Shown here piece after piece: positions 1 to 64,000 of a stretch of DNA of 64,000 nucleotides. A model generated the notes under the pieces. It did not search any database. It was not told the origin of the DNA and saw nothing but the letters and a program-made list of their open reading frames with translations. The stretch's first letter is position 1, and every line of letters starts with the position of its first letter. Location of the stretch: positions 186,001 to 250,000 of the forward strand of contig NZ_SISF01000030.1 in the NCBI RefSeq assembly GCF_004310285.1, written 5' to 3'. The stretch comes from Agrobacterium cavarae. GTDB taxonomy: Bacteria; Pseudomonadota; Alphaproteobacteria; Rhizobiales; Rhizobiaceae. The position numbers were made by a program, and so were the translations under genes.

Positions 1-14
1 TGCGTGAAAAGGCT

Positions 15-48
15 AAGCGTCCGGAGGGAAAATCCAGGGCGCTTTTTT
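15..48 (+). terminator. Rho-independent terminator of an upstream gene
   Basis: Arms AAGCGTCC (15-22) and GGGCGCTT (37-44) pair with one G-T wobble and run into six T residues. It presumably ends a plus-strand gene lying to the left of the window. A TGA at 5-7 could be that gene's stop codon, but its frame cannot be judged. Confidence 0.6.
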
Positions 49-79
49 ATTGCAGCCGCTCAAGGCCGTCACGAAAGAG

Positions 80-195
80 AAAGAGTCCCGTGCATCCTTG
101 GATGCACAAGGGACGCTCCATCTTATTCGAGCCTCCATTGCGTTTTCCGAAAATCGTCTCGATTTTCGCGCCCATGCTGTGGTGCAACGCAGCAT
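80..195 (+). repeat. RIME-like intergenic repeat, copy 1
   Basis: Divergent member of a two-hairpin repeat family present five times in the window. Hairpin 1 is GTGCATCC (90-97)/GGATGCAC (100-107). Hairpin 2 is CGAAAATCG (148-156)/CGATTTTCG (160-168). The rest of 1-303 is AT-rich leader for the next gene with no other recognisable element. Confidence 0.6.
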
Positions 196-303
196 TAAAG
201 TTACGTTAAAAAAACTTCGTCTATTATTTCGTGCCGAAGCCGCACTTTGAGCTTTTTTCCACCACAGATAAGCAACCGCAAGAAACACAAACTCTGAGCG
301 CAA

Positions 304-996
304 ATGCCAACTCTTTATCATTCCTCCATGTCGACAGCATCACGGTTCGTCCGGCTGATCCTTGCCGAATATGGCTTCCAGATCGATCTTGTCGAGGAGC
401 AGCCTTGGGAAAAGAGGCGGGAATTTCTAGCGCTCAATCCGGCCGGTACCTTGCCCGTCTATCTCGACGACAACATGCGCTCGCTCTGTGGGCCTTATGT
501 GCTGGCGGAGTTTCTGGATGAGGCGCATGGCGTGCTGAAGCGCGATCGTCGTCTTCTGGCGGAAGAACCGTTTCAACGCGCTGAAATCCGTCGTCTGACC
601 GAGTGGTTTCTTCAGAAGATGGAAAACGACGTCACCAAGCCCTTGGTGCGCGAGCGTGTCTACAAATTGCAGATGACGGCCGCCCAAGGTGGCGGACCGC
701 CGGACTCGAAACTTCTGCGGACCGCCCGGTCGAACATCCGCCAGCATATGAAATATCTCGAATGGCTTGCGGGTTCGCGTACCTGGATCGCCGGTGATCG
801 CTTGAGCTATGCCGATCTCGCGGCCGCAGCGTCAGTCTCCATCCTTGACTATCTCGGGGAGATCAACTGGCTGGAAGCGCCGATTGCCAAGGAATGGTAC
901 CAGCGGGTGAAGTCGCGCCCGTCCTTCCGTCCGCTGCTGGCAGAACGCGTGCCGCGTCTGGCACCCTCTTCCCATTATGCCGATCTCGATTTCTAA
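304..996 (+). CDS. Glutathione S-transferase-fold protein, FzlA-like
   Basis: A 230-residue cytosolic protein with an N-terminal thioredoxin-like half (about 1-80), including the NPAGTLPV segment with the cis-proline typical of GSTs, and an all-helical C-terminal half. In alphaproteobacteria a GST homologue of this size, FzlA, binds FtsZ filaments and controls constriction. The short N-terminus and the placement beside queG are compatible with FzlA, but a metabolic GST cannot be excluded. The next gene (queG) begins 82 bases downstream. The name FzlA is an inference from family knowledge and needs an alignment to the Caulobacter protein. Confidence 0.75.
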   Translation: MPTLYHSSMSTASRFVRLILAEYGFQIDLVEEQPWEKRREFLALNPAGTLPVYLDDNMRSLCGPYVLAEFLDEAHGVLKRDRRLLAEEPFQRAEIRRLTEWFLQKMENDVTKPLVRERVYKLQMTAAQGGGPPDSKLLRTARSNIRQHMKYLEWLAGSRTWIAGDRLSYADLAAAASVSILDYLGEINWLEAPIAKEWYQRVKSRPSFRPLLAERVPRLAPSSHYADLDF

Positions 997-1078
997 TCCT
1001 GTCACCACGCATTATATATAGCGTCTCAGTCGGCGCAGTGCCGGCAGGCGTCCCAGGAGAGAAGCAATCGACACGGTC

Positions 1079-2215
1079 TTGCAGAAGCAGGAGCTGCGCG
1101 CCCGCAAGCTGACGGATTTCGTCAAAGCGGAAGCAACGGCGCTTGGCTTCGACCTCTGTCGGATCACCTCACCGGACGCTATTCCGCTGGCGCCGGACCG
1201 ATTGCGTGAATTTCTCGACAGTGGCTTCCACGGCACCATGGGCTGGATGGCGGAAACGCAGGAGCGGCGGGCCTCCCCCAAGACCCTGTGGGGCGATGTC
1301 CGCTCGATCGTGATGTTCGGCCTGAATTACGGACCGGATGAAGACCCGCGCACAATCCTTGAACAGCCGGACAAGGCCGCAATCTCCGTTTACGCCCGCA
1401 ACCGCGATTATCATGACGTCATCAAAGGACGGCTAAAGGAGATTGCAACACGCTTTGCGGCGCGTGCCGAAGAGGACGTGAAGGTCTTCGTCGATACTGC
1501 GCCGGTGATGGAAAAGCCGCTGGCTGCCGCTGCCGGTCTTGGTTGGCAGGGCAAGCACACCAATCTCGTCAGCCGCTCCTTCGGCTCATGGCTCTTTCTC
1601 GGCAGCATGTTCACCACGGCCGAACTCTGTCTCGATGAGGCTGAGAGGGATCATTGCGGCTCCTGTCGCGCCTGCCTGGAGACATGCCCGACCAATGCCT
1701 TTCCGGCGCCCTACAAGCTCGATGCACGGCGCTGCATTTCCTATCTGACGATTGAGCATAAAGGGCCTATACCGCACGAATTCAGACCGATGATCGGCAA
1801 CCGCATCTATGGCTGCGACGATTGTCTTGCTGCGTGCCCCTGGAACAAGTTCGCCGCCAGCGCATCGGAAATGAAGTTGCAGGCGCGAGAGGATCTCAAG
1901 GAACCCTCCATCGACTTTCTTCTTGGGCTCGATGACGCTGCATTCCGAACCTTCTTCAGCGGATCACCAGTCAAGCGGATTGGTCGCAATCGTTTCATCC
2001 GTAACGTTCTGATCGCGGCCGGCAATTCAAAGGATCAACGCTTGGTCGAACAGTGCAAGCGTCTGGCAAGTGATGCATCACCGGAGGTGCGCGGCATGGC
2101 CGTCTGGGCACTCTCACAGTTGATGGACAGCCATAGCTTCCATGCTTACGCTGCGGCGCACACGACCGAAGACGATTCGGATGTGCAGGAAGAGTGGCGT
2201 ATCGCAGGAGCATAG
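1079..2215 (+). CDS. queG: Epoxyqueuosine reductase
   Basis: Catalyses the last step of queuosine synthesis, reducing epoxyqueuosine in tRNA, using cobalamin and two 4Fe-4S clusters. The 378-residue protein has the DUF1730-type N-terminal domain and two ferredoxin-like cysteine clusters: CGSCRACLETCP near residue 193 and CDDCLAACPW near residue 245. A HEAT-like C-terminal tail follows. The proposed start is TTG, with an AGGAGA tract about 18 bases upstream, which is rather far, so the exact start is uncertain. The stop codon is directly followed by the ATG of the SDR gene, so the two are co-translated. Confidence 0.93.
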   Translation: MQKQELRARKLTDFVKAEATALGFDLCRITSPDAIPLAPDRLREFLDSGFHGTMGWMAETQERRASPKTLWGDVRSIVMFGLNYGPDEDPRTILEQPDKAAISVYARNRDYHDVIKGRLKEIATRFAARAEEDVKVFVDTAPVMEKPLAAAAGLGWQGKHTNLVSRSFGSWLFLGSMFTTAELCLDEAERDHCGSCRACLETCPTNAFPAPYKLDARRCISYLTIEHKGPIPHEFRPMIGNRIYGCDDCLAACPWNKFAASASEMKLQAREDLKEPSIDFLLGLDDAAFRTFFSGSPVKRIGRNRFIRNVLIAAGNSKDQRLVEQCKRLASDASPEVRGMAVWALSQLMDSHSFHAYAAAHTTEDDSDVQEEWRIAGA

Positions 2216-3094
2216 ATGTCGCAGCTGATGATTTTCGGTGCCGGATATTCCGGCAAAGCAATCGCCAAAAGTCTTCAGGACAGCATGGACCGGGTGTGTG
2301 GTACCACGCGAAGCGCGGACCAGGCCGACAGGCTGCAATCGCTCGGCATCACCCCCTTCATCTTCGATGGTGAAATGCTCAATGACGATTTGCGCGCGGC
2401 ACTCTCAACCGTCACCCATCTCGTCCAATCGATTGCTCCTGGCAAGACGGGCGATCCATTGTTGCGCCTGTGCGGTGGGAATCTGCAATCGCTCATGCCG
2501 CAGCTGAAATGGGCTGCCTATCTCTCCACCGTCGGCGTTTACGGCAATCACGATGGCGCATGGGTCGATGAGGCAACGCCTTGCAAGCCCGTTTCGGCGC
2601 GCTCGCTGGAGCGCGTGGAGGCTGAGCAGGCGTGGATCAAAGCGGCGAACGACGCCTCGGTGCCGCTCTGTATTCTGCGTCTGTCGGGCATTTATGGACC
2701 GGGCCGCAACGGATTCATGAACCTGGAAAAGGGGACTGCCCGGCGCCTGATCAAGCAGGATCAAGTCTTTAATCGCATCCGCGTCGAGGACATCGGGGCA
2801 GTGAGCGCTTTCCTTGTGTCGCACAACGCCAACGGCATCTTCAACGTGACGGATGACGAGCCGGCACCACCGCAAGATGTCGTGACATTCGCCGCGGATC
2901 TGATGGCGATCGACCCTCCTCCCGAACAATCCTTCGAGACGGCGGAACTCAGCCCCATGGCCCGGTCCTTCTATGGCGAGAACAAAAGGGTCTCGAACGG
3001 CAAGCTCCGCCACATGGGCTTTTCGTTTCGCTACCCCGATTACCGCGGATCGCTGCGCCAATTGTGGGAAAGCGGCACCTGGAAAGATGAATGA
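2216..3094 (+). CDS. SDR-type NAD(P)-binding protein (YeeZ-like)
   Basis: A 292-residue extended short-chain dehydrogenase/epimerase-like protein. An N-terminal Rossmann motif GAGYSG is at residues 8-13, and a YLSTVGVYG segment lies where the catalytic region is expected. It resembles the YeeZ group of NAD-dependent epimerase/dehydratases, whose substrate is unknown. The ATG directly abuts the queG stop codon. A hairpin formed by AAGATGAA (3084-3091) and TTCATCTT (3098-3105) holds the stop codon in its loop and lacks a T-run. Confidence 0.8.
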   Translation: MSQLMIFGAGYSGKAIAKSLQDSMDRVCGTTRSADQADRLQSLGITPFIFDGEMLNDDLRAALSTVTHLVQSIAPGKTGDPLLRLCGGNLQSLMPQLKWAAYLSTVGVYGNHDGAWVDEATPCKPVSARSLERVEAEQAWIKAANDASVPLCILRLSGIYGPGRNGFMNLEKGTARRLIKQDQVFNRIRVEDIGAVSAFLVSHNANGIFNVTDDEPAPPQDVVTFAADLMAIDPPPEQSFETAELSPMARSFYGENKRVSNGKLRHMGFSFRYPDYRGSLRQLWESGTWKDE

Positions 3095-3105
3095 ACGTTC
3101 ATCTT

Positions 3106-3330
3106 CAAAGGGTGAAAAATCCATCCAAGTGGCGTTTTGAGAATGTTTATCATCGTCAAATTTGTCTTTAACCTTTTATTAATGTGCAAATTTAGAGGAT
3201 TTTTTCAGCTTTTAGAAAATTATTTCACTCGACTTTTGTGAAGTCATGACTCGGAGGCTGGTGCCGCAATCCTTTTGCGCTTGTGGTTTGATTCTAAAGA
3301 AATTTTTCCGAAACCATAGACGGCTATCTA
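3106..3330. other. AT-rich intergenic stretch
   Basis: A long A+T-rich spacer, unlike the GC-rich surroundings, between the SDR gene and the rlpA-like promoter. No gene or known repeat is recognised in it. Its composition suggests promoter or upstream-element DNA for the rlpA-like gene. Confidence 0.4.
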
Positions 3331-3333
3331 AAA

Positions 3334-3385
3334 TTGACTTTCACGCTATCGATCACGAATGTTACAGTCTGTAACAGTTCGTGAT
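3334..3385 (+). promoter_or_regulatory. Candidate promoter with 34-base operator-like palindrome
   Basis: A TTGACT box (3334-3339) is followed by a near-perfect palindrome at 3352-3385. The core TGTTACAG-T-CTGTAACA (3359-3375) is flanked by ATCACGAA and TTCGTGAT arms, with a single extra base on one side. The palindrome covers the expected -10 position, as a repressor operator would. The cognate regulator is unknown. Confidence 0.5.
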
Positions 3386-3474
3386 TGGAAGAAGGCAAGT
3401 TTTTGCCATTTTTCCGCGTCCCTAAACTCTCCGCAATTCATTCGGCGCGGGGCCGAGTATCAGGGAAGCACAGT

Positions 3475-3843
3475 TTGACGACTATCCGACGCATGACTAT
3501 CGCGGCAGCAACTATTGCCGCCTGCTGTTTTATCGCTCCTCTTCAAGCCAGTGCCGCAAATGGTTGCGGCGGCGCATCTTGGTATGCTCTCACTTCCAAG
3601 ACTGCTTCCGGCGAAAGGATGAATCCTTCCAATCTGACCGCAGCGCATCGCTCCTTGCGGTTCGGCACCAAGGTCAAGGTGACCAATGCACGCAATGGCA
3701 AAGCGGTTGTCGTTCGCATCAATGACCGTGGCCCGTTCATCAAGGGTCGTGTTCTCGACCTGTCCAAGGCTGCAGCCAAGAACCTCGGCATGGTTAGCTC
3801 CGGTACGGCGAAAGTCTGCTACGAGATCGTCGCCGCCAAGTAA
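3475..3843 (+). CDS. Short RlpA-like double-psi beta-barrel secreted protein
   Basis: A protein of about 122 residues with a signal peptide (residues 1-27, ending PLQASA) and one double-psi beta-barrel domain of the RlpA family, carrying the [19 protein letters not shown] segment with the conserved Asp of RlpA-type lytic transglycosylases. It lacks the lipobox cysteine and the SPOR domain of full-length RlpA, so it is probably periplasmic or secreted. The TTG at 3475 is preferred over longer or shorter starts because AGGGAAG (3462-3468) sits six bases upstream. ATG 3493 is the alternative. A strong palindrome lies upstream. Confidence 0.8.
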
Positions 3844-3849
3844 GACTTG

Positions 3850-3882
3850 TTTTGCCGCATGTCGTTCTCGCGAGGCCGTTTA
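3850..3882 (+). repeat. Partial copy of a small palindromic repeat
   Basis: This stretch, starting TTGCCGCATGTCGTT, closely matches the left half of the element at 23120-23176. The right half is missing. It lies just downstream of the rlpA-like stop codon. Confidence 0.4.
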
Positions 3883-4000
3883 GGCGCTTGACGTGAACCA
3901 TGCTTTGATTTCCGAAGCGCTTGTTCGGGAATTCCAGCCTAAGCCTTGCCCTCGCCGCCATTCGCGTCTACCAACCGGGCATCACAGAATGAGGTAGACA

Positions 4001-5290
4001 ATGCGTTTGGGCGGGCGTTTGGCCGGAGCAATCGAAGTGTTGGCAGATATCGAGGCGCGCAGACGCCCGGTCGCCGACGCACTGAAAGACTGGGGACTGG
4101 CGCATCGTTTCGCTGGTTCCGGCGACAGGGCCGCCATCGGCAACATCGTCTACGATGCCCTTCGCATGAAACTGTCCCACGCATGGTTGATGGATGACGA
4201 TAGCGCCACCGCGCTGGGCTACGCCGTCATGCTGCGCCAATGGGGCAAAACGCCTGAGCAACTGGCGCAAGAGTTCGATGGCGATAAGTTCGCACCCCCG
4301 CCTCTTTCCGAAGATTCAATCAACGCACTGAAAAGCCGCTCGCTGGCCGACGCGCCTCTGTACATCCAGGGCGATATTCCGGAATGGGTTCAGCCATCGC
4401 TTGTGGCGGCATTTGAAGACGACTGGCTCCGACAGGCAAAAGCACTGAATGAACGCCCGACGCTCGACCTTCGTGCCAACACGCTGAAGGCAAACCGCGA
4501 CAAGGTGCTCAAGGCGCTGGAAGAGACCGGCGCCGTCGCGACCCGCATCGCGCGTCAAGGTATACGCATTCCAGCGGGCGAAGGTCCGTCGCGCCTACCC
4601 AACGTCACAGCCGAGCTTTCCTTCCAGAAGGGTTGGTTCGAGGTGCAGGACGAAGGCTCGCAGATCGTCGCCGATCTGGCAGGTGCCACGGAAGGTGAGC
4701 AGATCCTCGATTATTGCGCCGGTGGCGGTGGCAAGACGCTGGCCATGGCCGCGTCCATGAACAACAAGGGCCAGGTTCACGCATTCGATGCCGATCGCAA
4801 ACGCTTGGCACCGATCATCGAGCGTCTGAAACGTGCCGGCACCCGAAACGTTCAGGTGCATGACAGGCCGGCCGGACTGAACGCGTTCCGCGACAAGTTC
4901 GACCGCGTTCTCGTGGACGCACCGTGCACGGGCACCGGCACATGGCGCAGGCGGCCCGACACAAAATGGCGCATCACGCAACGCAATCTTGAAGAGCGCG
5001 TCGGTCAACAGGCCGAAGCTCTGGATCAGGCAAAGGCCTTTGTGCGTCCGGGTGGTGAACTTCTCTATGTCACCTGCTCCGTGCTGCCGGAAGAAAACGA
5101 GCGTCAGGTTCGTCGCTTCTGCGCCAAAAACCCGGAATTCTCCATCACGTCGGCACTTGACCGGTGGACGAAGACGTTCGGACCGGCCGCTACCAGGCAC
5201 CATTCCGCAGATGGTGAAACGGTAACTCTGACGCCAGCGACGACGGATACGGATGGCTTCTTCTTCTGCGCCATGACTCGCAAGGGCTAG
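4001..5290 (+). CDS. rsmB: 16S rRNA (cytosine-C5) methyltransferase, RsmB family
   Basis: A 429-residue SAM-dependent methyltransferase of the RsmB/NOP2 family, which methylates a 16S rRNA cytosine (C967 in E. coli). A NusB-like N-terminal region is followed by a Rossmann-type catalytic domain with the SAM loop DYCAGGGGKT (near residue 240). The two catalytic cysteines are in DAPCTGTG (near 305) and TCSVLPEEN (near 357). ATG 4001 follows a GAGGTAG ribosome-binding tract. The gene stands alone between the rlpA-like gene and the iron cluster. Confidence 0.92.
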   Translation: MRLGGRLAGAIEVLADIEARRRPVADALKDWGLAHRFAGSGDRAAIGNIVYDALRMKLSHAWLMDDDSATALGYAVMLRQWGKTPEQLAQEFDGDKFAPPPLSEDSINALKSRSLADAPLYIQGDIPEWVQPSLVAAFEDDWLRQAKALNERPTLDLRANTLKANRDKVLKALEETGAVATRIARQGIRIPAGEGPSRLPNVTAELSFQKGWFEVQDEGSQIVADLAGATEGEQILDYCAGGGGKTLAMAASMNNKGQVHAFDADRKRLAPIIERLKRAGTRNVQVHDRPAGLNAFRDKFDRVLVDAPCTGTGTWRRRPDTKWRITQRNLEERVGQQAEALDQAKAFVRPGGELLYVTCSVLPEENERQVRRFCAKNPEFSITSALDRWTKTFGPAATRHHSADGETVTLTPATTDTDGFFFCAMTRKG

Positions 5291-5357
5291 AAAGGATTTC
5301 CTCATATAAACGCTGCTGCAAGGCAATAAGACCGTGTTAGTCCGTTTGTTGGAAATC

Positions 5358-5391
5358 TTCTAAACTAGAATATTTGACACCAGTTTATGAT
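5358..5391 (+). promoter_or_regulatory. Candidate iron-responsive promoter/operator
   Basis: The palindrome TTCTAAACTAGAA (5358-5370) lies just upstream of a TATGAT -10-like box (5386-5391) and contains half-sites resembling Irr boxes (TTCTAAA). Control by Irr or RirA is inferred from the iron-related function of the downstream genes. The match is weaker than the boxes in front of mbfA. Confidence 0.4.
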
Positions 5392-5446
5392 TGGTTCAGA
5401 ACTCGCCTTCACAGCCTCGTTACCGCAGTGCTGGACAGGAGAGAGC

Positions 5447-6724
5447 ATGTTTCGCAAAACCGTTCTGAGCGCCAGCATGGCGCTTTTCGCTGCATCGTCA
5501 GCCTTCACCGCGGCTCCCGCAAGAGCAGCGACCGATCCCGCCGCCGTGGTCAAGCATTATGCCGAGTTGGCTGAGGCGAAGTATCAGGATTCACTGACCA
5601 CCGCACAAGCGCTGGACAAGGCGATCGACGCGCTGATTGCAGCGCCGAGTGACGCGACGTTGAAAGCTGCCCGCGAAGCATGGATCAAGGCGCGTGTTCC
5701 CTACCAGCAGTCTGAAGTCTATCGCTTCGGCAACCCGATCGTTGATGAGTGGGAAGGCAAGGTCAATGCATGGCCGCTCGATGAAGGCCTGATCGACTAT
5801 GTCGATAGTTCCTACGGCACTGAGAGCGACGAGAACGAACTCTACACGGCCAACATCATCGCCAACAAGAAACTGACCGTTGGCGGAGAAGTGGTCGATG
5901 CATCCAAGATCACGCCCGAGCTGATCAGAAGCCTTGCAGAAGCCGGCGAAGTGGAAGCCAACGTCACCACGGGCTATCACGCGATCGAGTTTCTGCTGTG
6001 GGGTCAGGATTTGAACGGCACCGGCCCGGGAGCGGGCAACCGCCCCTACACCGACTACGACACGAAGAACTGCACGGGCGGCAATTGCGACCGCCGCGCC
6101 GATTATCTGAAAGCCGCCTCGACCCTGCTGGTCTCCGATCTGAAGGAAATGGCCGCGAACTGGGCGCCGGACGGCGAGGCGACGAAGAACGTCGAAGCCG
6201 ATCCCAAGAAGGGCTTGTCCGCGATCCTCACCGGCATGGGCTCGCTGTCCTATGGCGAGCTTGCGGGCGAGCGCATGAAGCTTGGCCTGCTGCTGCACGA
6301 TCCGGAAGAAGAGCATGATTGCTTCTCCGACAACACCTATAATTCGCATCTCAACGACGCGATAGGCATCGCTTCGGCCTATACCGGCGAATACACCCGC
6401 GCCGACGGCACCAAGATGACCGGACCTTCGCTCTCCGAACTCGTTGCCGCCAGCGACAAGAAGCTGGACGACGAGATGAAAGCGAAGCTCAACAAGACGC
6501 TCGATGCCATGCACGCGATGGAAAAGCGCGCCCAGACCGTTGAGGCCTACGACCAGATGATTGGCGAAGGCAACAAGGAGGGTAACGCCGTGGTGCAGGC
6601 CGCCATCGACGGGCTTCTCGACCAGACCAAGACGATCGAACGCGTGATTGCGGCTCTCGACCTCGGCAAGATCGAGCTTGAGGGGTCCCAGAGCCTCGAC
6701 AATCCAAACGCCGTCTTCAAGTAA
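5447..6724 (+). CDS. Imelysin-family periplasmic protein (iron-uptake type)
   Basis: A 425-residue protein with a cleavable signal peptide ending in ARA and the imelysin/EfeO-like peptidase_M75 fold. The family motif GxHxxE appears as GYHAIE near residue 175. Imelysin-like proteins are periplasmic and linked to iron acquisition; they bind rather than cleave their ligand. ATG 5447 is chosen because an AGGAGAG tract lies just upstream and the signal peptide begins there; the reading frame extends further upstream without support. It heads a four-gene cluster matching the Pseudomonas PA4370-PA4373 arrangement. A hairpin follows the gene. Confidence 0.88.
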   Translation: MFRKTVLSASMALFAASSAFTAAPARAATDPAAVVKHYAELAEAKYQDSLTTAQALDKAIDALIAAPSDATLKAAREAWIKARVPYQQSEVYRFGNPIVDEWEGKVNAWPLDEGLIDYVDSSYGTESDENELYTANIIANKKLTVGGEVVDASKITPELIRSLAEAGEVEANVTTGYHAIEFLLWGQDLNGTGPGAGNRPYTDYDTKNCTGGNCDRRADYLKAASTLLVSDLKEMAANWAPDGEATKNVEADPKKGLSAILTGMGSLSYGELAGERMKLGLLLHDPEEEHDCFSDNTYNSHLNDAIGIASAYTGEYTRADGTKMTGPSLSELVAASDKKLDDEMKAKLNKTLDAMHAMEKRAQTVEAYDQMIGEGNKEGNAVVQAAIDGLLDQTKTIERVIAALDLGKIELEGSQSLDNPNAVFK

Positions 6725-6745
6725 GATAGATTGATCCGAAAAATA

Positions 6746-6775
6746 GATGAGGCTGCCATCCAGGACGGCCTCATC
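6746..6775 (+). terminator. Intra-cluster hairpin after the first imelysin gene
   Basis: GATGAGGC (6746-6753) pairs with GCCTCATC (6768-6775). There is no T-run, so this is more likely an attenuator or mRNA-stabilising structure that raises imelysin levels over the downstream genes than a full stop. Confidence 0.45.
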
Positions 6776-6820
6776 ACTTCGTTTCCATTTCTCCAAGCCG
6801 GGTCATCGTGAGCCGAGGAC

Positions 6821-8335
6821 ATGAAGCGCACTGATCTCGTTCGGCTTGTCACGCCCACCCTCGCCCTTCTCATATGCGGCCTGCCGTCACTGGCTGCCGA
6901 TGCGACACGCCGTGACATCTCCCAAAGCGATCTCGATCGCGTTCGCGCCGTCACTAGGCCTACGACCGATTTCTCCAAGGCCGAGCCTTTCGAAGCCATG
7001 TCCGCCGGTGCGGCAACAACGAGGGTTGCGCCGGGCAATACGTCCTTCTCCCAACCCTCCGCCAACATCGCCCTGGAGCAGGACTTCAAGCTCGGCCATG
7101 CGCTGTTCCAGAAGCTGTGGGTGTCCTCACCTTCATCGACGCAGGCCTCCGATGGATTGGGGCCGCTCTATAACGCCCGCTCCTGTCAGACCTGTCATAT
7201 CAATGACGGACGCGGGCGCCCGCCGCGTGAGGGCGAGGATGCCGTCTCGATGATCGCCCGCCTTGCACGCGCTCCACGCACGCCTGACGAGGACAAGCTT
7301 CTCCAGGATCATCGGGTCCTCAACTTTCCCGACGTGACCTACGGCGCGCAACTGCAAAACCTCGCCGTGCCGGGTTTGCAGGCGGAGGGCAAATTGACCG
7401 TTTCCTATGAGGAGCGGACGGTTACGCTTGGCGACGCCGAAATCGTGTCACTGCGCAAGCCGACCTATCGCGTCGATGGCTTGGTCGATGGACCTTTCGA
7501 AGCCACAACCTCCATCTCACCCCGGATTGCGCAACCGACGCTTGGCTTGGGCTTGATCGAAGCGATCGCTCAAGAAGACATTCTCGCCAACGCCGATCCT
7601 GAGGATAAAAACGGCGATGGATTTTCCGGCAAGCCCGCCTTCGTTCGCGACCATCGTTCAGGCACGTTGTCGCTCGGTCGTTTCGGCTGGAAAGCCCAGA
7701 ACGTAACGGTGCGGGATCAGGCCGCGATGGCCTTTTCGCATGATCTGGGCATATCGACACCCGACTCGCCCAATGCCTATGGGGATTGCACGGAAAGGCA
7801 GACGGACTGTCTTGCCATGCCGACCGGCGTGCAAAAGCGGTTGGGCGACACCGAAGCACCCTCTCCTGTCCTCGATCTCGTGACGGTCTATACCGAAAAC
7901 CTGAGCGTTCCTGCTCGACGCAATGTGGATGCCCCCGACGTTCTGCGCGGCAAACAAATGTTCTACGACAGCGGCTGCGCGACCTGTCACACGCCAAAAT
8001 TTGTCACAAGACGAAACGCCGACGATCCCCTTCACTCTTTCCAACTGATCTGGCCCTATTCGGATTTTCTTCTGCATGACATGGGCGACGGTCTGGCGGA
8101 TGGGCAGCAGGTTGGTGACGCGACAGGCAGGGAATGGCGCACGCAGCCGCTCTGGGGTATTGGCTTGACGGGCGCCGTCAACGGCAACGAATTCTACCTG
8201 CATGACGGGCGGGCCCGCAGCCCGACCGAAGCCATTCTCTGGCATGGGGGTGAGGCACAAAAAGCGCGCGACGCCTTTGCCGCCTTGCAAAAATCCGACC
8301 GGCAGGCATTGCTGACATTTCTGGAGTCTCTTTGA
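6821..8335 (+). CDS. Di-haem oxidoreductase (thiol oxidoreductase-like, COG3488)
   Basis: A 504-residue exported c-type cytochrome. A signal peptide (residues 1-26, ending LAADA) is followed by two haem-binding CxxCH motifs, CQTCH near residue 121 and CATCH near 385, as in the di-haem oxidoreductase (DiHOR) family related to cytochrome c peroxidases. These proteins occur between two imelysin genes in Gram-negative iron-regulated clusters. A role in changing the iron redox state during periplasmic uptake is plausible but unproven. The stop codon overlaps the start of the next gene (ATGA). Confidence 0.88.
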   Translation: MKRTDLVRLVTPTLALLICGLPSLAADATRRDISQSDLDRVRAVTRPTTDFSKAEPFEAMSAGAATTRVAPGNTSFSQPSANIALEQDFKLGHALFQKLWVSSPSSTQASDGLGPLYNARSCQTCHINDGRGRPPREGEDAVSMIARLARAPRTPDEDKLLQDHRVLNFPDVTYGAQLQNLAVPGLQAEGKLTVSYEERTVTLGDAEIVSLRKPTYRVDGLVDGPFEATTSISPRIAQPTLGLGLIEAIAQEDILANADPEDKNGDGFSGKPAFVRDHRSGTLSLGRFGWKAQNVTVRDQAAMAFSHDLGISTPDSPNAYGDCTERQTDCLAMPTGVQKRLGDTEAPSPVLDLVTVYTENLSVPARRNVDAPDVLRGKQMFYDSGCATCHTPKFVTRRNADDPLHSFQLIWPYSDFLLHDMGDGLADGQQVGDATGREWRTQPLWGIGLTGAVNGNEFYLHDGRARSPTEAILWHGGEAQKARDAFAALQKSDRQALLTFLESL

Positions 8336-9456
8336 TGGACATTTCGATGCGTAAACTTCTGGCAAGCCTGCCGCTGACGATCCTTCTCTTCATGGGTACG
8401 GCTAAGGCCCAGGATGTCGAATTGATGCCACCGCCGCCGCTCGACCCCGTCAAGGTGCGTGCGACGATGGAAAAGGCCGTCGACGGGTTTATCCGCCCTG
8501 GCTATGAGACGTTCCGAGACAAGGCACGCGCGCTGGAAAGCAAGATGCAGGCGCTCTGTGCCGATCCATCCGCCAGTAAGATGAACGATGCAAAGCAAGG
8601 TTTTGCCGATACGGTGGACGCCTGGTCGCATATCGAAATCGTCCGCGTCGGTCCGGTCACCGAACAGAACCGTTTCGAGCGCATTCTCTATTATCCAGAC
8701 AAGAAGGGTCTGGGCTTGAAGCAGGTGCAGCGCTATCTCGCCGACAAGGATGAGAGCGTGACGACGGCAGAAGGATTGAAGACAAAGAGCGTCGCAGCAC
8801 AGGGGCTCGGCGCTCTTGAATTCGTGCTCTACGGCACTGGCGCCGAGGCTTTGACTAGCCAGAAGAACGATTTCCGCTGCCGCTACGGCGCGGCGATCGC
8901 CGGCAATCTTGCCAATATCGGAAATGAACTGGTGACGATCTGGACGGCACCGGATGGGACAGCAAAGAACTGGAAAGAGCCGGGCCCGGACAACCCCGTC
9001 TTTCGCGATGAGCGGGAGGCACTCGTTGCCCTTCTCGGCGTGCTCGTTCATGCGTCTGAAGCGATCCGCGACCAGCGCGTCGAGACCTTCTACAAGGGGC
9101 CGGACAATGTGAAATTTCCGCGCACCGCTATCTACTGGCGCTCCGGTCTCACCTGGAAGAGCATCGGCGACAACATCGCCGCCGTCCAGGACCTGTTGCA
9201 TACCGCCCATATTGGCGATCTCCTGCCACCGGATCAGCGCTCGATCATCGGCTCCATCGACTTCATCGCCAAATCCATGGTCCGCGTCTCCGGCACCATA
9301 AATCCCGATGTCGAAAAAGCCTTGGCTGACGACAAGGAGCGCGCCAAGGTCGACTACCTGCTGTTGAACGGCAAGGACCTGATCTACCGCATCAACGACC
9401 AGTATGGCGGCGCCATCGGTCTGAGCTCCGGTTTTTCGTTCTCGGACGGAGACTGA
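8335..9456 (+). CDS. Second imelysin-family protein with altered motif
   Basis: A 373-residue exported imelysin paralogue with a signal peptide ending TAKAQ. The region corresponding to the GxHxxE motif reads GLGALE, so the motif histidine is replaced by glycine. The two imelysins of the cluster are therefore not equivalent. ATG 8335 overlaps the preceding stop codon and has GGAG 10 bases upstream. TTG 8332 and ATG 8347 are less likely starts. The next gene starts one base after this stop codon, so the three genes are tightly coupled. Confidence 0.86.
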   Translation: MDISMRKLLASLPLTILLFMGTAKAQDVELMPPPPLDPVKVRATMEKAVDGFIRPGYETFRDKARALESKMQALCADPSASKMNDAKQGFADTVDAWSHIEIVRVGPVTEQNRFERILYYPDKKGLGLKQVQRYLADKDESVTTAEGLKTKSVAAQGLGALEFVLYGTGAEALTSQKNDFRCRYGAAIAGNLANIGNELVTIWTAPDGTAKNWKEPGPDNPVFRDEREALVALLGVLVHASEAIRDQRVETFYKGPDNVKFPRTAIYWRSGLTWKSIGDNIAAVQDLLHTAHIGDLLPPDQRSIIGSIDFIAKSMVRVSGTINPDVEKALADDKERAKVDYLLLNGKDLIYRINDQYGGAIGLSSGFSFSDGD

Positions 9457-9457
9457 C

Positions 9458-10549
9458 GTGGACAAGGACCGGCGGCTTCTTATCGACAGACGCAGCTTCA
9501 TCAAGGCTGCCGGCGTCCCCTTTCTGGCTTCGCTTGCGCCGCGCTCGCTCTTCGCGCTCGAGCGCACCGACGCCGTCTTCGCCTCCGCCTTCCGCGGTCG
9601 CGACGGCGCCTATGGCGTGGCGACGCTCAGCGAGGCGGGAGAGATCATCGACAGGGTCGCCTTGCCGGCACGCGCGCATGGTATGGCTTTCAGCCCGGAG
9701 ACGGGTATGACGGTCGCTTTCGCCCGCAGGCCGGGCACCTTCTTCGTCGCCTTCGATGCACGCGATCGTCGCGCTCCAGTGGTGATCAACACACCCGAGG
9801 GGCGGCACTTTTACGGTCATGGACAGTTTTCGCCGGATGGTACGATCCTCTATGCCAGCGAGAACGACTTCGACGGCAATCGTGGCGTCATCGGCCTTTA
9901 CGATGCCCGCGACGGCTTCCGCCGCTTCGGCGAATATGACGCCCACGGGATCGGCACCCACGACATGACGGTGAGCGCCGACGGCGCGATGATCGTGATT
10001 GCCAATGGCGGTATCGAGACACACCCGGATTTTGGCCGCACCAAACTCAATATCGATCGCATGGAGCCCTCGCTGGTGCTTCTGGAGGCTGCGACCGGCA
10101 ACCTGATCCAGAAACACACACTTCCGGAGCAGCTGAAACAGCTTTCCACCCGCCACGTCGATCTCGGTAATGACGGTCGGATCTGGTTCGCCTGCCAATA
10201 TGAAGGACCGCGCAATGACCTGCCCCCACTGGCAGGCTATTTTTCCGAGGGCGACGATCTGCGTTTCGTTGACTTGCCCGATGAAACAACCGGCCGGCTA
10301 GCCAACTATGTCGGGGCCATCGCGGTCAACCGCGAGGCGGGTGTGGTCGGGTTGACGTCTCCCAACGGCAACGCCTTCGTAACGCTCGACGAGAAGCGCG
10401 GCACGGTGCTGACGCAGACCACATTGCGCGAAGCGGCAGGCGTCGCCGCATCGAACAGTGGCGTCATTGCCTCCTCCTATGACGGAGATTTTGCGGGCCG
10501 GATGAATGCTGTTTCATGGGACCAGCACATCGCACGCACCTCTCGCTAA
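9458..10549 (+). CDS. Tat-exported DUF1513 protein
   Basis: A 363-residue protein that closes the imelysin/di-haem cluster. Its N-terminus carries a twin-arginine signal (DRRSFIK at residues 10-16, then a hydrophobic stretch ending SLFA), which implies export in folded form, perhaps with a bound cofactor or metal. The rest resembles a seven-bladed beta-propeller of the DUF1513 family. Translation begins at GTG one base after the previous stop codon. No biochemical role is established. The context points to periplasmic iron handling. Confidence 0.87.
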   Translation: MDKDRRLLIDRRSFIKAAGVPFLASLAPRSLFALERTDAVFASAFRGRDGAYGVATLSEAGEIIDRVALPARAHGMAFSPETGMTVAFARRPGTFFVAFDARDRRAPVVINTPEGRHFYGHGQFSPDGTILYASENDFDGNRGVIGLYDARDGFRRFGEYDAHGIGTHDMTVSADGAMIVIANGGIETHPDFGRTKLNIDRMEPSLVLLEAATGNLIQKHTLPEQLKQLSTRHVDLGNDGRIWFACQYEGPRNDLPPLAGYFSEGDDLRFVDLPDETTGRLANYVGAIAVNREAGVVGLTSPNGNAFVTLDEKRGTVLTQTTLREAAGVAASNSGVIASSYDGDFAGRMNAVSWDQHIARTSR

Positions 10550-10599
10550 TTTGTTGAAATAGCGCGGGAACCAAAGCCTGTCGCCACCATTCATGCGGC

Positions 10600-11055
10600 A
10601 TGAAGAACGCGCTCGTCGTCTATCTCGTTTTTATTGCTGTCGTCGTGACCTGTGGCGCGTTGATCGGCATCAACAACGTTCCCGGCGACTGGTACCAGTC
10701 CCTGAACAAGCCGCCATTCAATCCTCCCAACTGGATTTTCGGCCCCGTCTGGACGACGCTCTACGTGATGATCGCCATTGCTGGCGCGCGCACATGGTTG
10801 CGAAGCCGTATGGGCGGACGGATGCAGCTTTGGGGCAGCCAGATGCTGCTGAACTTCCTCTGGTCGCCGATGTTCTTCGGCATGCAGAGCCCGGCCGCGG
10901 GCCTGATCATCATCGTTCCGATGCTGATCTGCATCATCGCCTTCATCATTCTGACCTCCCGCCGCGACCGGCTGTCGATGTTGCTCTTCATCCCCTACGC
11001 GGCCTGGGTCGGCTTTGCCACGCTTCTGAATGCCAGCATTCTCTATTTGAACTAA
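10600..11055 (+). CDS. tspO: TspO/MBR-family membrane protein
   Basis: A 151-residue protein with five predicted membrane helices and the tryptophan- and proline-rich TspO signature (KPPFNPPNWIFGPVWTTLY near residues 30-48; WSPMFFG in helix 3). TspO proteins bind porphyrins and cholesterol-like ligands and in alphaproteobacteria affect tetrapyrrole metabolism and oxygen-dependent regulation. The gene follows the iron cluster after a 50-base gap and may be read from it or separately. A RIME-like repeat starts right after its stop codon. Confidence 0.92.
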   Translation: MKNALVVYLVFIAVVVTCGALIGINNVPGDWYQSLNKPPFNPPNWIFGPVWTTLYVMIAIAGARTWLRSRMGGRMQLWGSQMLLNFLWSPMFFGMQSPAAGLIIIVPMLICIIAFIILTSRRDRLSMLLFIPYAAWVGFATLLNASILYLN

Positions 11056-11160
11056 AGCGCCGTGCGTCCTGCTGGACGCACAAAGGATGCCTGACCTTTT
11101 TGAATCGACACATTGTACTTTCCGAACATCGAGGCCGATTTTTGCAAAGCACGATGCTGT
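11056..11160 (+). repeat. RIME-like intergenic repeat, copy 2
   Basis: Begins directly after the tspO stop codon. Hairpin 1 is GTGCGTCC (11062-11069)/GGACGCAC (11074-11081). Hairpin 2 is degenerate (CCGAACATCG...CCGATTTTTGC). It probably also ends the tspO transcript structurally, although no clean T-run is present. Confidence 0.6.
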
Positions 11161-11279
11161 AGTCGCAAGTCTGCTCCGCTTCCGGCAACCATTGGGAGCA
11201 CCGGAGTGGAAACCCAAACCGAAACTGGTTAAGCTCTCTGCGAGAGCCATGGGAGGCGGCGATCGAAAGCCGGCAGTCT

Positions 11280-13163
11280 ATGAATGTTTCGGATCACATC
11301 AAAGAAATCGAGCATGTCGCAGATGGCAGGAACACCGGTCGCGATGCCGTCGTCCTGGAATCCTGGAGACGCTGCCTCGATACCTACCAGTTGGACCCGG
11401 CAAAAGCGCGGGAAGCGGTGATCGTTTCGGACACGCGGCTGCGCGAACATCGGCAGCGATCCGGAGATCTGGTGCACATTGCCCGTTCCGCCCTGGAAGC
11501 GCTCTACCGCCAGGTGGCGGAGCAGAATTACGTTCTCCTTCTCTCCGATCGGCAGGGCGTGACGGTGGAATTCCTGGGGGATCCCTCCTTCAACAACAAT
11601 CTGCGCAAGGCAGGACTTTACCTCGGATCGGAGTGGTCCGAGCCCCGCGCTGGCACCTGCGCTGTAGGGGCCTGTATTGCGACGGGCGAAGCGCTGACCA
11701 TTCACCAGACCGACCATTTCGATGTCACGCATACGCCGCTCTCCTGCACGGCCGCACCCATCTACGATACGCAAGGTGCTCTCGCGGCCGTGTTGGATAT
11801 CTCGCTTCTGAGTTCTCCCATTCTCAAGACAAGCCAGAACATGGCCCGCCATCTCGTGTCTTCGACGGTCCGACGCATAGAACTGGCAAACCTGATGGCG
11901 AGCAGCCGACATGATCTCGTCCTGCGCTTTGCCAGCGCACCGGAGTTTCTGGATGTCGATCCAGAGGCGGCCCTTTCAGTCGATGGCGCCGGCCGGATCA
12001 CGGGCATGACCCATGGCGCTGCCCGCTTCCTTGCCGCATCACGAGGTTTGGACTGGCGAAAGCCGGACGAACTTCTCGGACAGCGCGTCGAGGCGTTTTT
12101 CGAAGCTGACCTTGATGAGCTTGCTTCCCATACCCGCTCCAGCCTTCCGCAGGAAAGGCGGATCGTGGTGAAAGGCGGGACCATCCTTTACGCGCATGCA
12201 ATCGAGCCGCAGCAGACCAGATCCACCGTGCCGCTCGCGAGGTCGAAACCTGAGGCGACGGTTTCCAGAATTGGCGAGAGCGGACCGGCGATCCAGAACC
12301 TCCAGCGGAAGGTGAAGAGGCTTGCACCTTCGAAACTCCCGATCCTGCTGCAGGGCGAGACCGGCACCGGCAAGGAGCATCTGGCGCGCATCATTCACGA
12401 TTTAAGCGGGCTCTCCGGCCGCTTCGTCACGATCAATTGCGCAGCCATTCCCGAACAGCTGATCGAAAGCGAGTTGTTCGGCTATCTTCCAGGCGCCTTC
12501 ACCGGCGCTTTGCCGAAGGGACGCAAAGGGCTCGTGGAGGAAGCGGATGGGGGCACGCTTTTCCTGGATGAGATTGGCGATATGCCGCTTGTCGCACAGA
12601 ACCGGCTGCTGCGTGTTCTCGCCGAGGGAGAGGTTCTGCCGGTCGGCGGCTCGACCCCGCAGAAGGTTGATTTCAGGGTCATCTCCGCGTCGCACCGCCC
12701 TTTGAGGGACATGGTCCTTACCGGAGACTTCCGCGAGGACCTGTATTATCGGCTGAATACCGCCGTCATGACGTTGCCGCCGTTGAGAGAGCGGGAGGAC
12801 TTTTTGTGGCTGCTTGAGAGGACCTTGGAGAAGCACAGCGTGCCGGGCCGCCTACTTTCTCTCTCCGACGCCGCGCGGTTGACGCTCGCGCATCATCGCT
12901 GGCCGGGCAATATTCGCGAACTGGACAATGCGATAGCCTTCGCGGCAGCGCTCTGCGACGACGGATTCATCACGGTGGACGATCTCCCAGAGCATCTGGT
13001 TTTCGCCTCGACAACGCCTGTGGCCGATGAACGGGAACTCGATCTCCGTACGCTGCTTGCCGCATGCGACGGCAATGTCTCCGAGGCGGCCAGAAGGCTT
13101 GGTATTGATCGCACCACGCTCCATCGTCGGATGCGCAGGCTCGGCATCGGCAAGCCTCACTGA
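11280..13163 (+). CDS. acoR: AcoR-type sigma-54-dependent activator
   Basis: A 627-residue enhancer-binding protein that activates RNA polymerase with sigma-54. It has an N-terminal GAF-type sensory region (about 60-200) and a AAA+ domain with Walker A GETGTGKE (near 359), the sigma-54 contact loop GAFTGA (near 405) and Walker B GGTLFLDEIGD. The C-terminal Fis-type helix-turn-helix ends LHRRMRRLGI. The layout matches AcoR, the activator of acetoin catabolism. A -24/-12 promoter and paired dyads lie between this gene and the butanediol dehydrogenase gene, its likely target. The stop codon sits in the loop of a small hairpin (13154-13170). The start lacks a strong ribosome-binding site. Confidence 0.9.
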   Translation: MNVSDHIKEIEHVADGRNTGRDAVVLESWRRCLDTYQLDPAKAREAVIVSDTRLREHRQRSGDLVHIARSALEALYRQVAEQNYVLLLSDRQGVTVEFLGDPSFNNNLRKAGLYLGSEWSEPRAGTCAVGACIATGEALTIHQTDHFDVTHTPLSCTAAPIYDTQGALAAVLDISLLSSPILKTSQNMARHLVSSTVRRIELANLMASSRHDLVLRFASAPEFLDVDPEAALSVDGAGRITGMTHGAARFLAASRGLDWRKPDELLGQRVEAFFEADLDELASHTRSSLPQERRIVVKGGTILYAHAIEPQQTRSTVPLARSKPEATVSRIGESGPAIQNLQRKVKRLAPSKLPILLQGETGTGKEHLARIIHDLSGLSGRFVTINCAAIPEQLIESELFGYLPGAFTGALPKGRKGLVEEADGGTLFLDEIGDMPLVAQNRLLRVLAEGEVLPVGGSTPQKVDFRVISASHRPLRDMVLTGDFREDLYYRLNTAVMTLPPLREREDFLWLLERTLEKHSVPGRLLSLSDAARLTLAHHRWPGNIRELDNAIAFAAALCDDGFITVDDLPEHLVFASTTPVADERELDLRTLLAACDGNVSEAARRLGIDRTTLHRRMRRLGIGKPH

Positions 13164-13170
13164 GTGAGGC
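13154..13170 (+). terminator. Hairpin around the acoR stop codon
   Basis: GCCTCAC (13154-13160) and GTGAGGC (13164-13170) flank the TGA stop exactly, with no T-run after it. It may attenuate read-through into the sigma-54 operon. Confidence 0.35.
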
Positions 13171-13174
13171 ACGC

Positions 13175-13202
13175 GCCACAGCTGTAGCACCACAGCTGTG
13201 GC
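13175..13202 (+). promoter_or_regulatory. Candidate upstream activator site for the AcoR-type regulator
   Basis: Two copies of CCACAGCTGT occur 16 bases apart, each containing the palindrome ACAGCTGT, about 65-93 bases upstream of the -24 element. The placement fits an enhancer for the sigma-54 activator encoded next door. Which protein binds is inferred. Confidence 0.55.
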
Positions 13203-13267
13203 GGAATGCAAAACCGGCCTGTCGCGAAACCCCAGCAATCTCCGGCGTCTTAGCCTAGGAACGCGTC

Positions 13268-13283
13268 TGGCATGGGCATTGCA
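13268..13283 (+). promoter_or_regulatory. Sigma-54 (-24/-12) promoter
   Basis: TGGCATGGGCATTGCA matches the consensus TGGCAC-N5-TTGCA, with GG and GC at the required spacing. It lies 35 bases upstream of the butanediol dehydrogenase ATG and next to an AcoR-type activator gene, so it is very likely the operon promoter. Confidence 0.8.
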
Positions 13284-13317
13284 CCTTCTCTGGCATCAGA
13301 CGCCATGGAGGAAAAAA

Positions 13318-14391
13318 ATGCGCGCCCTTAGATTTCATGCGGCCAAGGATCTGCGGATCGAGGATGTTCCAGATCCGAAACATCCCGGACCGGGCCAGGT
13401 GCTCGTCCGTAACCGCTTCGTCGGCATCTGCGGTACCGATCTCCACGAATACAGCTACGGTCCGATCTTCGTGCCCACCGAGCCGCACCCGTTCACCGGC
13501 GCGCATGGTCCGCAGATCCTCGGCCATGAATTCGGCGGTGTGGTCGAGGCCATCGGAGAGGGCGTGACCTCTGTGCGCGTCGGTGACCGCGTATCGATCC
13601 AGCCGCTGGTCATGCCGCGATCCGGCGATTACTTTGCCGATCGCGGTCTCTTCCATCTGAGCCCGCAACTGGCGCTCGTCGGACTGAGCTGGGACGGCGG
13701 CGGCATGGCCGAGGCAGCGCTGGTCAATGAATACAACGTCCAGAAAATTCCGGACGACATGACCGATGAGGAAGCAGCGCTGGTCGAACCGACGGCCGTT
13801 GCCGTCTATGCCTGCGACCGCGGTGGTGTAACCGCTGGTAACAGCGTCCTGGTGACGGGTGCCGGCCCGATCGGCATGCTGACGCTTCTCGCCGCCCGCG
13901 CCGCCGGTGCCGCACAGCTTTTCGTCTCCGATCTCAACGATGCGCGCCTCGAACTTGCTCGCAACGTCATCCCCGACGTGATCACCATCAACCCGAAGCG
14001 CGATCATGTCGGCGATGTGGTGCGCTCGGCCACCGAAGGGCTTGTCGGCTGCGATGTCGCGATCGAATGCGTCGGCAACGAACATGCACTCAAGGCCTGT
14101 GCCGATGCGGTACGCAAGCAGGGCGTCGTGGTCCAGACCGGCCTCCACCCCCACGAAAATCCGCTCGATTGGTTCCAGGTCACTTTCCGGGACCTGGAAA
14201 TCAAGGGCTCCTGGGCCTACCCGACCCATTACTGGCCCCGCGTGATCCGTTTGATTGCCTCCGGGCTGTTACCCGCCACGAAGATCGTCACCAAGCGCAT
14301 AACGCTCGATACCGCCGTGTCTGAGGGCTTCGATACCTTGCTGGACCCGGCCGGCACGCATCTGAAGATCCTCATCGATCTTTCCAAATAG
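13318..14391 (+). CDS. Zinc-dependent 2,3-butanediol dehydrogenase
   Basis: A 357-residue medium-chain zinc alcohol dehydrogenase that interconverts 2,3-butanediol and acetoin with NAD. Zinc ligands lie in GICGTDLHEY (Cys38) and GHEFGG (His70, Glu71), and the NAD fold has GAGPIG. The segment PIFVPTEPHPFTG is characteristic of butanediol dehydrogenases. ATG 13318 is chosen because of the GGAGG tract just before it; an in-frame GTG at 13198 lies upstream of the promoter and cannot be the start. It is the first gene of the sigma-54 operon, and acetoin is the classical AcoR effector. Confidence 0.87.
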   Translation: MRALRFHAAKDLRIEDVPDPKHPGPGQVLVRNRFVGICGTDLHEYSYGPIFVPTEPHPFTGAHGPQILGHEFGGVVEAIGEGVTSVRVGDRVSIQPLVMPRSGDYFADRGLFHLSPQLALVGLSWDGGGMAEAALVNEYNVQKIPDDMTDEEAALVEPTAVAVYACDRGGVTAGNSVLVTGAGPIGMLTLLAARAAGAAQLFVSDLNDARLELARNVIPDVITINPKRDHVGDVVRSATEGLVGCDVAIECVGNEHALKACADAVRKQGVVVQTGLHPHENPLDWFQVTFRDLEIKGSWAYPTHYWPRVIRLIASGLLPATKIVTKRITLDTAVSEGFDTLLDPAGTHLKILIDLSK

Positions 14392-14506
14392 CCCATCCCT
14401 GTCGCAACCCGGGAAGAGGAGCCCGGAATGCGGCAGGTCAATAGGCTGGCAAGGGGAGAGACCGCCGCTTGCCACGAGACCCAAGCAACCAATGGAGGAG
14501 ATGAAT

Positions 14507-16309
14507 ATGCTTGACGTCAGTCCCGCCACCAAAATCGACACTGTTCTATCCAAGCTCGGCACAGCGCTTGAAGCTGGCGACATAGATGCTGCCATCCACC
14601 TGTTTCAGGCCGATTGCCACTGGCGCGATCTGGTGACCTTCACCTGGAACCTGAAGACGCTGGAAGGCCGCGAAGAGATCCGCGACATGCTGCAGAGCCA
14701 GCTTGCCGCAATTAAGCCTTCGGGCTTTGTGCAAGACGGTAAAGAGCCGGCCTCGGAAGGCGGTGGCGTCACCGAAGGCTGGTTTGAGTTCGAGACTGCG
14801 ACAGCGCGTGGATACGGCCATATCCGCCTGAAGGACGGACTGATCTGGACCTTGCTGACCACGATGAGCGAGCTAAAGGGTCACGAAGAGCCGAAGGGCA
14901 TGCGCCGTCCCATGGGCGCCGAGCACGGACACGACCGCAACCGCCGGACCTGGAAAGAAAAGCGCGAGGCCGAAGCCAGCGAACTCGGTTACTCCGAGCA
15001 GCCCTATGTCGTCATTATTGGCGGCGGCCAGGGTGGCATCGCGCTTGGTGCGCGCCTTCGTCAACTCGGCGTTCCGACGATCATCATCGAAAAGAACGAG
15101 CGGCCGGGCGACAGCTGGCGCAAGCGCTACAAGTCGCTCTGCCTGCACGATCCCGTCTGGTACGATCACCTCCCCTATATCCCCTTTCCGGAAAACTGGC
15201 CGGTCTTCACCCCCAAGGACAAGGTGGGCGATTGGCTGGAGATGTATACCAGGGTCATGGAGCTGAATTACTGGGGCTCAACGACGTGCAAATCTGCGCA
15301 GTATGACGAGGCCAAAGGCGAATGGACGGTTGTCGTAAACCGAGCCGGTGAGGACGTCGTGCTGCGGCCGAAACAGCTGGTCCTGGCAACCGGCATGTCG
15401 GGCAAGCCAAACGTGCCGAAAATTCAAGGGCAGGATATCTTCAAGGGTGAACAGCAGCACTCGTCGCAACATCCTGGCCCGGATGCATATGCGGACAAAA
15501 AGGTCGTGGTGATCGGCTCCAACAACTCGGCCCATGATATTTGCGCCGCCCTTTGGGAGGCCGGCGCAGACGTGACCATGCTGCAGCGGTCGTCCACCCA
15601 CATCGTCAAATCGGACTCGCTGATGGAAATCGGTCTTGGCGATCTCTATTCCGAACGCGCGGTTGCGAGTGGGATGACGACGCGCAAGGCCGATCTCATC
15701 TTCGCCTCGCTCCCCTACAGGATCATGCATGAGTTCCAGATCCCGATTTACGACAGGATCCGCGAAAAGGATGCAGATTTCTACGCGGCACTGGAGAAAG
15801 CCGGCTTCATGCTGGACTTCGGCGACGACGAATCCGGTCTCTTCATGAAGTATCTGCGTCGCGGCTCCGGCTACTACATTGACGTCGGCGCGTGCGATCT
15901 GGTGATCGACGGCTCGATCAAGCTGAAATCCGGCGTGGATGTCTCGCATCTCACGGAAAATGCAGTGGTGTTGAAGGACGGCACCGAGCTGCCGGCGGAT
16001 CTGGTGGTCTACGCAACCGGCTACGGCTCGATGAATGGCTGGGCCGCAGATCTTATCTCCCGCGAGGTGGCAGACAAGGTCGGCAAGTGCTGGGGTCTCG
16101 GCTCCAACACGACGAAGGACCCCGGCCCGTGGGAGGGGGAGCAACGCAACATGTGGAAACCGACCCAGCAACAGGCGCTGTGGTTTCATGGCGGCAACCT
16201 GCACCAGTCGCGCCACTACTCGCAATATCTGTCGCTTCAGCTGAAGGCGCGCCACGTCGGGCTTGAAACCCCGGTCTATGGTCTGCAACAGCCCCATCAT
16301 CTGGCATGA
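14507..16309 (+). CDS. FAD/NAD(P)-dependent monooxygenase with SnoaL-like N-terminus
   Basis: A 600-residue flavin monooxygenase. Residues about 5-120 look like a SnoaL/NTF2-like domain. The rest is a YUCCA/FMO-type enzyme with the FAD motif GGGQGG (near 170) and the NADP motif GSNNSA (near 335). ATG 14507 is preferred since GGAGGAG (14494-14500) sits six bases ahead; ATG 14492 and 14501 lie within or too near it. It lies 115 bases after the butanediol dehydrogenase and is probably its operon partner, so a Baeyer-Villiger-like or other oxidation of acetoin/diacetyl-type ketones is possible. The substrate is unknown. A strong hairpin follows. Confidence 0.85.
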   Translation: MLDVSPATKIDTVLSKLGTALEAGDIDAAIHLFQADCHWRDLVTFTWNLKTLEGREEIRDMLQSQLAAIKPSGFVQDGKEPASEGGGVTEGWFEFETATARGYGHIRLKDGLIWTLLTTMSELKGHEEPKGMRRPMGAEHGHDRNRRTWKEKREAEASELGYSEQPYVVIIGGGQGGIALGARLRQLGVPTIIIEKNERPGDSWRKRYKSLCLHDPVWYDHLPYIPFPENWPVFTPKDKVGDWLEMYTRVMELNYWGSTTCKSAQYDEAKGEWTVVVNRAGEDVVLRPKQLVLATGMSGKPNVPKIQGQDIFKGEQQHSSQHPGPDAYADKKVVVIGSNNSAHDICAALWEAGADVTMLQRSSTHIVKSDSLMEIGLGDLYSERAVASGMTTRKADLIFASLPYRIMHEFQIPIYDRIREKDADFYAALEKAGFMLDFGDDESGLFMKYLRRGSGYYIDVGACDLVIDGSIKLKSGVDVSHLTENAVVLKDGTELPADLVVYATGYGSMNGWAADLISREVADKVGKCWGLGSNTTKDPGPWEGEQRNMWKPTQQQALWFHGGNLHQSRHYSQYLSLQLKARHVGLETPVYGLQQPHHLA

Positions 16310-16324
16310 TGTGAAACTGGCCTC

Positions 16325-16354
16325 GATCCGTCGGTTGGCAACAACCGACGGATC
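16325..16354 (+). terminator. Strong hairpin ending the sigma-54 operon
   Basis: A perfect 13-base stem (16325-16337 with 16342-16354) is closed by a GCAA tetraloop of the stable GNRA type. No T-run follows, so it may act as a Rho-assisted terminator or 3' stabiliser. Confidence 0.55.
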
Positions 16355-16390
16355 AGCCACCCTTGTCTTGCGCGTGAACGGACGCCATGT

Positions 16391-16408
16391 CATTTTTGCG
16401 TAAAAATG
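16391..16408 (+). promoter_or_regulatory. A/T hairpin before the thioesterase start
   Basis: CATTTTT (16391-16397) and AAAAATG (16402-16408) form a short hairpin ending just before the ribosome-binding region of the thioesterase gene. Its function is unknown. Confidence 0.3.
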
Positions 16409-16420
16409 AAAGGCAGGGGA

Positions 16421-16879
16421 ATGGCATTCACCGATCCTGGCGATTTTCGCCAGCGCATTGAAAAGAGCTTTGCACGTCAGGGCGTCGTACAGGCGATCAA
16501 AGCCGAGCTCTCGCGTATCGAGCACAGGCTGGTCGAAATCGAACTGCCCTTTCATCCCAAGCTGACCCAGCAACACGGTATTTTGCATGCAGGCGTCATC
16601 GCCGCAGCGCTCGACACCGCCTGCACCTATGCCGCCTACACCATCGTAGAGCCTGAAGCGTCTCTGTTGACGATCGAGTTCAAGGTCAATCTGATGTCTC
16701 CTGGGCGTGGTGAGCGTTTTCTCTTCCGCGGCGAAATCACCAAGCCTGGCAGCAACATCATCGTTGCCGACGGGCGCGCCTATGCAATCTCCGACGGACC
16801 AGCCAAACTGATCGCCTCGATGACCGGCACGATGATGGTTCTCAAGGGCCGCGAGGGGTTCAACGAAAATGAGCTATGA
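16421..16879 (+). CDS. PaaI-family hotdog thioesterase
   Basis: A protein of about 152 residues with the single hotdog fold of acyl-CoA thioesterases (PaaI group). The core motif QQHGILHAGVIAAALDTACT carries the conserved glycine and aspartate of the active site. It hydrolyses an unidentified acyl-CoA in the cytosol. ATG 16421 (MAFTDPG) is preferred, with AGG bases about seven upstream; ATG 16406 is possible. Its last 11 bases overlap the nucleosidase gene, so the two are translationally coupled. Confidence 0.85.
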   Translation: MAFTDPGDFRQRIEKSFARQGVVQAIKAELSRIEHRLVEIELPFHPKLTQQHGILHAGVIAAALDTACTYAAYTIVEPEASLLTIEFKVNLMSPGRGERFLFRGEITKPGSNIIVADGRAYAISDGPAKLIASMTGTMMVLKGREGFNENEL

Positions 16880-17507
16880 ACTGGTCGATATCGACGGCAA
16901 GCGGCTTCTCTTCGTCATGGCGGCAGATGCCGAGTATGGCCCGCATCTGAAAGCCCGCTTCCGGCCGCTGATGACCGGCGTTGGCCCGGTGGAGGCTGCC
17001 GTCTCCTTGACCGCGGCACTAAGCGACCTCAACGGCCAGGCGCGCCTGCCGCATCTCGTCGTGTCTCTCGGCTCCGCCGGTTCGCGAAAGCTGGAACAGG
17101 CGGACGTCTACCAGGCGGCGAGCGTCTCCTACCGCGATATGGACGCCTCCGCCTTCGGCTTCGAAAGAGGGCGCACGCCCTTTCTCGATCTGCCGGCAGA
17201 GGTGCCGCTCCCATTCGTCATCCGTGAGATCCCCACTGCCCGGGTTTCAACCGGCGCTAACGTCGTATCCGGAAGTGCCTACGAGGCGATCGACGCCGAC
17301 TTGGTGGAGATGGAGACCTTCGCGGTTCTGCGGGCTTGTCAGCGTTTCGGCGTTCCGCTGATCGGCTTGCGCGGCATCTCGGATGGCAAGGCCGACGTGC
17401 ACCATATCGGTGATTGGACCGAATATCTGCACGTCATCGACGAGAGGCTGGCAGAGGCCGTCGACAGGCTGAAGGACGCCATAAAGGCTGGAGAGATTCC
17501 GCTCTAA
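16869..17507 (+). CDS. 5'-methylthioadenosine/S-adenosylhomocysteine nucleosidase-like protein
   Basis: A 212-residue protein of the PNP/UDP phosphorylase superfamily, MTA/SAH nucleosidase type. A glycine-rich GSAGS phosphate/ribose pocket follows the MAADAEYGP N-terminus. VEMETFAVLRAC carries the ribose-binding Glu-Met-Glu, and GISDG carries the catalytic Asp. It would cleave the glycosidic bond of methylthioadenosine or S-adenosylhomocysteine in salvage. It overlaps the thioesterase gene by 11 bases and precedes guaA by 82. Confidence 0.88.
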   Translation: MSYELVDIDGKRLLFVMAADAEYGPHLKARFRPLMTGVGPVEAAVSLTAALSDLNGQARLPHLVVSLGSAGSRKLEQADVYQAASVSYRDMDASAFGFERGRTPFLDLPAEVPLPFVIREIPTARVSTGANVVSGSAYEAIDADLVEMETFAVLRACQRFGVPLIGLRGISDGKADVHHIGDWTEYLHVIDERLAEAVDRLKDAIKAGEIPL

Positions 17508-17548
17508 AGCTTGCACTGAAGCCCATTTTCTGGCTTTTCAAGGCATCT

Positions 17549-17570
17549 GCCGGGTTGCCTTACGCCCGGC
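17549..17570 (+). terminator. Hairpin between nucleosidase gene and guaA
   Basis: GCCGGG (17549-17554) and CCCGGC (17565-17570) form a short stem followed by a weak T-containing tail, 20 bases before guaA. It could end the nucleosidase transcript. Confidence 0.4.
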
Positions 17571-17589
17571 AATTCTTTAAAGGCTCGCC

Positions 17590-19167
17590 ATGACCCAGAT
17601 AGCCCATCCCGACAGCATCCTCATCATCGATTTCGGCAGCCAGGTGACGCAGCTGATTGCGCGCCGTATCCGCGAAGCCGGGGTCTATTGCGAAATTCAC
17701 CCGTTCCAGAACGCCGCCGAGGCATTCGAGAAGATGCAGCCGAAGGGCGTCATCTTCTCCGGCGGCCCCGCATCTGTCACGGCAGAAGGAAGCCCGCGCG
17801 CACCGCAGGCGGTGTTCGATGCAGGCATCCCGATCCTCGGCATCTGCTACGGCCAGCAGACACTCTGCACCCAGCTGGGCGGCACGGTCGAAGGCGGCCA
17901 TGCGGCGGAATTCGGCAGAGCCGATATCGAGATCAAGAAGGCAAGCCCGCTCTTCGACGGTTTCTGGGAGCTCGGCGGCCGTTACCCGGTCTGGATGAGC
18001 CACGGCGACCGCGTCACGCAATTGCCCGCCGGTTTCGAAGTGGCAGCGACCTCCGAGAACGCGCCATTCGCCATCGCAGTCAATGAAGAGCGCCGTTACT
18101 ACACCACCATGTTCCACCCGGAAGTGGTTCACACCCCGGATGGCGCAAAGCTGCTTTCCAACTTCGTTCACAAGATCGTCGGCCTGAAATCAGACTGGAC
18201 CATGGCCGCCTATCGCGCCGAGATGATCCGCAAGATCCGCGAGCAAGTCGGCGATGGTCGCGTGCTCTGCGCACTTTCCGGCGGCGTCGATTCTTCCGTT
18301 GCAGCGATCCTCATCCATGAGGCGATCGGCGATCAGCTGACATGCGTTTACGTCGATCATGGCCTGATGCGTCTGGCTGAAAGCGAGCAGGTCGTCGGCA
18401 TGTTCCGCGATCATTACAATATCCCGCTCGTCCATGTGGATGCCTCCGACCTTTTCCTCACGGAACTGGCTGGCGTTTCCGACCCGGAAGTCAAGCGCAA
18501 GACCATCGGTCGCCTGTTCATCGAAACCTTCGAAGCCGAAGCTGCCAAGATCGCAGCCGACGGCAAGGGTGCTCCGGCGTTCCTGGCCCAGGGCACGCTC
18601 TATCCTGACGTCATCGAAAGCGTGTCCTTCTCTGGCGGCCCGTCCGTCACGATCAAGAGCCACCACAATGTCGGCGGCCTTCCCGAGCGCATGAACATGA
18701 AGCTGGTCGAGCCGCTTCGTGAACTGTTCAAGGACGAAGTCCGCGCCCTTGGCCGAGAACTCGGCCTACCGGAAAGCTTCATCGGACGTCACCCCTTCCC
18801 GGGCCCAGGTCTAGCGATCCGTTGCCCTGGCGTCGTGACGCGCGAGAAGCTCGATATTCTGCGCAAGGCGGATGCAATCTATCTCGACGAAATTCGCAAA
18901 GCGGGTCTCTATGACACCATCTGGCAGGCCTTTGCGGTTCTGCTGCCGGTCCAGACCGTGGGTGTTATGGGTGACTACCGCACCTATGACTTCGTCTGCG
19001 CATTGCGCGCGGTCACCTCGGTCGACGGCATGACGGCGGATTTCTATCCTTACGACATGAACTTCCTCGGTCGTGCGGCCACCCGCATCATCAACGAGGT
19101 CAAGGGCATCAACCGCGTGGTCTACGACGTGACGTCGAAGCCACCCGGCACGATCGAGTGGGAATAA
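17590..19167 (+). CDS. guaA: GMP synthase (glutamine-hydrolysing)
   Basis: Converts XMP to GMP using glutamine and ATP. The 525-residue protein is full length, with a class I amidotransferase domain (catalytic Cys in [10 protein letters not shown] near residue 88), an ATP-pyrophosphatase domain with the P-loop [11 protein letters not shown] near 230, and the C-terminal dimerisation domain ending GTIEWE. It is transcribed alone and followed by a terminator. The 3' end of guaA is a known integration target for genomic islands, but no duplicated end is visible downstream. Confidence 0.96.
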
Positions 19168-19211
19168 TCCCGCTTCCGCTGTGAACCGGCAGCAAGTTGC
19201 GAGAAAATGCT

Positions 19212-19243
19212 GAAAGCCCGCTTATTGCGGGCTTTCAGGTTTC
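19212..19243 (+). terminator. guaA terminator
   Basis: GAAAGCCCGC (19212-19221) and GCGGGCTTTC (19227-19236) form a perfect 10-base stem with a five-base loop, followed by a short T-containing tail. Confidence 0.75.
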
Positions 19244-19375
19244 TAGATATGGCGCATTGACCCGGCGTTACGCGATTGAATGACTGGCCATGAGGCTCTC
19301 TTTGCCCTGCTGGTCAGTACCTTGCCGTCGATGACCTCGTGACACTCTCTCGCCGCGGAGGGTTTGCGGGCCGCT

Positions 19376-20164
19376 TCAGACTGTCTTGATCGTACCGCCA
19401 TCGATGACAAACTCGGCACCGTGGATCGCAGCGGCCCGGTCGGAGGCAAGGTAGGCAATAAGGTCGGCAACCTCTTCCGGTTCGGCTCCGCGCCCGATCG
19501 AGATCCCGCCCAGCGCATCGAGCACGGACTGACGCGCGTCTTCGATCGTGCCGCCATTGGCATTGCGCAGCATGTCGAGGAAGTCGCCCGCGGCATCGGT
19601 CATGATCCAGCCGGGAGAGACGGAATTGACCCGCACACCTTTGGGCCCGAGTTCTTTCGAAATCGACTTGCTGTAGGTTCTCAGCGCCGCTTTCGCAGCG
19701 GCATAGGCTGTCGTGGATTCGGGCAGCGGCAGCACGGACTGGATGGAGGTAACGTGCACGACGGTTCCCTGACCGCGCTCCAGCATCTGCGGGATTAACA
19801 GTCGGTCGAGCCGAACCGTTGCTAGCAGGTTGAGGTTCAGTTCGGCAAGCCAGTGCTCATCCGTCAGCGCAGCGAAGCCGCCCGCCGGTGAAGCAGAACC
19901 ACCGATAACGTGAGCGAGGATATCGATACCGCCAAGCCGCTCGATTGCCGCTTTGGCCACCGCTTCGCTACCCTCAGCAGTGGTCAGGTCCGCCTGAACA
20001 TATTCAACGCCTTCAACCGGATCTTTGATCGTGCGGGCAGCCGTGACGACACGAGCGCCGCCGGCGAGGAAGCGTTTCACCGTGGCGCGGCCGAGACCTT
20101 TGGTACCGCCGCTGACGAGCACACGCTTGCCGGCAAATTCATGGGGAAGTACCTGGACACTCAT
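19376..20164 (-). CDS. SDR-family oxidoreductase
   Basis: A 262-residue classical short-chain dehydrogenase/reductase: cofactor motif GGTKGLGRA (residues 19-27), the catalytic Tyr-Lys in YAAAK, and the C-terminal FVIDGGTIKTV typical of the family. The substrate is unknown. Its ATG overlaps the end of the upstream NTF2-like gene by four bases, so they form one operon, divergent from a LysR regulator that probably controls it. The 208 bases between it and guaA hold only the guaA terminator. Confidence 0.88.
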   Translation of the reverse strand: MSVQVLPHEFAGKRVLVSGGTKGLGRATVKRFLAGGARVVTAARTIKDPVEGVEYVQADLTTAEGSEAVAKAAIERLGGIDILAHVIGGSASPAGGFAALTDEHWLAELNLNLLATVRLDRLLIPQMLERGQGTVVHVTSIQSVLPLPESTTAYAAAKAALRTYSKSISKELGPKGVRVNSVSPGWIMTDAAGDFLDMLRNANGGTIEDARQSVLDALGGISIGRGAEPEEVADLIAYLASDRAAAIHGAEFVIDGGTIKTV

Positions 20165-20490
20165 ATCGTGGTCTCCAGGGTCTTGATGGCATTGTGCGCC
20201 AGCGTGAATCGATAGGTGAAGCGGAGTGGGCTGCCGGGGAAATCTCCGTGAGCAGGACCTTCGAGAACAACGTCGCCGTTTTCTTCCCGAACACTATCGG
20301 GCTCGAAGATCGCTTTGACCGCGATCGCTTCCTCCTCAAGCAGCTGGCGGATTTTAGCCTGGCCCACGTAATGCTTGCCGTTATCTATGAAGACCGCATC
20401 ATTCGTGAATTGCTTCATCATGCCTTCCAGATCGAGACGCGCATTTGCCTCGATGTAATCGGCAATCGGTCGAGGTAGGTTCAGTGACAT
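20161..20490 (-). CDS. NTF2-like (SnoaL-type) protein
   Basis: A small protein of about 109 residues with the cone-shaped NTF2/SnoaL-like fold (MKQFTNDAVFIDNGKHYVGQAKIRQLL). Such proteins act as small isomerases, hydrolases or ligand binders. ATG 20490 is preferred because GGAG ends six bases ahead; the first ATG (20496) abuts it. It is the first gene of a two-gene unit with the SDR. An enzyme pair acting on one aromatic or keto substrate is plausible, but nothing in the sequence names it. Confidence 0.78.
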   Translation of the reverse strand: MSLNLPRPIADYIEANARLDLEGMMKQFTNDAVFIDNGKHYVGQAKIRQLLEEEAIAVKAIFEPDSVREENGDVVLEGPAHGDFPGSPLRFTYRFTLAHNAIKTLETTI

Positions 20491-20586
20491 GTTCATCTCC
20501 TTCTAAGTGGTGCGGCTAATTTAGCGCTGGACTTTTCTCCCGATAAGCGAGATGAAACCGCATGAGGTGTAACGGAAATCGGGACA

Positions 20587-21498
20587 ATGGCGCGCCACTC
20601 TCTCATAGAACTTGAGGCGGTCTTGGCCATTGTTCGGTGCGGTTCGTTTCGAGCAGCGGCTCTCGAACTCGGCATGTCGACCACGGCGATCAGCAGCGCT
20701 GTCGGCAAGCTTGAGCGGGAGCTTGCCGTTCGTTTGTTCAATCGCACCACGCGCAGCCTCTCGCTCACCTATGCGGGACGCATCTTCGTTGCACAGATCA
20801 AGCCGGCGCTGGAAAACATCCAGAAGGCGATGAACACAGCACGCTCCCAGCAGGAGACACCGTCCGGTACGTTGCGCATCAATACTTTCGCGACGGCGGC
20901 GCGCGAGATCATGGCGCCGCTGGTCCTGAACTATCTGCAGCGCTATCCCCAGGTGCATATCGACATCGTGACTGAGGGGCGGCTTGTCGACGTGGTGGCA
21001 GCGGGCTTCGATCTGGCAGTGCGCAGCGCCGATCTCGTGCCCGGCGACGCGATCGCAATACCGCTGGGCCAGATGCGGCGCATGGCCGTCGTCGCATCTC
21101 CTGCCTTTTTCCAAAACCAGGCTGTTCCCAAAGTGCCGCAGGATCTGCTGAACCACCCGTGTGTTCGGGCGCGGCTTCCCGATGGCACATTGCTCCGGTG
21201 GCGGTTCGAGAAGGGTGGCGAAAGCCTGCAACTCGACGTCGATGGGCCGATCACGCTCGACGAAGCCTCCCTTGCGCGGATCGCGGTGACGAGCGGTTTA
21301 GGTATCGGCTATTTCATGGAAATGGATGTCCGCGAAGACATCGCTGCAGGACGGCTTGTGCGCATCCTCGAAGACTGGACGCCGCCGCTCGTACCGCTGT
21401 GCCTCTATTATTATAATCGGCGCAATTCCTCGGCTGCCTTCCAGGCCTTCATCGCATTGGCGCGCGACTATGCCGCCGGACGGCTCGCGCAGCCCTGA
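20587..21498 (+). CDS. LysR-family transcriptional regulator
   Basis: A 303-residue LysR regulator with an N-terminal winged helix-turn-helix (about 1-60: [33 protein letters not shown]) and a periplasmic-binding-protein-like effector domain. It is divergent from the NTF2/SDR operon with a gap of under 100 bases, the usual geometry for a regulator of that operon. The inducer is unknown. Confidence 0.9.
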
Positions 21499-21650
21499 GC
21501 TTTTATCTTTGCAGCCGCTGAAAATCGGTCTCGAAGACCCCACCTCTCCGAAAAGGTGACGAAGACTTCGGCACTTTTTTTACTCCCGGCTCAACCATTC
21601 ATCCGCGCGGCGCGTTAGGGACCCATTGTTCCAAGCACTGCGGACCCGTC

Positions 21651-22478
21651 ATGCCCTCAACCTTTCGATTCGATCTGCTCGCCAAGAGTGGTTACGCCGC
21701 ACGCGGTATCGTCTTCATGCTCGTTGGCGGGCTGGCGCTGCTGTCCGGTGTCGCGGGTGAGAAAGCCGAGACGAAGTCGGCACTCTCGACGCTTCTGAAC
21801 CAGCCGTTCGGACGCATCTGGGTCGGCGCCATCGGCATCGGGCTTCTCGGTTTCGTCTGTTGGCGGTTGGCGCAAGCCATTGCCGATACGGACGATCACG
21901 GCACCAGCGCAAAAGGGCTTGTCATTCGTACCGCTCTCATCGGAAGTGCGATTACCTATTTGGGTCTTGCCGGCTTTGCGCTCGGTCATAGCTTTCTTGC
22001 CGGTGGTGGCAATGAAGGATCTGGCGAGAAAGATCTTGCTCAATGGATCATGTCCCAGCCCTTCGGATCTTATCTGCTGATTGTGGTTGGAGCGGGCTTC
22101 GTCGTTGGCGGCGGTGTGACTGCTGCGAAGGGACTGACGCGAAAGTTCGAGCGCTATCTTCGCATCCCGGATCAGAACGCCATCGCCACCTGGATTTGCA
22201 TCTACGGGCTCGTCGCGCGCGGCTTGGTGTTTGCCATGATGGGCATCCTGTTCATCACGGCGGGAATGAAGGTCGATCCGCAAGAGGCTGGCAGTATGGG
22301 CGATGCGATGCAGTGGCTGAGGCAGATGCCATTCGGCAGCGCTCTTTACATCTGCGTTGCGGCAGGGCTTGCCGCCTTCGGCATCTACAATCTCATCGAG
22401 GCCCGCTACCGTACGATCCCGAGCCCTTCCTTAAGCGCAGTCACGCGATCCGTGCGCTCCGCTTTGCCCGGGCGGTGA
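21651..22478 (+). CDS. DUF1206 membrane protein
   Basis: A 275-residue inner-membrane protein made of three repeats of a two-helix unit (DUF1206), each starting with a GYAARGIVF/GLVARGLVF-type segment, giving six membrane helices. The function is unknown. Related proteins are scattered in actinobacteria and proteobacteria. The PPOX-fold gene starts 54 bases downstream, so the two may be co-transcribed as stress genes. Confidence 0.82.
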   Translation: MPSTFRFDLLAKSGYAARGIVFMLVGGLALLSGVAGEKAETKSALSTLLNQPFGRIWVGAIGIGLLGFVCWRLAQAIADTDDHGTSAKGLVIRTALIGSAITYLGLAGFALGHSFLAGGGNEGSGEKDLAQWIMSQPFGSYLLIVVGAGFVVGGGVTAAKGLTRKFERYLRIPDQNAIATWICIYGLVARGLVFAMMGILFITAGMKVDPQEAGSMGDAMQWLRQMPFGSALYICVAAGLAAFGIYNLIEARYRTIPSPSLSAVTRSVRSALPGR

Positions 22479-22532
22479 TAGCGACGTTCCAAGACCTTCT
22501 GACGATCCAACGCTCAAGAAAAGGAGCCTTCC

Positions 22533-22967
22533 ATGGCCAGTAAGACAATCGAAGACATTGCCTCAACGATGAAGAAGATCGACTTCTGCATGATGGCGAC
22601 GCACGGCTCATCCGGCGCCATCACCAACCGCCCAATGAGCAACAATGGCGATGTCGCTTATGATGGCGATTCCTGGTTTTTCTCGATGAAGGATACCCAC
22701 AAGGTCTCCCACATCAATCGCAATTCTCAGGTAACGCTTTCCTTCACCGAGTCGCCAAGCCTGCTTGGCAAACCCGGCATGTTCATTTCGATCGAGGGCG
22801 CGGCAGAACTCATAGAGGACAAGGCCGCCTTCGAGCGCCACTGGGTGTCCGACCTTGATCGCTGGTTCACGGAAGGCGTCGATACTCCCGGTTTGGTCCT
22901 GATCAAGGTGCGCGGCGTTCGCGTGCAGTACTGGGACGGGGAAGAAAACGGCACGATCGAACTCTAG
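22533..22967 (+). CDS. PPOX-fold general stress protein (GSP26-like)
   Basis: A 144-residue split-barrel flavin-binding protein of the pyridoxamine-5'-phosphate oxidase-like superfamily, close to the general stress protein 26 group. WFFSMKDTHKVSHINRNSQVTLSF is the family core. It probably binds FMN or F420-like flavins; the substrate is not known. AAGGAG lies just before the ATG. A RIME-like repeat begins at the base after its stop codon. Confidence 0.83.
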   Translation: MASKTIEDIASTMKKIDFCMMATHGSSGAITNRPMSNNGDVAYDGDSWFFSMKDTHKVSHINRNSQVTLSFTESPSLLGKPGMFISIEGAAELIEDKAAFERHWVSDLDRWFTEGVDTPGLVLIKVRGVRVQYWDGEENGTIEL

Positions 22968-23073
22968 AGCGCCGTGCGTCCTGTCGGACGCACAAAGGAC
23001 GCTCTATCTTTTTTGATCTACGCATCGTGCTTTTTGGAAAGTCGATTCCGATTTTCGGGCCGGCGCTGTCACG
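22968..23073 (+). repeat. RIME-like intergenic repeat, copy 3
   Basis: Starts immediately after a TAG stop codon. Hairpin 1 is GTGCGTCC (22974-22981)/GGACGCAC (22986-22993), inside an outer GAGCG/CGCTC pairing. Hairpin 2 is GAAAGTCG/CCGATTTTC with one mismatch. It is among the best-preserved copies. Confidence 0.65.
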
Positions 23074-23119
23074 CGTCTCGCGAACTTTCAGATTCGCTCC
23101 AAATGCTGTGGGTACTTCT

Positions 23120-23176
23120 CCTGCCGCATGTCGTTATCGCAAAGCCGTCACGCAGTTTTGCGCGGCATGCGGCAGG
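23120..23176 (+). repeat. Second, unrelated palindromic repeat
   Basis: CCTGCCGCATG (23120-23130) and CATGCGGCAGG (23166-23176) are perfect 11-base inverted repeats around a 35-base centre. A left-half copy lies at 3850-3882. The remainder of 23177-23287 has no recognisable element. Confidence 0.5.
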
Positions 23177-23287
23177 CTGGCATCGCGCAGAACTCGGCGG
23201 GTGGATTGACAATAGTGGGTCTGATCACAACCGCCCTTGCTTTGAGCCCCGTTGTTTCACATTCGGTCGACCGTCGAATCGATATCT

Positions 23288-24064
23288 TCAGGCTCCGCCG
23301 AGTCCTTCGGACATTCCCTTCGCGATCACCTGCAATTGCGCTCCGAGTTCAGATATTCTGTCGTCGCTTGCTTCGCTGCGCAACATACTGATCGCAATTC
23401 CTGCAACCGCGGAACCTGAGTGATCTCGAAGTGCTGCCCCAATACAGATCATCCCCTCACGGATTTGCCCATCGTCAATGGAAAAACCACGTTCTCGCGT
23501 GAGCTCGAGCTCCTTCTCAAGCTCTTCGACGGTGCGGACGCTCCGTTGCGTCAGGGGCTTGGGAAAATCGGCCAGCAGATGATCGAGTTCTTCACGTTTG
23601 AGATCCGACAACAGTATTTTGCCAGTGGCAGTAAACGGTGCCGCCAGTCTCATGCCGATGCGGAATGTCTGGCCTAAAGGCTGATCTGAGTTACGACAGC
23701 CAACATAGACGACCTCTGCGCCTTCGCGTACCGTCAGCGTAACAGTGTAGGGGTCAAGTTTTCGGTCCCGTGCAAGCACTTCCTGAAATGTCGTGACGAT
23801 GTCGAGCTGCGACAAAAAGGCGTTCGCCCATCTGAGTGGATGAGGTCCAATCTTCAACGTTCCATCCTGCGACCTCGCCACAAGATCGAGCTCATTCATC
23901 ACCGCCAGGAGTCCGTGGGCCGTGCTCTTCGGCAGACCAAGTGCGCGGGCGATTTCAGCAGCCGTCAGATTTTTGCCAGAGGCGAGAATATCGAGAATGC
24001 CAACTGCCCGGCGCAGGGCCGGTACCGTTTGCGCGGACGAAGAGTCGGGCTCGTCATTTTGCAT
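23288..24064 (-). CDS. blcR: IclR-family repressor of the blc operon
   Basis: A 258-residue IclR-type regulator (winged helix at about 20-80, LTAAEIARALGLPKSTAHGLL; C-terminal effector domain). In Agrobacterium, BlcR (AttJ) represses blcABC until gamma-hydroxybutyrate or succinic semialdehyde is present. Divergent position in front of blcABC gives the assignment. ATG 24064 is preferred because AAGGAGA is placed correctly; a longer upstream start overlaps the operon promoter. Confidence 0.9.
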   Translation of the reverse strand: MQNDEPDSSSAQTVPALRRAVGILDILASGKNLTAAEIARALGLPKSTAHGLLAVMNELDLVARSQDGTLKIGPHPLRWANAFLSQLDIVTTFQEVLARDRKLDPYTVTLTVREGAEVVYVGCRNSDQPLGQTFRIGMRLAAPFTATGKILLSDLKREELDHLLADFPKPLTQRSVRTVEELEKELELTRERGFSIDDGQIREGMICIGAALRDHSGSAVAGIAISMLRSEASDDRISELGAQLQVIAKGMSEGLGGA

Positions 24065-24073
24065 TTCGTCTCC

Positions 24074-24135
24074 TTGACAGGATCGGCAACAGCGATCATA
24101 GTTCAATACACGGACCGCGGTTCAATTAGATGAAC
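24074..24135 (+). promoter_or_regulatory. blcABC promoter with IclR-type operator
   Basis: TTGACA (24074-24079), a 17-base spacer and CATAGT (24097-24102) form the promoter. Just downstream lies the inverted repeat GTTCA-N6-TGAAC (24120-24135), with an extra GTTCAA half-site at 24101. A repressor bound here would block early elongation or initiation. Confidence 0.65.
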
Positions 24136-24153
24136 TTATCTGGAGATCGCACA

Positions 24154-25608
24154 GTGCTCAAGTTGAGAAATCCTCGCCTTCTTACAGATGCATGTTTGAT
24201 CAACGGAGAATGGATTCAATCGGATAGTTCCCAAACGATCAAGGTTGAAAATCCGGCGACCGGGAAGGTCATCGCTGAAGTTCCGTCGCTGACGTCCAGC
24301 CAGGTAGCGCACGCTGTCGAGGCAGCTGAACGGGCTTTGGTCGGTTGGAGAACCCGCTCCGCCAAGGAGCGCGCATCCATACTGAGGCGCTGGTTCGATC
24401 TGATGGTAGCAAACGCCGACGATCTCGCAGCGCTGATGACGGCAGAACAGGGCAAGCCGCTCGCCGAAGCCAAGGGTGAAGCGCTTTATGCCGCCTCCTT
24501 CGTGGAGTGGTTTGCAGAGGAAGCAAAACGGGTCTACGGTGAAACCATTCCTGCGCCCACCACCGACAAACGCATCACCATCCTAAAACAGCCGATCGGT
24601 GTTTGCGCTGCCATCACGCCCTGGAATTTTCCGGCGGCGATGATCACCCGCAAGGCCGCGCCAGCGCTTGCCGCAGGCTGCACGATGATCGTCAAACCTG
24701 CAGAGCAGACGCCGCTTACAGCATTGGCGCTTGGCGTTCTTGCTGAGGAAGCCGGCATTCCCGCCGGTGTGCTGCAGGTGGTGACAGGCGAGGCACGGGA
24801 GATCGGAAAGATCTTTACCGAAAGCGACACGGTGAGGAAGATATCCTTCACCGGATCGACCGAAGTTGGACGCGTTCTAATGGCGCAATCGGCCCCGACG
24901 ATCAAGAAACTCTCTCTCGAACTTGGCGGCAACGCACCGTTCATCGTCTTTGACGATGCCAATATCGATGCGGCAGTCGAAGGCGCGATTGCATCGAAGT
25001 ATCGTAATGCCGGGCAGACATGCGTGTGCAGCAATCGCATCTATGTCCAGTCAGCAATCTTCGACATCTTTGCGCAGAAATTGGCCACAAAAGTGAAGGC
25101 GATGAAGGTCGGCATGGGTACCGAAGAGGGCGTGACGATCGGTCCGTTGATCGACGAGGACGCTGTCAAGAAGGTCGAGGAACATGTGGCCGACGCTCTG
25201 GCGAAAGGTGCTGCTATCATCACTGGCGGAGGAAGACATGCACTTGGCGGAACCTTCTTCGAGCCGACCGTTATTGCGGGCGCGACACAGACCATGAGGG
25301 TCGCGCGCGAGGAGACGTTTGGACCGGTTGCGCCACTCTTTCGCTTCGAGACGGAAGAAGAGGCGATTGCCATGGCCAACGACACCGAGTTTGGTCTGGC
25401 GGCGTATTTCTACACAGAAAACTTCAGCCGCACATGGCGCGTCGCGGAAGCGCTGGATTACGGCATGGTCGGTCACAACACCGGCCTGATCTCCAACGAG
25501 GTTGCCCCCTTCGGTGGCGTCAAGCAATCCGGCCTTGGCCGAGAGGGCTCCCACTTCGGCATCGATGAATATCTTGAAATCAAATATCTCTGCTCGGCTC
25601 TCAGCTGA
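24154..25608 (+). CDS. blcA: Succinate-semialdehyde dehydrogenase
   Basis: A 484-residue NAD(P)-dependent aldehyde dehydrogenase, the last step of gamma-butyrolactone catabolism (succinic semialdehyde to succinate), known as AttK or BlcA. It has the motif LELGGNAP with the general-base Glu and NAGQTCVCSNR with the nucleophilic Cys. GTG 24154 is chosen: GGAG (24142-24145) is eight bases ahead and the protein then matches the GabD length. The in-frame ATG 24130 lies inside the operator and has no ribosome-binding site. First gene of blcABC. Confidence 0.93.
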   Translation: MLKLRNPRLLTDACLINGEWIQSDSSQTIKVENPATGKVIAEVPSLTSSQVAHAVEAAERALVGWRTRSAKERASILRRWFDLMVANADDLAALMTAEQGKPLAEAKGEALYAASFVEWFAEEAKRVYGETIPAPTTDKRITILKQPIGVCAAITPWNFPAAMITRKAAPALAAGCTMIVKPAEQTPLTALALGVLAEEAGIPAGVLQVVTGEAREIGKIFTESDTVRKISFTGSTEVGRVLMAQSAPTIKKLSLELGGNAPFIVFDDANIDAAVEGAIASKYRNAGQTCVCSNRIYVQSAIFDIFAQKLATKVKAMKVGMGTEEGVTIGPLIDEDAVKKVEEHVADALAKGAAIITGGGRHALGGTFFEPTVIAGATQTMRVAREETFGPVAPLFRFETEEEAIAMANDTEFGLAAYFYTENFSRTWRVAEALDYGMVGHNTGLISNEVAPFGGVKQSGLGREGSHFGIDEYLEIKYLCSALS

Positions 25609-25628
25609 GACGTGATCGGGAGGATACT

Positions 25629-26789
25629 ATGACCATCAATCCGTTCGAGTTTCGAACCGTCCCCTCCATGCAGGTCGCCTGGGGCGGGGCAGCAAAGCTC
25701 GGTGAAATTCTGGCTGGCCGTTTCGTACAGCGAAAAGCGCTTCTCATAACCGACAGCGGTCTGGTAAAGGCAGGGCTCATCCAACCGATTGCCGAAGCGC
25801 TGTCTGTCAGCGGCTTTTCCGTCGAGACCTTCGACAAGGTGGTTGCCGATCCGCCCGAACATGTGGTTGCGGAATGCGTCGCCTCCGCCAAAGCCTTCGG
25901 CGCGGATATCGTCATCGGTCTTGGCGGCGGTTCGTCGCTCGATATCGCGAAGCTTGTGGCTGTGCTTCTGGTTTCCGATCAGTCACTCTCGGACATGTAC
26001 GGCATCGGCAACGTCAAAGGTTCGCGTGCGCCTCTGGTACTGGTTCCGACCACGGCAGGAACGGGCTCCGAGGTCACCAATATCTCGATCATCACCACCG
26101 GCGAGACCACCAAGATGGGCGTCGTTTCGCCTCAGCTTTATGCGGATTTCGTGCTGCTTGACGCAGAGTTGACGGTGGGCCTGCCGCAAGTCCACACCGC
26201 TGCCACAGGCATTGATGCAATGGTTCACGCGATCGAAGCCTATACCAGCAAGCACAAGAAAAACCCGCTCTCCGATTGCTTGGCACGCGAAGCCCTGCGT
26301 CTCTTGGGAGACAATCTGGTCGCAGCCTGCAAGGATGGCAAAAACCGTCACGCAAGAGAGGCCATGTTGCTCGGCGCCACGCTGGCCGGTCAAGCCTTCG
26401 CCAACTCGCCGGTAGCGGCCGTGCATGCTCTCGCTTATCCGCTTGGCGGACACTACCACATTCCCCACGGCCTCTCTAATGCTCTTATGCTCGGCCCCAT
26501 CCTTCGTTTTAACGCCGCTGCAGCAGCACCGCTTTATGCTGAGCTTGCCGACGTATTGAAGGTGCCGGGCGAAGGTGACGCGACCACGCGATCCACCGCA
26601 TTCGTTCAGCACATGGAAAAGCTGATGGACGAGAGCGGTGCGCCGCGCCGTTTGAGAGATGTCGGCGTTACCGACAACAGCCTCGCAATGTTGGCATTGG
26701 ACGCCATGAAGCAGACGCGTCTGCTCGTCAACAACCCCGTCGAGGTGCGCGAGGAGGATGCGCTGGCGCTTTATCGGGAAGCGTTCTGA
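25629..26789 (+). CDS. blcB: Iron-containing alcohol dehydrogenase, gamma-hydroxybutyrate type
   Basis: A 386-residue group III (iron-type) alcohol dehydrogenase. It has the nucleotide motif GLGGGSSLDIAK and the metal-binding region HALAYPLGGHYHIPHG near residues 266-281. As BlcB/AttL it oxidises gamma-hydroxybutyrate to succinic semialdehyde. It sits 20 bases after blcA and 44 before blcC, in the order known from Agrobacterium attKLM. Confidence 0.93.
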   Translation: MTINPFEFRTVPSMQVAWGGAAKLGEILAGRFVQRKALLITDSGLVKAGLIQPIAEALSVSGFSVETFDKVVADPPEHVVAECVASAKAFGADIVIGLGGGSSLDIAKLVAVLLVSDQSLSDMYGIGNVKGSRAPLVLVPTTAGTGSEVTNISIITTGETTKMGVVSPQLYADFVLLDAELTVGLPQVHTAATGIDAMVHAIEAYTSKHKKNPLSDCLAREALRLLGDNLVAACKDGKNRHAREAMLLGATLAGQAFANSPVAAVHALAYPLGGHYHIPHGLSNALMLGPILRFNAAAAAPLYAELADVLKVPGEGDATTRSTAFVQHMEKLMDESGAPRRLRDVGVTDNSLAMLALDAMKQTRLLVNNPVEVREEDALALYREAF

Positions 26790-26833
26790 TCACCGAAACC
26801 ATTCAGAAATCTACTCTCAGGGAGGAAACGTTT

Positions 26834-27625
26834 ATGACCGATATCAGGCTTTATATGCTTCAATCCGGAACCTTGAAGTGCAAGGTGCACAACATCAAGA
26901 TGAACCAGGGAGACGGCGCGGACTACGAAATTCCCGTTCCTTTCTTCCTGATCACCCACCCGGACGGGCATACGGTCATCGATGGCGGCAACGCGATCGA
27001 AGTGGCGACCGACCCGCGCGGCCATTGGGGCGGCGTGTGCGATGTCTATTGGCCGGTTCTGGACAAGGATCAGGGCTGCGTCGATCAGATAAAGGCGCTC
27101 GGCTTCGACCCTGCTGACGTCAAATACGTCGTCCAGTCCCACTTGCATCTCGATCACACTGGCGCCATCGGTCGCTTTCCCAATGCCACCCATATCGTCC
27201 AACGCCGGGAGTATGAATACGCCTTCACGCCGGACTGGTTTGCGGCAGGCGGCTATATCCGAAAGGACTTCGATAAGCCGGGCCTGAAATGGCAGTTCCT
27301 CAACGGCGCGGATGACGATCTGTACGACATCTACGGCGATGGCACCCTGACGACCATATTCACCCCCGGACACGCTCCGGGTCACCAGTCCTTCCTGGTG
27401 CGAGTGCCGGATAGCAAGCCGTTGTTGCTCACCATCGACGCTGCCTACACGCTCGATCACTGGGAAGAAAAGGCATTGCCAGGCTTCCTCGCCTCCACTG
27501 TGGACACCGTGCGTTCCGTACAGAAACTCAGAACAATTGCCGATAAGATAGATGCGATCGTGGTGACGGGGCATGACCCCGACGCTTGGTCGACCTTCAA
27601 AAAAGCTCCCGAATATTACGGCTGA
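26834..27625 (+). CDS. blcC: Gamma-butyrolactone / N-acyl-homoserine lactonase
   Basis: A 263-residue metallo-beta-lactamase-fold lactonase (AttM/BlcC/AiiB group). The dinuclear zinc motif HxHxDH is seen in QSHLHLDHTG near residue 105, and further ligands lie in TPGHAPGH and VTGHDPDAW. It opens gamma-butyrolactone to gamma-hydroxybutyrate and can inactivate acyl-homoserine-lactone quorum signals. Sequence as remembered from A. tumefaciens is very similar throughout. GGGAGGA lies ahead of the ATG. Last gene of the operon, followed by a strong terminator. Confidence 0.95.
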   Translation: MTDIRLYMLQSGTLKCKVHNIKMNQGDGADYEIPVPFFLITHPDGHTVIDGGNAIEVATDPRGHWGGVCDVYWPVLDKDQGCVDQIKALGFDPADVKYVVQSHLHLDHTGAIGRFPNATHIVQRREYEYAFTPDWFAAGGYIRKDFDKPGLKWQFLNGADDDLYDIYGDGTLTTIFTPGHAPGHQSFLVRVPDSKPLLLTIDAAYTLDHWEEKALPGFLASTVDTVRSVQKLRTIADKIDAIVVTGHDPDAWSTFKKAPEYYG

Positions 27626-27697
27626 TATGCCGTTCTCATCGGCGGCGAGGCTCCATCCCCGTCGCAAAGGTTGAACTCAGTTTCAAAAACGGAAAAA

Positions 27698-27731
27698 CCG
27701 GGCTCTGCATCAAGCAGAGCCCGGCCTTTTT
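27698..27731 (+). terminator. blcABC terminator
   Basis: CCGGGCTCTGC (27698-27708) and GCAGAGCCCGG (27714-27724) form a perfect 11-base stem with a five-base loop, followed by CCTTTTT. Confidence 0.9.
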
Positions 27732-27777
27732 GATTGAGCTTTACGGTGCGCAGCACTTCAAGGCGCGCGACTAAATG

Positions 27778-27945
27778 TTACAGCTGAACCTTGTCGAAAG
27801 CCTTGGGATCGATGCCAAGCGCATCGAGATCAGAACCGGCAGGCTTGCGGTGCGCACGCACAGCGGCGGAAACCGAAACGGCGGCGCCGAAAACAGCAAG
27901 GGTTTCACTGAAAAACTTACGCGATGTCTTTGCAACCGAACGCAT
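27778..27945 (-). CDS. Small hypothetical protein
   Basis: A 55-residue basic protein starting MRSVAKTSRKFF. A short hydrophobic stretch (LAVFGAAVSVSAAV, about 14-27) is followed by a polar tail ending FDKVQL. ATG 27945 has a well-placed AAGGAG, which supports it as a real gene; the frame extends to 27987 without support. It could be a single-pass membrane micropeptide. No family is recognised. Confidence 0.6.
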   Translation of the reverse strand: MRSVAKTSRKFFSETLAVFGAAVSVSAAVRAHRKPAGSDLDALGIDPKAFDKVQL

Positions 27946-28138
27946 TTCTTTCTCCTTTTGGGTTAACCTGAATATGGGTAAATCCACCCGTTTCTACAAC
28001 TCGTGATATAGCGGGGGAGCCATGCGGCAGAGCTCGAACTCCTTTGGATGACAGCTACGGCAAATTTGCATGGGTAATGGCGCTTTGACTGCGGCCCGGA
28101 TTTTGTTAATCCGTGGACATGAAGGGAGACTAAAAATC

Positions 28139-28489
28139 ATGGCGACGGTCATTTACGGCATCAAGAACTGCGACACGATGAAGAAGGCGCGCAGCTGGCT
28201 GGAAGCGCATGGCATCGATGCCGCCTTTCATGATTACAAGACGCAAGGGGTTGATCGCGCCCGTCTGGAAGCCTGGTGCGAGGCGGCGGGATGGGAAACC
28301 GTTCTGAACCGGGCGGGCACCACTTTCAAGAAACTGGACGATGCGCAGAAAGCCGATCTGACGCAGGAAAAGGCGATCGGGCTCATGCTGGAGCAGCCGT
28401 CGATGATCAAGCGCCCGGTTCTGGAAAGCGAAGACAAAATCACCGTCGGCTTCAAGCCGGATACTTACGCTTCGATTTTCGGCAAGTAG
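28139..28489 (+). CDS. ArsC/Spx-family reductase, YffB-like
   Basis: A 116-residue thioredoxin-fold protein of the ArsC family, YffB branch. The N-terminal motif GIKNCDTMKKA has a single active-site Cys near residue 10, and the C-terminus has the RPVLE segment. YffB-type proteins are glutathione-dependent and of unknown substrate; true arsenate reductase activity is not implied. ATG 28139 (after GAAGGGAGA) is preferred over an in-frame start at 28070, since the family begins here. The ybaK gene starts six bases after the stop. Confidence 0.85.
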   Translation: MATVIYGIKNCDTMKKARSWLEAHGIDAAFHDYKTQGVDRARLEAWCEAAGWETVLNRAGTTFKKLDDAQKADLTQEKAIGLMLEQPSMIKRPVLESEDKITVGFKPDTYASIFGK

Positions 28490-28494
28490 GCTCC

Positions 28495-28971
28495 ATGTCC
28501 AAGACGACCCGTGCAACGCAGATGCTGACCAAGGCCGGCGTGGCTTTTACCACCGTATCCTATGAGTACGATCCGAATGCCGAGCGCATCGGTCTTCAGG
28601 CAGCGGAGTCCATTGGCGAGCCGCCGCATCTGGTGCTGAAGACGCTGATGGCCGATGTGGACGGCAGGGCCGTCTGCGTTGCCGTCCCATCGGACCGGGA
28701 GGTCAGCATGAAAAAGCTGGCGGCAGCCTTTGGCGGAAAGTCCGCCCATATGATGAAGCCGGCCGATGCCGAGCGAGCAACCGGTTACCATGTGGGCGGC
28801 ATCAGCCCGTTCGGGCAGAAGAAGATGGTTCCAACGGCGATCGAGGTTCAGTCGATGGAACATGCATACGTCTATATGAATGGCGGCCAGCGCGGGCTGC
28901 AGGTGCGCCTTTCGCCCAAAGATGCACTCGCTGCCTTGAAGGCGAAGGCTGCATCGCTTGTCGCAGACTGA
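28495..28971 (+). CDS. ybaK: Cys-tRNA(Pro)/Cys-tRNA(Cys) deacylase
   Basis: A 158-residue YbaK/EbsC-type editing protein that hydrolyses Cys mischarged onto tRNA-Pro. The family core is present: VLKTLMADVDG, the SMKKLAAAFGGKS helix, and the GGISPFGQKK loop with the conserved Gly-Gly-Ile-Ser-Pro. ATG 28495 gives the usual family length. It immediately follows the ArsC-like gene and forms an operon with it. The upstream frame is open but unrelated. Confidence 0.92.
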   Translation: MSKTTRATQMLTKAGVAFTTVSYEYDPNAERIGLQAAESIGEPPHLVLKTLMADVDGRAVCVAVPSDREVSMKKLAAAFGGKSAHMMKPADAERATGYHVGGISPFGQKKMVPTAIEVQSMEHAYVYMNGGQRGLQVRLSPKDALAALKAKAASLVAD

Positions 28972-29056
28972 GCATTGCCGTCTGGGAAGGTGGTTGGCTT
29001 TCCCGATGGATGGTCTATTGTCCAAACCCATTCAAGCAGACATGTGAAGGCAGATC

Positions 29057-30295
29057 ATGAGCGTTTCTCCTATCGATCCCGTCAAACTCGAAAAGCTGGC
29101 CGAAGTCGCCGTCAAGATTGGACTTCAGCTCCAGAAGGATCAGGATCTGGTGATCACGGCACCGCTGGCGGCCTTGCCGCTGGTCCGTTTCTTGACCAAG
29201 CACGCCTATATGGCAGGCAGCGGCCTGGTCACCACCTTCTATTCCGATGAGGAAACGACGCTGGCGCGCTATCGCCATGCAAGTGACGCCAATTTCGACA
29301 AGGCGTCCAGCTGGCTCTACGAAGGCATGGCAAAGGCTTACGCCAACGGCGCAGCAAGACTGGCGATTTCCGGCGACAACCCCATGCTTCTGTCCGAACA
29401 GGACCCGACCAAAGTCGCGCGCGCCAACAAGGCCAACTCAACGGCCTACAAGCCGGCGCTTGAGAAGATTTCCAACTTCGACATCAACTGGAACATCATC
29501 TCCTACCCCAACCCATCCTGGGCCAAGCAGGTCTTCCCGGATGTCAGCGAAGACGACGCCGTTCATAAGCTCGCGGATGCGATCTTCGCAGCATCGCGTG
29601 TGGATGTTGCCGATCCGGTGGCAGCCTGGGTGGAGCACAATGCCAATCTTGCCAAGCGCTCCAAGTGGCTGAATGGCGAGCGTTTCGCCTCGCTGCGCTT
29701 CACAGGTCCCGGCACCGATGTCACCATCGGCCTTGCAGACGGCCATGAATGGCACGGCGGCGCCTCGATGGCGAAGAACGGTGTTACCTGCAATCCGAAC
29801 ATCCCGACCGAGGAAGTTTTCACCACACCCCATGCGCTGCGTGTGGACGGTTATGTCTCCAGCACCAAGCCGCTCTCCCATCAGGGCACGCTGATCGACA
29901 ATATCCAGGTGAAGTTCGAGGCCGGCCGCATCGTTGAGGCCAAGGCCTCGAAGGGTGAATCGGTGCTGAACAAGGTGCTCGACACCGACGAGGGTGCGCG
30001 GCGCCTCGGCGAAGTGGCGCTGGTGCCGCATTCCTCGCCGATTTCAGCGAGCGGTATTCTGTTCTACAACACGCTGTTCGACGAAAACGCCTCCTGCCAT
30101 ATCGCGCTCGGCCAGTGCTATTCCAAGTGCTTCATCGACGGGGCGACGCTCAGCCAGGATCAGATCAAGGCACAAGGCGGCAATTCCAGCCTGATTCACA
30201 TCGACTGGATGATCGGCTCCGACAAGGTCGATATCGACGGCATCAAGCCCGATGGCTCCGTCGTGCCCGTTATGCGCAAGGGTGAGTGGGCCTGA
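29057..30295 (+). CDS. M29-family aminopeptidase
   Basis: A 412-residue metallopeptidase of the thermophilic aminopeptidase (AmpS/PepS/aminopeptidase T) family, which removes N-terminal residues from peptides in the cytosol. The conserved segments TNIPTEEVFTTPH (here CNPNIPTEEVFTTPH), with the metal-binding Glu, and the C-terminal HIDWMIGSD are visible. The length is normal. A RIME-like repeat follows about 20 bases after the stop. Confidence 0.92.
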   Translation: MSVSPIDPVKLEKLAEVAVKIGLQLQKDQDLVITAPLAALPLVRFLTKHAYMAGSGLVTTFYSDEETTLARYRHASDANFDKASSWLYEGMAKAYANGAARLAISGDNPMLLSEQDPTKVARANKANSTAYKPALEKISNFDINWNIISYPNPSWAKQVFPDVSEDDAVHKLADAIFAASRVDVADPVAAWVEHNANLAKRSKWLNGERFASLRFTGPGTDVTIGLADGHEWHGGASMAKNGVTCNPNIPTEEVFTTPHALRVDGYVSSTKPLSHQGTLIDNIQVKFEAGRIVEAKASKGESVLNKVLDTDEGARRLGEVALVPHSSPISASGILFYNTLFDENASCHIALGQCYSKCFIDGATLSQDQIKAQGGNSSLIHIDWMIGSDKVDIDGIKPDGSVVPVMRKGEWA

Positions 30296-30314
30296 TCTCC
30301 GCACAGGCCTCCTA

Positions 30315-30415
30315 GAGCGCCGTGCTTCCTTTTGGACGCACGGACGCTCTACCTTTTGAATCGACGCACCGTGCTTTCCGAAAATCGACTCCGATTTTTC
30401 GGGCCGACGCTGCAG
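30315..30415 (+). repeat. RIME-like intergenic repeat, copy 4
   Basis: Well-preserved copy: the first hairpin region (CCGTGCTTCC...GGACGCACGG) has minor changes, and hairpin 2 is CCGAAAATCG/CGATTTTTCGG. It lies 20 bases downstream of the aminopeptidase stop. Confidence 0.65.
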
Positions 30416-30676
30416 GATGAGAGGCCCGGCCCGCCACTGCGGTAGAGCGATTGGCGACAGCGATCGTAACGGATCGCTGCTCCTACCCGCTAATCCCTGT
30501 CGATCGGTCCTGAAGAGCGTGCGTCTATTAGACTAAAGTCATAAGCCAAAAGCATCGCTCTTCCTTTCGTTAAAATTCTGTCACTTTGCAATCAGGTGCA
30601 TCGCGCCCGGAAGGGCCAGTTCGAGGGGAGTCGAGCTGTTGCGATGCGTCTTCTTGATTTCTGTGGAGGACAGCCA
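30416..30676. other. Leader region of the MHS transporter
   Basis: Non-coding stretch containing an AGCGATC...GATCGCT inverted repeat near 30460 and an AT-rich run around 30530-30590 that may hold the promoter. No clear -35/-10 pair or riboswitch is recognised. An open frame in it has no ribosome-binding support. Confidence 0.35.
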
Positions 30677-32563
30677 ATGGCAAATATAGCAGCGACGGGC
30701 GTGGAAAAGGCCCGCCCCATGACGGGGGAGGAGAAGAAGGTCATTTTCGCCTCTTCTCTCGGTACGGTTTTTGAGTGGTACGACTTTTATCTCTATGGTT
30801 CGCTCGCCATCTATATCGGCGCGAACTTCTTCAGCCAGTATCCGGAAACGACGCGCAACATTTTCGCGCTTCTGGCCTTTGCGGCAGGCTTTCTCGTTCG
30901 TCCCTTCGGCGCTCTGGTCTTCGGCCGTCTCGGTGATATCGTCGGACGTAAATACACCTTCCTCATCACCATTCTGATCATGGGCTTCTCGACCTTTGTG
31001 GTCGGTATTCTGCCAGGTGCCGCACAGATCGGTATTGCAGCGCCCATCATCCTGATTTTGCTGCGCATGCTTCAAGGTCTGGCGCTGGGCGGTGAGTACG
31101 GCGGTGCTGCAACCTACGTGGCAGAGCACGCGCCGAATGGTCGTCGCGGCTATTATACCTCGTGGATCCAAACCACCGCGACACTCGGACTCTTCCTGTC
31201 GCTGGTCGTCATTCTCGGCGTACAGTTCAGCCTCGGCAAGGAAGCCTTTGCAGCCTGGGGCTGGCGCATTCCATTCCTGCTCTCCGTCATTCTGCTCGGC
31301 GTATCGGTCTGGATCCGTCTGAAAATGAATGAATCCCCTGCCTTCAAGAAGATGAAGGAAGAGGGTAAGACCTCCAAGGCCCCGCTCAGCGAAGCCTTCG
31401 GTCAATGGAAAAACGCCAAGATCGCCATCATCGCACTTCTCGGTGCGGTCGTCGGTCAGGCAGTCGTCTGGTATACGGGCCAGTTCTACGCCCTCTTCTT
31501 CCTCCAGAGCATTCTGAAGGTGGATGGCCAGTCGGCAAACATCATGGTCGCCTGCGCTCTTCTGCTCGGCACCGGCTTCTTCGTTCTCTTCGGTTGGCTC
31601 TCCGATAAGGTCGGCCGCAAGCCCATCATCATGGCTGGCCTCGTTCTGGCGATGCTGACCTACTTCCCGCTGTTTAAAGCGCTCACATGGGCGGGCAACC
31701 CGGCCCTTGCCGAGGCCCAGGCGACCGTTCGGGCAACCGTGACGGCTGCTCCCGGCGACTGCAAGTTCCAGTTCAACCCAACGGGCACGGCAAAGTTCAC
31801 GACATCCTGCGATATCGCAACCTCGTTCCTGACCCGTAACTCCGTTCCTTATGATGTGGTGGAAGGTCCGGCCGGACAACCCGCCACCGTCAAGATCGGC
31901 AACACCACCGTAAACAGCTACGACGCTGTTGCAGCAGGTGCAGACGCAGCCGCCAAGGATCGCGCTTTCCAGAAGCAGATCAACATTGCCCTGCATGACG
32001 GCGGTTATCCGCTGGTTCGTGGCGCCGCTCAGGTTCCAGCCGCAAAGCTCGACGCTTTTGTTGCTGCAAACCCTGAATTGGCGCTCAACGCCGATGCCAT
32101 CCGGGCAACGCCTTCCAAAACCGTACCCGTCGACAAGCTTGTCACCGACAAGCTGCTGACGCCGGCGGAAGCCAATGGCGCAACCGACATGGCCGTCTAT
32201 ACGGTTCCGGGCGGCGGTGCCTTCAGCATGGTTGCCGATCCGGCAGCCGTAAACTGGGTGGTCATCATCGCGGTTCTGACCGTACTCGTCATCTATGTGA
32301 CGATGGTCTACGGCCCGATCGCAGCGCTTCTGGTCGAGCTCTTCCCGACCCGCATCCGCTACTCCGGCATGTCCCTGCCCTACCACATCGGTAACGGCTG
32401 GTTCGGTGGTCTGCTACCTGCAACGGCTTTTGCGATGAGCGCTGCCAAGGGCGATATCTACTACGGACTCTGGTACCCGATCGTCTTTGCCGGCATCACG
32501 CTTGTGATCGGTCTGCTCTTCCTGCCGGAAACGAAGGACCGCGACATCCACAAGATGGATTGA
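30677..32563 (+). CDS. MFS transporter, metabolite:H+ symporter family, with periplasmic insert
   Basis: A 628-residue major-facilitator protein of the MHS branch (dicarboxylate, shikimate and betaine transporters). The signature GTVFEWYDFYLYG is in helix 1, GRLGDIVGRK follows helix 2 and GWLSDKVGRK follows helix 8. It is longer than typical family members because of an insert of about 190 residues (roughly 335-524) between helices 9 and 10, which should face the periplasm and contains two cysteines. ATG 30677 follows GGAGGA. A bidirectional terminator ends the gene. The substrate is unknown. Confidence 0.88.
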   Translation: MANIAATGVEKARPMTGEEKKVIFASSLGTVFEWYDFYLYGSLAIYIGANFFSQYPETTRNIFALLAFAAGFLVRPFGALVFGRLGDIVGRKYTFLITILIMGFSTFVVGILPGAAQIGIAAPIILILLRMLQGLALGGEYGGAATYVAEHAPNGRRGYYTSWIQTTATLGLFLSLVVILGVQFSLGKEAFAAWGWRIPFLLSVILLGVSVWIRLKMNESPAFKKMKEEGKTSKAPLSEAFGQWKNAKIAIIALLGAVVGQAVVWYTGQFYALFFLQSILKVDGQSANIMVACALLLGTGFFVLFGWLSDKVGRKPIIMAGLVLAMLTYFPLFKALTWAGNPALAEAQATVRATVTAAPGDCKFQFNPTGTAKFTTSCDIATSFLTRNSVPYDVVEGPAGQPATVKIGNTTVNSYDAVAAGADAAAKDRAFQKQINIALHDGGYPLVRGAAQVPAAKLDAFVAANPELALNADAIRATPSKTVPVDKLVTDKLLTPAEANGATDMAVYTVPGGGAFSMVADPAAVNWVVIIAVLTVLVIYVTMVYGPIAALLVELFPTRIRYSGMSLPYHIGNGWFGGLLPATAFAMSAAKGDIYYGLWYPIVFAGITLVIGLLFLPETKDRDIHKMD

Positions 32564-32587
32564 GGATCTCTCATATCCAAAAGAAGA

Positions 32588-32615
32588 ACCCGGCGAGACG
32601 ATCGCCGGGTTTTTT
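32588..32615 (+). terminator. Bidirectional terminator between MHS transporter and uxuB
   Basis: ACCCGGCGA (32588-32596) and TCGCCGGGT (32602-32610) flank a five-base loop. A T-run follows on the plus strand and a T-rich tail on the minus strand, so it can serve both converging genes. Confidence 0.85.
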
Positions 32616-32635
32616 GTTGCTCGAAAATGGGAAGC

Positions 32636-34042
32636 TTAGGCCTTCAGGCCCTGCAGTTCGGCATTGACGCGATCGCGCCAGGGGCGGTTCTGAACGAGTG
32701 CTGGCGGGAACAGTCCGTCGATAGCAAAGAAGGACGCCGACGGGTCGCTCGGATCGACATTGCCCGCGGCGACAAGGATTTCCTCGCGACGCGGATCGTC
32801 GAGATTTCCGCGCTTGTGGATCGAGGCGATCCAGAGCGCGATCACATAGGCAAACTCCGCAGCATCTCGTCCCGCCTCCAGCGTTTCCACGGTTGCCGCC
32901 AGAACGCGCTGCGGCAGCTTCTGGCTGGTGTCCATGGCGATCTGGATATTCTTGTGGGCAATCGTCGGATTGGCAAAGCGCTCGACGAGCTCATCCATAT
33001 AGGCAGGCAGCTCAATGCCCGGCACCGGATCGAGTGTCTTGACCGCGGCCTGCATGTGCCGCCTGACCTTCTCGACGAATTCCGGCACAGCCATCACGTC
33101 GCGCACGAACTCCAGATCGTTGAGAATGCCAAGATGGGCAATCATCGTGTGCGGACCGTTCAGCAGACGCAGCTTCATCTTCTCATAGGGTTCGACGGCC
33201 TTGGCGAAGACGGCACCGCCCGCTTCCCAAGCGGGTCGACCAGAGACGAAATTCTCTTCGATGACCCACTGCATGAAAGGCTCTGTCTCGATCGACAGCG
33301 TGTCTTCAACACCGAGCAGAGCTTGCGCGCGTGCGCGGCTTTCGGCCGTTGCCGCTGGAACGATGCGGTCGACCATGCTGCACGGGAATGCACCATTTTC
33401 GGCAATCCAGCGCGCCAGTTCGGGATCGCGACGCTCCGCCATGTCGAGGACGAGGTGACGAACCACGTGACCGTTGGAGGGGAGGTTGTCGCAGCAGAGA
33501 ACGGTGTAAGGAGCGATCCCCTTCTCACGACGCTTCGCAAGACCCTCAACGAGGAAACCGACCGCACCGACCGGCGCGTGAGGATTGGCAAGATCGGCCG
33601 CGACGGAAGGATGCTTCAGGTCCAGACCACCCGTGACGGGGTCAAGACCATAGGCCTTCTCGCTGACCGTCAGTGTGACGATCTTGATGGTTTCGTTGGC
33701 AAGATAATCGAGCACATCCGTGCCGCGTTCTGCAGCGCAAAGCCAATCAACCGTGGCGCCGATGACTTCCGCCGTGTCGCCCTCTGCGTTACGAACGATG
33801 ATCGAGTAGAGACCATCCTGCTCGGCAAGCGCTTCCACCGGATCAGGGGACCGTAGATTGACTGCAACGATGCCCCAGCCGCCGAACTGTTCCGACAAAG
33901 CCCGCTGCGTATAGACGGCCTGATGTGCGCGGTGGAAAGCGCCGAGCCCCATGTGGATGATGCCGGGCTGCAAATTCGCGCGGTCATAGGAAGGCTGTGC
34001 AACGACATCAGGCAATAGGGTTGAAGAAGACAATCTGCTCAT
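32636..34042 (-). CDS. uxuB: D-mannonate oxidoreductase (fructuronate reductase)
   Basis: A 468-residue member of the polyol-specific long-chain dehydrogenase family. It interconverts D-fructuronate and D-mannonate with NAD(H). Visible are the N-terminal GLGAFHRAHQAVY nucleotide region, the catalytic-type SMVDRIVP stretch and the KLRLLNGPHTMIAHLG core with the catalytic lysine. ATG 34042 starts two bases after the uxuA stop; TTG 34048 overlaps that stop. Last gene of the TRAP-idnD-uxuA-uxuB unit. Confidence 0.9.
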   Translation of the reverse strand: MSRLSSSTLLPDVVAQPSYDRANLQPGIIHMGLGAFHRAHQAVYTQRALSEQFGGWGIVAVNLRSPDPVEALAEQDGLYSIIVRNAEGDTAEVIGATVDWLCAAERGTDVLDYLANETIKIVTLTVSEKAYGLDPVTGGLDLKHPSVAADLANPHAPVGAVGFLVEGLAKRREKGIAPYTVLCCDNLPSNGHVVRHLVLDMAERRDPELARWIAENGAFPCSMVDRIVPAATAESRARAQALLGVEDTLSIETEPFMQWVIEENFVSGRPAWEAGGAVFAKAVEPYEKMKLRLLNGPHTMIAHLGILNDLEFVRDVMAVPEFVEKVRRHMQAAVKTLDPVPGIELPAYMDELVERFANPTIAHKNIQIAMDTSQKLPQRVLAATVETLEAGRDAAEFAYVIALWIASIHKRGNLDDPRREEILVAAGNVDPSDPSASFFAIDGLFPPALVQNRPWRDRVNAELQGLKA

Positions 34043-34044
34043 AA

Positions 34045-35241
34045 TCAAATGATTCCATAGTTGGGATGAGAAAGGGTACGTTCGATACCGCGAAGTTCCG
34101 CGAGACCCTTCAGCCGGCCGATAGCCGGATAACCGGGCTGGGCGCCGCGGGTCACATCATCCAGGATTTCCTGTCCGTGATCCGGTCGCATGGGTATTTG
34201 ATGATCGGAAAGACCGGCATCCAGGCGGCGCTTCTCTTCTGCGAGAAGGGCAGCAATCACCGCAACCATATCCGTTCCACCTTCCAGATGCTCGTCCTCA
34301 AAGAAGGAGCACGGCACGGTATCGGTGTCGCGGGTGACGTTGCGCAGGTGAACGAAGTGGATGCGATCGGCAAAGCGCTTGGCGATGAAAGGCAGGTCGT
34401 TATCCTGTCGCGCACCAAGAGAGCCGGTGCAAAGGGTCACGCCGTTCGCGCGGCTATCGACCGCTTTGAGCATATGTGCGTAATCCTCTTCCGTCGAGAG
34501 AATGCGCGGCAGACCGAGCAACGGCCACGGCGGGTCGTCGCCATGGGCGCAGAGATTGATGCCGACCTCTTCGGCCACCGGTACGACCTCGGAGAGAAAA
34601 TCGATGAGATTCTGCTGCAGCCTTGCCCGATCAATACCGTGATAGCTGCGCAACTTCTCCAGAAGCTGATCAAGCGTGTAGCCATCGGCGGAGCCGGGAA
34701 GGCCAGCGCCGATGTTCCTGCCAAGTGCCGCAATCTTCGCGTCCGGCATATCGGCAAAGCGGCGCGCCGCCTCGTCCACCAGCCAATCGGGATAATCGGC
34801 AGCGGCATTCGGGCGCTTGAGAATATGGATATCGAAAGCAGCAAAATCGGTCAGGTCGAAGCGCATTGCTCTCGCCCCGTGGCGGGTTTCCCATCTGAGA
34901 TCGGTTCGTGTCCAATCCAGCACCGGCATAAAATTGTAGCAGACGGTGCGGATACCGCTCGCTGAAAGTCGGCGAAGCGTTTCCTGCCAGTTAGTGATGT
35001 GCTGCTTCCAGTTGCCTGTCTGGGTCTTGATGTCTTCCGACATCCAGACGCTTTCCACCACATCCCAATAGAGCCCGCCCGCCTTAATCTCCGCATGACG
35101 CTTCTGGATTTCGTCGACAGGCCAGACATTGCCGGTTGGAATGTGATGCAACGCGCTGACGATACCGACGGCACCGGCCTGTGCGGCGTCCTGAACCGTT
35201 ACTCTGTCCACTGGCCCGAACCAGCGCCATGTGTGTCTCAT
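34045..35241 (-). CDS. uxuA: Mannonate dehydratase
   Basis: A 398-residue UxuA-family TIM-barrel enzyme that dehydrates D-mannonate to 2-keto-3-deoxygluconate using a divalent metal. Conserved segments include MRHTWRWFGP at the start, NLCAHGDDPP, TLCTGSLGA and FVHLRNV with metal-binding Cys/His, and the C-terminal RPDHGQ motif. It is flanked by idnD-like and uxuB genes at gaps of 18 and 2 bases, so these act as one pathway. Confidence 0.95.
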   Translation of the reverse strand: MRHTWRWFGPVDRVTVQDAAQAGAVGIVSALHHIPTGNVWPVDEIQKRHAEIKAGGLYWDVVESVWMSEDIKTQTGNWKQHITNWQETLRRLSASGIRTVCYNFMPVLDWTRTDLRWETRHGARAMRFDLTDFAAFDIHILKRPNAAADYPDWLVDEAARRFADMPDAKIAALGRNIGAGLPGSADGYTLDQLLEKLRSYHGIDRARLQQNLIDFLSEVVPVAEEVGINLCAHGDDPPWPLLGLPRILSTEEDYAHMLKAVDSRANGVTLCTGSLGARQDNDLPFIAKRFADRIHFVHLRNVTRDTDTVPCSFFEDEHLEGGTDMVAVIAALLAEEKRRLDAGLSDHQIPMRPDHGQEILDDVTRGAQPGYPAIGRLKGLAELRGIERTLSHPNYGII

Positions 35242-35259
35242 GATCCTATCCTCTGAATT

Positions 35260-36309
35260 TTAACTCTGGTCGCTGAAGGTGATCTGCACCTTGCAGGCCA
35301 CCTGGCGGTCACCGGCCTGTTCGAAGGCCGCAACCGCCTGTTCAAGCGGAAAATGATGCGAAATGATCGGCCGCACATCAATGGCGCGAGACGAGATCAG
35401 CGAGACGGCCTCACCAAACTCTGCGTCGAAACGTTGCGACCCGCGCCAGTTGATTTCCTTGCCAACCAAAAGGTTGAGCGGGATGGTGATGTCTCCCGCC
35501 ACGCCCACCTGCACAAGTGTCCCGCGCGGCTTGATGGCACTGAAGGCGGATCGAAGCGCAGGCGCGGCGGCCGAGCAATCGAAGACCACGTCGAAGCTAC
35601 CCTTGTTTTCCTGATAAGGCGCTAGCGCCTCTGGGTTACTGGCAACGTTGATTGTTCCTGTCGCCCCCATGGCCGGTGCGCGGGCGATGGCAGCATCTGT
35701 AAGGTCGGTCACGATGATCTCGGCCGCACCGGCATGTTTTGCCGCGGCGACGGTCAGAAGCCCGATCGGCCCCGCTCCGGTGACGAGCACGCTTTGGCCG
35801 GAAAGATCGCCCGCTTGCGCAACGGCATGCAGGCAAACGGCGAGCGGTTCGGCACAGGCGGCCTCATGCGCGCTCACGCCCTCGGCGAGGGCAAAACATT
35901 GCTTCGCAGGCACGACCAGATGATCACGAAACATGCCCTGCTCATGCGGCAGTCGCATGGCGCTTCCCATGAAACGCATGTCGAGGCAATGGATGGGTTG
36001 TCCCTTGAGGCAATAAGCGCATTGGCCACAGGGCTGCGATGGATTGACGGCTACCAGCGCACCGATCGCAAGACCGCTGACACCCGCGCCGAGTTGCTCG
36101 ACATAGCCTGAGGCTTCATGGCCGGAAATGATCGGCTCGCGCACCTGTACAGGCCCGAAACCGCCATCCTGATAATAATGCAGGTCCGATCCGCAGATGC
36201 CTCCGGATGCCATGCGCAGAAGGACTTCGCCTTCACCCGGTGCGGAATATTCCTGCGTTTCGACCCTAAGATCTCTTTTGCTGTAAAGACGCGCCACGCG
36301 TGTCAGCAT
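35260..36309 (-). CDS. L-idonate/L-gulonate-type 5-dehydrogenase
   Basis: A 349-residue zinc-dependent medium-chain dehydrogenase resembling L-idonate 5-dehydrogenase (IdnD). It has the zinc motif GGICGSDLHYY, GHEASG, a structural-zinc cysteine loop (PCGQCAYCLKGQPIHC) and the cofactor motif GAGPIG. IdnD oxidises C5 of L-idonate. Beside uxuB and uxuA, an enzyme that turns L-gulonate into D-fructuronate fits the pathway better; experimentally described L-gulonate pathways use a dehydrogenase of this type. Substrate assignment is inferred. A strong hairpin separates it from dctM. Confidence 0.85.
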   Translation of the reverse strand: MLTRVARLYSKRDLRVETQEYSAPGEGEVLLRMASGGICGSDLHYYQDGGFGPVQVREPIISGHEASGYVEQLGAGVSGLAIGALVAVNPSQPCGQCAYCLKGQPIHCLDMRFMGSAMRLPHEQGMFRDHLVVPAKQCFALAEGVSAHEAACAEPLAVCLHAVAQAGDLSGQSVLVTGAGPIGLLTVAAAKHAGAAEIIVTDLTDAAIARAPAMGATGTINVASNPEALAPYQENKGSFDVVFDCSAAAPALRSAFSAIKPRGTLVQVGVAGDITIPLNLLVGKEINWRGSQRFDAEFGEAVSLISSRAIDVRPIISHHFPLEQAVAAFEQAGDRQVACKVQITFSDQS

Positions 36310-36341
36310 TTCCAGTCGACTTTCCTTGTCGTGACAGAGGA

Positions 36342-36371
36342 GGTCCGCGCGAGCCTAAACCCGCGCGGACC
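36342..36371 (-). terminator. Intercistronic hairpin between dctM and the 5-dehydrogenase gene
   Basis: GGTCCGCGCG (36342-36351) and CGCGCGGACC (36362-36371) form a perfect 10-base stem with a 10-base loop and no good T-run. It likely tunes relative expression of transporter and enzyme genes. Confidence 0.5.
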
Positions 36372-36383
36372 GATTTCATAACC

Positions 36384-37790
36384 CTATCGGATCAGACCCA
36401 TTTCCGTTGGCAGCCACAGCGTGATTGCCGGAATGAAGGTGATCAGGATCAGCGCCACGAAGAGCGGAACGAGCCATGGCAGAATGGCCATCGTCGTGCG
36501 CTCCACCGAGAGCTTTGCCACACGGGACAGAACGAAGAGCACCATGCCGAGTGGCGGATGCAGGAGACCGATCATCAGGTTCAACGTCATGATCAGACCG
36601 AAATGCACCGGATCGATATGGAACTGCAAGACCAGCGGCAACAGGATCGGCACCAGAATGGTGATGGCCGCGATCGTGTCGAGGAAGCAGCCGACGAACA
36701 GCATCAACAGGTTGACCAGCAAGAGGAAGATCCATTTGCTGTCGGTCAGAGTCAGGATCGCTGCGGAGAGCAGTTGGGCCGCCTGGCTGACTGTCAGAAG
36801 CCATGCAAAGACCGAAGCCGCCGCCACGATGAATAGAACCGATGCCGTGGTTTCGATCGTGTCGAATGTCGCCTTCGCCAGCGTTTTGAACGTCATCGTG
36901 CGATAACGAACAAGACCGAGAAAAAGCGACCAGAGGACGGCCGCGACCGCCGCTTCCGTCGGCGTGAACCAGCCCATCGTCATGCCGCCGATGAGAATGA
37001 CAGGCGTCATCAGCGCCATCACGGCGGAGAAGTCGAAGTACCAGTCACAGAAGATCAGCACCGCCAGCACGATCAGGATGGAGAGGTTCAGCGACATGCC
37101 GAATAGGGTCAGCACGTAGATGCTGGCGGGAACGAGCATGACGATGAAGACTTCCAGCGAGGCACCGAAGATGGTGCGCAGGCTGAAGGGTGTGTCCGAG
37201 CCCCATTGCTTGACGTAGGCGAAGACCGCAACCGTGATCATCATCAACAACGTCATGACGACACCGGGCACGATGCCCGCCATGAACAACGCGCCGATGG
37301 AAACGTTGGCCATCATCCCGTAAATGACGAAAGGCAACGAGGGCGGGAAGATAGGCCCAAGCGTTGCCGAAGCGGCGGTGACGCCGACAGCGGCTTCCAC
37401 CGGGTAGCCGTGATCCTTCATCGCCTTGATTTCGATGGTGCCGATGCCGGCGGCGTCTGCCAGTGCGGTGCCGGACATGCCGGAGAAGATCACCGAGCCG
37501 ATGATATTGACCTGTGCCAGGCCACCCTTCATCCAGCCGACGAGGGCGACGGCGAAGGAATAGATGCGCCCCGTCACGCCGGCGGAGTTCATCAGGTTTC
37601 CGGCCAGAATGAAGAACGGCACTGCGAGAAGCGGAAAGCTTTCAACGCCCGCGATCATGCGTTGCGCCGCGATGATATCCGGCGCGACATTATAGAAAAC
37701 GATGTAAAGCAACGACGACGTCGCCATCGAGATAGCCACCGGCAGGCCGACGACCATCAGAAGGAGGAAAGAACCGATCAGCAGCAGCAT
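36384..37790 (-). CDS. dctM: TRAP transporter large permease
   Basis: A 468-residue DctM-type integral membrane protein with about 12 hydrophobic segments, the main channel subunit of a tripartite ATP-independent periplasmic transporter that imports organic acids with Na+. Family landmarks include NLMNSAGVTGRIY, GMSGTALADAAGIGTIEIKAM and GCFLDTIAAITILVPILLP. It starts one base after the dctQ stop. Its genomic partners indicate an aldonate or uronate substrate. Confidence 0.94.
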   Translation of the reverse strand: MLLLIGSFLLLMVVGLPVAISMATSSLLYIVFYNVAPDIIAAQRMIAGVESFPLLAVPFFILAGNLMNSAGVTGRIYSFAVALVGWMKGGLAQVNIIGSVIFSGMSGTALADAAGIGTIEIKAMKDHGYPVEAAVGVTAASATLGPIFPPSLPFVIYGMMANVSIGALFMAGIVPGVVMTLLMMITVAVFAYVKQWGSDTPFSLRTIFGASLEVFIVMLVPASIYVLTLFGMSLNLSILIVLAVLIFCDWYFDFSAVMALMTPVILIGGMTMGWFTPTEAAVAAVLWSLFLGLVRYRTMTFKTLAKATFDTIETTASVLFIVAAASVFAWLLTVSQAAQLLSAAILTLTDSKWIFLLLVNLLMLFVGCFLDTIAAITILVPILLPLVLQFHIDPVHFGLIMTLNLMIGLLHPPLGMVLFVLSRVAKLSVERTTMAILPWLVPLFVALILITFIPAITLWLPTEMGLIR

Positions 37791-37791
37791 C

Positions 37792-38367
37792 TCAAATCTC
37801 CTCGCTCGTCTGGAATTCTTCCGGCCGCTCGAGAACCGAATAGCCGCGACGCTGATTGGCCACGAAGACCTGGATCGCGCGCAGGAACATCAGCACGAAG
37901 GCGCCGAAGACGGTGTAGAAAACGATGTTGCGCGGCAGCGCCACGGTAACCATTTCCTCATCGGCGACGATCTCTAGATAACGCCACATCAGCCATGAGC
38001 CGTAAGCGAAGAAACCGATGCGGATGATATCGACCGCGATCGCCATGATGCGCGTCACATGCGGCGGCAGGTAATGGTAGAGAACATCGACCTGGATGTG
38101 GCGCGACATGCGCACGCACATGACCGAGCCAAGGAAGACGACCCCGATCAGGCAGTTGACGGCGATTTCTTCCGTCCAGGCATAGCTGTCATTGAGGACG
38201 TAACGGGTGAAGAACTGGAGAAAGACGCATCCCGTCATCATCCAGAAAAGAGCGAGCGTCAGCCAGTCCTCGAAGGCATAAACGGAAAGGTCGGTATCGG
38301 GAGGTGCCTCGTCAAAGGTGTGGGCAAGCTCCTCGGGCGTAACCTGAGTATGGATTTCCTGCGTCAT
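37792..38367 (-). CDS. dctQ: TRAP transporter small permease
   Basis: A 191-residue DctQ-type protein with four predicted membrane helices and the conserved WTEEIAVNCLIGVVFLGSVMCVR region. It pairs with DctM in the inner membrane. An acidic N-terminal extension of about 25 residues precedes the first helix. The dctP gene is 112 bases upstream, separated by a hairpin. Confidence 0.92.
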   Translation of the reverse strand: MTQEIHTQVTPEELAHTFDEAPPDTDLSVYAFEDWLTLALFWMMTGCVFLQFFTRYVLNDSYAWTEEIAVNCLIGVVFLGSVMCVRMSRHIQVDVLYHYLPPHVTRIMAIAVDIIRIGFFAYGSWLMWRYLEIVADEEMVTVALPRNIVFYTVFGAFVLMFLRAIQVFVANQRRGYSVLERPEEFQTSEEI

Positions 38368-38447
38368 TGAAATGTTCCGGTTGGAGCATCGGCGCGAGCA
38401 GCAGATTCACAATGCGCTCGTCTGCCGGTGCTGAAAACGACAAGGAC

Positions 38448-38470
38448 GGCGCGGAGACGAGCCCCGCGCC
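38448..38470 (-). terminator. Hairpin downstream of dctP
   Basis: GGCGCGG (38448-38454) pairs with CCGCGCC (38464-38470), directly after the dctP stop codon. Binding-protein genes often carry such a 3' stabilising stem, which yields more binding protein than permease. Confidence 0.5.
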
Positions 38471-38479
38471 AGGCGCAAT

Positions 38480-39454
38480 TTACTGAACGGCGCGGATCGC
38501 TTCCCAATCGGCCTTGTTGTATCCAAAGTCTTCGAACTTCACCTTGTCGAGCACATTCTTTTCGAAGTCGGCCTTATCGACCTCGGTCACCGTCAGGCCA
38601 CGCTTCTTGAAGTCGTCCACGAGTGCCACTTCACGCTCCTCGATGATCTTGGTCGTCTTGGTCGCAGCCTCCTGCATCACGTCGACGAAGATTTTCTTGT
38701 CTTCGTCTGACAGGCTCGCCCAGCGAGACTTGGAGATCACCGTATTGAGATGGTCGACAATGTGGCCGGTCAGAACGATGTTCTTCTGCACTTCGAAGAA
38801 CTTCTTTGCCTCAATGGTCGTCAGCGGATTTTCCTGCGCGTCGACCGTGCCGTTTTGCAGCGCGAGGTAGACTTCGGCGAAAGCGATCGGCGTGGTGTTG
38901 GCGCCGCAGGCGCGCGGCATGGCAAGATAGGCCGGCACATCCGGAACGCGCATCTTCACGCCGTTCAAGTCGCTGCACTTCTCGATCGGCTTGTTCGATG
39001 TCGTGTGACGCGTCCCGTAGTAGCTGACCGCCGTAATGACGTTGCCGGTCTTGTCCTCGTAACCCTTGGCAAGACGCTTGAAGACATCGCTCTTGGTGTA
39101 GGCGATCAGGTGCTCCGGATTGCGGAAGATGTAAGGGAAGTAGGTGACGCCAATTGGCTTGGAATCGCGCGCTGCGAAGCTGGAACCGGAAATGATGATA
39201 TCGACCGTGCCGAGTTTCAGGCCCTGGTTGATATCGGCTTCCTTGCCGAGCTGCGATGCCGGGAACACGTCGATCTTGTAGCGACCCTCCGTGCGCTTCT
39301 CGATCTCCTTCGCCGCCCACACCGATTCCGTGTGAAACGGTTCTGTGGTCTCGTAAACATGGGCCCATTTCAGCACGGTCTGCGCCTGCGAAGACAGCGC
39401 AGAGGCCATGATGATGGCTGTGGCACCCAGCAGGCTTCTCAATCTGAACGTCAT
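38480..39454 (-). CDS. dctP: TRAP transporter substrate-binding protein
   Basis: A 324-residue periplasmic binding protein of the DctP family with a signal peptide (about 1-24, ending SSQAQ). The ligand-anchoring arginine segment is VKMRVPDVPAYLAM, and the VDAQENPLTTI stretch is typical of the family. Together with DctQ and DctM it forms a high-affinity sodium-driven importer. The preceding gene is the GntR regulator; a GCCGCGT/ACGCGGC stem lies between them (39498-39514). Confidence 0.93.
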   Translation of the reverse strand: MTFRLRSLLGATAIIMASALSSQAQTVLKWAHVYETTEPFHTESVWAAKEIEKRTEGRYKIDVFPASQLGKEADINQGLKLGTVDIIISGSSFAARDSKPIGVTYFPYIFRNPEHLIAYTKSDVFKRLAKGYEDKTGNVITAVSYYGTRHTTSNKPIEKCSDLNGVKMRVPDVPAYLAMPRACGANTTPIAFAEVYLALQNGTVDAQENPLTTIEAKKFFEVQKNIVLTGHIVDHLNTVISKSRWASLSDEDKKIFVDVMQEAATKTTKIIEEREVALVDDFKKRGLTVTEVDKADFEKNVLDKVKFEDFGYNKADWEAIRAVQ

Positions 39455-39497
39455 TTCTGTCTCCTCCCGAAATTGTGTCAGATGTTGCTTCTCTACC

Positions 39498-39514
39498 GCC
39501 GCGTCGAACGCGGC
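39498..39514 (-). promoter_or_regulatory. Hairpin/dyad between gntR and dctP
   Basis: GCCGCGT (39498-39504) and ACGCGGC (39508-39514) form a perfect seven-base dyad with a three-base centre. It may be an attenuator or a binding site. No T-run. Confidence 0.35.
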
Positions 39515-39530
39515 AGCACCTTACCTCCCC

Positions 39531-40229
39531 TCAAGCCTCCTCTCCGAAGCTTTGAGAAAATCTCTTTTGCGACTGGTTGAGATGTCGCTGCATGGCAGCT
39601 TTCGCCGCCTCCGGATCGTTCGCGGCAATCGCATCACGGATAACCACATGCTCCTCAAGCGCCAGGCGCCAGGTCCGCGGCCCTTCGAAATGGCTGGCAA
39701 GACGCTCGAAGTAAGGGGTCATGCGGCGGTCGAAGATATGTCCGGTGAAGCGATGGAGTGTGACATTGCCGATGATGTCGGCGATCGCCAGATGAAACGC
39801 CCGGTCGTGAACCAGCATCTTTACCGCGTCGCCGATGGCATCTTCCATCCGCTTCAAATTCCCATCCAGCAGAGCGACATGCGAGGCATTGGCGCGCTTT
39901 GCCGCCTCTTCGGCAATGCCACCTTCAATGATGCTGCGCGCCTGGAGAATTTCGAAAGGCCCGTCGCTGTCGTCCGCAGGCAAGATCGAGTGCGCTTTCG
40001 GACGTTGGCTTACATAGACCCCTGAGCCCATGCGGATCTGGATGTAGCCTTCAACTTCCAGCACGATCAACGCTTCGCGAACGGTCGGCCTTGAAACGGC
40101 AAACCGTTCGGCAAGATCGCGTTCTGCCGGAAGCTTGGCTCCGTCCGCGATTTCACCTGCCTCTATCAACCTCCTGATTTGATCCGCCACCTGCCTGTGG
40201 AGGCGACGCGGCTCAAGCGCCACAAACAT
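39531..40229 (-). CDS. GntR/FadR-family regulator of the sugar-acid operon
   Basis: A 232-residue FadR-subfamily regulator with an N-terminal winged helix (LPAERDLAERFAVSRPTVREALIVLEVEGYI) and a C-terminal all-helical FCD ligand-binding domain with metal-binding His residues. It resembles UxuR/ExuR-type regulators of hexuronate catabolism. ATG 40229 is chosen because GGGAGGGG lies five bases ahead; an in-frame start at 40316 is less likely. A FadR-type palindrome sits just upstream, implying autoregulation of the whole minus-strand operon. Confidence 0.9.
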   Translation of the reverse strand: MFVALEPRRLHRQVADQIRRLIEAGEIADGAKLPAERDLAERFAVSRPTVREALIVLEVEGYIQIRMGSGVYVSQRPKAHSILPADDSDGPFEILQARSIIEGGIAEEAAKRANASHVALLDGNLKRMEDAIGDAVKMLVHDRAFHLAIADIIGNVTLHRFTGHIFDRRMTPYFERLASHFEGPRTWRLALEEHVVIRDAIAANDPEAAKAAMQRHLNQSQKRFSQSFGEEA

Positions 40230-40253
40230 GATATCCCCTCCCGCTGCGGCATC

Positions 40254-40272
40254 TGGTAAAGTGGTCTTACCA
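40254..40272 (-). promoter_or_regulatory. FadR-type operator upstream of the GntR gene
   Basis: TGGTAA (40254-40259) and TTACCA (40267-40272) form an inverted repeat. The nested TGGTCTTACCA fits the FadR-subfamily pattern TGGTNNNACCA. It lies about 25 bases upstream of the proposed start codon. Confidence 0.6.
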
Positions 40273-40345
40273 ATCATCTCCATTAAGGCTGTTTCGCCGA
40301 TGAAGTCAATTGGCAAACGTGGATCGCGCCTCCGACCCCGTCACA

Positions 40346-41413
40346 TCAGGCAAATGGCTGCGTAATACCCAACCGATTTGCCAGATCTGCGAATGACTGC
40401 CGCGTCGCCGGGTCCAGGACGACACCTTGACGCTCCCTTTCGGCCGCGACTTCCCATTCGCGGTCCCCTGGCGCCATCACCCGCGCGCCCTCACGTGCTG
40501 GCGAGTTTCGCAACGAGTCCAGATAACGCGTCATCGCTCCCTCGAAGACGCTTTTCTCCAGAAATGCCTCAGGCTTCAGCGCAAGAACGAAGGCACCCAT
40601 ACCGCGTGGCGTGGAAAAATCCGGGCCACCCATGGATGCGATGTCGAAGCTGAGCTTCATCCCGGTCAACACCGCGCTGAAGATTTCCGCCACACCGCCA
40701 AGTGCTGCGCCTTTGAAGCCGAATTCGCCACCAAGCGGCGCAAGCATCGCCGCGGCATACGGATCCTTGGTATCATGGCCGCCTTCGTCCGAAGCGGTCG
40801 CATCGGGCAAAGGCTGACCAAGGCTCCGATAGAGCAGCACACGGTTATAGGGGATGGAGCTCGTCGCCATATCGAGAAGCCACGGATTGTCTCCGGTGGA
40901 CGGAACACCAACCGCAATCGGATTTGTGCCGTGAAAACGCTGCGCGCCGTCGTGCAAACGCACGAAGCTATCGGAGTTGCAGAAGGTGATGCCGATAAAC
41001 CCTCGCTTCGCCGCTTCCAGCGAATAGGCCCCAGCGGGACCAAAGTGAGAGGTGTTGCGAATGGCAACCGCCCCGATGCCGAACTGCGTCGCAAGCTCGG
41101 TGGCGTGGGTCATCGCCGTATAGGCAGCCAGCGCTCCATGCGCATCATCTGCATCCAACGTTTCGACAGCGCCCAGCCCAGCCACCTTGCGAAGGCGGGG
41201 TGTGCGGTTGATGCGTCCACCCTGCATGGCAGTCACGTAATGGTCGAGCAAACGGACGCCGTGGCTGTCCACGCCATAGCGTGTTCCATGCATCATGGCA
41301 CGCGTCGCCGCATCCGCCGTTGGGGCGTCCGCACCACAGGCGGCGAAGACCGCGCGGCAGAACCGGTCCAGCAATATCAACGGGACATGGGCGCGCGCCT
41401 CGTCTTGCAGCAT
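40346..41413 (-). CDS. Ldh-family (malate/L-lactate/ureidoglycolate type) dehydrogenase
   Basis: A 355-residue NAD(P)-dependent oxidoreductase of the LDH2/MDH2 family, which has a fold distinct from classical lactate dehydrogenase. Characteristic segments are YGVDSHGVRLLDHYV with the catalytic His, NTSHFGPAGAYS, and FHGTNPIAVGVPS. Members reduce 2-keto acids or oxidise 2-hydroxy acids, including sugar-derived ones. It is divergent from the tandem-winged-helix regulator, so that protein may control it. The exact substrate is unknown. Confidence 0.88.
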   Translation of the reverse strand: MLQDEARAHVPLILLDRFCRAVFAACGADAPTADAATRAMMHGTRYGVDSHGVRLLDHYVTAMQGGRINRTPRLRKVAGLGAVETLDADDAHGALAAYTAMTHATELATQFGIGAVAIRNTSHFGPAGAYSLEAAKRGFIGITFCNSDSFVRLHDGAQRFHGTNPIAVGVPSTGDNPWLLDMATSSIPYNRVLLYRSLGQPLPDATASDEGGHDTKDPYAAAMLAPLGGEFGFKGAALGGVAEIFSAVLTGMKLSFDIASMGGPDFSTPRGMGAFVLALKPEAFLEKSVFEGAMTRYLDSLRNSPAREGARVMAPGDREWEVAAERERQGVVLDPATRQSFADLANRLGITQPFA

Positions 41414-41432
41414 CCTGGCTTCTCCTCTTCAA

Positions 41433-41458
41433 AATGTCTTATGCATACACTAGACATT
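41433..41458. promoter_or_regulatory. Operator-like inverted repeat in the ldh/gntR intergenic region
   Basis: AATGTCT (41433-41439) and AGACATT (41452-41458) are perfect arms around 12 bases that contain a further palindrome, TATGCATA (41440-41447). It is placed between divergent genes and is the best candidate site for the adjacent regulator. Confidence 0.5.
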
Positions 41459-41537
41459 GTTTTTTGGCCGTGCAATCCCTGTAGCGCTAAAAACGATCGC
41501 TGGTCGGCCACGAGACCGAGAGTGAGAGAGGAGAACG

Positions 41538-42539
41538 ATGAAGAGCGCTACGACTGGAATCGCGCCCCGCCTGTACCGCAGAGCCTGCGACCTTCTGGCT
41601 GCAGACATCGCCAATGGCGTCATCGTTCACGGTACGAGGCTGACCGAAACCATGGTTGCCAACCGCTTCGGCATCAGCCGCGCACCCGCACGCCAGGCGC
41701 TGGCGGAACTGGAGCGTCTTCATCTCGTGCGCAAGGCCGAGAGCCGCGGCTATGATGTCGTGGCAAAAAGCAGATCGGTGCCGGAGATAGGCACAACCGG
41801 TGAGAGTTCGGCCCCCACGACCGACACGATGCGCATGCAGCCGAGATCCAGTTGGGAACTTATCTACGACAATATCGAGATCGAGATCGTCTCGCGCACA
41901 TCGCTCGCAGATTGGCGGATCAATGAGGCGATGCTGGCCAAGCATTATGGCGTCAGCAGAACCGTGGGGCGCGATGTCGTTGCGCGTCTGCAGCAGCGCG
42001 GTATCGTTCACAAGGACGAGAGCGGGCGATGGTATGCACCGGCGCTCACGGCCAAGCATATCGACGAACTCTATGAGCTTCGCTGGATTCTTGAGCCGAT
42101 CGCGCTGGAAAAGGCGGCCGCCAATTTTCCGGACGGACTGCTGCTCTCCTTGCGCAAAAACGTCGCGGACGCAATCCAGTCGGTCGACAAGATCGACGGC
42201 GAGATGCTTGATGCGCTCGAACAACAGTTGCATGTCGAGCTTCTCGGCTACTGCGAAAACGCATCGCTGATGCGTGCCATCAGCCTGCCGCAGGCGCTGC
42301 TCGTCGCCCACCATTTTCTCTACCACTGGACCATAGGGCTCTTCGACACCGAGCCCTTCCTGCCGGAACACCTGGCGATTTTCGACAGCCTTCTGGCAGG
42401 CGATATCGAAGGGGCGAAAGCCGGGCTGACACGCCACCTGCAAATCTCCAGAAGCCGCGCGATGATGCGCATCAAAGCCGTCGCGGAGGTCATTTCGCCT
42501 GACGAGCTGCCCTATCTCGAGAAGATGGAAGGCGGCTGA
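41538..42539 (+). CDS. GntR-family regulator with two winged helices
   Basis: A 333-residue regulator. Residues about 10-75 form a GntR winged helix (VANRFGISRAPARQALAELERLHLV), and residues about 115-175 form a second one (LAKHYGVSRTVGRDVVARLQQRGIV). A C-terminal FCD-type helical domain follows. Normal FCD regulators have one winged helix and about 230 residues, so this protein carries a duplicated DNA-binding module. It is divergent from the Ldh gene and directly upstream of the enolase-superfamily gene, both likely targets. Confidence 0.86.
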   Translation: MKSATTGIAPRLYRRACDLLAADIANGVIVHGTRLTETMVANRFGISRAPARQALAELERLHLVRKAESRGYDVVAKSRSVPEIGTTGESSAPTTDTMRMQPRSSWELIYDNIEIEIVSRTSLADWRINEAMLAKHYGVSRTVGRDVVARLQQRGIVHKDESGRWYAPALTAKHIDELYELRWILEPIALEKAAANFPDGLLLSLRKNVADAIQSVDKIDGEMLDALEQQLHVELLGYCENASLMRAISLPQALLVAHHFLYHWTIGLFDTEPFLPEHLAIFDSLLAGDIEGAKAGLTRHLQISRSRAMMRIKAVAEVISPDELPYLEKMEGG

Positions 42540-42568
42540 GCAGCAGAATTCCACAAGACATACCACCC

Positions 42569-42589
42569 GATAACCGGAGGAGGGTTATC
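42569..42589 (+). promoter_or_regulatory. Hairpin presenting the Shine-Dalgarno sequence in its loop
   Basis: GATAACC (42569-42575) and GGTTATC (42583-42589) form a perfect seven-base stem. The seven-base loop is GGAGGAG, the ribosome-binding sequence for ATG 42594. The structure could control access to the site or be recognised by an RNA-binding protein. As DNA it is also a possible operator palindrome. Confidence 0.6.
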
Positions 42590-42593
42590 CGTC

Positions 42594-43712
42594 ATGAGAA
42601 TCGCATCTATCCACCCCTTCATTCTTCATTTGCCACTGACGTCCGATTCCATTTCGGACTCGACCCATTCCATCACCCATTGGGGCGTCGTCGGCACGAA
42701 GATCGTCACAACGGATGGGTTGGAGGGTTACGGCTTTACCGGCACGCACGCACATCTCGCCTCGGACCGGCTGATCACTGCCTGCATTCGCGATTGCTAT
42801 GCGCCTCTTCTGATTGGCGAAGATGCCAATGACCATTCGCGGCTCTGGATGAAGCTTGCCCGCTATCCATCGCTGCAATGGGTGGGCCGTGCAGGCATCA
42901 CCCATCTGGCACTCGCCGCGGTCGACGTCGCGCTCTGGGACATGAAGGCGAAGAAGGCGGGCCTTCCGCTGTGGAGCTATCTGGGCGGAGCCCGCACGGA
43001 CAAGCTGGAAGCTTACAATACCGATATCGGCTGGCTCTCATTTACAAAGGACGCTTTGATCGAGGGGGCGACAAGAGCCGTCGAACAGGATGGTTTTACC
43101 CGGCTAAAGATTAAGGTCGGTCACGACGATCCGAATGTGGATATCGATCGGCTGACGGCGGTTCGCAAGCGTCTTGGCGGGTCAGTGCGCATCGCCATCG
43201 ACGGAAATGGCAAATGGGATCTGCCGACCTGCCAGCGTTTCTGCGCGCTCGCACGGGATCTGGATATCTACTGGTTTGAAGAGCCACTCTGGTATGACGA
43301 TGTCGGCAGCCACGCAGCCCTCGCCCGCAACACAGCAATTCCGATCGCGCTCGGTGAACAACTCTATACGGTCGATGCCTTCCGCTCCTTCATATCAGCG
43401 GGCGCGGTCGCTTATGTTCAGCCGGACGTGACCCGGCTTGGCGGCATTACCGAATATATTCAGGTGGCGGATCTGGCCCTGGCGCATCGCCTGCCTGTCG
43501 TGCCGCATGCAGGCGAGATGAGCCAGGTCCATGTCCACTTGAGCTACTGGCACCCCGCATCAACTATCCTCGAATACATTCCCTGGATCAAGGATCACTT
43601 CGAGGAGCCGGCAGATGTTCAGGGCGGCGTCTACAATCGGCCGCAACGCCCCGGCGCGGGCACGACGGTGCTGGAAGAAAGCTTCTCCCGTTTTGGCAAA
43701 AGCATAGGCTGA
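42594..43712 (+). CDS. Enolase-superfamily dehydratase/racemase (MR/MLE type)
   Basis: A 372-residue mandelate racemase/muconate lactonising enzyme family protein with capping domain and TIM barrel. It has the catalytic KxK motif (LKIKVG near residue 169), metal ligands in [14 protein letters not shown] and ALGEQ, and a C-terminal His in VVPHAGE. Such enzymes abstract a proton next to a carboxylate, commonly dehydrating sugar acids. Low-efficiency mannonate/gluconate dehydratases of this superfamily occur with L-gulonate and L-idonate genes, which fits the neighbourhood. The specific substrate is not visible. Confidence 0.86.
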
Positions 43713-43728
43713 AGCGCCAGTGGCGCGT

Positions 43729-44220
43729 TTAGAGCGTGCGATAAGCCCGCTTGAAATAAAGCAGCGCCTCTTCCCCTTCTCCTACGGCAGTATCGACCAC
43801 ATCGCATATGATGATGTCGTGGGTACTGCCATCATGGATTGCGCGAACACGGCAATCGAAGGAGGCGAGTGCGCCTTTCAGAACCGGTGCACCGGTTTCG
43901 AGCGACGACCACTCCCCACCTGCAAAACGCTCCTCCATCGGGGTCTTGCCTCCGAAGAGCTGGCTCAATGGCTGCTGATCTGCCGAGAGCGTGTTGACGC
44001 ACACGACGGCGTTCTCAAACAACATCCGGTACGCCGATGAACTGCGATTGATGCAGACGAGAAGGGTTGGGGGATTGTCCGATACGCTACAGACGGCGGT
44101 GGCGGAAAACCCCGCCCTGCCTGCCGGTCCATCTGTGGTGACGATATTGACGGCGCCGGCAAGCTGCGACATCGCGTTTCTGTAGTCCAGGCTGCGTTCT
44201 TCCGCAGTCTTGATCCCCAT
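43729..44220 (-). CDS. Flavin reductase family protein
   Basis: A protein of about 163 residues with the FMN-binding split barrel of HpaC/RutF-type flavin reductases (MSQLAGAVNIVTTDGPAGRAGFSATAVCSVSDNPPTLLVCIN). It supplies reduced flavin to a partner monooxygenase. No two-component monooxygenase gene adjoins it. ATG 44220 is preferred for its AAGGAAG tract; ATG 44244 is the alternative. It converges with the enolase-superfamily gene, with only 16 bases between them. Confidence 0.87.
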   Translation of the reverse strand: MGIKTAEERSLDYRNAMSQLAGAVNIVTTDGPAGRAGFSATAVCSVSDNPPTLLVCINRSSSAYRMLFENAVVCVNTLSADQQPLSQLFGGKTPMEERFAGGEWSSLETGAPVLKGALASFDCRVRAIHDGSTHDIIICDVVDTAVGEGEEALLYFKRAYRTL

Positions 44221-44244
44221 TTCGGCTTCCTTCTTCAAAGACAT

Positions 44245-44497
44245 GGCTTTGCATCTAAGCCCTGCTTTCCTAACAAGTTATCTAACCAAGCATACAGAGA
44301 GACACTTTCGCAGCAATAGCAGGTTTTGGAATGACCGCTGCATCGGCGGAGATTTCGCGCATAGCAGACATGCCTATGATGCAAAGCGAAGACTACACCG
44401 TTGGGCCGACTTCCTGGACAAGCCGCGATTTGCGCCCTGCTCGCTCGATATTTCCGTTTGGGTCTCGCACGGGAGTAACCTAAGCCGATGAAACGCA
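44245..44497. other. Intergenic stretch without a recognised element
   Basis: Contains the probable promoter region of the flavin reductase gene on the minus strand, with AT-rich bases near 44270-44300. Short open frames show no ribosome-binding site or family resemblance. Confidence 0.3.
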
Positions 44498-44529
44498 AAA
44501 CGCCGCGCCTACAAGGAGACGCGGCGTTT
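44498..44529 (-). terminator. Terminator of the Bug-type binding protein gene
   Basis: AAACGCCGCG and CGCGGCGTTT form a 10-base stem around a 12-base loop, 18 bases past the minus-strand stop codon. A short T-run (TTTTGCGTTT) follows on that strand. Confidence 0.7.
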
Positions 44530-44546
44530 GCTTCACCCAAAATGGA

Positions 44547-45536
44547 TCAGTCCATCTGGACGTTGGCTTCCTTCACCACTGGACCCCACTTGGCGATTTC
44601 TTCCGAAACGTGGGTCTTCAGCTCTTCCGGTGAAGAGCCTACGATCTTGGCGCTGAAATCTGCCATGCGCTTTGCAACGGCAGGATCGGCCAGTGCCGTC
44701 TTGGCAGCTTCGTTCAATTTGGCAATTGCCTCGGGCGGCGTTCCGGCCGGTGCAAAAAGCGCATTCCAGGTGTAGGTCTCATACCCCGGCACGGTTTCGG
44801 CAATGGTCGGCACATCCGGGAAGGAGGACGCCCGCTCCGCCGTCGTCACACCCAGCGCCTTCAGGGTGCCGGATTTGATATGTGCGGATGAGGACGGCAG
44901 GTTGTCGAACATGATCGAAATCTGATTGCCCAGCAGATCGTTCAATGCCGGGCCGGAGCCCTTATAGGGCACGTGCTGCATATCGACGCCGGCCATGCTC
45001 TTGAACAGCTCACCAGAAAGGTGAAGCGGCGTGCCGTTACCGGATGAGGCATAGGCATGCTTATCCGGCTCTTTTTTCAGGAGCGCGATCAGCTCGGCAA
45101 CATTGTTGACCGGCAGCTGCGGATTGACAACCAGCACGTTCGGCACGACCACCAGCAGCGAAATCGGTGCGAAATCCTTTTCAGGATCATAAGGCTTCGT
45201 CTTGAGAATCAACGGGTTGAGGGCATGTGTCGCCACCGTACCCATGAGGATCGTGTATCCATCGGGCTCGGCGCGCGCAACGCGGTCGGCACCGAGATTT
45301 CCGCCGGCACCGGCGACATTCTCGACGATGATCTGCTGGCCAAGCGTGTCACCCATCTTTTGGGCAATGACGCGCGCAACGACGTCGGTGGAGCCGCCTG
45401 CCGCAAAAGGCACGACGAGCGTGATCGTGCGCTCGGGAAAAGCCTGCGCATGAGCGCCTGTGTTGAACGTTAATAAAGCTGCCGCCGATGCAGCAAGCAT
45501 CAATGCTGCACGGCGTTTCAAATACCCAATTGCCAT
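44547..45536 (-). CDS. Tripartite tricarboxylate transporter binding protein (Bug/TctC)
   Basis: A 329-residue periplasmic binding protein with a signal peptide (about 1-30, ending GAHAQ) and the Bug-family ligand-carboxylate loop region (VVPFAAGGSTDVVAR). TctC proteins deliver citrate-like or other carboxylates to TctA/TctB permeases. No tctA or tctB gene is adjacent, so it is an orphan receptor that either shares a distant permease or acts as a sensor. It is expressed alone. Confidence 0.9.
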   Translation of the reverse strand: MAIGYLKRRAALMLAASAAALLTFNTGAHAQAFPERTITLVVPFAAGGSTDVVARVIAQKMGDTLGQQIIVENVAGAGGNLGADRVARAEPDGYTILMGTVATHALNPLILKTKPYDPEKDFAPISLLVVVPNVLVVNPQLPVNNVAELIALLKKEPDKHAYASSGNGTPLHLSGELFKSMAGVDMQHVPYKGSGPALNDLLGNQISIMFDNLPSSSAHIKSGTLKALGVTTAERASSFPDVPTIAETVPGYETYTWNALFAPAGTPPEAIAKLNEAAKTALADPAVAKRMADFSAKIVGSSPEELKTHVSEEIAKWGPVVKEANVQMD

Positions 45537-45694
45537 AAAATCTCCTCCTCACGGCCCAACGGCCTGGGAGGCATAGTACTAAAAGCGACGACCGTAGCAA
45601 CCTCTACATGCGATCTCAGCTTTTCCAGGAGTCAATTTGTTATGAAATACACGCATGACGCGTTTCTTATATTTGGATGGCTATTCTGAGCAAT

Positions 45695-45722
45695 AAAAAA
45701 CCCGCCGTGAAAGCGGGTTTTT
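45695..45722 (-). terminator. pheST terminator
   Basis: AAAAAACCCGC and GCGGGTTTTT form a stem with a seven-base loop. In the minus direction it ends in a run of six T. It lies 26 bases beyond the pheT stop codon. Confidence 0.85.
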
Positions 45723-45747
45723 CAGCATCATGACATGGAGTAAAGGA

Positions 45748-48171
45748 TTACGCGCGAAGCACGCCGCCCGTTGTCTTCTCGACATTACCGACGATCTTTG
45801 CAGTCAAGGCTTCAAAGTCCTCGTCCGTCAGGGTCTTGTCCATCGGCTGGATCTGAACTTCGATCGCAATCGACTTCTTATTCTCACCGAGCGACGCGCC
45901 TTCGAAGACGTCGAAAACATTCACGCCGGTGACGAGCTTGCGATCGGCGCTGGTTGCCGCCTTGATGATGGCGCCCGCCTCGACCGACTTGTCGACCACG
46001 AAAGCAAAGTCGCGTTTCACCACTTGGAACGGTGAAAGCTCCAGCGCCGGCTTGGTGCGCGTTGCCTTCTTCTTCGGTTCTGGCATGGCGTCGAGATAAA
46101 TCTCGAAGCCGCAATAGGCACCGGAGACATCCAGAGCGCCGAGCGTCTTCGGATGGAATTCGCCGAAGTAACCAAGAACGACCTTCGGACCCATCTTGAT
46201 CGTGCCGGAACGGCCAGGATGGTACCAGGACGGAGCACCGGCCTCGATCTGCACATTCGCCATCGGCAAACCGCAGGCCTCGATCACGGCAAGCGCGTCC
46301 GCCTTGGCATCGTAGACGTCAACGGGCTTTACGCCGCCCTTTGCTGTGTTCGACCACATGCGGCCTGCACCGGCAAGCGATGCGGTGCCGCGGCGAACGC
46401 CACCGGCGACGCGCCGCTGGCCTTCCGGCGTATCGCCCTCATAGGTTCCCGACACTTCGAAGATCGCCACATCGCCATAGCCCTTGTCAGCATTGCGCTG
46501 GGCTGCGGTCAGAAGACCGGGAAGCAGGGAAGGCCGCATGTCGGACATATCGGCAGCGATCGGGTTGGCGAGCTTGAGCGCGGAGGAGCCGCCGCCGAAG
46601 AGCTTCGCCTGCGCTTCCGGAATGAAAGACCAGGTGACGGCCTCCAGCATGCCGCGGCTTGCAAGTGCACGGCGAGCCGTGCGCGTGCGGATCTGCAGCG
46701 TCGTCAAAATGCGTCCGTTGATGGCGCCAAGGCTCTCAAGCGGCTCTGGCTTGATGTTATCGACGCCGTGGATACGCATGACCTCTTCCACCAGATCCGC
46801 CTTGCCATCGACGTCTGGACGCCATGAAGGCACCGACACGGAAACACGCTCGCCGGAGCCCTCGATGCCGAAACCGAGACCTTTGAGGATCGCAAGGCTT
46901 TCTTCCGCCGAAACCTCGAGACCCGTCAGGCGCTTTACCTCGGAGAGTGGGAAATCGATCCACTTCGGCTCGAAGCCCTTGTAGCCGACGACCTTTGCTT
47001 CTCCAGCCAAACCACCGCAAAGCTCGAGCACCAGTTCCGTCGTGCGCTCGAGGCCCGGCACCATATATTCCGGATCGACGCCGCGTTCGAAACGATAGCG
47101 CGCATCGGTGATGATGCCGAGAGAACGTCCGGTCTTGGCAATGTTGATCGGATCCCAGAGTGCCGACTCGATCAGTACATCGACGGTATTCTCGTCGCAG
47201 CCGGAATGTTCGCCGCCCATGACACCACCGATGGACTCGAGCCCGTTGTCGTCGGCAATCACCACATTGTTTGGACCGAGCTTGTATTCACGCTGATCGA
47301 GGGCAAGGATCGTTTCACCTTCTTTCGCGCGCCGCACGACGAGATCACCCTTGACCTTCGCCGCATCGAAGACGTGCATTGGACGGCCCTGATCGAAGGT
47401 CATGTAGTTGGTGATGTCGACCAGTGCGTTGATCGGGCGCAGGCCGATTGCCAGCAGGCGCTGCTGCATCCACTTCGGGCTGGGGCCATTCTTCACGCCG
47501 CGCACGATGCGAAGCGAGAAGCCCGGGCAGAGAGCCGCATCATCAAGCTCCAGCTTGACATCGACCGGCGTAGCGCCCTCGACCTTGAAGCTCGGTGCAG
47601 GCCGCGTCTTCAACCTGCCGAGACCGGAGGCCGCCAGATCACGTGCGATGCCATAGATCGAGGTGCAATCCGGACGGTTCGGCGTGAGGTTGATCTCGAT
47701 GACCGGATCGTCAAGCCCGGCATAGGACGCGAAAGACGTGCCGACCGGCGCATCTTCCGGCAGATCGATGATGCCATCATGATTGTCGGACATGTTGAGT
47801 TCCTTTTCGGAACACATCATGCCGTGGCTTTCGACACCGCGGATCTTGCCGACGGAGAGCGTAACATCGATGCCCGGAACATAGGTCCCCGGACGCGCCA
47901 AAGCGCCAACGAGGCCGGCGCGCGCATTCGGAGCCCCGCAAACGATCTGCACCGGCTTACCGTCACCGGCATCCACCGACAGCACCTTCAGGCGATCCGC
48001 TTCCGGATGCTTTTCCGCCGACAGAACCTTGGCGATGACGAAGGGCTTGTAAGCCGCCTTGTCATCGACATCTTCGACCTCGAGACCGATTGCCGTCAGG
48101 CGTTCGCAGATCTGCTCCAGAGAGGCATCCGTATCGAGATGCTCTTTTAGCCAGGAGAGCGTGAATTTCAT
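45748..48171 (-). CDS. pheT: Phenylalanyl-tRNA synthetase beta subunit
   Basis: An 807-residue subunit of the (alpha-beta)2 synthetase that charges tRNA-Phe. Domains in order: N-terminal tRNA-binding OB fold (about 40-150), B3/B4 editing domain, B5 domain, catalytic-like core and C-terminal FDX-ACB anticodon-binding domain (last 90 residues, [14 protein letters not shown]). Full length. It follows pheS after 25 bases and ends at a clear terminator. Essential. Confidence 0.97.
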
Positions 48172-48196
48172 ACTATATACTCCTCGACTTGACCGA

Positions 48197-49279
48197 TCAG
48201 ACGCTCAGACCGCCGAACAGCGTCGGCATGTCGAGCGGGCGGAAGCCGTAATGATTCATCCAGCGAACATCGGCGTTGAAGAAATCGCGCAGGTCCGGCA
48301 TGCCGTATTTCAGCATGGCGATGCGGTCGAGACCCATGCCCCAGGCAAAGCCCTGATACTCGTCCGGATCGAGCCCACCAGCGCGCAGCACATTGGGGTG
48401 CACCATGCCGCAGCCGAGGATCTCCATCCAGTCCTTGCCTTCGCCGAACTTGATGATCGGGCCGGAGCGGTCGCACTGGATGTCCACTTCGAAGCTCGGC
48501 TCCGTGAAGGGAAAGAAGGACGGGCGGAAGCGCATGACGACGCTATCGACCTCGAAGAAGGTCTTGCAGAACTCCTCGAGAATCCAGCGAAGGTTTCCGA
48601 CATGCGCTTTCTTGTCGATCACCAGACCTTCGACCTGGTGGAACATCGGCGAATGGGTGGCATCGGAATCCTGGCGGTAGGTCTTGCCGGGGATGACGAT
48701 ACGGATCGGCGGTTTCTGCGCTTCCATGGTGCGCACCTGAACCGGCGAGGTGTGCGTGCGCAGAACCTTGCGCTCACCCTTCTCATCCGGCTGGAAGAAG
48801 AAGGTGTCGTGCATTTCGCGGGCGGGGTGGCCTTCCGGGAAGTTCAGCGCCGTGAAGTTATAATAGTCGGTTTCGATATCCGGGCCTTCGGCAATGGAGA
48901 AGCCCATATCGGCAAAGATCGCCGTGATCTCATCGACGATCTGGCTGATCGGATGAATGCGGCCGCGTTCTGCAGGAGACTGACGGACGGGTAAGCTGAC
49001 GTCGAGCGTCTCGGCCTTCAGCCGCGCTTCGATGGCTGCATCCTTCAACTCGCTCTTGCGAGCGGTAAGAAAGTCCGTCACTTCATTTTTCAGCTGGTTG
49101 ATGGCCGCGCCGCGTGTCTGGCGCTCTTGCGGCGTCATGGTGCCCAGCGTTTTCAGAAGCTCGGAAACCGAGCCCTTCTTGCCAAGCGCCGACAGGCGCA
49201 CGGCCTCGATGGCCGCCTCGTCTGCCGCCGCAGCGATCTCCGACATCAGTTGCGATTTCAAAGTGTCCAGTTCAGTCAT
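48197..49279 (-). CDS. pheS: Phenylalanyl-tRNA synthetase alpha subunit
   Basis: The catalytic subunit, 360 residues, with an N-terminal coiled coil and a class II aminoacyl-tRNA synthetase core. Motif 2 is around [11 protein letters not shown] (SPMFHQVEG), and motif 3 is [20 protein letters not shown] 49279 ([11 protein letters not shown]) gives the normal family length and has AGGA upstream; an in-frame start at 49330 lies inside the preceding gene. The start overlaps the end of the kinase-like gene by eight bases, implying translational coupling. Confidence 0.96.
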
Positions 49280-50144
49280 CTTTTCCTGCCCTGCCGGAGG
49301 TCTTGGCCCCGACATCGGTTTCAACAGCATTCTTTAGAAAGTCGGTCGCCACGATAAAGCGTTGCAGATCACTACCCATCTGTACGCGGCCAATCAACCG
49401 GGCGAGCGGCAAAAATCGGCCAAGCACACGCACCAGGCGACGCAATTCATCGATGGTCGCCTGTGGTGCATGGGCAGACCATCCGCGATAGGCAGCGCCG
49501 AGCGTTGCATCGGTGTTTTCGGCAAAGGCGCTCAGTGGCAAGAACAGCAGCCACAGGTCACGCGCCTGAGCGCTGGCAAGCGGCATGACCGCCTGCGGCT
49601 CTTCCTCGAAATCCATGAAGCCGATACGGCCGCCTTTAAGAAAGAAGTCGCGAATATGCGGGCGCCCATGGCAAAGACCGGCGGCGTGAAGCTCGCCAAG
49701 CTCGATCGCCGATTGAACCAGCAACCGATCGGGATGTCCTTCGCTTGCCTTGCGCGCCACGATGCCCTGGATAGTCGGCCCCACGTCTTCCAGCACGATG
49801 GCGGTATCGGAGGAATAGATGATCGCCGGAACGGTGAAGCCTGCATTGCCGAACTCGATCATCCGGCGCTTTTCACGCGCCATCATCTCGACAGGCGAAA
49901 GCACCGGGGAGGGTCTGAGGAACGCGTATGGAAGAAGGCGGGCGGCGAAGCCCTGCAACTTGCTCCACCACCGTGGTTCTTCCGTTCCCTGACGCTTGAT
50001 CCAGACGGCGCCGGAACTCAGCTCCAGCCGCTGGATGCGCTTTTCGCTCATCAACAGGGTCTGCATGAGCGCAGCAATATCGGCATCTTCCAGATGAACA
50101 TGGAAGCCCTTTTCCCTCTCGCTCGCATTGGCAGCCTGAAGCAT
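49272..50144 (-). CDS. Kinase-like protein (lipopolysaccharide/RIO-type fold), upstream of pheS
   Basis: A 290-residue protein with remnants of a protein-kinase fold: a VWIKR strand with the nucleotide-binding Lys, [12 protein letters not shown] helix, [14 protein letters not shown] (catalytic loop, Asp present) and GFMDFEE (metal-binding Asp, DFG equivalent). This pattern resembles small bacterial kinases such as the Kdo/heptose kinase or Bud32/RIO groups. It overlaps pheS by eight bases, so it is co-translated with a tRNA synthetase. Its target is unknown; a lipopolysaccharide sugar is the conservative guess. The start lacks a strong ribosome-binding site. Confidence 0.75.
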
Positions 50145-50210
50145 GATAGTCCCGTCGGCGCCAAAGCGCCCAGAGGGCTTCCTTCTGGAAAGGAAGCATT
50201 TTCAAACGTA

Positions 50211-50240
50211 AAACCCGCCCCGGTTGCCCGGCGCGGGTTT
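50211..50240 (-). terminator. Terminator of the infC-rpmI-rplT operon
   Basis: AAACCCGC (50211-50218) and GCGGGTTT (50233-50240) with inner CCGG pairs form a stable stem, followed on the minus strand by TTTTACGTTT. It separates ribosomal protein genes from the kinase-pheST unit. Confidence 0.8.
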
Positions 50241-50270
50241 CAAATGAACAACAATTTGTCCGCGCCGTAA

Positions 50271-50675
50271 TTACTTTACAGCGGATTCAAACTCGTTGGC
50301 CGTACCTGCATCCTTGAGGTACTCAAGAGCCTTCTTCGCGGCGTCGACGAGCGCGCCGAAAGCTGCCGGCTCATGGATAGCCATGTCGGACAGAACCTTA
50401 CGGTCGACTTCGATGCCAGCCTTGTTCAGGCCGTCGATGAAGCGGCCATAGGTCAGGCCGAATTCGCGGACAGCAGCGTTGATACGCTGGATCCACAGAG
50501 CGCGGAAGTTACGCTTGTTGACCTTGCGGTCGCGGTAAGCGTACTGCTTGGAACGGTCAACCGCTGCCTTTGCTGCGCGGATGGTGTTCTTGCGACGGCC
50601 GTAGAAGCCCTTGGCTGCCTTGAGTGTCTTGGTGTGCTTGGCGCGGGAAGTTACGCCACGTTTTACGCGTGCCAT
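50271..50675 (-). CDS. rplT: 50S ribosomal protein L20
   Basis: A 134-residue, strongly basic large-subunit protein that binds 23S rRNA and is needed for assembly. The N-terminus [29 protein letters not shown] is diagnostic. Third gene of infC-rpmI-rplT; in other bacteria L20 also represses translation of this operon. The operon ends at the terminator downstream. Confidence 0.98.
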
Positions 50676-50715
50676 GTCATGATCTCCTTAAAGTGTCCAA
50701 AAATGCGGAAAAGTC

Positions 50716-50919
50716 TTAGAGACCGTTCGGCAGGTAGTTCTTGACGACTTTTTTGCCGTCAGCTTCGGCCAGAACCATGGTTCCGCGCGCGTCGCGAATG
50801 AACTTGTTGGAACGCTTGATCATGCCGTGGCGCTTACCGGCGGCGGCTGCGAGAACCTTGCCGGTGCCAGTGATCTTGAACCGCTTTTTTGCAGCGGATT
50901 TCGTCTTCATCTTGGGCAT
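50716..50919 (-). CDS. rpmI: 50S ribosomal protein L35
   Basis: A 67-residue basic protein starting [15 protein letters not shown], the invariant L35 signature, and ending in the KNYLPNG region. Lies between infC and rplT, 40 bases before rplT, the usual order. Component of the large ribosomal subunit. Confidence 0.98.
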
Positions 50920-51114
50920 TTTGCTACTCCGTTATTTTGTATCGAAACAGGCAGACGAAGCCCGTTTCAAGCTATTCAAGAACGGCCACGGCATGCCCTG
51001 CCGGACCGTTCGGACGCGCGCTTATAACCGCAGTTATGGAAAAGCGCAACGGGGAAGCCAAACTTCCCCTGCGAGAGTGGAAAACGCCGACCTCGATGCC
51101 AGCGCGCCCAAGCA

Positions 51115-51651
51115 TTACTTCGGTGCAAGCACCATCATCATCTGGCGGCCTTCGAGCTTCGGCTCGGCTTCCACCTTGGCGATTGTCAAGGTATCTTCCT
51201 TCACCTGCTGAAGCAGCTTCATGCCAAGTTCCTGGTGAGCCATTTCGCGGCCACGGAACTTCAGCGTTACCTTCACCTTGTCGCCTTCTTCAAAGAAACG
51301 GTTCATTGCCTTCATCTTCACCTCATAGTCATGGGTGTCGATGTTCGGACGCATCTTGATTTCTTTGACCTCGACGATCTTCTGCTTCTTGCGCGCTTCG
51401 GCCGCCTTCTTCTGCGTCGAATACTTCAGCTTACCGAGATCGAGAATTTTGCAAACAGGCGGTTCTGCATTCGGCGAAATCTCGACAAGATCAAGACCGG
51501 CCTCTTCCGCCATCTTCAACGCCTGGTCCGTCGGCATCACGCCGAGGTTCTGGCCTTCTTCATCAATCAGCTGAATTTTGGGAATGCGAATTTCCCTGTT
51601 GGAGCGCGGGCCTTCCTTGACGGGGGCATCGGCTTTGAACGGTCTGCGAAT
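51115..51651 (-). CDS. infC: Translation initiation factor IF-3, ATT start
   Basis: IF-3 binds the 30S subunit and checks start codons. Taken from the ATT codon at 51651 it has 178 residues: N-terminal domain ([21 protein letters not shown]), lysine-rich linker ([15 protein letters not shown]) and C-terminal domain ([20 protein letters not shown]). AGGAG (51661-51665) is nine bases ahead of this ATT, and no ATG/GTG/TTG fits the N-terminus. An ATT start lets IF-3 discriminate against its own mRNA, as known for E. coli infC. An upstream ATG at 51771 would add 40 unrelated residues. Confidence 0.93.
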
Positions 51652-51830
51652 GGTCGTATTCTCCTGATCTGTTTCGATATCGCGTCGGCAAAAACAGCTT
51701 GTCGGTGCAAATGGCTGAAATGTCGTGAACGCCTCTGGGAAGTCAATAGCATGGCTTTGCAAAAAAATCACCTCCTGTCGTGGTTTTTACGAATCTGGTC
51801 TACAGGGGAAAGAAACGTATGGAGAATAAG

Positions 51831-52643
51831 ATGACGCAGGCACACGAAGCCCCACAGTATATTGTCGTCGGTGAAGGGGACGCCCCGCGCGAGATCGCCA
51901 TCCTGTCTCGATCGGCGCAAGCGTCGGATCATCGCCCTGCCCTCGTATGGCTCGGCGGCTACCGCTCCGACATGACAGGCACGAAGGCTGTCGAGCTCGA
52001 TCGCTTTGCGCAACAGGAGGGGCTCGCCTGCGTCCGCTTCGATTATTCCGGTCATGGCGCATCGAAAGGCGAGTTCAGAGACGGCACCATTTCACGATGG
52101 CTGGAGGAATCTCTTGCCGTTCTGGACGACAAGGCACCTGAAAGCGTCATTCTGATCGGTTCATCCATGGGTGGATGGATTGCGCTCAGACTGATTGAGG
52201 AACTGCGCAAGCGCGGCAAAGGCCCGAACGTCGCAGGTCTTGTCCTTATTGCGCCAGCGCCGGACTTTACTGCGGAATTGATTGAGCCCAATCTGACGGA
52301 AGCTGAAAAGGCGTCGCTCACCGAGCGCGGCTATTTCGAAGAGCCATCGGAATACAGCCCCGAGCCCAACATCTTCACCCGCGATCTGATGGAGGACGGC
52401 CGCAAAAATCTGGTTTTGAAGGGCGTGATCGATACCGGCTGCCCCGTTCATATTCTGCAGGGCATGCGTGATGAAGACGTTCCGTACCAACATGCCCTGC
52501 GACTGATGGAACACCTGCCTGCCGACGACGTGGTCTTGAGCCTTATCCGTGATGGCGACCATCGGCTTTCGCGTCCCCAGGACATCGAAAGAATGCTCAG
52601 TGCGGTCAAAAGCCTCGTAGCTTCGGGCACCGCGCGTCTTTAA
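51831..52643 (+). CDS. Alpha/beta hydrolase
   Basis: A 270-residue serine hydrolase of the alpha/beta fold. The nucleophile elbow is GSSMGG (LIGSSMGGWIAL), the oxyanion-side WLGGYRSDMTG comes after strand 3, and the C-terminal acid/His pair is in MRDEDVPYQHAL and DGDHRLSRP. It resembles palmitoyl-thioesterase ABHD10-like and carboxylesterase groups; the substrate is unknown. ATG 51831 follows GGAG by six bases. It is divergent from infC. A truncated RIME-like repeat abuts its stop codon. Confidence 0.86.
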   Translation: MTQAHEAPQYIVVGEGDAPREIAILSRSAQASDHRPALVWLGGYRSDMTGTKAVELDRFAQQEGLACVRFDYSGHGASKGEFRDGTISRWLEESLAVLDDKAPESVILIGSSMGGWIALRLIEELRKRGKGPNVAGLVLIAPAPDFTAELIEPNLTEAEKASLTERGYFEEPSEYSPEPNIFTRDLMEDGRKNLVLKGVIDTGCPVHILQGMRDEDVPYQHALRLMEHLPADDVVLSLIRDGDHRLSRPQDIERMLSAVKSLVASGTARL

Positions 52644-52733
52644 GGGCGCACAAAGAATGCTCTACTCCTTTGAATCGATGCGCCGTTCTTTCCGAAAATC
52701 GATTTCGATTTTCGGGCGGATGCTTTGAGCATT
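52644..52733 (+). repeat. RIME-like intergenic repeat, copy 5 (5'-truncated)
   Basis: Starts right after a TAA stop codon but lacks the left arm of hairpin 1. Hairpin 2 (CCGAAAATCGA-TTTCGATTTTCGG region, 52692-52715) is perfect. The following 115 bases up to the next gene are AT-rich leader. Confidence 0.6.
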
Positions 52734-52848
52734 TCGGCAACGCTCTTAACCATAATATTCATCTTGCGTTCATAGAGGGCCCGCTTCCGATTGACACTTA
52801 CCCCTGATCTCTCTTAACACTTTATTAAGACTTCAAGGGACGGGTTTG

Positions 52849-53463
52849 ATGATGAATGCATCGCAGGCACGGGCGCTGCTCATTGCAGTGGCGGCCGGAC
52901 TACTTTCTGCGGCCTCCGTGCAGGCTGAAAACAAAGGCAGCCCGGCCATGGTGACGGGCGGCATTACATCGCAGCCGATCGGCCATTACGAATTCTGCCA
53001 GAGATACGCATCCGAATGCGATATTCGCAGCAAGCTGACACCCGCTCCTCGCGTGACGGATTATGGCTGGACTGTCATTCGCGACATCAACACCGAGGTG
53101 AACACCACCATCGTCGCCATGACCGACCAGGAAGTCTATGGCAAGGACGAGTATTGGGAATATCCCAAGACCGCAGGTGACTGCGAGGACTTCGTGCTGT
53201 TGAAGCGCAAGAAGCTGATCGAGAAGGGCTTTGCCGTCTCCGATCTTCTCATCACCGTCGTGCGCAAGCCGGATGGCGAAGGCCATGCGGTATTGACCGT
53301 GCGAACCAATGACGGCGACTTCATCCTCGACAATTTGTCGAACGAGGTGAAGCTGTGGACCGACACCAACTACACCTATTTGAAGCGTCAGGCTTCCTTC
53401 AACACCGGTCGCTGGGTCTCCATCGAAGATGGCCGTGATGTTCTGGTTGGCGCACTGCGCTAA
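52849..53463 (+). CDS. Transglutaminase-like cysteine peptidase (BTLCP family)
   Basis: A 204-residue exported protein. A signal peptide (about 1-25, ending SVQAE) precedes a bacterial transglutaminase-like cysteine protease domain with catalytic Cys in AGDCEDFVLLKRKKL, His in GEGHAVLTV and Asp in DFILDN. LapG, which releases large adhesins under c-di-GMP control, belongs to this family. Here no lapD or adhesin gene adjoins, so the substrate is open. ATG 52849 (after AAGGGA) is favoured; ATG 52852 is also possible. Confidence 0.87.
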   Translation: MMNASQARALLIAVAAGLLSAASVQAENKGSPAMVTGGITSQPIGHYEFCQRYASECDIRSKLTPAPRVTDYGWTVIRDINTEVNTTIVAMTDQEVYGKDEYWEYPKTAGDCEDFVLLKRKKLIEKGFAVSDLLITVVRKPDGEGHAVLTVRTNDGDFILDNLSNEVKLWTDTNYTYLKRQASFNTGRWVSIEDGRDVLVGALR

Positions 53464-53499
53464 ACAGACAGCATTGGCAAACGCCGCTTAAGTATTCAG

Positions 53500-54423
53500 T
53501 CACCGAAGCGCAGAACGCGATGTCTCACCTGAGGCGTCGCGCTTTGCTTTCAAGCGGGGAACAACAGACCAGCCCAATGTCGAGCCTGCTGCGGCCGCAA
53601 GAATGGCAACCACGCCGATGATCTGCAGTGGCTGCAGGTGATGGCCGAAGGCAATACGATCAATCATGATCGCCGCCACCGGATAGATGAAGGACAGGGA
53701 GCCGGTGAGGTTGGTCGGCAATTTCTGGATTGCGCCATAGAGCAGAATATACATCAGTCCGGTGTGAACGACGCCAAGCGTCACCAACATCATCCAAGCC
53801 TGCGCCTCGATGCGAGGACCCTCTGCCGAAAATGGCATGAGCAGAAAAATGCCGGTGACCACCTGAATGAGCGCGATCAGTTGCGGCGGAACGCCCTTCA
53901 ATGTCTTGGCGATGATGGCGGCCACCGCATAGAAGAAGGCGGCGGCGAGAGCGAGCGCAATTCCGGCGAGATAGTTTTCACCAGAATATCCGGCACCGGG
54001 CTTCGCATAGATGATGGCCAGCGTGCCGACCAACGAGATGGCAAGCCACGCTATCTTATTGAGCGTCAGCCGCTCTGACAGGAAGACAGCGCCCATGGCC
54101 ACCAGCATAAAGGGTTGGGTATTGTAGACAGCAGTTGCAATCGAAATCGAAGCGCGTGGATAGGCGGCGAATAATAGCAGCCAGTTCGTGACGATCGCCA
54201 TTCCGCCGAGCACTGCGAAACCCAACTGTTTGCGCGACATGATACCGAGCCGGAAAAATCCCATTGCTGCGCAGATCGGCAGCAGGATCGCCGCGCCGAA
54301 AACGCAGCGCCAAAATACGACGCTCGTCACCGGTTGGCCGGACACGACAACAAACAGGCCGATGGTGCCGGAAATCACCATCGCGCTTGCCATTTCAATT
54401 ACGCCGCGCATCTTTTCAGTCAT
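53500..54423 (-). CDS. EamA-family (DMT) transporter
   Basis: A 307-residue inner-membrane protein with ten predicted helices in two EamA repeats (GTIGLFVVVSGQPVTSVVFWRCVFGA; YAVAAIIAKTLKGVPPQLIALIQ). DMT proteins export amino acids or other metabolites. ATG 54423 begins the first helix correctly; the frame extends to 54552 but that part would overlap the promoter. It is divergent from an Lrp-type regulator, so amino-acid export under Lrp control is a reasonable inference. Confidence 0.88.
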   Translation of the reverse strand: MTEKMRGVIEMASAMVISGTIGLFVVVSGQPVTSVVFWRCVFGAAILLPICAAMGFFRLGIMSRKQLGFAVLGGMAIVTNWLLLFAAYPRASISIATAVYNTQPFMLVAMGAVFLSERLTLNKIAWLAISLVGTLAIIYAKPGAGYSGENYLAGIALALAAAFFYAVAAIIAKTLKGVPPQLIALIQVVTGIFLLMPFSAEGPRIEAQAWMMLVTLGVVHTGLMYILLYGAIQKLPTNLTGSLSFIYPVAAIMIDRIAFGHHLQPLQIIGVVAILAAAAGSTLGWSVVPRLKAKRDASGETSRSALR

Positions 54424-54557
54424 GGTCAGGCCCTCATTGTGATGCAGGGATCCTAATGGACTTGATTGGAGATTGCCTTGAATTTTAAAAGGCTTTACCT
54501 CAAGAATTCCTATCAAAAGAAGGCTGGGATTGGCCTTCGCTTTAAAGGACAAAGCCT

Positions 54558-54995
54558 ATGCTCGACGATGTCGATAAGCGCATTCTGGAGCTTCTGTCGA
54601 ATGACGGGAGAATGTCTGTCAAGGATCTTGCGCAGCATGTGGGACTGTCGGCGCCGAGTACATCCGAGCGGATCAAGCGGCTGGAAGAGCGGGGCGTCAT
54701 CCGCGGCTTTACAGTGGAAATCGACCCGGCGAGCATCGGGTTCATGCTCCAGGCCATCATTCGTGTTCGCCCCTTGCCTGGCAAGCTGCATGTTGTTCAG
54801 CAACTCATCGAGGCAATCCCTGAGATTTCGGAATGCGACAAGGTGACGGGAGACGATTGCTTCATTGCCCGTCTGCATGTCCGCTCGATCGAGGAGCTGG
54901 ACACCATCCTCGACCGGATCGCCGACAAGGCGGAAACCAACACATCGATCGTGAAGCTGCAGCCGGTCAAACGCCGGCTGCTTCCTCTATCCTGA
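54558..54995 (+). CDS. Lrp/AsnC-family regulator
   Basis: A 145-residue regulator with an N-terminal helix-turn-helix (ILELLSNDGRMSVKDLAQHVGLSAPSTSERIKRLEERGVI) and a C-terminal RAM domain that senses amino acids. It lies divergent to the EamA exporter with 134 bases between the start codons, suggesting it controls that gene. It converges with mbfA, with only three bases between the stops. Confidence 0.92.
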   Translation: MLDDVDKRILELLSNDGRMSVKDLAQHVGLSAPSTSERIKRLEERGVIRGFTVEIDPASIGFMLQAIIRVRPLPGKLHVVQQLIEAIPEISECDKVTGDDCFIARLHVRSIEELDTILDRIADKAETNTSIVKLQPVKRRLLPLS

Positions 54996-54998
54996 AAT

Positions 54999-55982
54999 TT
55001 ATCCGTGGCCGATGATGATGCCGGCCGCCAGAACCAGCGAGCCGCCGAGGACCACCTGAAACACGGCGCGCAGGAACGGTGTTTCCATGAACCTGTTCTG
55101 GATGAAGGCAATCGCCCACAACTCGATGAAGACGACCACGGCGGCAATCGCCGTTGCCGTCCAGAAGTGCGGAATGAGGTAGGGAAGTGCGTGACCGAGA
55201 CCGCCGACAGCCGTCATGATACCGGACGCCAGGCCGCGCTTTATCGGCGATCCGCGTCCTGAGAGCTTGCCGTCATCATGAGCGGCTTCGGTAAAGCCCA
55301 TGGAAATGCCCGCTCCGACAGAGGCGGAAAGACCGATCAGAAAGGTTTGCCACGTATCCTGGGTGGCGAAAGCTGCGGCGAAAATCGGTGCGAGCGTCGA
55401 GACCGAGCCGTCCATCAGGCCCGCAAGGCCCGGCTGCACATAGGTCAGCAAGAACTGGCGCTTGGAGGTCTCATCTTCTTCCGATCGCGCATCTTCGGGA
55501 AGATGCTTGTCGCTCAGCATGCCGGCAATGTCTTTATGTCCCCGCTCCGCTTCGGCCAGATCGCCGAGAAGCTTGCGGGTTTCTGCATCGGTCACGTGGC
55601 GAATTGCCTCGTCGTAGAAGCGAATGGCTTGCTGCTCCATCTCTTCGGCCTGCTCGCGGATATGGTCTAGCGACAGCGTATTGATCAACCAGTCCGGCTT
55701 GCGCTCATAAAAGCCGCGCACATGCTCGCGCCGAATAAGCGGAATGACATCGCCAAAGCGGCGCTTGTGCATGTCGATCAGGACATTGCGGTGCGCGTGC
55801 TCCACTTCAGCCATGTCGTCGAAAATCTTGGCGGATTGCGGATATTGAGCGCGCAAATGATCGGCATAGGACCGGTAGATCCGTGAATCATCCTCTTCCG
55901 ACGAGATGGCCAGGGCAAGGATCTCCTGCTCGTTGAGAGAGGAGAAGGGACGTTTGGAGGAAGAGAAGAGAGTGCGGAACAT
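54999..55982 (-). CDS. mbfA: Membrane-bound ferritin (erythrin-VIT1 fusion)
   Basis: A 327-residue inner-membrane protein. Residues about 15-165 form a ferritin-like di-iron four-helix domain with repeated Glu/ExxH pairs (SEEDDSRIYRSYADHL, EVEHAHRNVL, EEMEQQAIRFYDEA, EAERGHKD). Residues about 170-327 form a CCC1/VIT1 membrane domain. MbfA in Agrobacterium and Bradyrhizobium exports excess iron and protects against iron and peroxide stress, and is repressed by Irr. Two perfect Irr-type boxes lie upstream, the nearer only 12 bases before the ATG. AAGGATGG precedes the start. Confidence 0.95.
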   Translation of the reverse strand: MFRTLFSSSKRPFSSLNEQEILALAISSEEDDSRIYRSYADHLRAQYPQSAKIFDDMAEVEHAHRNVLIDMHKRRFGDVIPLIRREHVRGFYERKPDWLINTLSLDHIREQAEEMEQQAIRFYDEAIRHVTDAETRKLLGDLAEAERGHKDIAGMLSDKHLPEDARSEEDETSKRQFLLTYVQPGLAGLMDGSVSTLAPIFAAAFATQDTWQTFLIGLSASVGAGISMGFTEAAHDDGKLSGRGSPIKRGLASGIMTAVGGLGHALPYLIPHFWTATAIAAVVVFIELWAIAFIQNRFMETPFLRAVFQVVLGGSLVLAAGIIIGHG

Positions 55983-55994
55983 CGTGCCATCCTT

Positions 55995-56009
55995 TTAGAA
56001 TGATTCTAA
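55995..56009 (-). promoter_or_regulatory. Irr box (ICE) 1 of mbfA
   Basis: TTAGAATGATTCTAA is a perfect inverted repeat (arms TTAGAA/TTCTAA, centre TGA), located 12 bases upstream of the mbfA ATG, in the leader or over the start point. It matches the iron control element bound by Irr under iron limitation. Confidence 0.85.
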
Positions 56010-56041
56010 TTACTCCTGCGATCGGTGCTTCGCAAGTCGTT

Positions 56042-56056
56042 TTAGAATAATTCTAA
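56042..56056 (-). promoter_or_regulatory. Irr box (ICE) 2 of mbfA
   Basis: TTAGAATAATTCTAA, a perfect 15-base palindrome, is centred 47 bases from ICE 1, about four and a half helical turns. It may overlap the promoter. Two boxes suggest cooperative repression. Confidence 0.85.
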
Positions 56057-56060
56057 TAAG

Positions 56061-56371
56061 GTCTTCTTGCATAGCCGGAAAGCTGAAGGACATGTCTCGC
56101 ACACCAATGGACCGCCAGTATTCGACCAATGATGGCATGCGAGCAAAGCGCCACAAAACACAAGCGTAGGCAGCGCGCTGACCCAACAGCCATCAACCCA
56201 TTCGTAGCACCCCGTTTATTGAACAGACTGCCAAACGGAATCCGGATCCGACACGCTTGGGGCAGACCATCATGTCCTTGATCCGGAACATTGCTGAAGG
56301 TTCGGCATTCCTCATTGGCAATGCCGCATCCGGCTGTGTTGCTCCCCAATCAAGCGAGTTTCGAGAGCGCA
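56061..56371. other. Intergenic region upstream of the Gfo/Idh/MocA gene
   Basis: Non-coding stretch with a CGGCATT...AATGCCG inverted repeat near 56310-56335. A 98-codon open frame on the minus strand has no ribosome-binding site or family resemblance. No promoter, repeat or mobile-element remnant was recognised. Confidence 0.35.
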
Positions 56372-57487
56372 ATGCCATCACCAGAAAAGAAAATCCGTTA
56401 CGCCGTCGTCGCCGGAGGCCAAATCTCACAGCAGGCCTTCATGCCCGGCATCAAGCAAACCAACAATTCCGAGCTGGCAGCGCTTGTAACCGGTGATCCG
56501 GTGAAAGCGGACAAGCTTGCAAAACTTTACGGAATAAAACCCTGGTCGTACGAGCAATATGATGAGCTGCTGAAGTCCGGCGAAATCGACGCCGTTTATG
56601 TTGCCACCCCAAACTTCCGTCACGCCCCATTCGCCGTTGCCGCTCTCGAGGCTGGCATTCACGTGCTTCTGGAAAAGCCGATGGCGTCGAGTGTCGAGGA
56701 GGCTGAACAGATCCTGGCAGCACAAAAGAAAAGTGGCGCCAAGCTGATGATTGCCTATCGTCTTCATCACGAGCCCGGCAATGTCGAGCTTTTCACACGC
56801 GCTCGCAATGGCGACTTTGGTGATCTTCGCAGCTTCTCCTCAACCTTCGCCCAGAATGTCGCAGAAGAAAACTCTCGTGGTCATAACGGCTATTGGGGCG
56901 GCCCTGTGCCAGACATGGGTGCCTATCCGCTCAATGCAGTGCGCAACCTCTTTGGCAGCGAGCCCGTCGCGGTTCACGCGGTTGGAACCAAGGCCAAAGA
57001 TCGCGGCTTCAACTTTCATGATACGGTCGCGGTCACCTTGCTGTTTCCGCAAGAGCGCACCGCGCAGTTTACCGTGAGTTACGCAACCGCATCGGCCGAA
57101 AACTTCACACTGGTCGGAACAAAGGCGACGGTCGAGGCTTCGCCCTGCTACATGTTCGCGCCTTCCATGGGGATCGCTTACCGCGAAATCACTGACGAGG
57201 GGGAGAAGGAACACGTCTTCGAGCCGGTAGACCAGTTTGGTAACGAGACACAGTATTTTTCTGACTGCATTCTGAACGACCGCGATCCAGAAGCCAATGG
57301 CGAGGAAGGCTTGATGGACATGCGTGTCCTGGCTGCAGTTGAGCGTTCGCTTGAGACTGGGGAGACCATCACGTTACCCGCAGCTTCACGATCTCGCAGG
57401 GTCGAAGCCGACCAGGCGCTTCACTTGGACCCCGCTGAGCAACCATCGGAAGACGAGATGATCAGCATCATTCCCCAATCGAAGTAA
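56372..57487 (+). CDS. Gfo/Idh/MocA-family oxidoreductase
   Basis: A 371-residue NAD(P)-dependent dehydrogenase with an N-terminal Rossmann fold (YAVVAGGQISQQAFMPGI) and the EKPMASSVEEA motif whose Lys is catalytic. It is related to glucose-fructose oxidoreductases and sugar/inositol dehydrogenases; the substrate is not known. ATG 56372 fits the family start; the frame is open to 56291 but that part shows no homology. It is flanked by mbfA and a flavodoxin-like gene. Confidence 0.86.
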   Translation: MPSPEKKIRYAVVAGGQISQQAFMPGIKQTNNSELAALVTGDPVKADKLAKLYGIKPWSYEQYDELLKSGEIDAVYVATPNFRHAPFAVAALEAGIHVLLEKPMASSVEEAEQILAAQKKSGAKLMIAYRLHHEPGNVELFTRARNGDFGDLRSFSSTFAQNVAEENSRGHNGYWGGPVPDMGAYPLNAVRNLFGSEPVAVHAVGTKAKDRGFNFHDTVAVTLLFPQERTAQFTVSYATASAENFTLVGTKATVEASPCYMFAPSMGIAYREITDEGEKEHVFEPVDQFGNETQYFSDCILNDRDPEANGEEGLMDMRVLAAVERSLETGETITLPAASRSRRVEADQALHLDPAEQPSEDEMISIIPQSK

Positions 57488-57589
57488 ATAAGATCCACGC
57501 GCCTCCATGCGTCACGAGCAATCTGCGAAACGGGAACAAGCCTTTCGTGTCGCGGTTACGAGACGATGTTCACCTTGGAGGAGACGACA

Positions 57590-58201
57590 ATGGCTTTGAA
57601 AGCAATCGCGCTTAATGCAACCTTGAAGGCATCTGGCAGCGAGCCATCATCGACGGATCGCATGCTCGCACTCATTGCGTCGGCGATGTCAAAAGACGGC
57701 GTAGAGACCGAAACTATCCGCCTTGCGGATTTTAACATAAAGCCCGGCGTGTCCTCTGATGAGGGCGACGGAGATGATTGGCCGGCGATTCGTCAAAAGG
57801 TTGTCGACGCAGATATTCTCATCCTCGGCACACCGATATGGCTTGGACAGCCCAGCAGCGTGTCGAAGCGTGCGTTGGAGCGAATGGACGCGTTTCTTGA
57901 AGAAACAGATGACGCGGGCAGAATGGTATCCTATGGGCGGGTGGCTGCCGTAGCCGTTGTCGGCAATGAAGATGGCGCCCATCATGTTTGTGCCGAACTC
58001 TATCAGGCCCTGAACGATGTCGGCTTTACGATCGCCGCGAACGCGGTGGCCTATTGGGTGGGCGAAGCGATGGGTAGCACAAACTTTTCCGACCTGGAGC
58101 ACATCCCAGAAACAGTGGCGAAGGCCGTCGACATGCTGGCCCGAAACACCGTGCATTTGGCGAAGCTGACCAAAGAAAACCCCTATCCAGGTGAAGCGTG
58201 A
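57590..58201 (+). CDS. Flavodoxin-like NAD(P)H-dependent FMN reductase family protein
   Basis: A 203-residue protein with a flavodoxin-like fold of the NADPH-dependent FMN reductase/WrbA class: phosphate-binding loop ALNATLKASGSEPSST at the start and the GTPIWLGQPSS flavin loop near residue 88. It probably binds FMN and reduces quinones, azo compounds or flavin. ATG 57590 is chosen because of GGAGGAG ahead of it; a start at 57566 lacks one. Possibly an oxidative-stress gene given its place near mbfA. Confidence 0.85.
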   Translation: MALKAIALNATLKASGSEPSSTDRMLALIASAMSKDGVETETIRLADFNIKPGVSSDEGDGDDWPAIRQKVVDADILILGTPIWLGQPSSVSKRALERMDAFLEETDDAGRMVSYGRVAAVAVVGNEDGAHHVCAELYQALNDVGFTIAANAVAYWVGEAMGSTNFSDLEHIPETVAKAVDMLARNTVHLAKLTKENPYPGEA

Positions 58202-58299
58202 GAACGGGTATTCATATCTTCCTCCACCAAGCGGGCGGCGCCCCTGGTGTCAATCAGGCCATTGATTAGCCGGCTAATGAAAGCGCCTTGATCGGTTTG

Positions 58300-58848
58300 T
58301 TAAAAGCTCGGAGGCGTGCAGGCACTGATCACCTCGCAGGGCACAGGCCCAACGCAGCGAAAAACATGGGGACGCCTGCTTTCGAAATAATAGGCGTCAC
58401 CCGGCCCAAGAATGCGGCGTTCGTCATCGACGGTGACCTCCAGCCGGCCAGACAGCACGATGCCACCCTCCTCCCCCTCATGCACCAGAGGCACACGTCC
58501 TGTACTGGCGCCGGGTTGATAGCACTCTTTAAGAATCTGCAGGCTCCTGCCGAACAGGTTATCTCCGATTTGCCGGTAGGAAATCGGCCCCTTGCCGATC
58601 TCGACCAACTCTTCCGCAGCGTAGAACGCCTTGCGCGGCTTGTCCGGCTCGAAGGCGAAAAACTCTGCAAGGCCAATCGGGATGCCTTCCAGGATCCGCT
58701 TCAGCGCACCAACGGACGGATTGGCCGAATTTGACTCGATCAGCGAAATCGTCGAGTTGGTCACGCCTGCCCTGCGGGCCAACTCGCGTTGCGACAACTT
58801 GTGCATCGACCGAAGATGACGCAATCTGTTGCCAATATCGACGCTCAT
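58300..58848 (-). CDS. XRE-cupin regulator (PuuR-like)
   Basis: A 182-residue regulator with an N-terminal XRE helix-turn-helix (LSQRELARRAGVTNSTISLIESNSANPSVG) and a C-terminal cupin domain for effector binding (HEGEEGGIVLSGRLEVTVDDE). PuuR, the repressor of putrescine catabolism, has this design. It is divergent from an omega-amino acid aminotransferase, so it is likely to control the use of beta-alanine or a related amine. The effector is unverified. Confidence 0.9.
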   Translation of the reverse strand: MSVDIGNRLRHLRSMHKLSQRELARRAGVTNSTISLIESNSANPSVGALKRILEGIPIGLAEFFAFEPDKPRKAFYAAEELVEIGKGPISYRQIGDNLFGRSLQILKECYQPGASTGRVPLVHEGEEGGIVLSGRLEVTVDDERRILGPGDAYYFESRRPHVFRCVGPVPCEVISACTPPSF

Positions 58849-58996
58849 TGAAATCTCCGCGTTTCACATGTTCGGTATAGCGCAAACATACACCCTTCTA
58901 CTCAGTTAAAACAATAGGTTAGTACTGAATAGAAAAGGACTTGTTTACAGCCATAAAGTCGCGGATGGATGCATCATCCAAGTCAAGGGGACCCTC

Positions 58997-60331
58997 ATGG
59001 ACCATCAAACCAAAGCCAACATGCCAAACCTCGCCAATTTCTGGATGCCGTTCACGGCGAACCGCCAGTTCAAGGCGTCACCCCGTCTGCTGGCAAGTGC
59101 CGAGGGCATGTACTACACCGATATTGACGGCAACCGGATCCTCGACGGCACAGCTGGCTTGTGGTGCGTGAATGCGGGCCACGGCCGCAAGCGGATTTCG
59201 ACGGCTGTCGAGCGACAGCTCTCCACGATGGATTTTGCGCCCACCTTCCAGATGGGCCATCCCATCGCTTTCGAATTTGCCGAAAAGCTCGCCGCACATG
59301 CGCCGGGCGGTGCCGCTGCCGAACTCGATCGCGTCTTTTTCACAGGTTCTGGTTCTGAATCTGTAGACACAGCGCTCAAGATTGCGATCGCCTATCAGCG
59401 CGCCATCGGCCAGGGAACACGCACACGCATCATCGGCCGTGAGAAGGGTTATCACGGCGTTGGCTTCGGCGGCATCTCGGTTGGCGGTCTCGTCAACAAC
59501 CGCCGCGTTTTCCCGCAGATCCCCGCCGACCATATGCGCCACACACTCGACTTGGAGCGCAACGCGTTCAGCAAGGGTCTACCACAGCATGGTTTGGAGC
59601 TTGCGGAAGATCTGGAGCGTCTCGTCGCCCTTCACGGCGCAGAGACGATTGCCGCGGTGATTGTCGAACCGATGTCGGGTTCGGCCGGCGTGATCCTGCC
59701 ACCCAAGGGCTATCTGGAAAGGCTTCGCGCCATTGCCGACAAGCATGGCATCCTGGTGATCTTCGATGAGGTCATCACCGGTTTCGGTCGTCTTGGTCAG
59801 CCATTCGCAACCGATTACTTCGGCGTCGTTCCGGATCTGGTCACGACCGCCAAGGGTATCACCAACGGCTCGATCCCGATGGGCGCGGTGTTCGCGAAGC
59901 GCTACGTCTATGATGCGCTGATGCACGGCCCGGAAAACCAGATCGAGCTCTTCCACGGTTACACCTATTCAGGTCACCCGGTTGCCTGCGCCGCCGGCAT
60001 CGCCACGCTCGAGATCTATGAAGAGGAGGGCCTTCTGACACGCGCGGCATCTCTGGCGCAGAAATGGGAAGATGCCCTCCACGGATTGAAGGGCGCACCG
60101 CATGTGGTCGATATCCGCAATCTCGGCCTCGTCGGCGCCATCGAACTTGCCCCGCGTGACGGTGCTCCAGGAACACGCGCTTACGACGTCTTTGTCGATT
60201 GCTTCAAGAAGGGCCTTCTTGTCCGCGTTACGGGAGACATCGTAGCGCTCTCTCCTCCACTGATCATCGAGGAAGACCAGATCGATACGATCGTCTCCAT
60301 GATTGGGGATGCACTTCAGCGAGCTGCGTGA
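58997..60331 (+). CDS. Omega-amino acid:pyruvate aminotransferase (class III)
   Basis: A 444-residue pyridoxal-phosphate enzyme of class III, closest to beta-alanine--pyruvate transaminase. It has the cofactor-binding GSGSESVDTALK motif, the IFDEVITGFGRLG motif with the ring-stacking Asp, and the lysine in TTAKGITNGSIPMGAV that forms the Schiff base. It transfers amino groups from beta-alanine, taurine or other omega-amines to pyruvate. AAGGGG lies ahead of the ATG. Divergent from the XRE-cupin regulator. Confidence 0.93.
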   Translation: MDHQTKANMPNLANFWMPFTANRQFKASPRLLASAEGMYYTDIDGNRILDGTAGLWCVNAGHGRKRISTAVERQLSTMDFAPTFQMGHPIAFEFAEKLAAHAPGGAAAELDRVFFTGSGSESVDTALKIAIAYQRAIGQGTRTRIIGREKGYHGVGFGGISVGGLVNNRRVFPQIPADHMRHTLDLERNAFSKGLPQHGLELAEDLERLVALHGAETIAAVIVEPMSGSAGVILPPKGYLERLRAIADKHGILVIFDEVITGFGRLGQPFATDYFGVVPDLVTTAKGITNGSIPMGAVFAKRYVYDALMHGPENQIELFHGYTYSGHPVACAAGIATLEIYEEEGLLTRAASLAQKWEDALHGLKGAPHVVDIRNLGLVGAIELAPRDGAPGTRAYDVFVDCFKKGLLVRVTGDIVALSPPLIIEEDQIDTIVSMIGDALQRAA

Positions 60332-60350
60332 TCGCTCAAGCTCTGAAGAA

Positions 60351-60379
60351 GGTCCGGGGTGAGGAACCCGCCCCGGACC
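60351..60379 (+). terminator. Terminator of the aminotransferase gene
   Basis: GGTCCGGGG (60351-60359) and CCCCGGACC (60371-60379) form a perfect nine-base stem. The T-run is weak, but the position 20 bases after the stop codon fits. Confidence 0.65.
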
Positions 60380-60461
60380 GTATTCGACCAGATTTAGTCA
60401 AAATTTAAGAATTTTCATCCCGTTGTAATATAACGACAAAAATCCCCATATCAAAGCAAAG

Positions 60462-61886
60462 TCACGCTTTGCTTTCTGCACTTCGTATAGCTGTTTTTGC
60501 TGGATCTTGATCGCTTTGCGATGCCTCGACTTGAACACGTTGTTCGATCGATTCGGCGACTTTGCGAGTCTGCACGCGTATGTCAGGCACAGCAGTAATT
60601 TCCCAAAACTGCCCCGCTGTCAAGGCACCCACAGCGAATAGGTCAGACTGCGGATGCCCGTCGGGCTTGAGAACATGGTTCTGCGCATCGACCCTGATGC
60701 CTAGTCCAAGTGGGTCGGTATCGATCATGTTATCTGTGACCATCTGCTGCAGAAGCGGAGAGTGGGAAATGCCAGCTCGCTCCATGCCGGTACAATTTAC
60801 CAGCCAGTCGAAGGGCAAACAAACCTGGCCCGTTTCACCTCGTTTACGGTAGGTCAGGAAAGGCCCCTCCTCCGCCCTGGCAATACTTTGTACGAAACCA
60901 GCGTGAACTTCGACCACATCCTGCTTCAGCAATCCAGCGAAGACCTCATGCACTTGCGGCGCGACCCGGTGCCGGTGAATATTCCACCAGGCAAGGGCAT
61001 GGCGAAGGAACCGCGCCCGCTTCGGTTCATCCAGGGACTGCCAGAGCTTTTGGGTCTGTGGACGCAAACCATCCATGACAGCACGCCACTCCGCGCCCGC
61101 TCTTACAACGCGCCGAAGGTCGGCCATGATCTGACTGATTTCGCTGCATCCTGGATTGAGCTTCGGGTCTACAGGGGTAACAGGCGATGTGCTGTGGCCA
61201 TGAGGGACAAGGCCTCGGCGCGAGATCACATGGATCTTTCCGCGATGCCCCATATTCCGGAGCGACAAAACCTGATCGATCATCGTCAAGCCGGACCCCA
61301 AGATACAGATCGTGTCATCGGGCTGAACCCTGGAGAGCCAGTTGAGACGCCATGGGTTTCGGACGACGCGGCGCAGCAGCGCCATATCGGCCTCTCGAGT
61401 TAGCCGCGGTAAACTTGCCGTCCCAACGCCAAGACACAGGACCCCCCTTTTAGCAATCAGCGACGTTCCGTCACTAAGACGAAAGGCGACACGGCCCTCA
61501 CCAATGGCTGAACACGACATCGCCTTGGCCTTGATGAAGTCAACTCGAATCCGTTGCCTTTGATCTCGAAGAAGGGCGGCGAGCGTATCGCGCAAATAAA
61601 GTCCGTAGTCATTTCGGCTGGCAAAGCCAGACCCGTCTACGTCCCGTCCTCGGCTACTCAGCCAATTGAGAAAGTCATCGGAACGATCGACAAAAGCGCT
61701 CATTCGCGCTGCTGGTACATTTAACCGATGAAGATGCAGCTCAGTGCGATATGCCGTTCCTCTTCCGAAGCTCGCATCATCGCCGACGATGGCAATCGAT
61801 GTGCCTGCGGGAAGCAATTGCAAAAGATTGGTTACCAGACTGATCGCTGAAAATCCGGATCCCACCACCGCGACGTCATAGATCAT
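60462..61886 (-). CDS. FAD/NAD(P)-binding protein (COG4529 type)
   Basis: A 474-residue flavoprotein with an N-terminal dinucleotide fold (VAVVGSGFSAISLVTNLL) and a second nucleotide site (ICILGSGLTMIDQVLSL). It resembles the HpnW/FAD-NAD(P)-binding family often found near siderophore or oxidation genes; the reaction is unknown. AAGGAGG precedes ATG 61886. It contains a perfect match to the RepB-site consensus at 61399-61414. Adjacent and divergent to repA. Confidence 0.85.
   Translation of the reverse strand: MIYDVAVVGSGFSAISLVTNLLQLLPAGTSIAIVGDDASFGRGTAYRTELHLHRLNVPAARMSAFVDRSDDFLNWLSSRGRDVDGSGFASRNDYGLYLRDTLAALLRDQRQRIRVDFIKAKAMSCSAIGEGRVAFRLSDGTSLIAKRGVLCLGVGTASLPRLTREADMALLRRVVRNPWRLNWLSRVQPDDTICILGSGLTMIDQVLSLRNMGHRGKIHVISRRGLVPHGHSTSPVTPVDPKLNPGCSEISQIMADLRRVVRAGAEWRAVMDGLRPQTQKLWQSLDEPKRARFLRHALAWWNIHRHRVAPQVHEVFAGLLKQDVVEVHAGFVQSIARAEEGPFLTYRKRGETGQVCLPFDWLVNCTGMERAGISHSPLLQQMVTDNMIDTDPLGLGIRVDAQNHVLKPDGHPQSDLFAVGALTAGQFWEITAVPDIRVQTRKVAESIEQRVQVEASQSDQDPAKTAIRSAESKA
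61399..61414. promoter_or_regulatory. parS-like site inside the FAD-protein gene
   Basis: GTTAGCCGCGGTAAAC fits the repABC centromere pattern GTTNNNNGCNNNNAAC, though the inner bases are not perfectly symmetrical. It lies 585 bases from the perfect copy near repA. Confidence 0.55.
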
Positions 61887-61998
61887 ATTGGCCTCCTTGG
61901 TATTGCATGATCAACAAAGCTCACGCCAACTCAAAAAGCAAATGAAAGCATCGACACACGCTGAACTGAGATACCGATAGGCAGCGTTGCGGAAATCG

Positions 61999-62014
61999 GT
62001 TAGCCGCGGCTAAC
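61999..62014. promoter_or_regulatory. parS centromere-like palindrome
   Basis: GTTAGCCGCGGCTAAC is a perfect 16-base palindrome of the type bound by RepB of repABC replicons. It lies 214 bases upstream of repA. A GAGGCG/CGCCTC dyad follows at 62023-62037. Confidence 0.85.
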
Positions 62015-62128
62015 ACGATGAAGAGGCGATCCGCCTCACGCCTTTGCCAAGCAACCAAACTCTATTTCTGATTCAAAATGCCGTTGTATGACGCTGAAAA
62101 GATTCATGTTTGGCTTAAGAAATGCCTA

Positions 62129-62203
62129 TTGCGTCAAAAAGAGAATCGGCGCTTATATCCCAGTTGCGGAAAAATCCGATTTCGACGGAAAAAACCGCAA
62201 CTG
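62129..62203 (+). promoter_or_regulatory. Candidate repABC promoter and RepA operator
   Basis: TTGCGT (62129-62134) and TTATAT (62153-62158) are spaced 18 bases apart. The inverted repeat CAGTTGCGG (62161-62169)/CCGCAACTG (62195-62203) directly follows, where RepA with RepB would repress the operon. Confidence 0.55.
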
Positions 62204-62227
62204 ATCTAACGAGCGGAAAAGAGAGAA

Positions 62228-63442
62228 ATGACACCTGGTGCTGACCCCAACATTGCTGAGAGAGCGCCCGATCTCACGAGCCTCATCTTACAGCATTCGG
62301 CAGCTTTGTCTGCACAGCTTCAGGCGCACAATGCTCACACATTTGCGCCGTTGTCCGAAAAGACCATGCGCACATTCTCTCCTTCCGAGACAGCAAAGCT
62401 GATCGGCATTGGTGAGGCCTATCTTCGCCAGATCGCCGCCGAGATGCCGGACCTCAGCGCATCGCAGAGCGGCGGTCGCCGCAGCTATTCCGTCGACGAC
62501 ATCCACGCGATCCGCAAACACCTAGATCAGGGTGCCCGCGGTACACGCCGCTATCTGCCGCATCGCCGTGAAGGTGAGGCGCTCCAGGTCGTCGCAGTCA
62601 TGAATTTCAAGGGCGGCTCAGGCAAGACGACCACCTCCGCGCATCTCGCTCAATATCTGGCGTTGCGCGGCTATCGCGTTCTCGCCATCGACCTTGACCC
62701 GCAGGCCAGTCTGTCCGCCCTCTTCGGTCACCAGCCTGAATTGGATGTCGGTCCAAACGAAACACTATACGGTGCTATCCGCTACGACGATGAACAGCGT
62801 CCTGTCGCAGAAATTGTCAGAGGCACCTACATCCCTGACCTCCACATCATTCCCGGCAATCTGGAACTCATGGAGTTCGAGCACGATACGCCTCGTGCTT
62901 TGATGCGCCGCGCGCCTGGCGACACGTTGTTCTTCGCCCGCATCGGTCAGGCAATCGCTCAGGTGCAGAACTTCTACGACGTCGTTGTCATCGATTGCCC
63001 TCCACAGCTCGGCTATCTGACACTGTCTGCCCTGACGGCAGCGACCTCGGTTCTCGTTACCGTTCATCCGCAAATGCTCGACGTGATGTCGATGAATCAG
63101 TTTCTGGCAATGACCGGCGATCTTCTCTCTGAAATCGGCCGTGCCGGTGCGCGCTCGGATTATCATTGGATGCGTTATCTGGTGACGCGCTTCGAACCGA
63201 GCGACGGACCACAGAACCAGATGGTGGCGTTCCTCCGTTCCATCTTCGGTGAGAACGTTCTGAACCATCCAATGCTGAAGAGCACGGCGATCTCCGACGC
63301 CGGTTTGACCAATCAGACCCTGTTTGAAGTTGAACGGACCCTCTTCACACGGTCGACCTATGACCGTGCCTTGGAAGCCATGACTAACGTAAATGCCGAA
63401 ATTGAAGGCCTGATAAAAAAAGCGTGGGGTAGAACCGCATGA
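62228..63442 (+). CDS. repA: RepA partition ATPase of a repABC replicon
   Basis: A 404-residue ParA-like ATPase that segregates the replicon and represses repABC transcription. An N-terminal helix-turn-helix region (about 55-95) precedes the deviant Walker A FKGGSGKTTTSAHLAQYL near residue 128 and the VVVIDCPPQLGYL Walker B. Its stop overlaps the repB start (ATGA at 63439). The adjacent parS palindrome and upstream IR complete the partition module. Confidence 0.96.
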   Translation: MTPGADPNIAERAPDLTSLILQHSAALSAQLQAHNAHTFAPLSEKTMRTFSPSETAKLIGIGEAYLRQIAAEMPDLSASQSGGRRSYSVDDIHAIRKHLDQGARGTRRYLPHRREGEALQVVAVMNFKGGSGKTTTSAHLAQYLALRGYRVLAIDLDPQASLSALFGHQPELDVGPNETLYGAIRYDDEQRPVAEIVRGTYIPDLHIIPGNLELMEFEHDTPRALMRRAPGDTLFFARIGQAIAQVQNFYDVVVIDCPPQLGYLTLSALTAATSVLVTVHPQMLDVMSMNQFLAMTGDLLSEIGRAGARSDYHWMRYLVTRFEPSDGPQNQMVAFLRSIFGENVLNHPMLKSTAISDAGLTNQTLFEVERTLFTRSTYDRALEAMTNVNAEIEGLIKKAWGRTA

Positions 63443-64000
63443 GCAGAAAGCAAATCTTCGCCAATCTCGGTGGCACCGGTGCCGATAACAACGAAGCCGC
63501 TGCGGACCGTCCGCGCCCACGTATTCGGCCTATTCTCGGCTCGCCGGATCTGGTTACCGATACGGTCAACTCGCCCGTTGGAATGATCGGTCAGTCTCTC
63601 AACGAAGTTTCCGAACGCAGCAAGCGTGCCGAGGAAATCGAAAAGAAGCTGGCTGAAGGCCTGGCGATCGTTGCGCTTGATCCTGCCGATATCGATCCGT
63701 CCTTTATCCCAGACCGCATGCCGGCATCGCGTGAGGCAGATGTGGGTCTGGTCGAAGCCATTCGTGAGCAGGGCCAACAGGTCCCGATCCTGGTTCGCCC
63801 GCATCCAGATAGGCCCGGCCGCTATCAGGTCGCCTTCGGACATCGTCGTCTGCGTGCTGTCGCGGAAATCGGTATTCCTGTTCGTGCCGTCGTTCGTGAT
63901 CTGACAGACGAGCAGCTTGTCGTCGCACAGGGTCAGGAAAACAACGAGCGCCGAGATCTCAGCTACATCGAGAAGGCGCGCTTTGCACAGAAGCTGCAGC
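63439..64000 (+). CDS. repB: RepB partition protein (partial, runs off the window)
   Basis: The first 187 codons of a ParB-like protein that binds the parS palindrome and works with RepA. It shows MSRKQIFANLG, then the ParB/Srx core with LVEAIREQGQQVPILVRPHPD, FGHRRLRAVAE and GQENNERRDLSYIEKARFA. Overlaps repA by four bases. repC, the replication initiator, should follow outside the window, with the antisense regulatory RNA between repB and repC. Confidence 0.95.
   Translation, partial: MSRKQIFANLGGTGADNNEAAADRPRPRIRPILGSPDLVTDTVNSPVGMIGQSLNEVSERSKRAEEIEKKLAEGLAIVALDPADIDPSFIPDRMPASREADVGLVEAIREQGQQVPILVRPHPDRPGRYQVAFGHRRLRAVAEIGIPVRAVVRDLTDEQLVVAQGQENNERRDLSYIEKARFAQKLQ

Follow-up and report, generated by a model that had tools for sequence, protein, structure and literature searches.

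Why a hairpin should hold the complete Shine-Dalgarno (SD) sequence of a gene in its loop is the question raised by this locus of Agrobacterium cavarae, found in the window analysed here (the whole stretch of DNA, 64,000 nucleotides long). On the + strand, the 5' arm of the stem, GATAACC (42569..42575), and its 3' arm, GGTTATC (42583..42589), enclose the loop GGAGGAG (42576..42582), which makes up the entire SD region; the spacer CGTC (42590-42593) then separates the hairpin from the ATG at 42594. These parts were assigned from the sequence together with comparison of related leaders, and the description given by the first-pass annotation, a perfect 7-bp stem with the loop GGAGGAG followed by four bases and ATG, was confirmed at 42569-42594. 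The hairpin would be a structured ribosome-binding site, a kind of element that is already known, and its geometry is unusual. As set out below, it looks like a selected element.

The hairpin lies directly behind a gene for a GntR-family regulator and 4 bases ahead of the start codon of an enolase-superfamily (MR/MLE) gene, the downstream partner of gntR. The enolase-superfamily gene (42594..43712, + strand; Pfam MR_MLE_C, 1.5e-61, and MR_MLE_N, 1.3e-15) encodes a product of 372 aa, for which the closest solved chain is 3tj4, 'Mandelate racemase' (744 bits). The regulator gene (41538..42539, + strand) was assigned from Pfam GntR matches in two stretches plus FCD; its product has two winged-helix stretches in tandem, both largely conserved among 11 aligned orthologs, and then the FCD domain. 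Divergent to gntR lies an Ldh_2 dehydrogenase gene (40346-41413, assigned from Pfam). When 41380-42700 was scanned for consensus elements, neither strand showed a promoter and the + strand showed no terminator, so that none was detected between gntR and the enolase gene.

We give about even weight, for and against, to the reading that a cis-acting RNA hairpin in a predicted gntR-enolase mRNA presents the SD and adjusts how strongly the second gene is translated. According to this proposal, the two genes would share a transcript, in which the 7-bp stem, closing a 7-nt loop that is all SD, would leave the ribosome-binding site single-stranded and exposed. The stem would keep the SD from pairing with flanking mRNA, and the 16S tail could contact the loop. 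Being weak, the stem would have to melt for placement of the start codon; its stability would thereby set the initiation rate on the enolase gene, and hence the enzyme level. The predicted presentation of the SD comes from the sequence and from comparison of leaders, the common transcript and the translational effect being inferences. That a group of Agrobacterium species keeps the SD of this gene as a hairpin loop suggests that the fold helps to control the amount of the enolase-family enzyme. As in other hairpins of translation initiation regions (structured ribosome-binding sites), a cis-acting stem-loop here overlaps the SD within the ribosome footprint. Regulatory hairpins of this kind that have been described, however, mostly hide the SD in the stem, whereas here the whole SD forms the loop. 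The titles returned by a literature search named no SD-loop hairpin ahead of this gene, which is not proof of its absence from print. If the hairpin acts, it would be a compact natural case of an SD that is displayed, not hidden, in bacteria without detectable CsrA; it would allow a direct test of how a folded yet accessible SD affects initiation, and a test of whether rhizobial anti-SD small RNAs (sRNAs) pick their targets via loop presentation.

Conservation of the stem in orthologous leaders was a check proposed at the first pass, and within Agrobacterium the leaders bear the stem out. Among 39 genomes of the genus, 7 encode this GntR protein (E up to 1e-60), and in the loci examined the enolase gene stands behind it in 6 of the 7. 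In each of the six species in which gntR and the enolase gene are linked, the 7-bp stem is present with its pairing kept. Across these species 19 of the 21 hairpin columns are invariant; among the 20 columns immediately before the hairpin none is, and among the 4 spacer columns 2 are. The two variable columns of the hairpin are pairing partners, forming C:G in the window and in two further leaders (L002 and L084) and U:A in the other three (L003, L004 and L085), with no intermediate between the two states among the six species. In the enolase tree the C:G species fall in one clade (99/94), and the change is most simply counted as one compensated event. The stem has thus been kept by a both-sided, compensatory change, as expected of a cis-acting RNA structure, and the evidence of this type is thin, amounting to one event by the simplest count. 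When pairs were counted over the 4 distinct hairpins, 28 of 28 cells were paired, and sliding the partner by 1-3 columns lowered this to 14-64%. The pair count did not exceed its shuffle control, in which 111 of 500 shuffles were equally high, because only one pair of the stem varies. RNAalifold, applied to the six leaders in four contexts, returned only this hairpin, with a stem probability of at least 0.97; in every context 1 of 200 column shuffles did equally well. The stem energies in the six leaders range from -5.6 to -7.6 kcal/mol. Folded singly in contexts from -60/+30 to -100/+60, the six species gave stem probabilities of 0.00-0.91; in the two longest contexts the value for L085 was 0.00-0.03. 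The distance from GGAGGAG to the start codon is 11 nt in Agrobacterium, as against 5-8 nt elsewhere. A spacing of 11 nt is long for initiation; the longer distance fits a leader lengthened by the 3' arm, and it would also weaken initiation.

The window sequence by itself gave a mixed picture. The 21-nt hairpin alone has a folding energy of -7.6 kcal/mol, which none of 200 shuffles equalled. With more context, shuffles as good as the native fold numbered 89 of 200 (41 nt), 66 of 200 (71 nt) and 191 of 200 (91 nt), and at 101 nt, where 189 of 200 were as good, a different structure was chosen. In context, then, the window sequence folds no better than its shuffles. The pairing probability of its stem was 0.92-0.97 in the context -30/0, about 0.6 in -40/+15 and 0.34-0.66 from -60/+30 to -100/+60; single-sequence folding in long context is therefore equivocal. 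The position of the stem, exactly around the SD, is nevertheless more than chance. Shuffling the arms of the window leader produced at least 7 bp around the SD in 397 of 100000 trials, and of 204 further leaders with a strong SD, taken from 1.52 Mb of this genome, none had 7 bp and one had 6 bp. In a mixed control of 222 strong-SD leaders, which in some cases contains several orthologs of one gene, a single leader reached at least 7 bp; its hairpin, GC-rich and 8 bp long, closely follows another enolase gene, and the TTG start there is doubtful. For the controls, a script and not a gene finder chose the starts, using long ORFs preceded by a strong SD. These two controls superseded an earlier and smaller one, in which a stem of at least 4 bp was present in 18 of 28 loci as against 9 of 139 leaders.

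We also followed the leader beyond the genus, in the wider Rhizobiaceae. Ortholog sources included the best 80 of 423 relatives, and a search of 394 genomes sampled from a larger family gave 34 GntR matches, of which 30 were loci and 28 were new (18 of these 28 without an enolase gene in the examined stretch). Counting identical leader and start once and excluding enolase matches below 68% identity, we kept 90 distinct enolase leaders. Of these, 38 have a linked same-strand gntR, at a distance of up to 100 nt in 32 cases and of about 800 nt in 6; the other 52, which lack one in the examined stretch, served for comparison only. GGAGGAG occurs in 35 of the 38 gntR-linked leaders and in none of the 52, and in 30 of the 222 strong-SD controls; five of the 52 have a 4-bp stem and none a longer one.

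The stems of the gntR-linked leaders differ from clade to clade. We found TCGG/CCGA, ATTGG/CCAAT, ATCGG/CCGAT (with a G-U pair in L181), ATCCT/AGGAT and short G/C stems. The rule for scoring a stem required only that the loop contain GGAG, GAGG or AGGA, and in some leaders (L034 and L037) the SD therefore lies partly in the stem. Scored in this way, 10 of 21 leader clusters have a stem of at least 4 bp, compared with 25 of the 222 strong-SD controls; among leaders with GGAGGAG the figures are 10 of 18 clusters, 1 of 18 leaders of the own genome and, for the mixed control, 6 of 30. The 11 clusters below 4 bp comprise one at 3.5, six at 3 and four at 2 or 1 (L033, L036, L109 and L112). Arm shuffles predicted 5.79 clusters (sd 1.85) with at least 4 bp where 10 were observed (reached by 9 of 500 shuffles), 13.37 with at least 3 bp where 17 were observed (17 of 500), and 1.57 with at least 5 bp where 4 were observed (28 of 500). 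Base composition thus accounts for much of the stem excess in the wider family, and the excess is modest. Nor is one stem register shared across the wider family, the other clades having other registers and shorter stems, so that this is not a single helix inherited unchanged. Given the modest excess and the differing registers, the claim rests on the Agrobacterium clade, and the wider-family stems may be taken as suggestive support for a hairpin.

Several other explanations of the palindrome have to be set against the cis-acting hairpin. The simplest is that a palindrome arose by chance and has been retained through common descent, with selection on the SD alone. In its favour, 7 bp in 397 of 100000 arm shuffles is not rare over thousands of genes, and the short stems of other clades are partly compositional; we consider it decidedly unlikely, because both arms have not diverged while the upstream leader did, to the point of having no invariant column, and because the two changes that did occur fell on pairing partners. 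It could instead be at the level of DNA that the symmetry matters. The first-pass annotation had offered as an alternative that the palindrome is an operator for the preceding GntR protein, and perfect symmetry that is preserved in relatives by a change on both sides suits an operator of this protein, or of another regulator, as well as it suits an RNA stem; a DNA palindrome would show the same covariation. At up to 2 mismatches, the hairpin sequence also has more sites in the genome than the reversed pattern has (18 versus 5). However, at 0-1 mismatches the hairpin sequence has a single copy in the genome (the 17 further sites are all at 2 mismatches), and the palindrome with either pair is confined to this leader among 231 loci (18 of them contain it, and their coordinates show that it is one and the same site). 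Overlap with an SD would also be an odd location for an operator. In an alignment of 11 of the 38 GntR orthologs, clades with different stems share largely the same two DNA-binding helices, and a palindrome with another core, ACACTA[GT]AC, precedes gntR in 37 of the 38 linked loci and occurs in 0 of the 38 enolase leaders. The hairpin palindrome thus does not combine conservation with the regulator and presence at the regulator's promoter, as a GntR operator would. These observations disfavour the operator, which we now regard as very unlikely. The site of the GntR protein is likely to be the palindrome TGTCTTATGCATACACTAGACA (41435..41456, no strand assigned), a predicted operator separate from the hairpin, which lies in the divergent promoter region and is the only genome match at up to 3 mismatches.

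If the hairpin does work as RNA, its loop might be read by a trans-acting factor. CsrA is the best-known protein for a geometry in which GGA is in a loop over the SD, and as in CsrA/RsmA binding hairpins, GGA here occupies an apical loop that overlaps the SD. The suggestion of the first pass that a displayed SD might be the target of a translational regulator holds in part: the display is backed by six of six orthologs, and the search for a binding protein covered CsrA. This search gave 0 matches in the own genome (search controls were positive in 3/14) and likewise none in G007, G008, G009, G017 and G031, the remaining carriers of the hairpin in the genus; in this respect the system differs from those of CsrA/RsmA. 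CsrA is encoded in only 1 of the 39 genus genomes, which is not a hairpin carrier. An RNA-binding protein that reads GGA in the loop, CsrA-like or other, seems most improbable. Rfam families gave 0 matches at gathering score in the 64-kb window.

An sRNA would be a reader of another type. NfeR1 is described as carrying CCUCCUCCC in three hairpins and as acting on the start region of ntrB and of two transporter mRNAs, which it silences (PMC10746234), and AbcR1/2 as carrying CUCCUCCC in a loop and as having transport and metabolic mRNAs as targets (PMC8844928); both are reported to act via pairing at the start region of the target (PMC10746234, PMC8844928, PMC7143759). The GGAGGAG loop might accordingly pair with the CUCCUCC loops of ar14 (NfeR1-type, RF02344) or AbcR (ar15), perhaps loop to loop, and the enolase gene would then be silenced on induction of the sRNA. 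The locus resembles the ar14/ar15 targets of alpha-rhizobia in the complementarity to an sRNA loop, in the metabolic nature of the mRNA and in the presence of ar14 genes. The own genome has three of these, each with three loops containing CUCCUCC, and ar14 is present in 22 of 22 tested genomes that carry the locus. Start-region complementarity to the anti-SD loop was indeed found: 35 of 38 leaders, versus 29 of 222 controls, are complementary over at least 8 nt (up to 11 nt) to the ar14 loop ACUCCUCCUCCCA. The ar14 match exceeds that to the 16S tail by at least 2 in 36 of 38 leaders versus 66 of 222 controls; the 16S-tail match itself has a length of 5-7 nt in all 38 leaders, and in 218 of 222 controls as well. 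Against this, ar14 was found in every tested genome, so that its presence does not discriminate, and among 22 other leaders with at least 8 nt of ar14 complementarity (in 1.52 Mb of the own genome) none has a stem of at least 4 bp. The loop is therefore not a general feature of such sites, and the loop-loop reading is kept at a low probability. The passages of these papers that deal with ar14/AbcR sites describe antisense pairing at the start region and do not describe an SD-loop hairpin in the target. Pairing of the loop with these sRNAs strikes us as unlikely. A more elaborate version, in which the leader would be a docking hairpin for anti-SD sRNAs, with complementary loops and stems free to drift, and in which a loop-loop contact would pick this mRNA among many SDs, appears highly doubtful. 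Given the 0 of 22, we also rejected the idea that ar14 complementarity and SD-loop hairpins generally go together.

Some further features of these genomes were noted. In the conserved divergent promoter region between ldh and gntR (41435-41481), the palindrome TGTCT-N12-AGACA is accompanied by TGCAATCCCTG. On the minus strand of this region we recognized by eye TTGCAC-17-TAGTGT, a possible Ldh_2 promoter that would be overlapped by the predicted operator and that is absent from the consensus scan. The sole exception among the 38 loci with respect to the palindrome core is L084 (L162:18600-19100, genome G009), in which a deletion, as judged by eye, has apparently removed the 5' portions of both gntR and ldh along with the promoter region between them; in this species the gntR sequence runs straight into the Ldh_2 gene, and the hairpin is nevertheless retained. 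Genome G022, the only one of the 39 in the genus with CsrA matches, has two (G022:C1) and lacks this gntR. In the own genome about 800 nt separate a match to the ar35 sRNA (L137:2419-2519) from a gene for an ar14 sRNA. At 30642-30677 the window also has another hairpin with an SD in its loop, CTGT-ggagg-ACAG, belonging to the gene for an MFS transporter (Pfam Sugar_tr); four relatives (L160, L163, L167 and L169) read TCTGT-ggagg-ACAGA.
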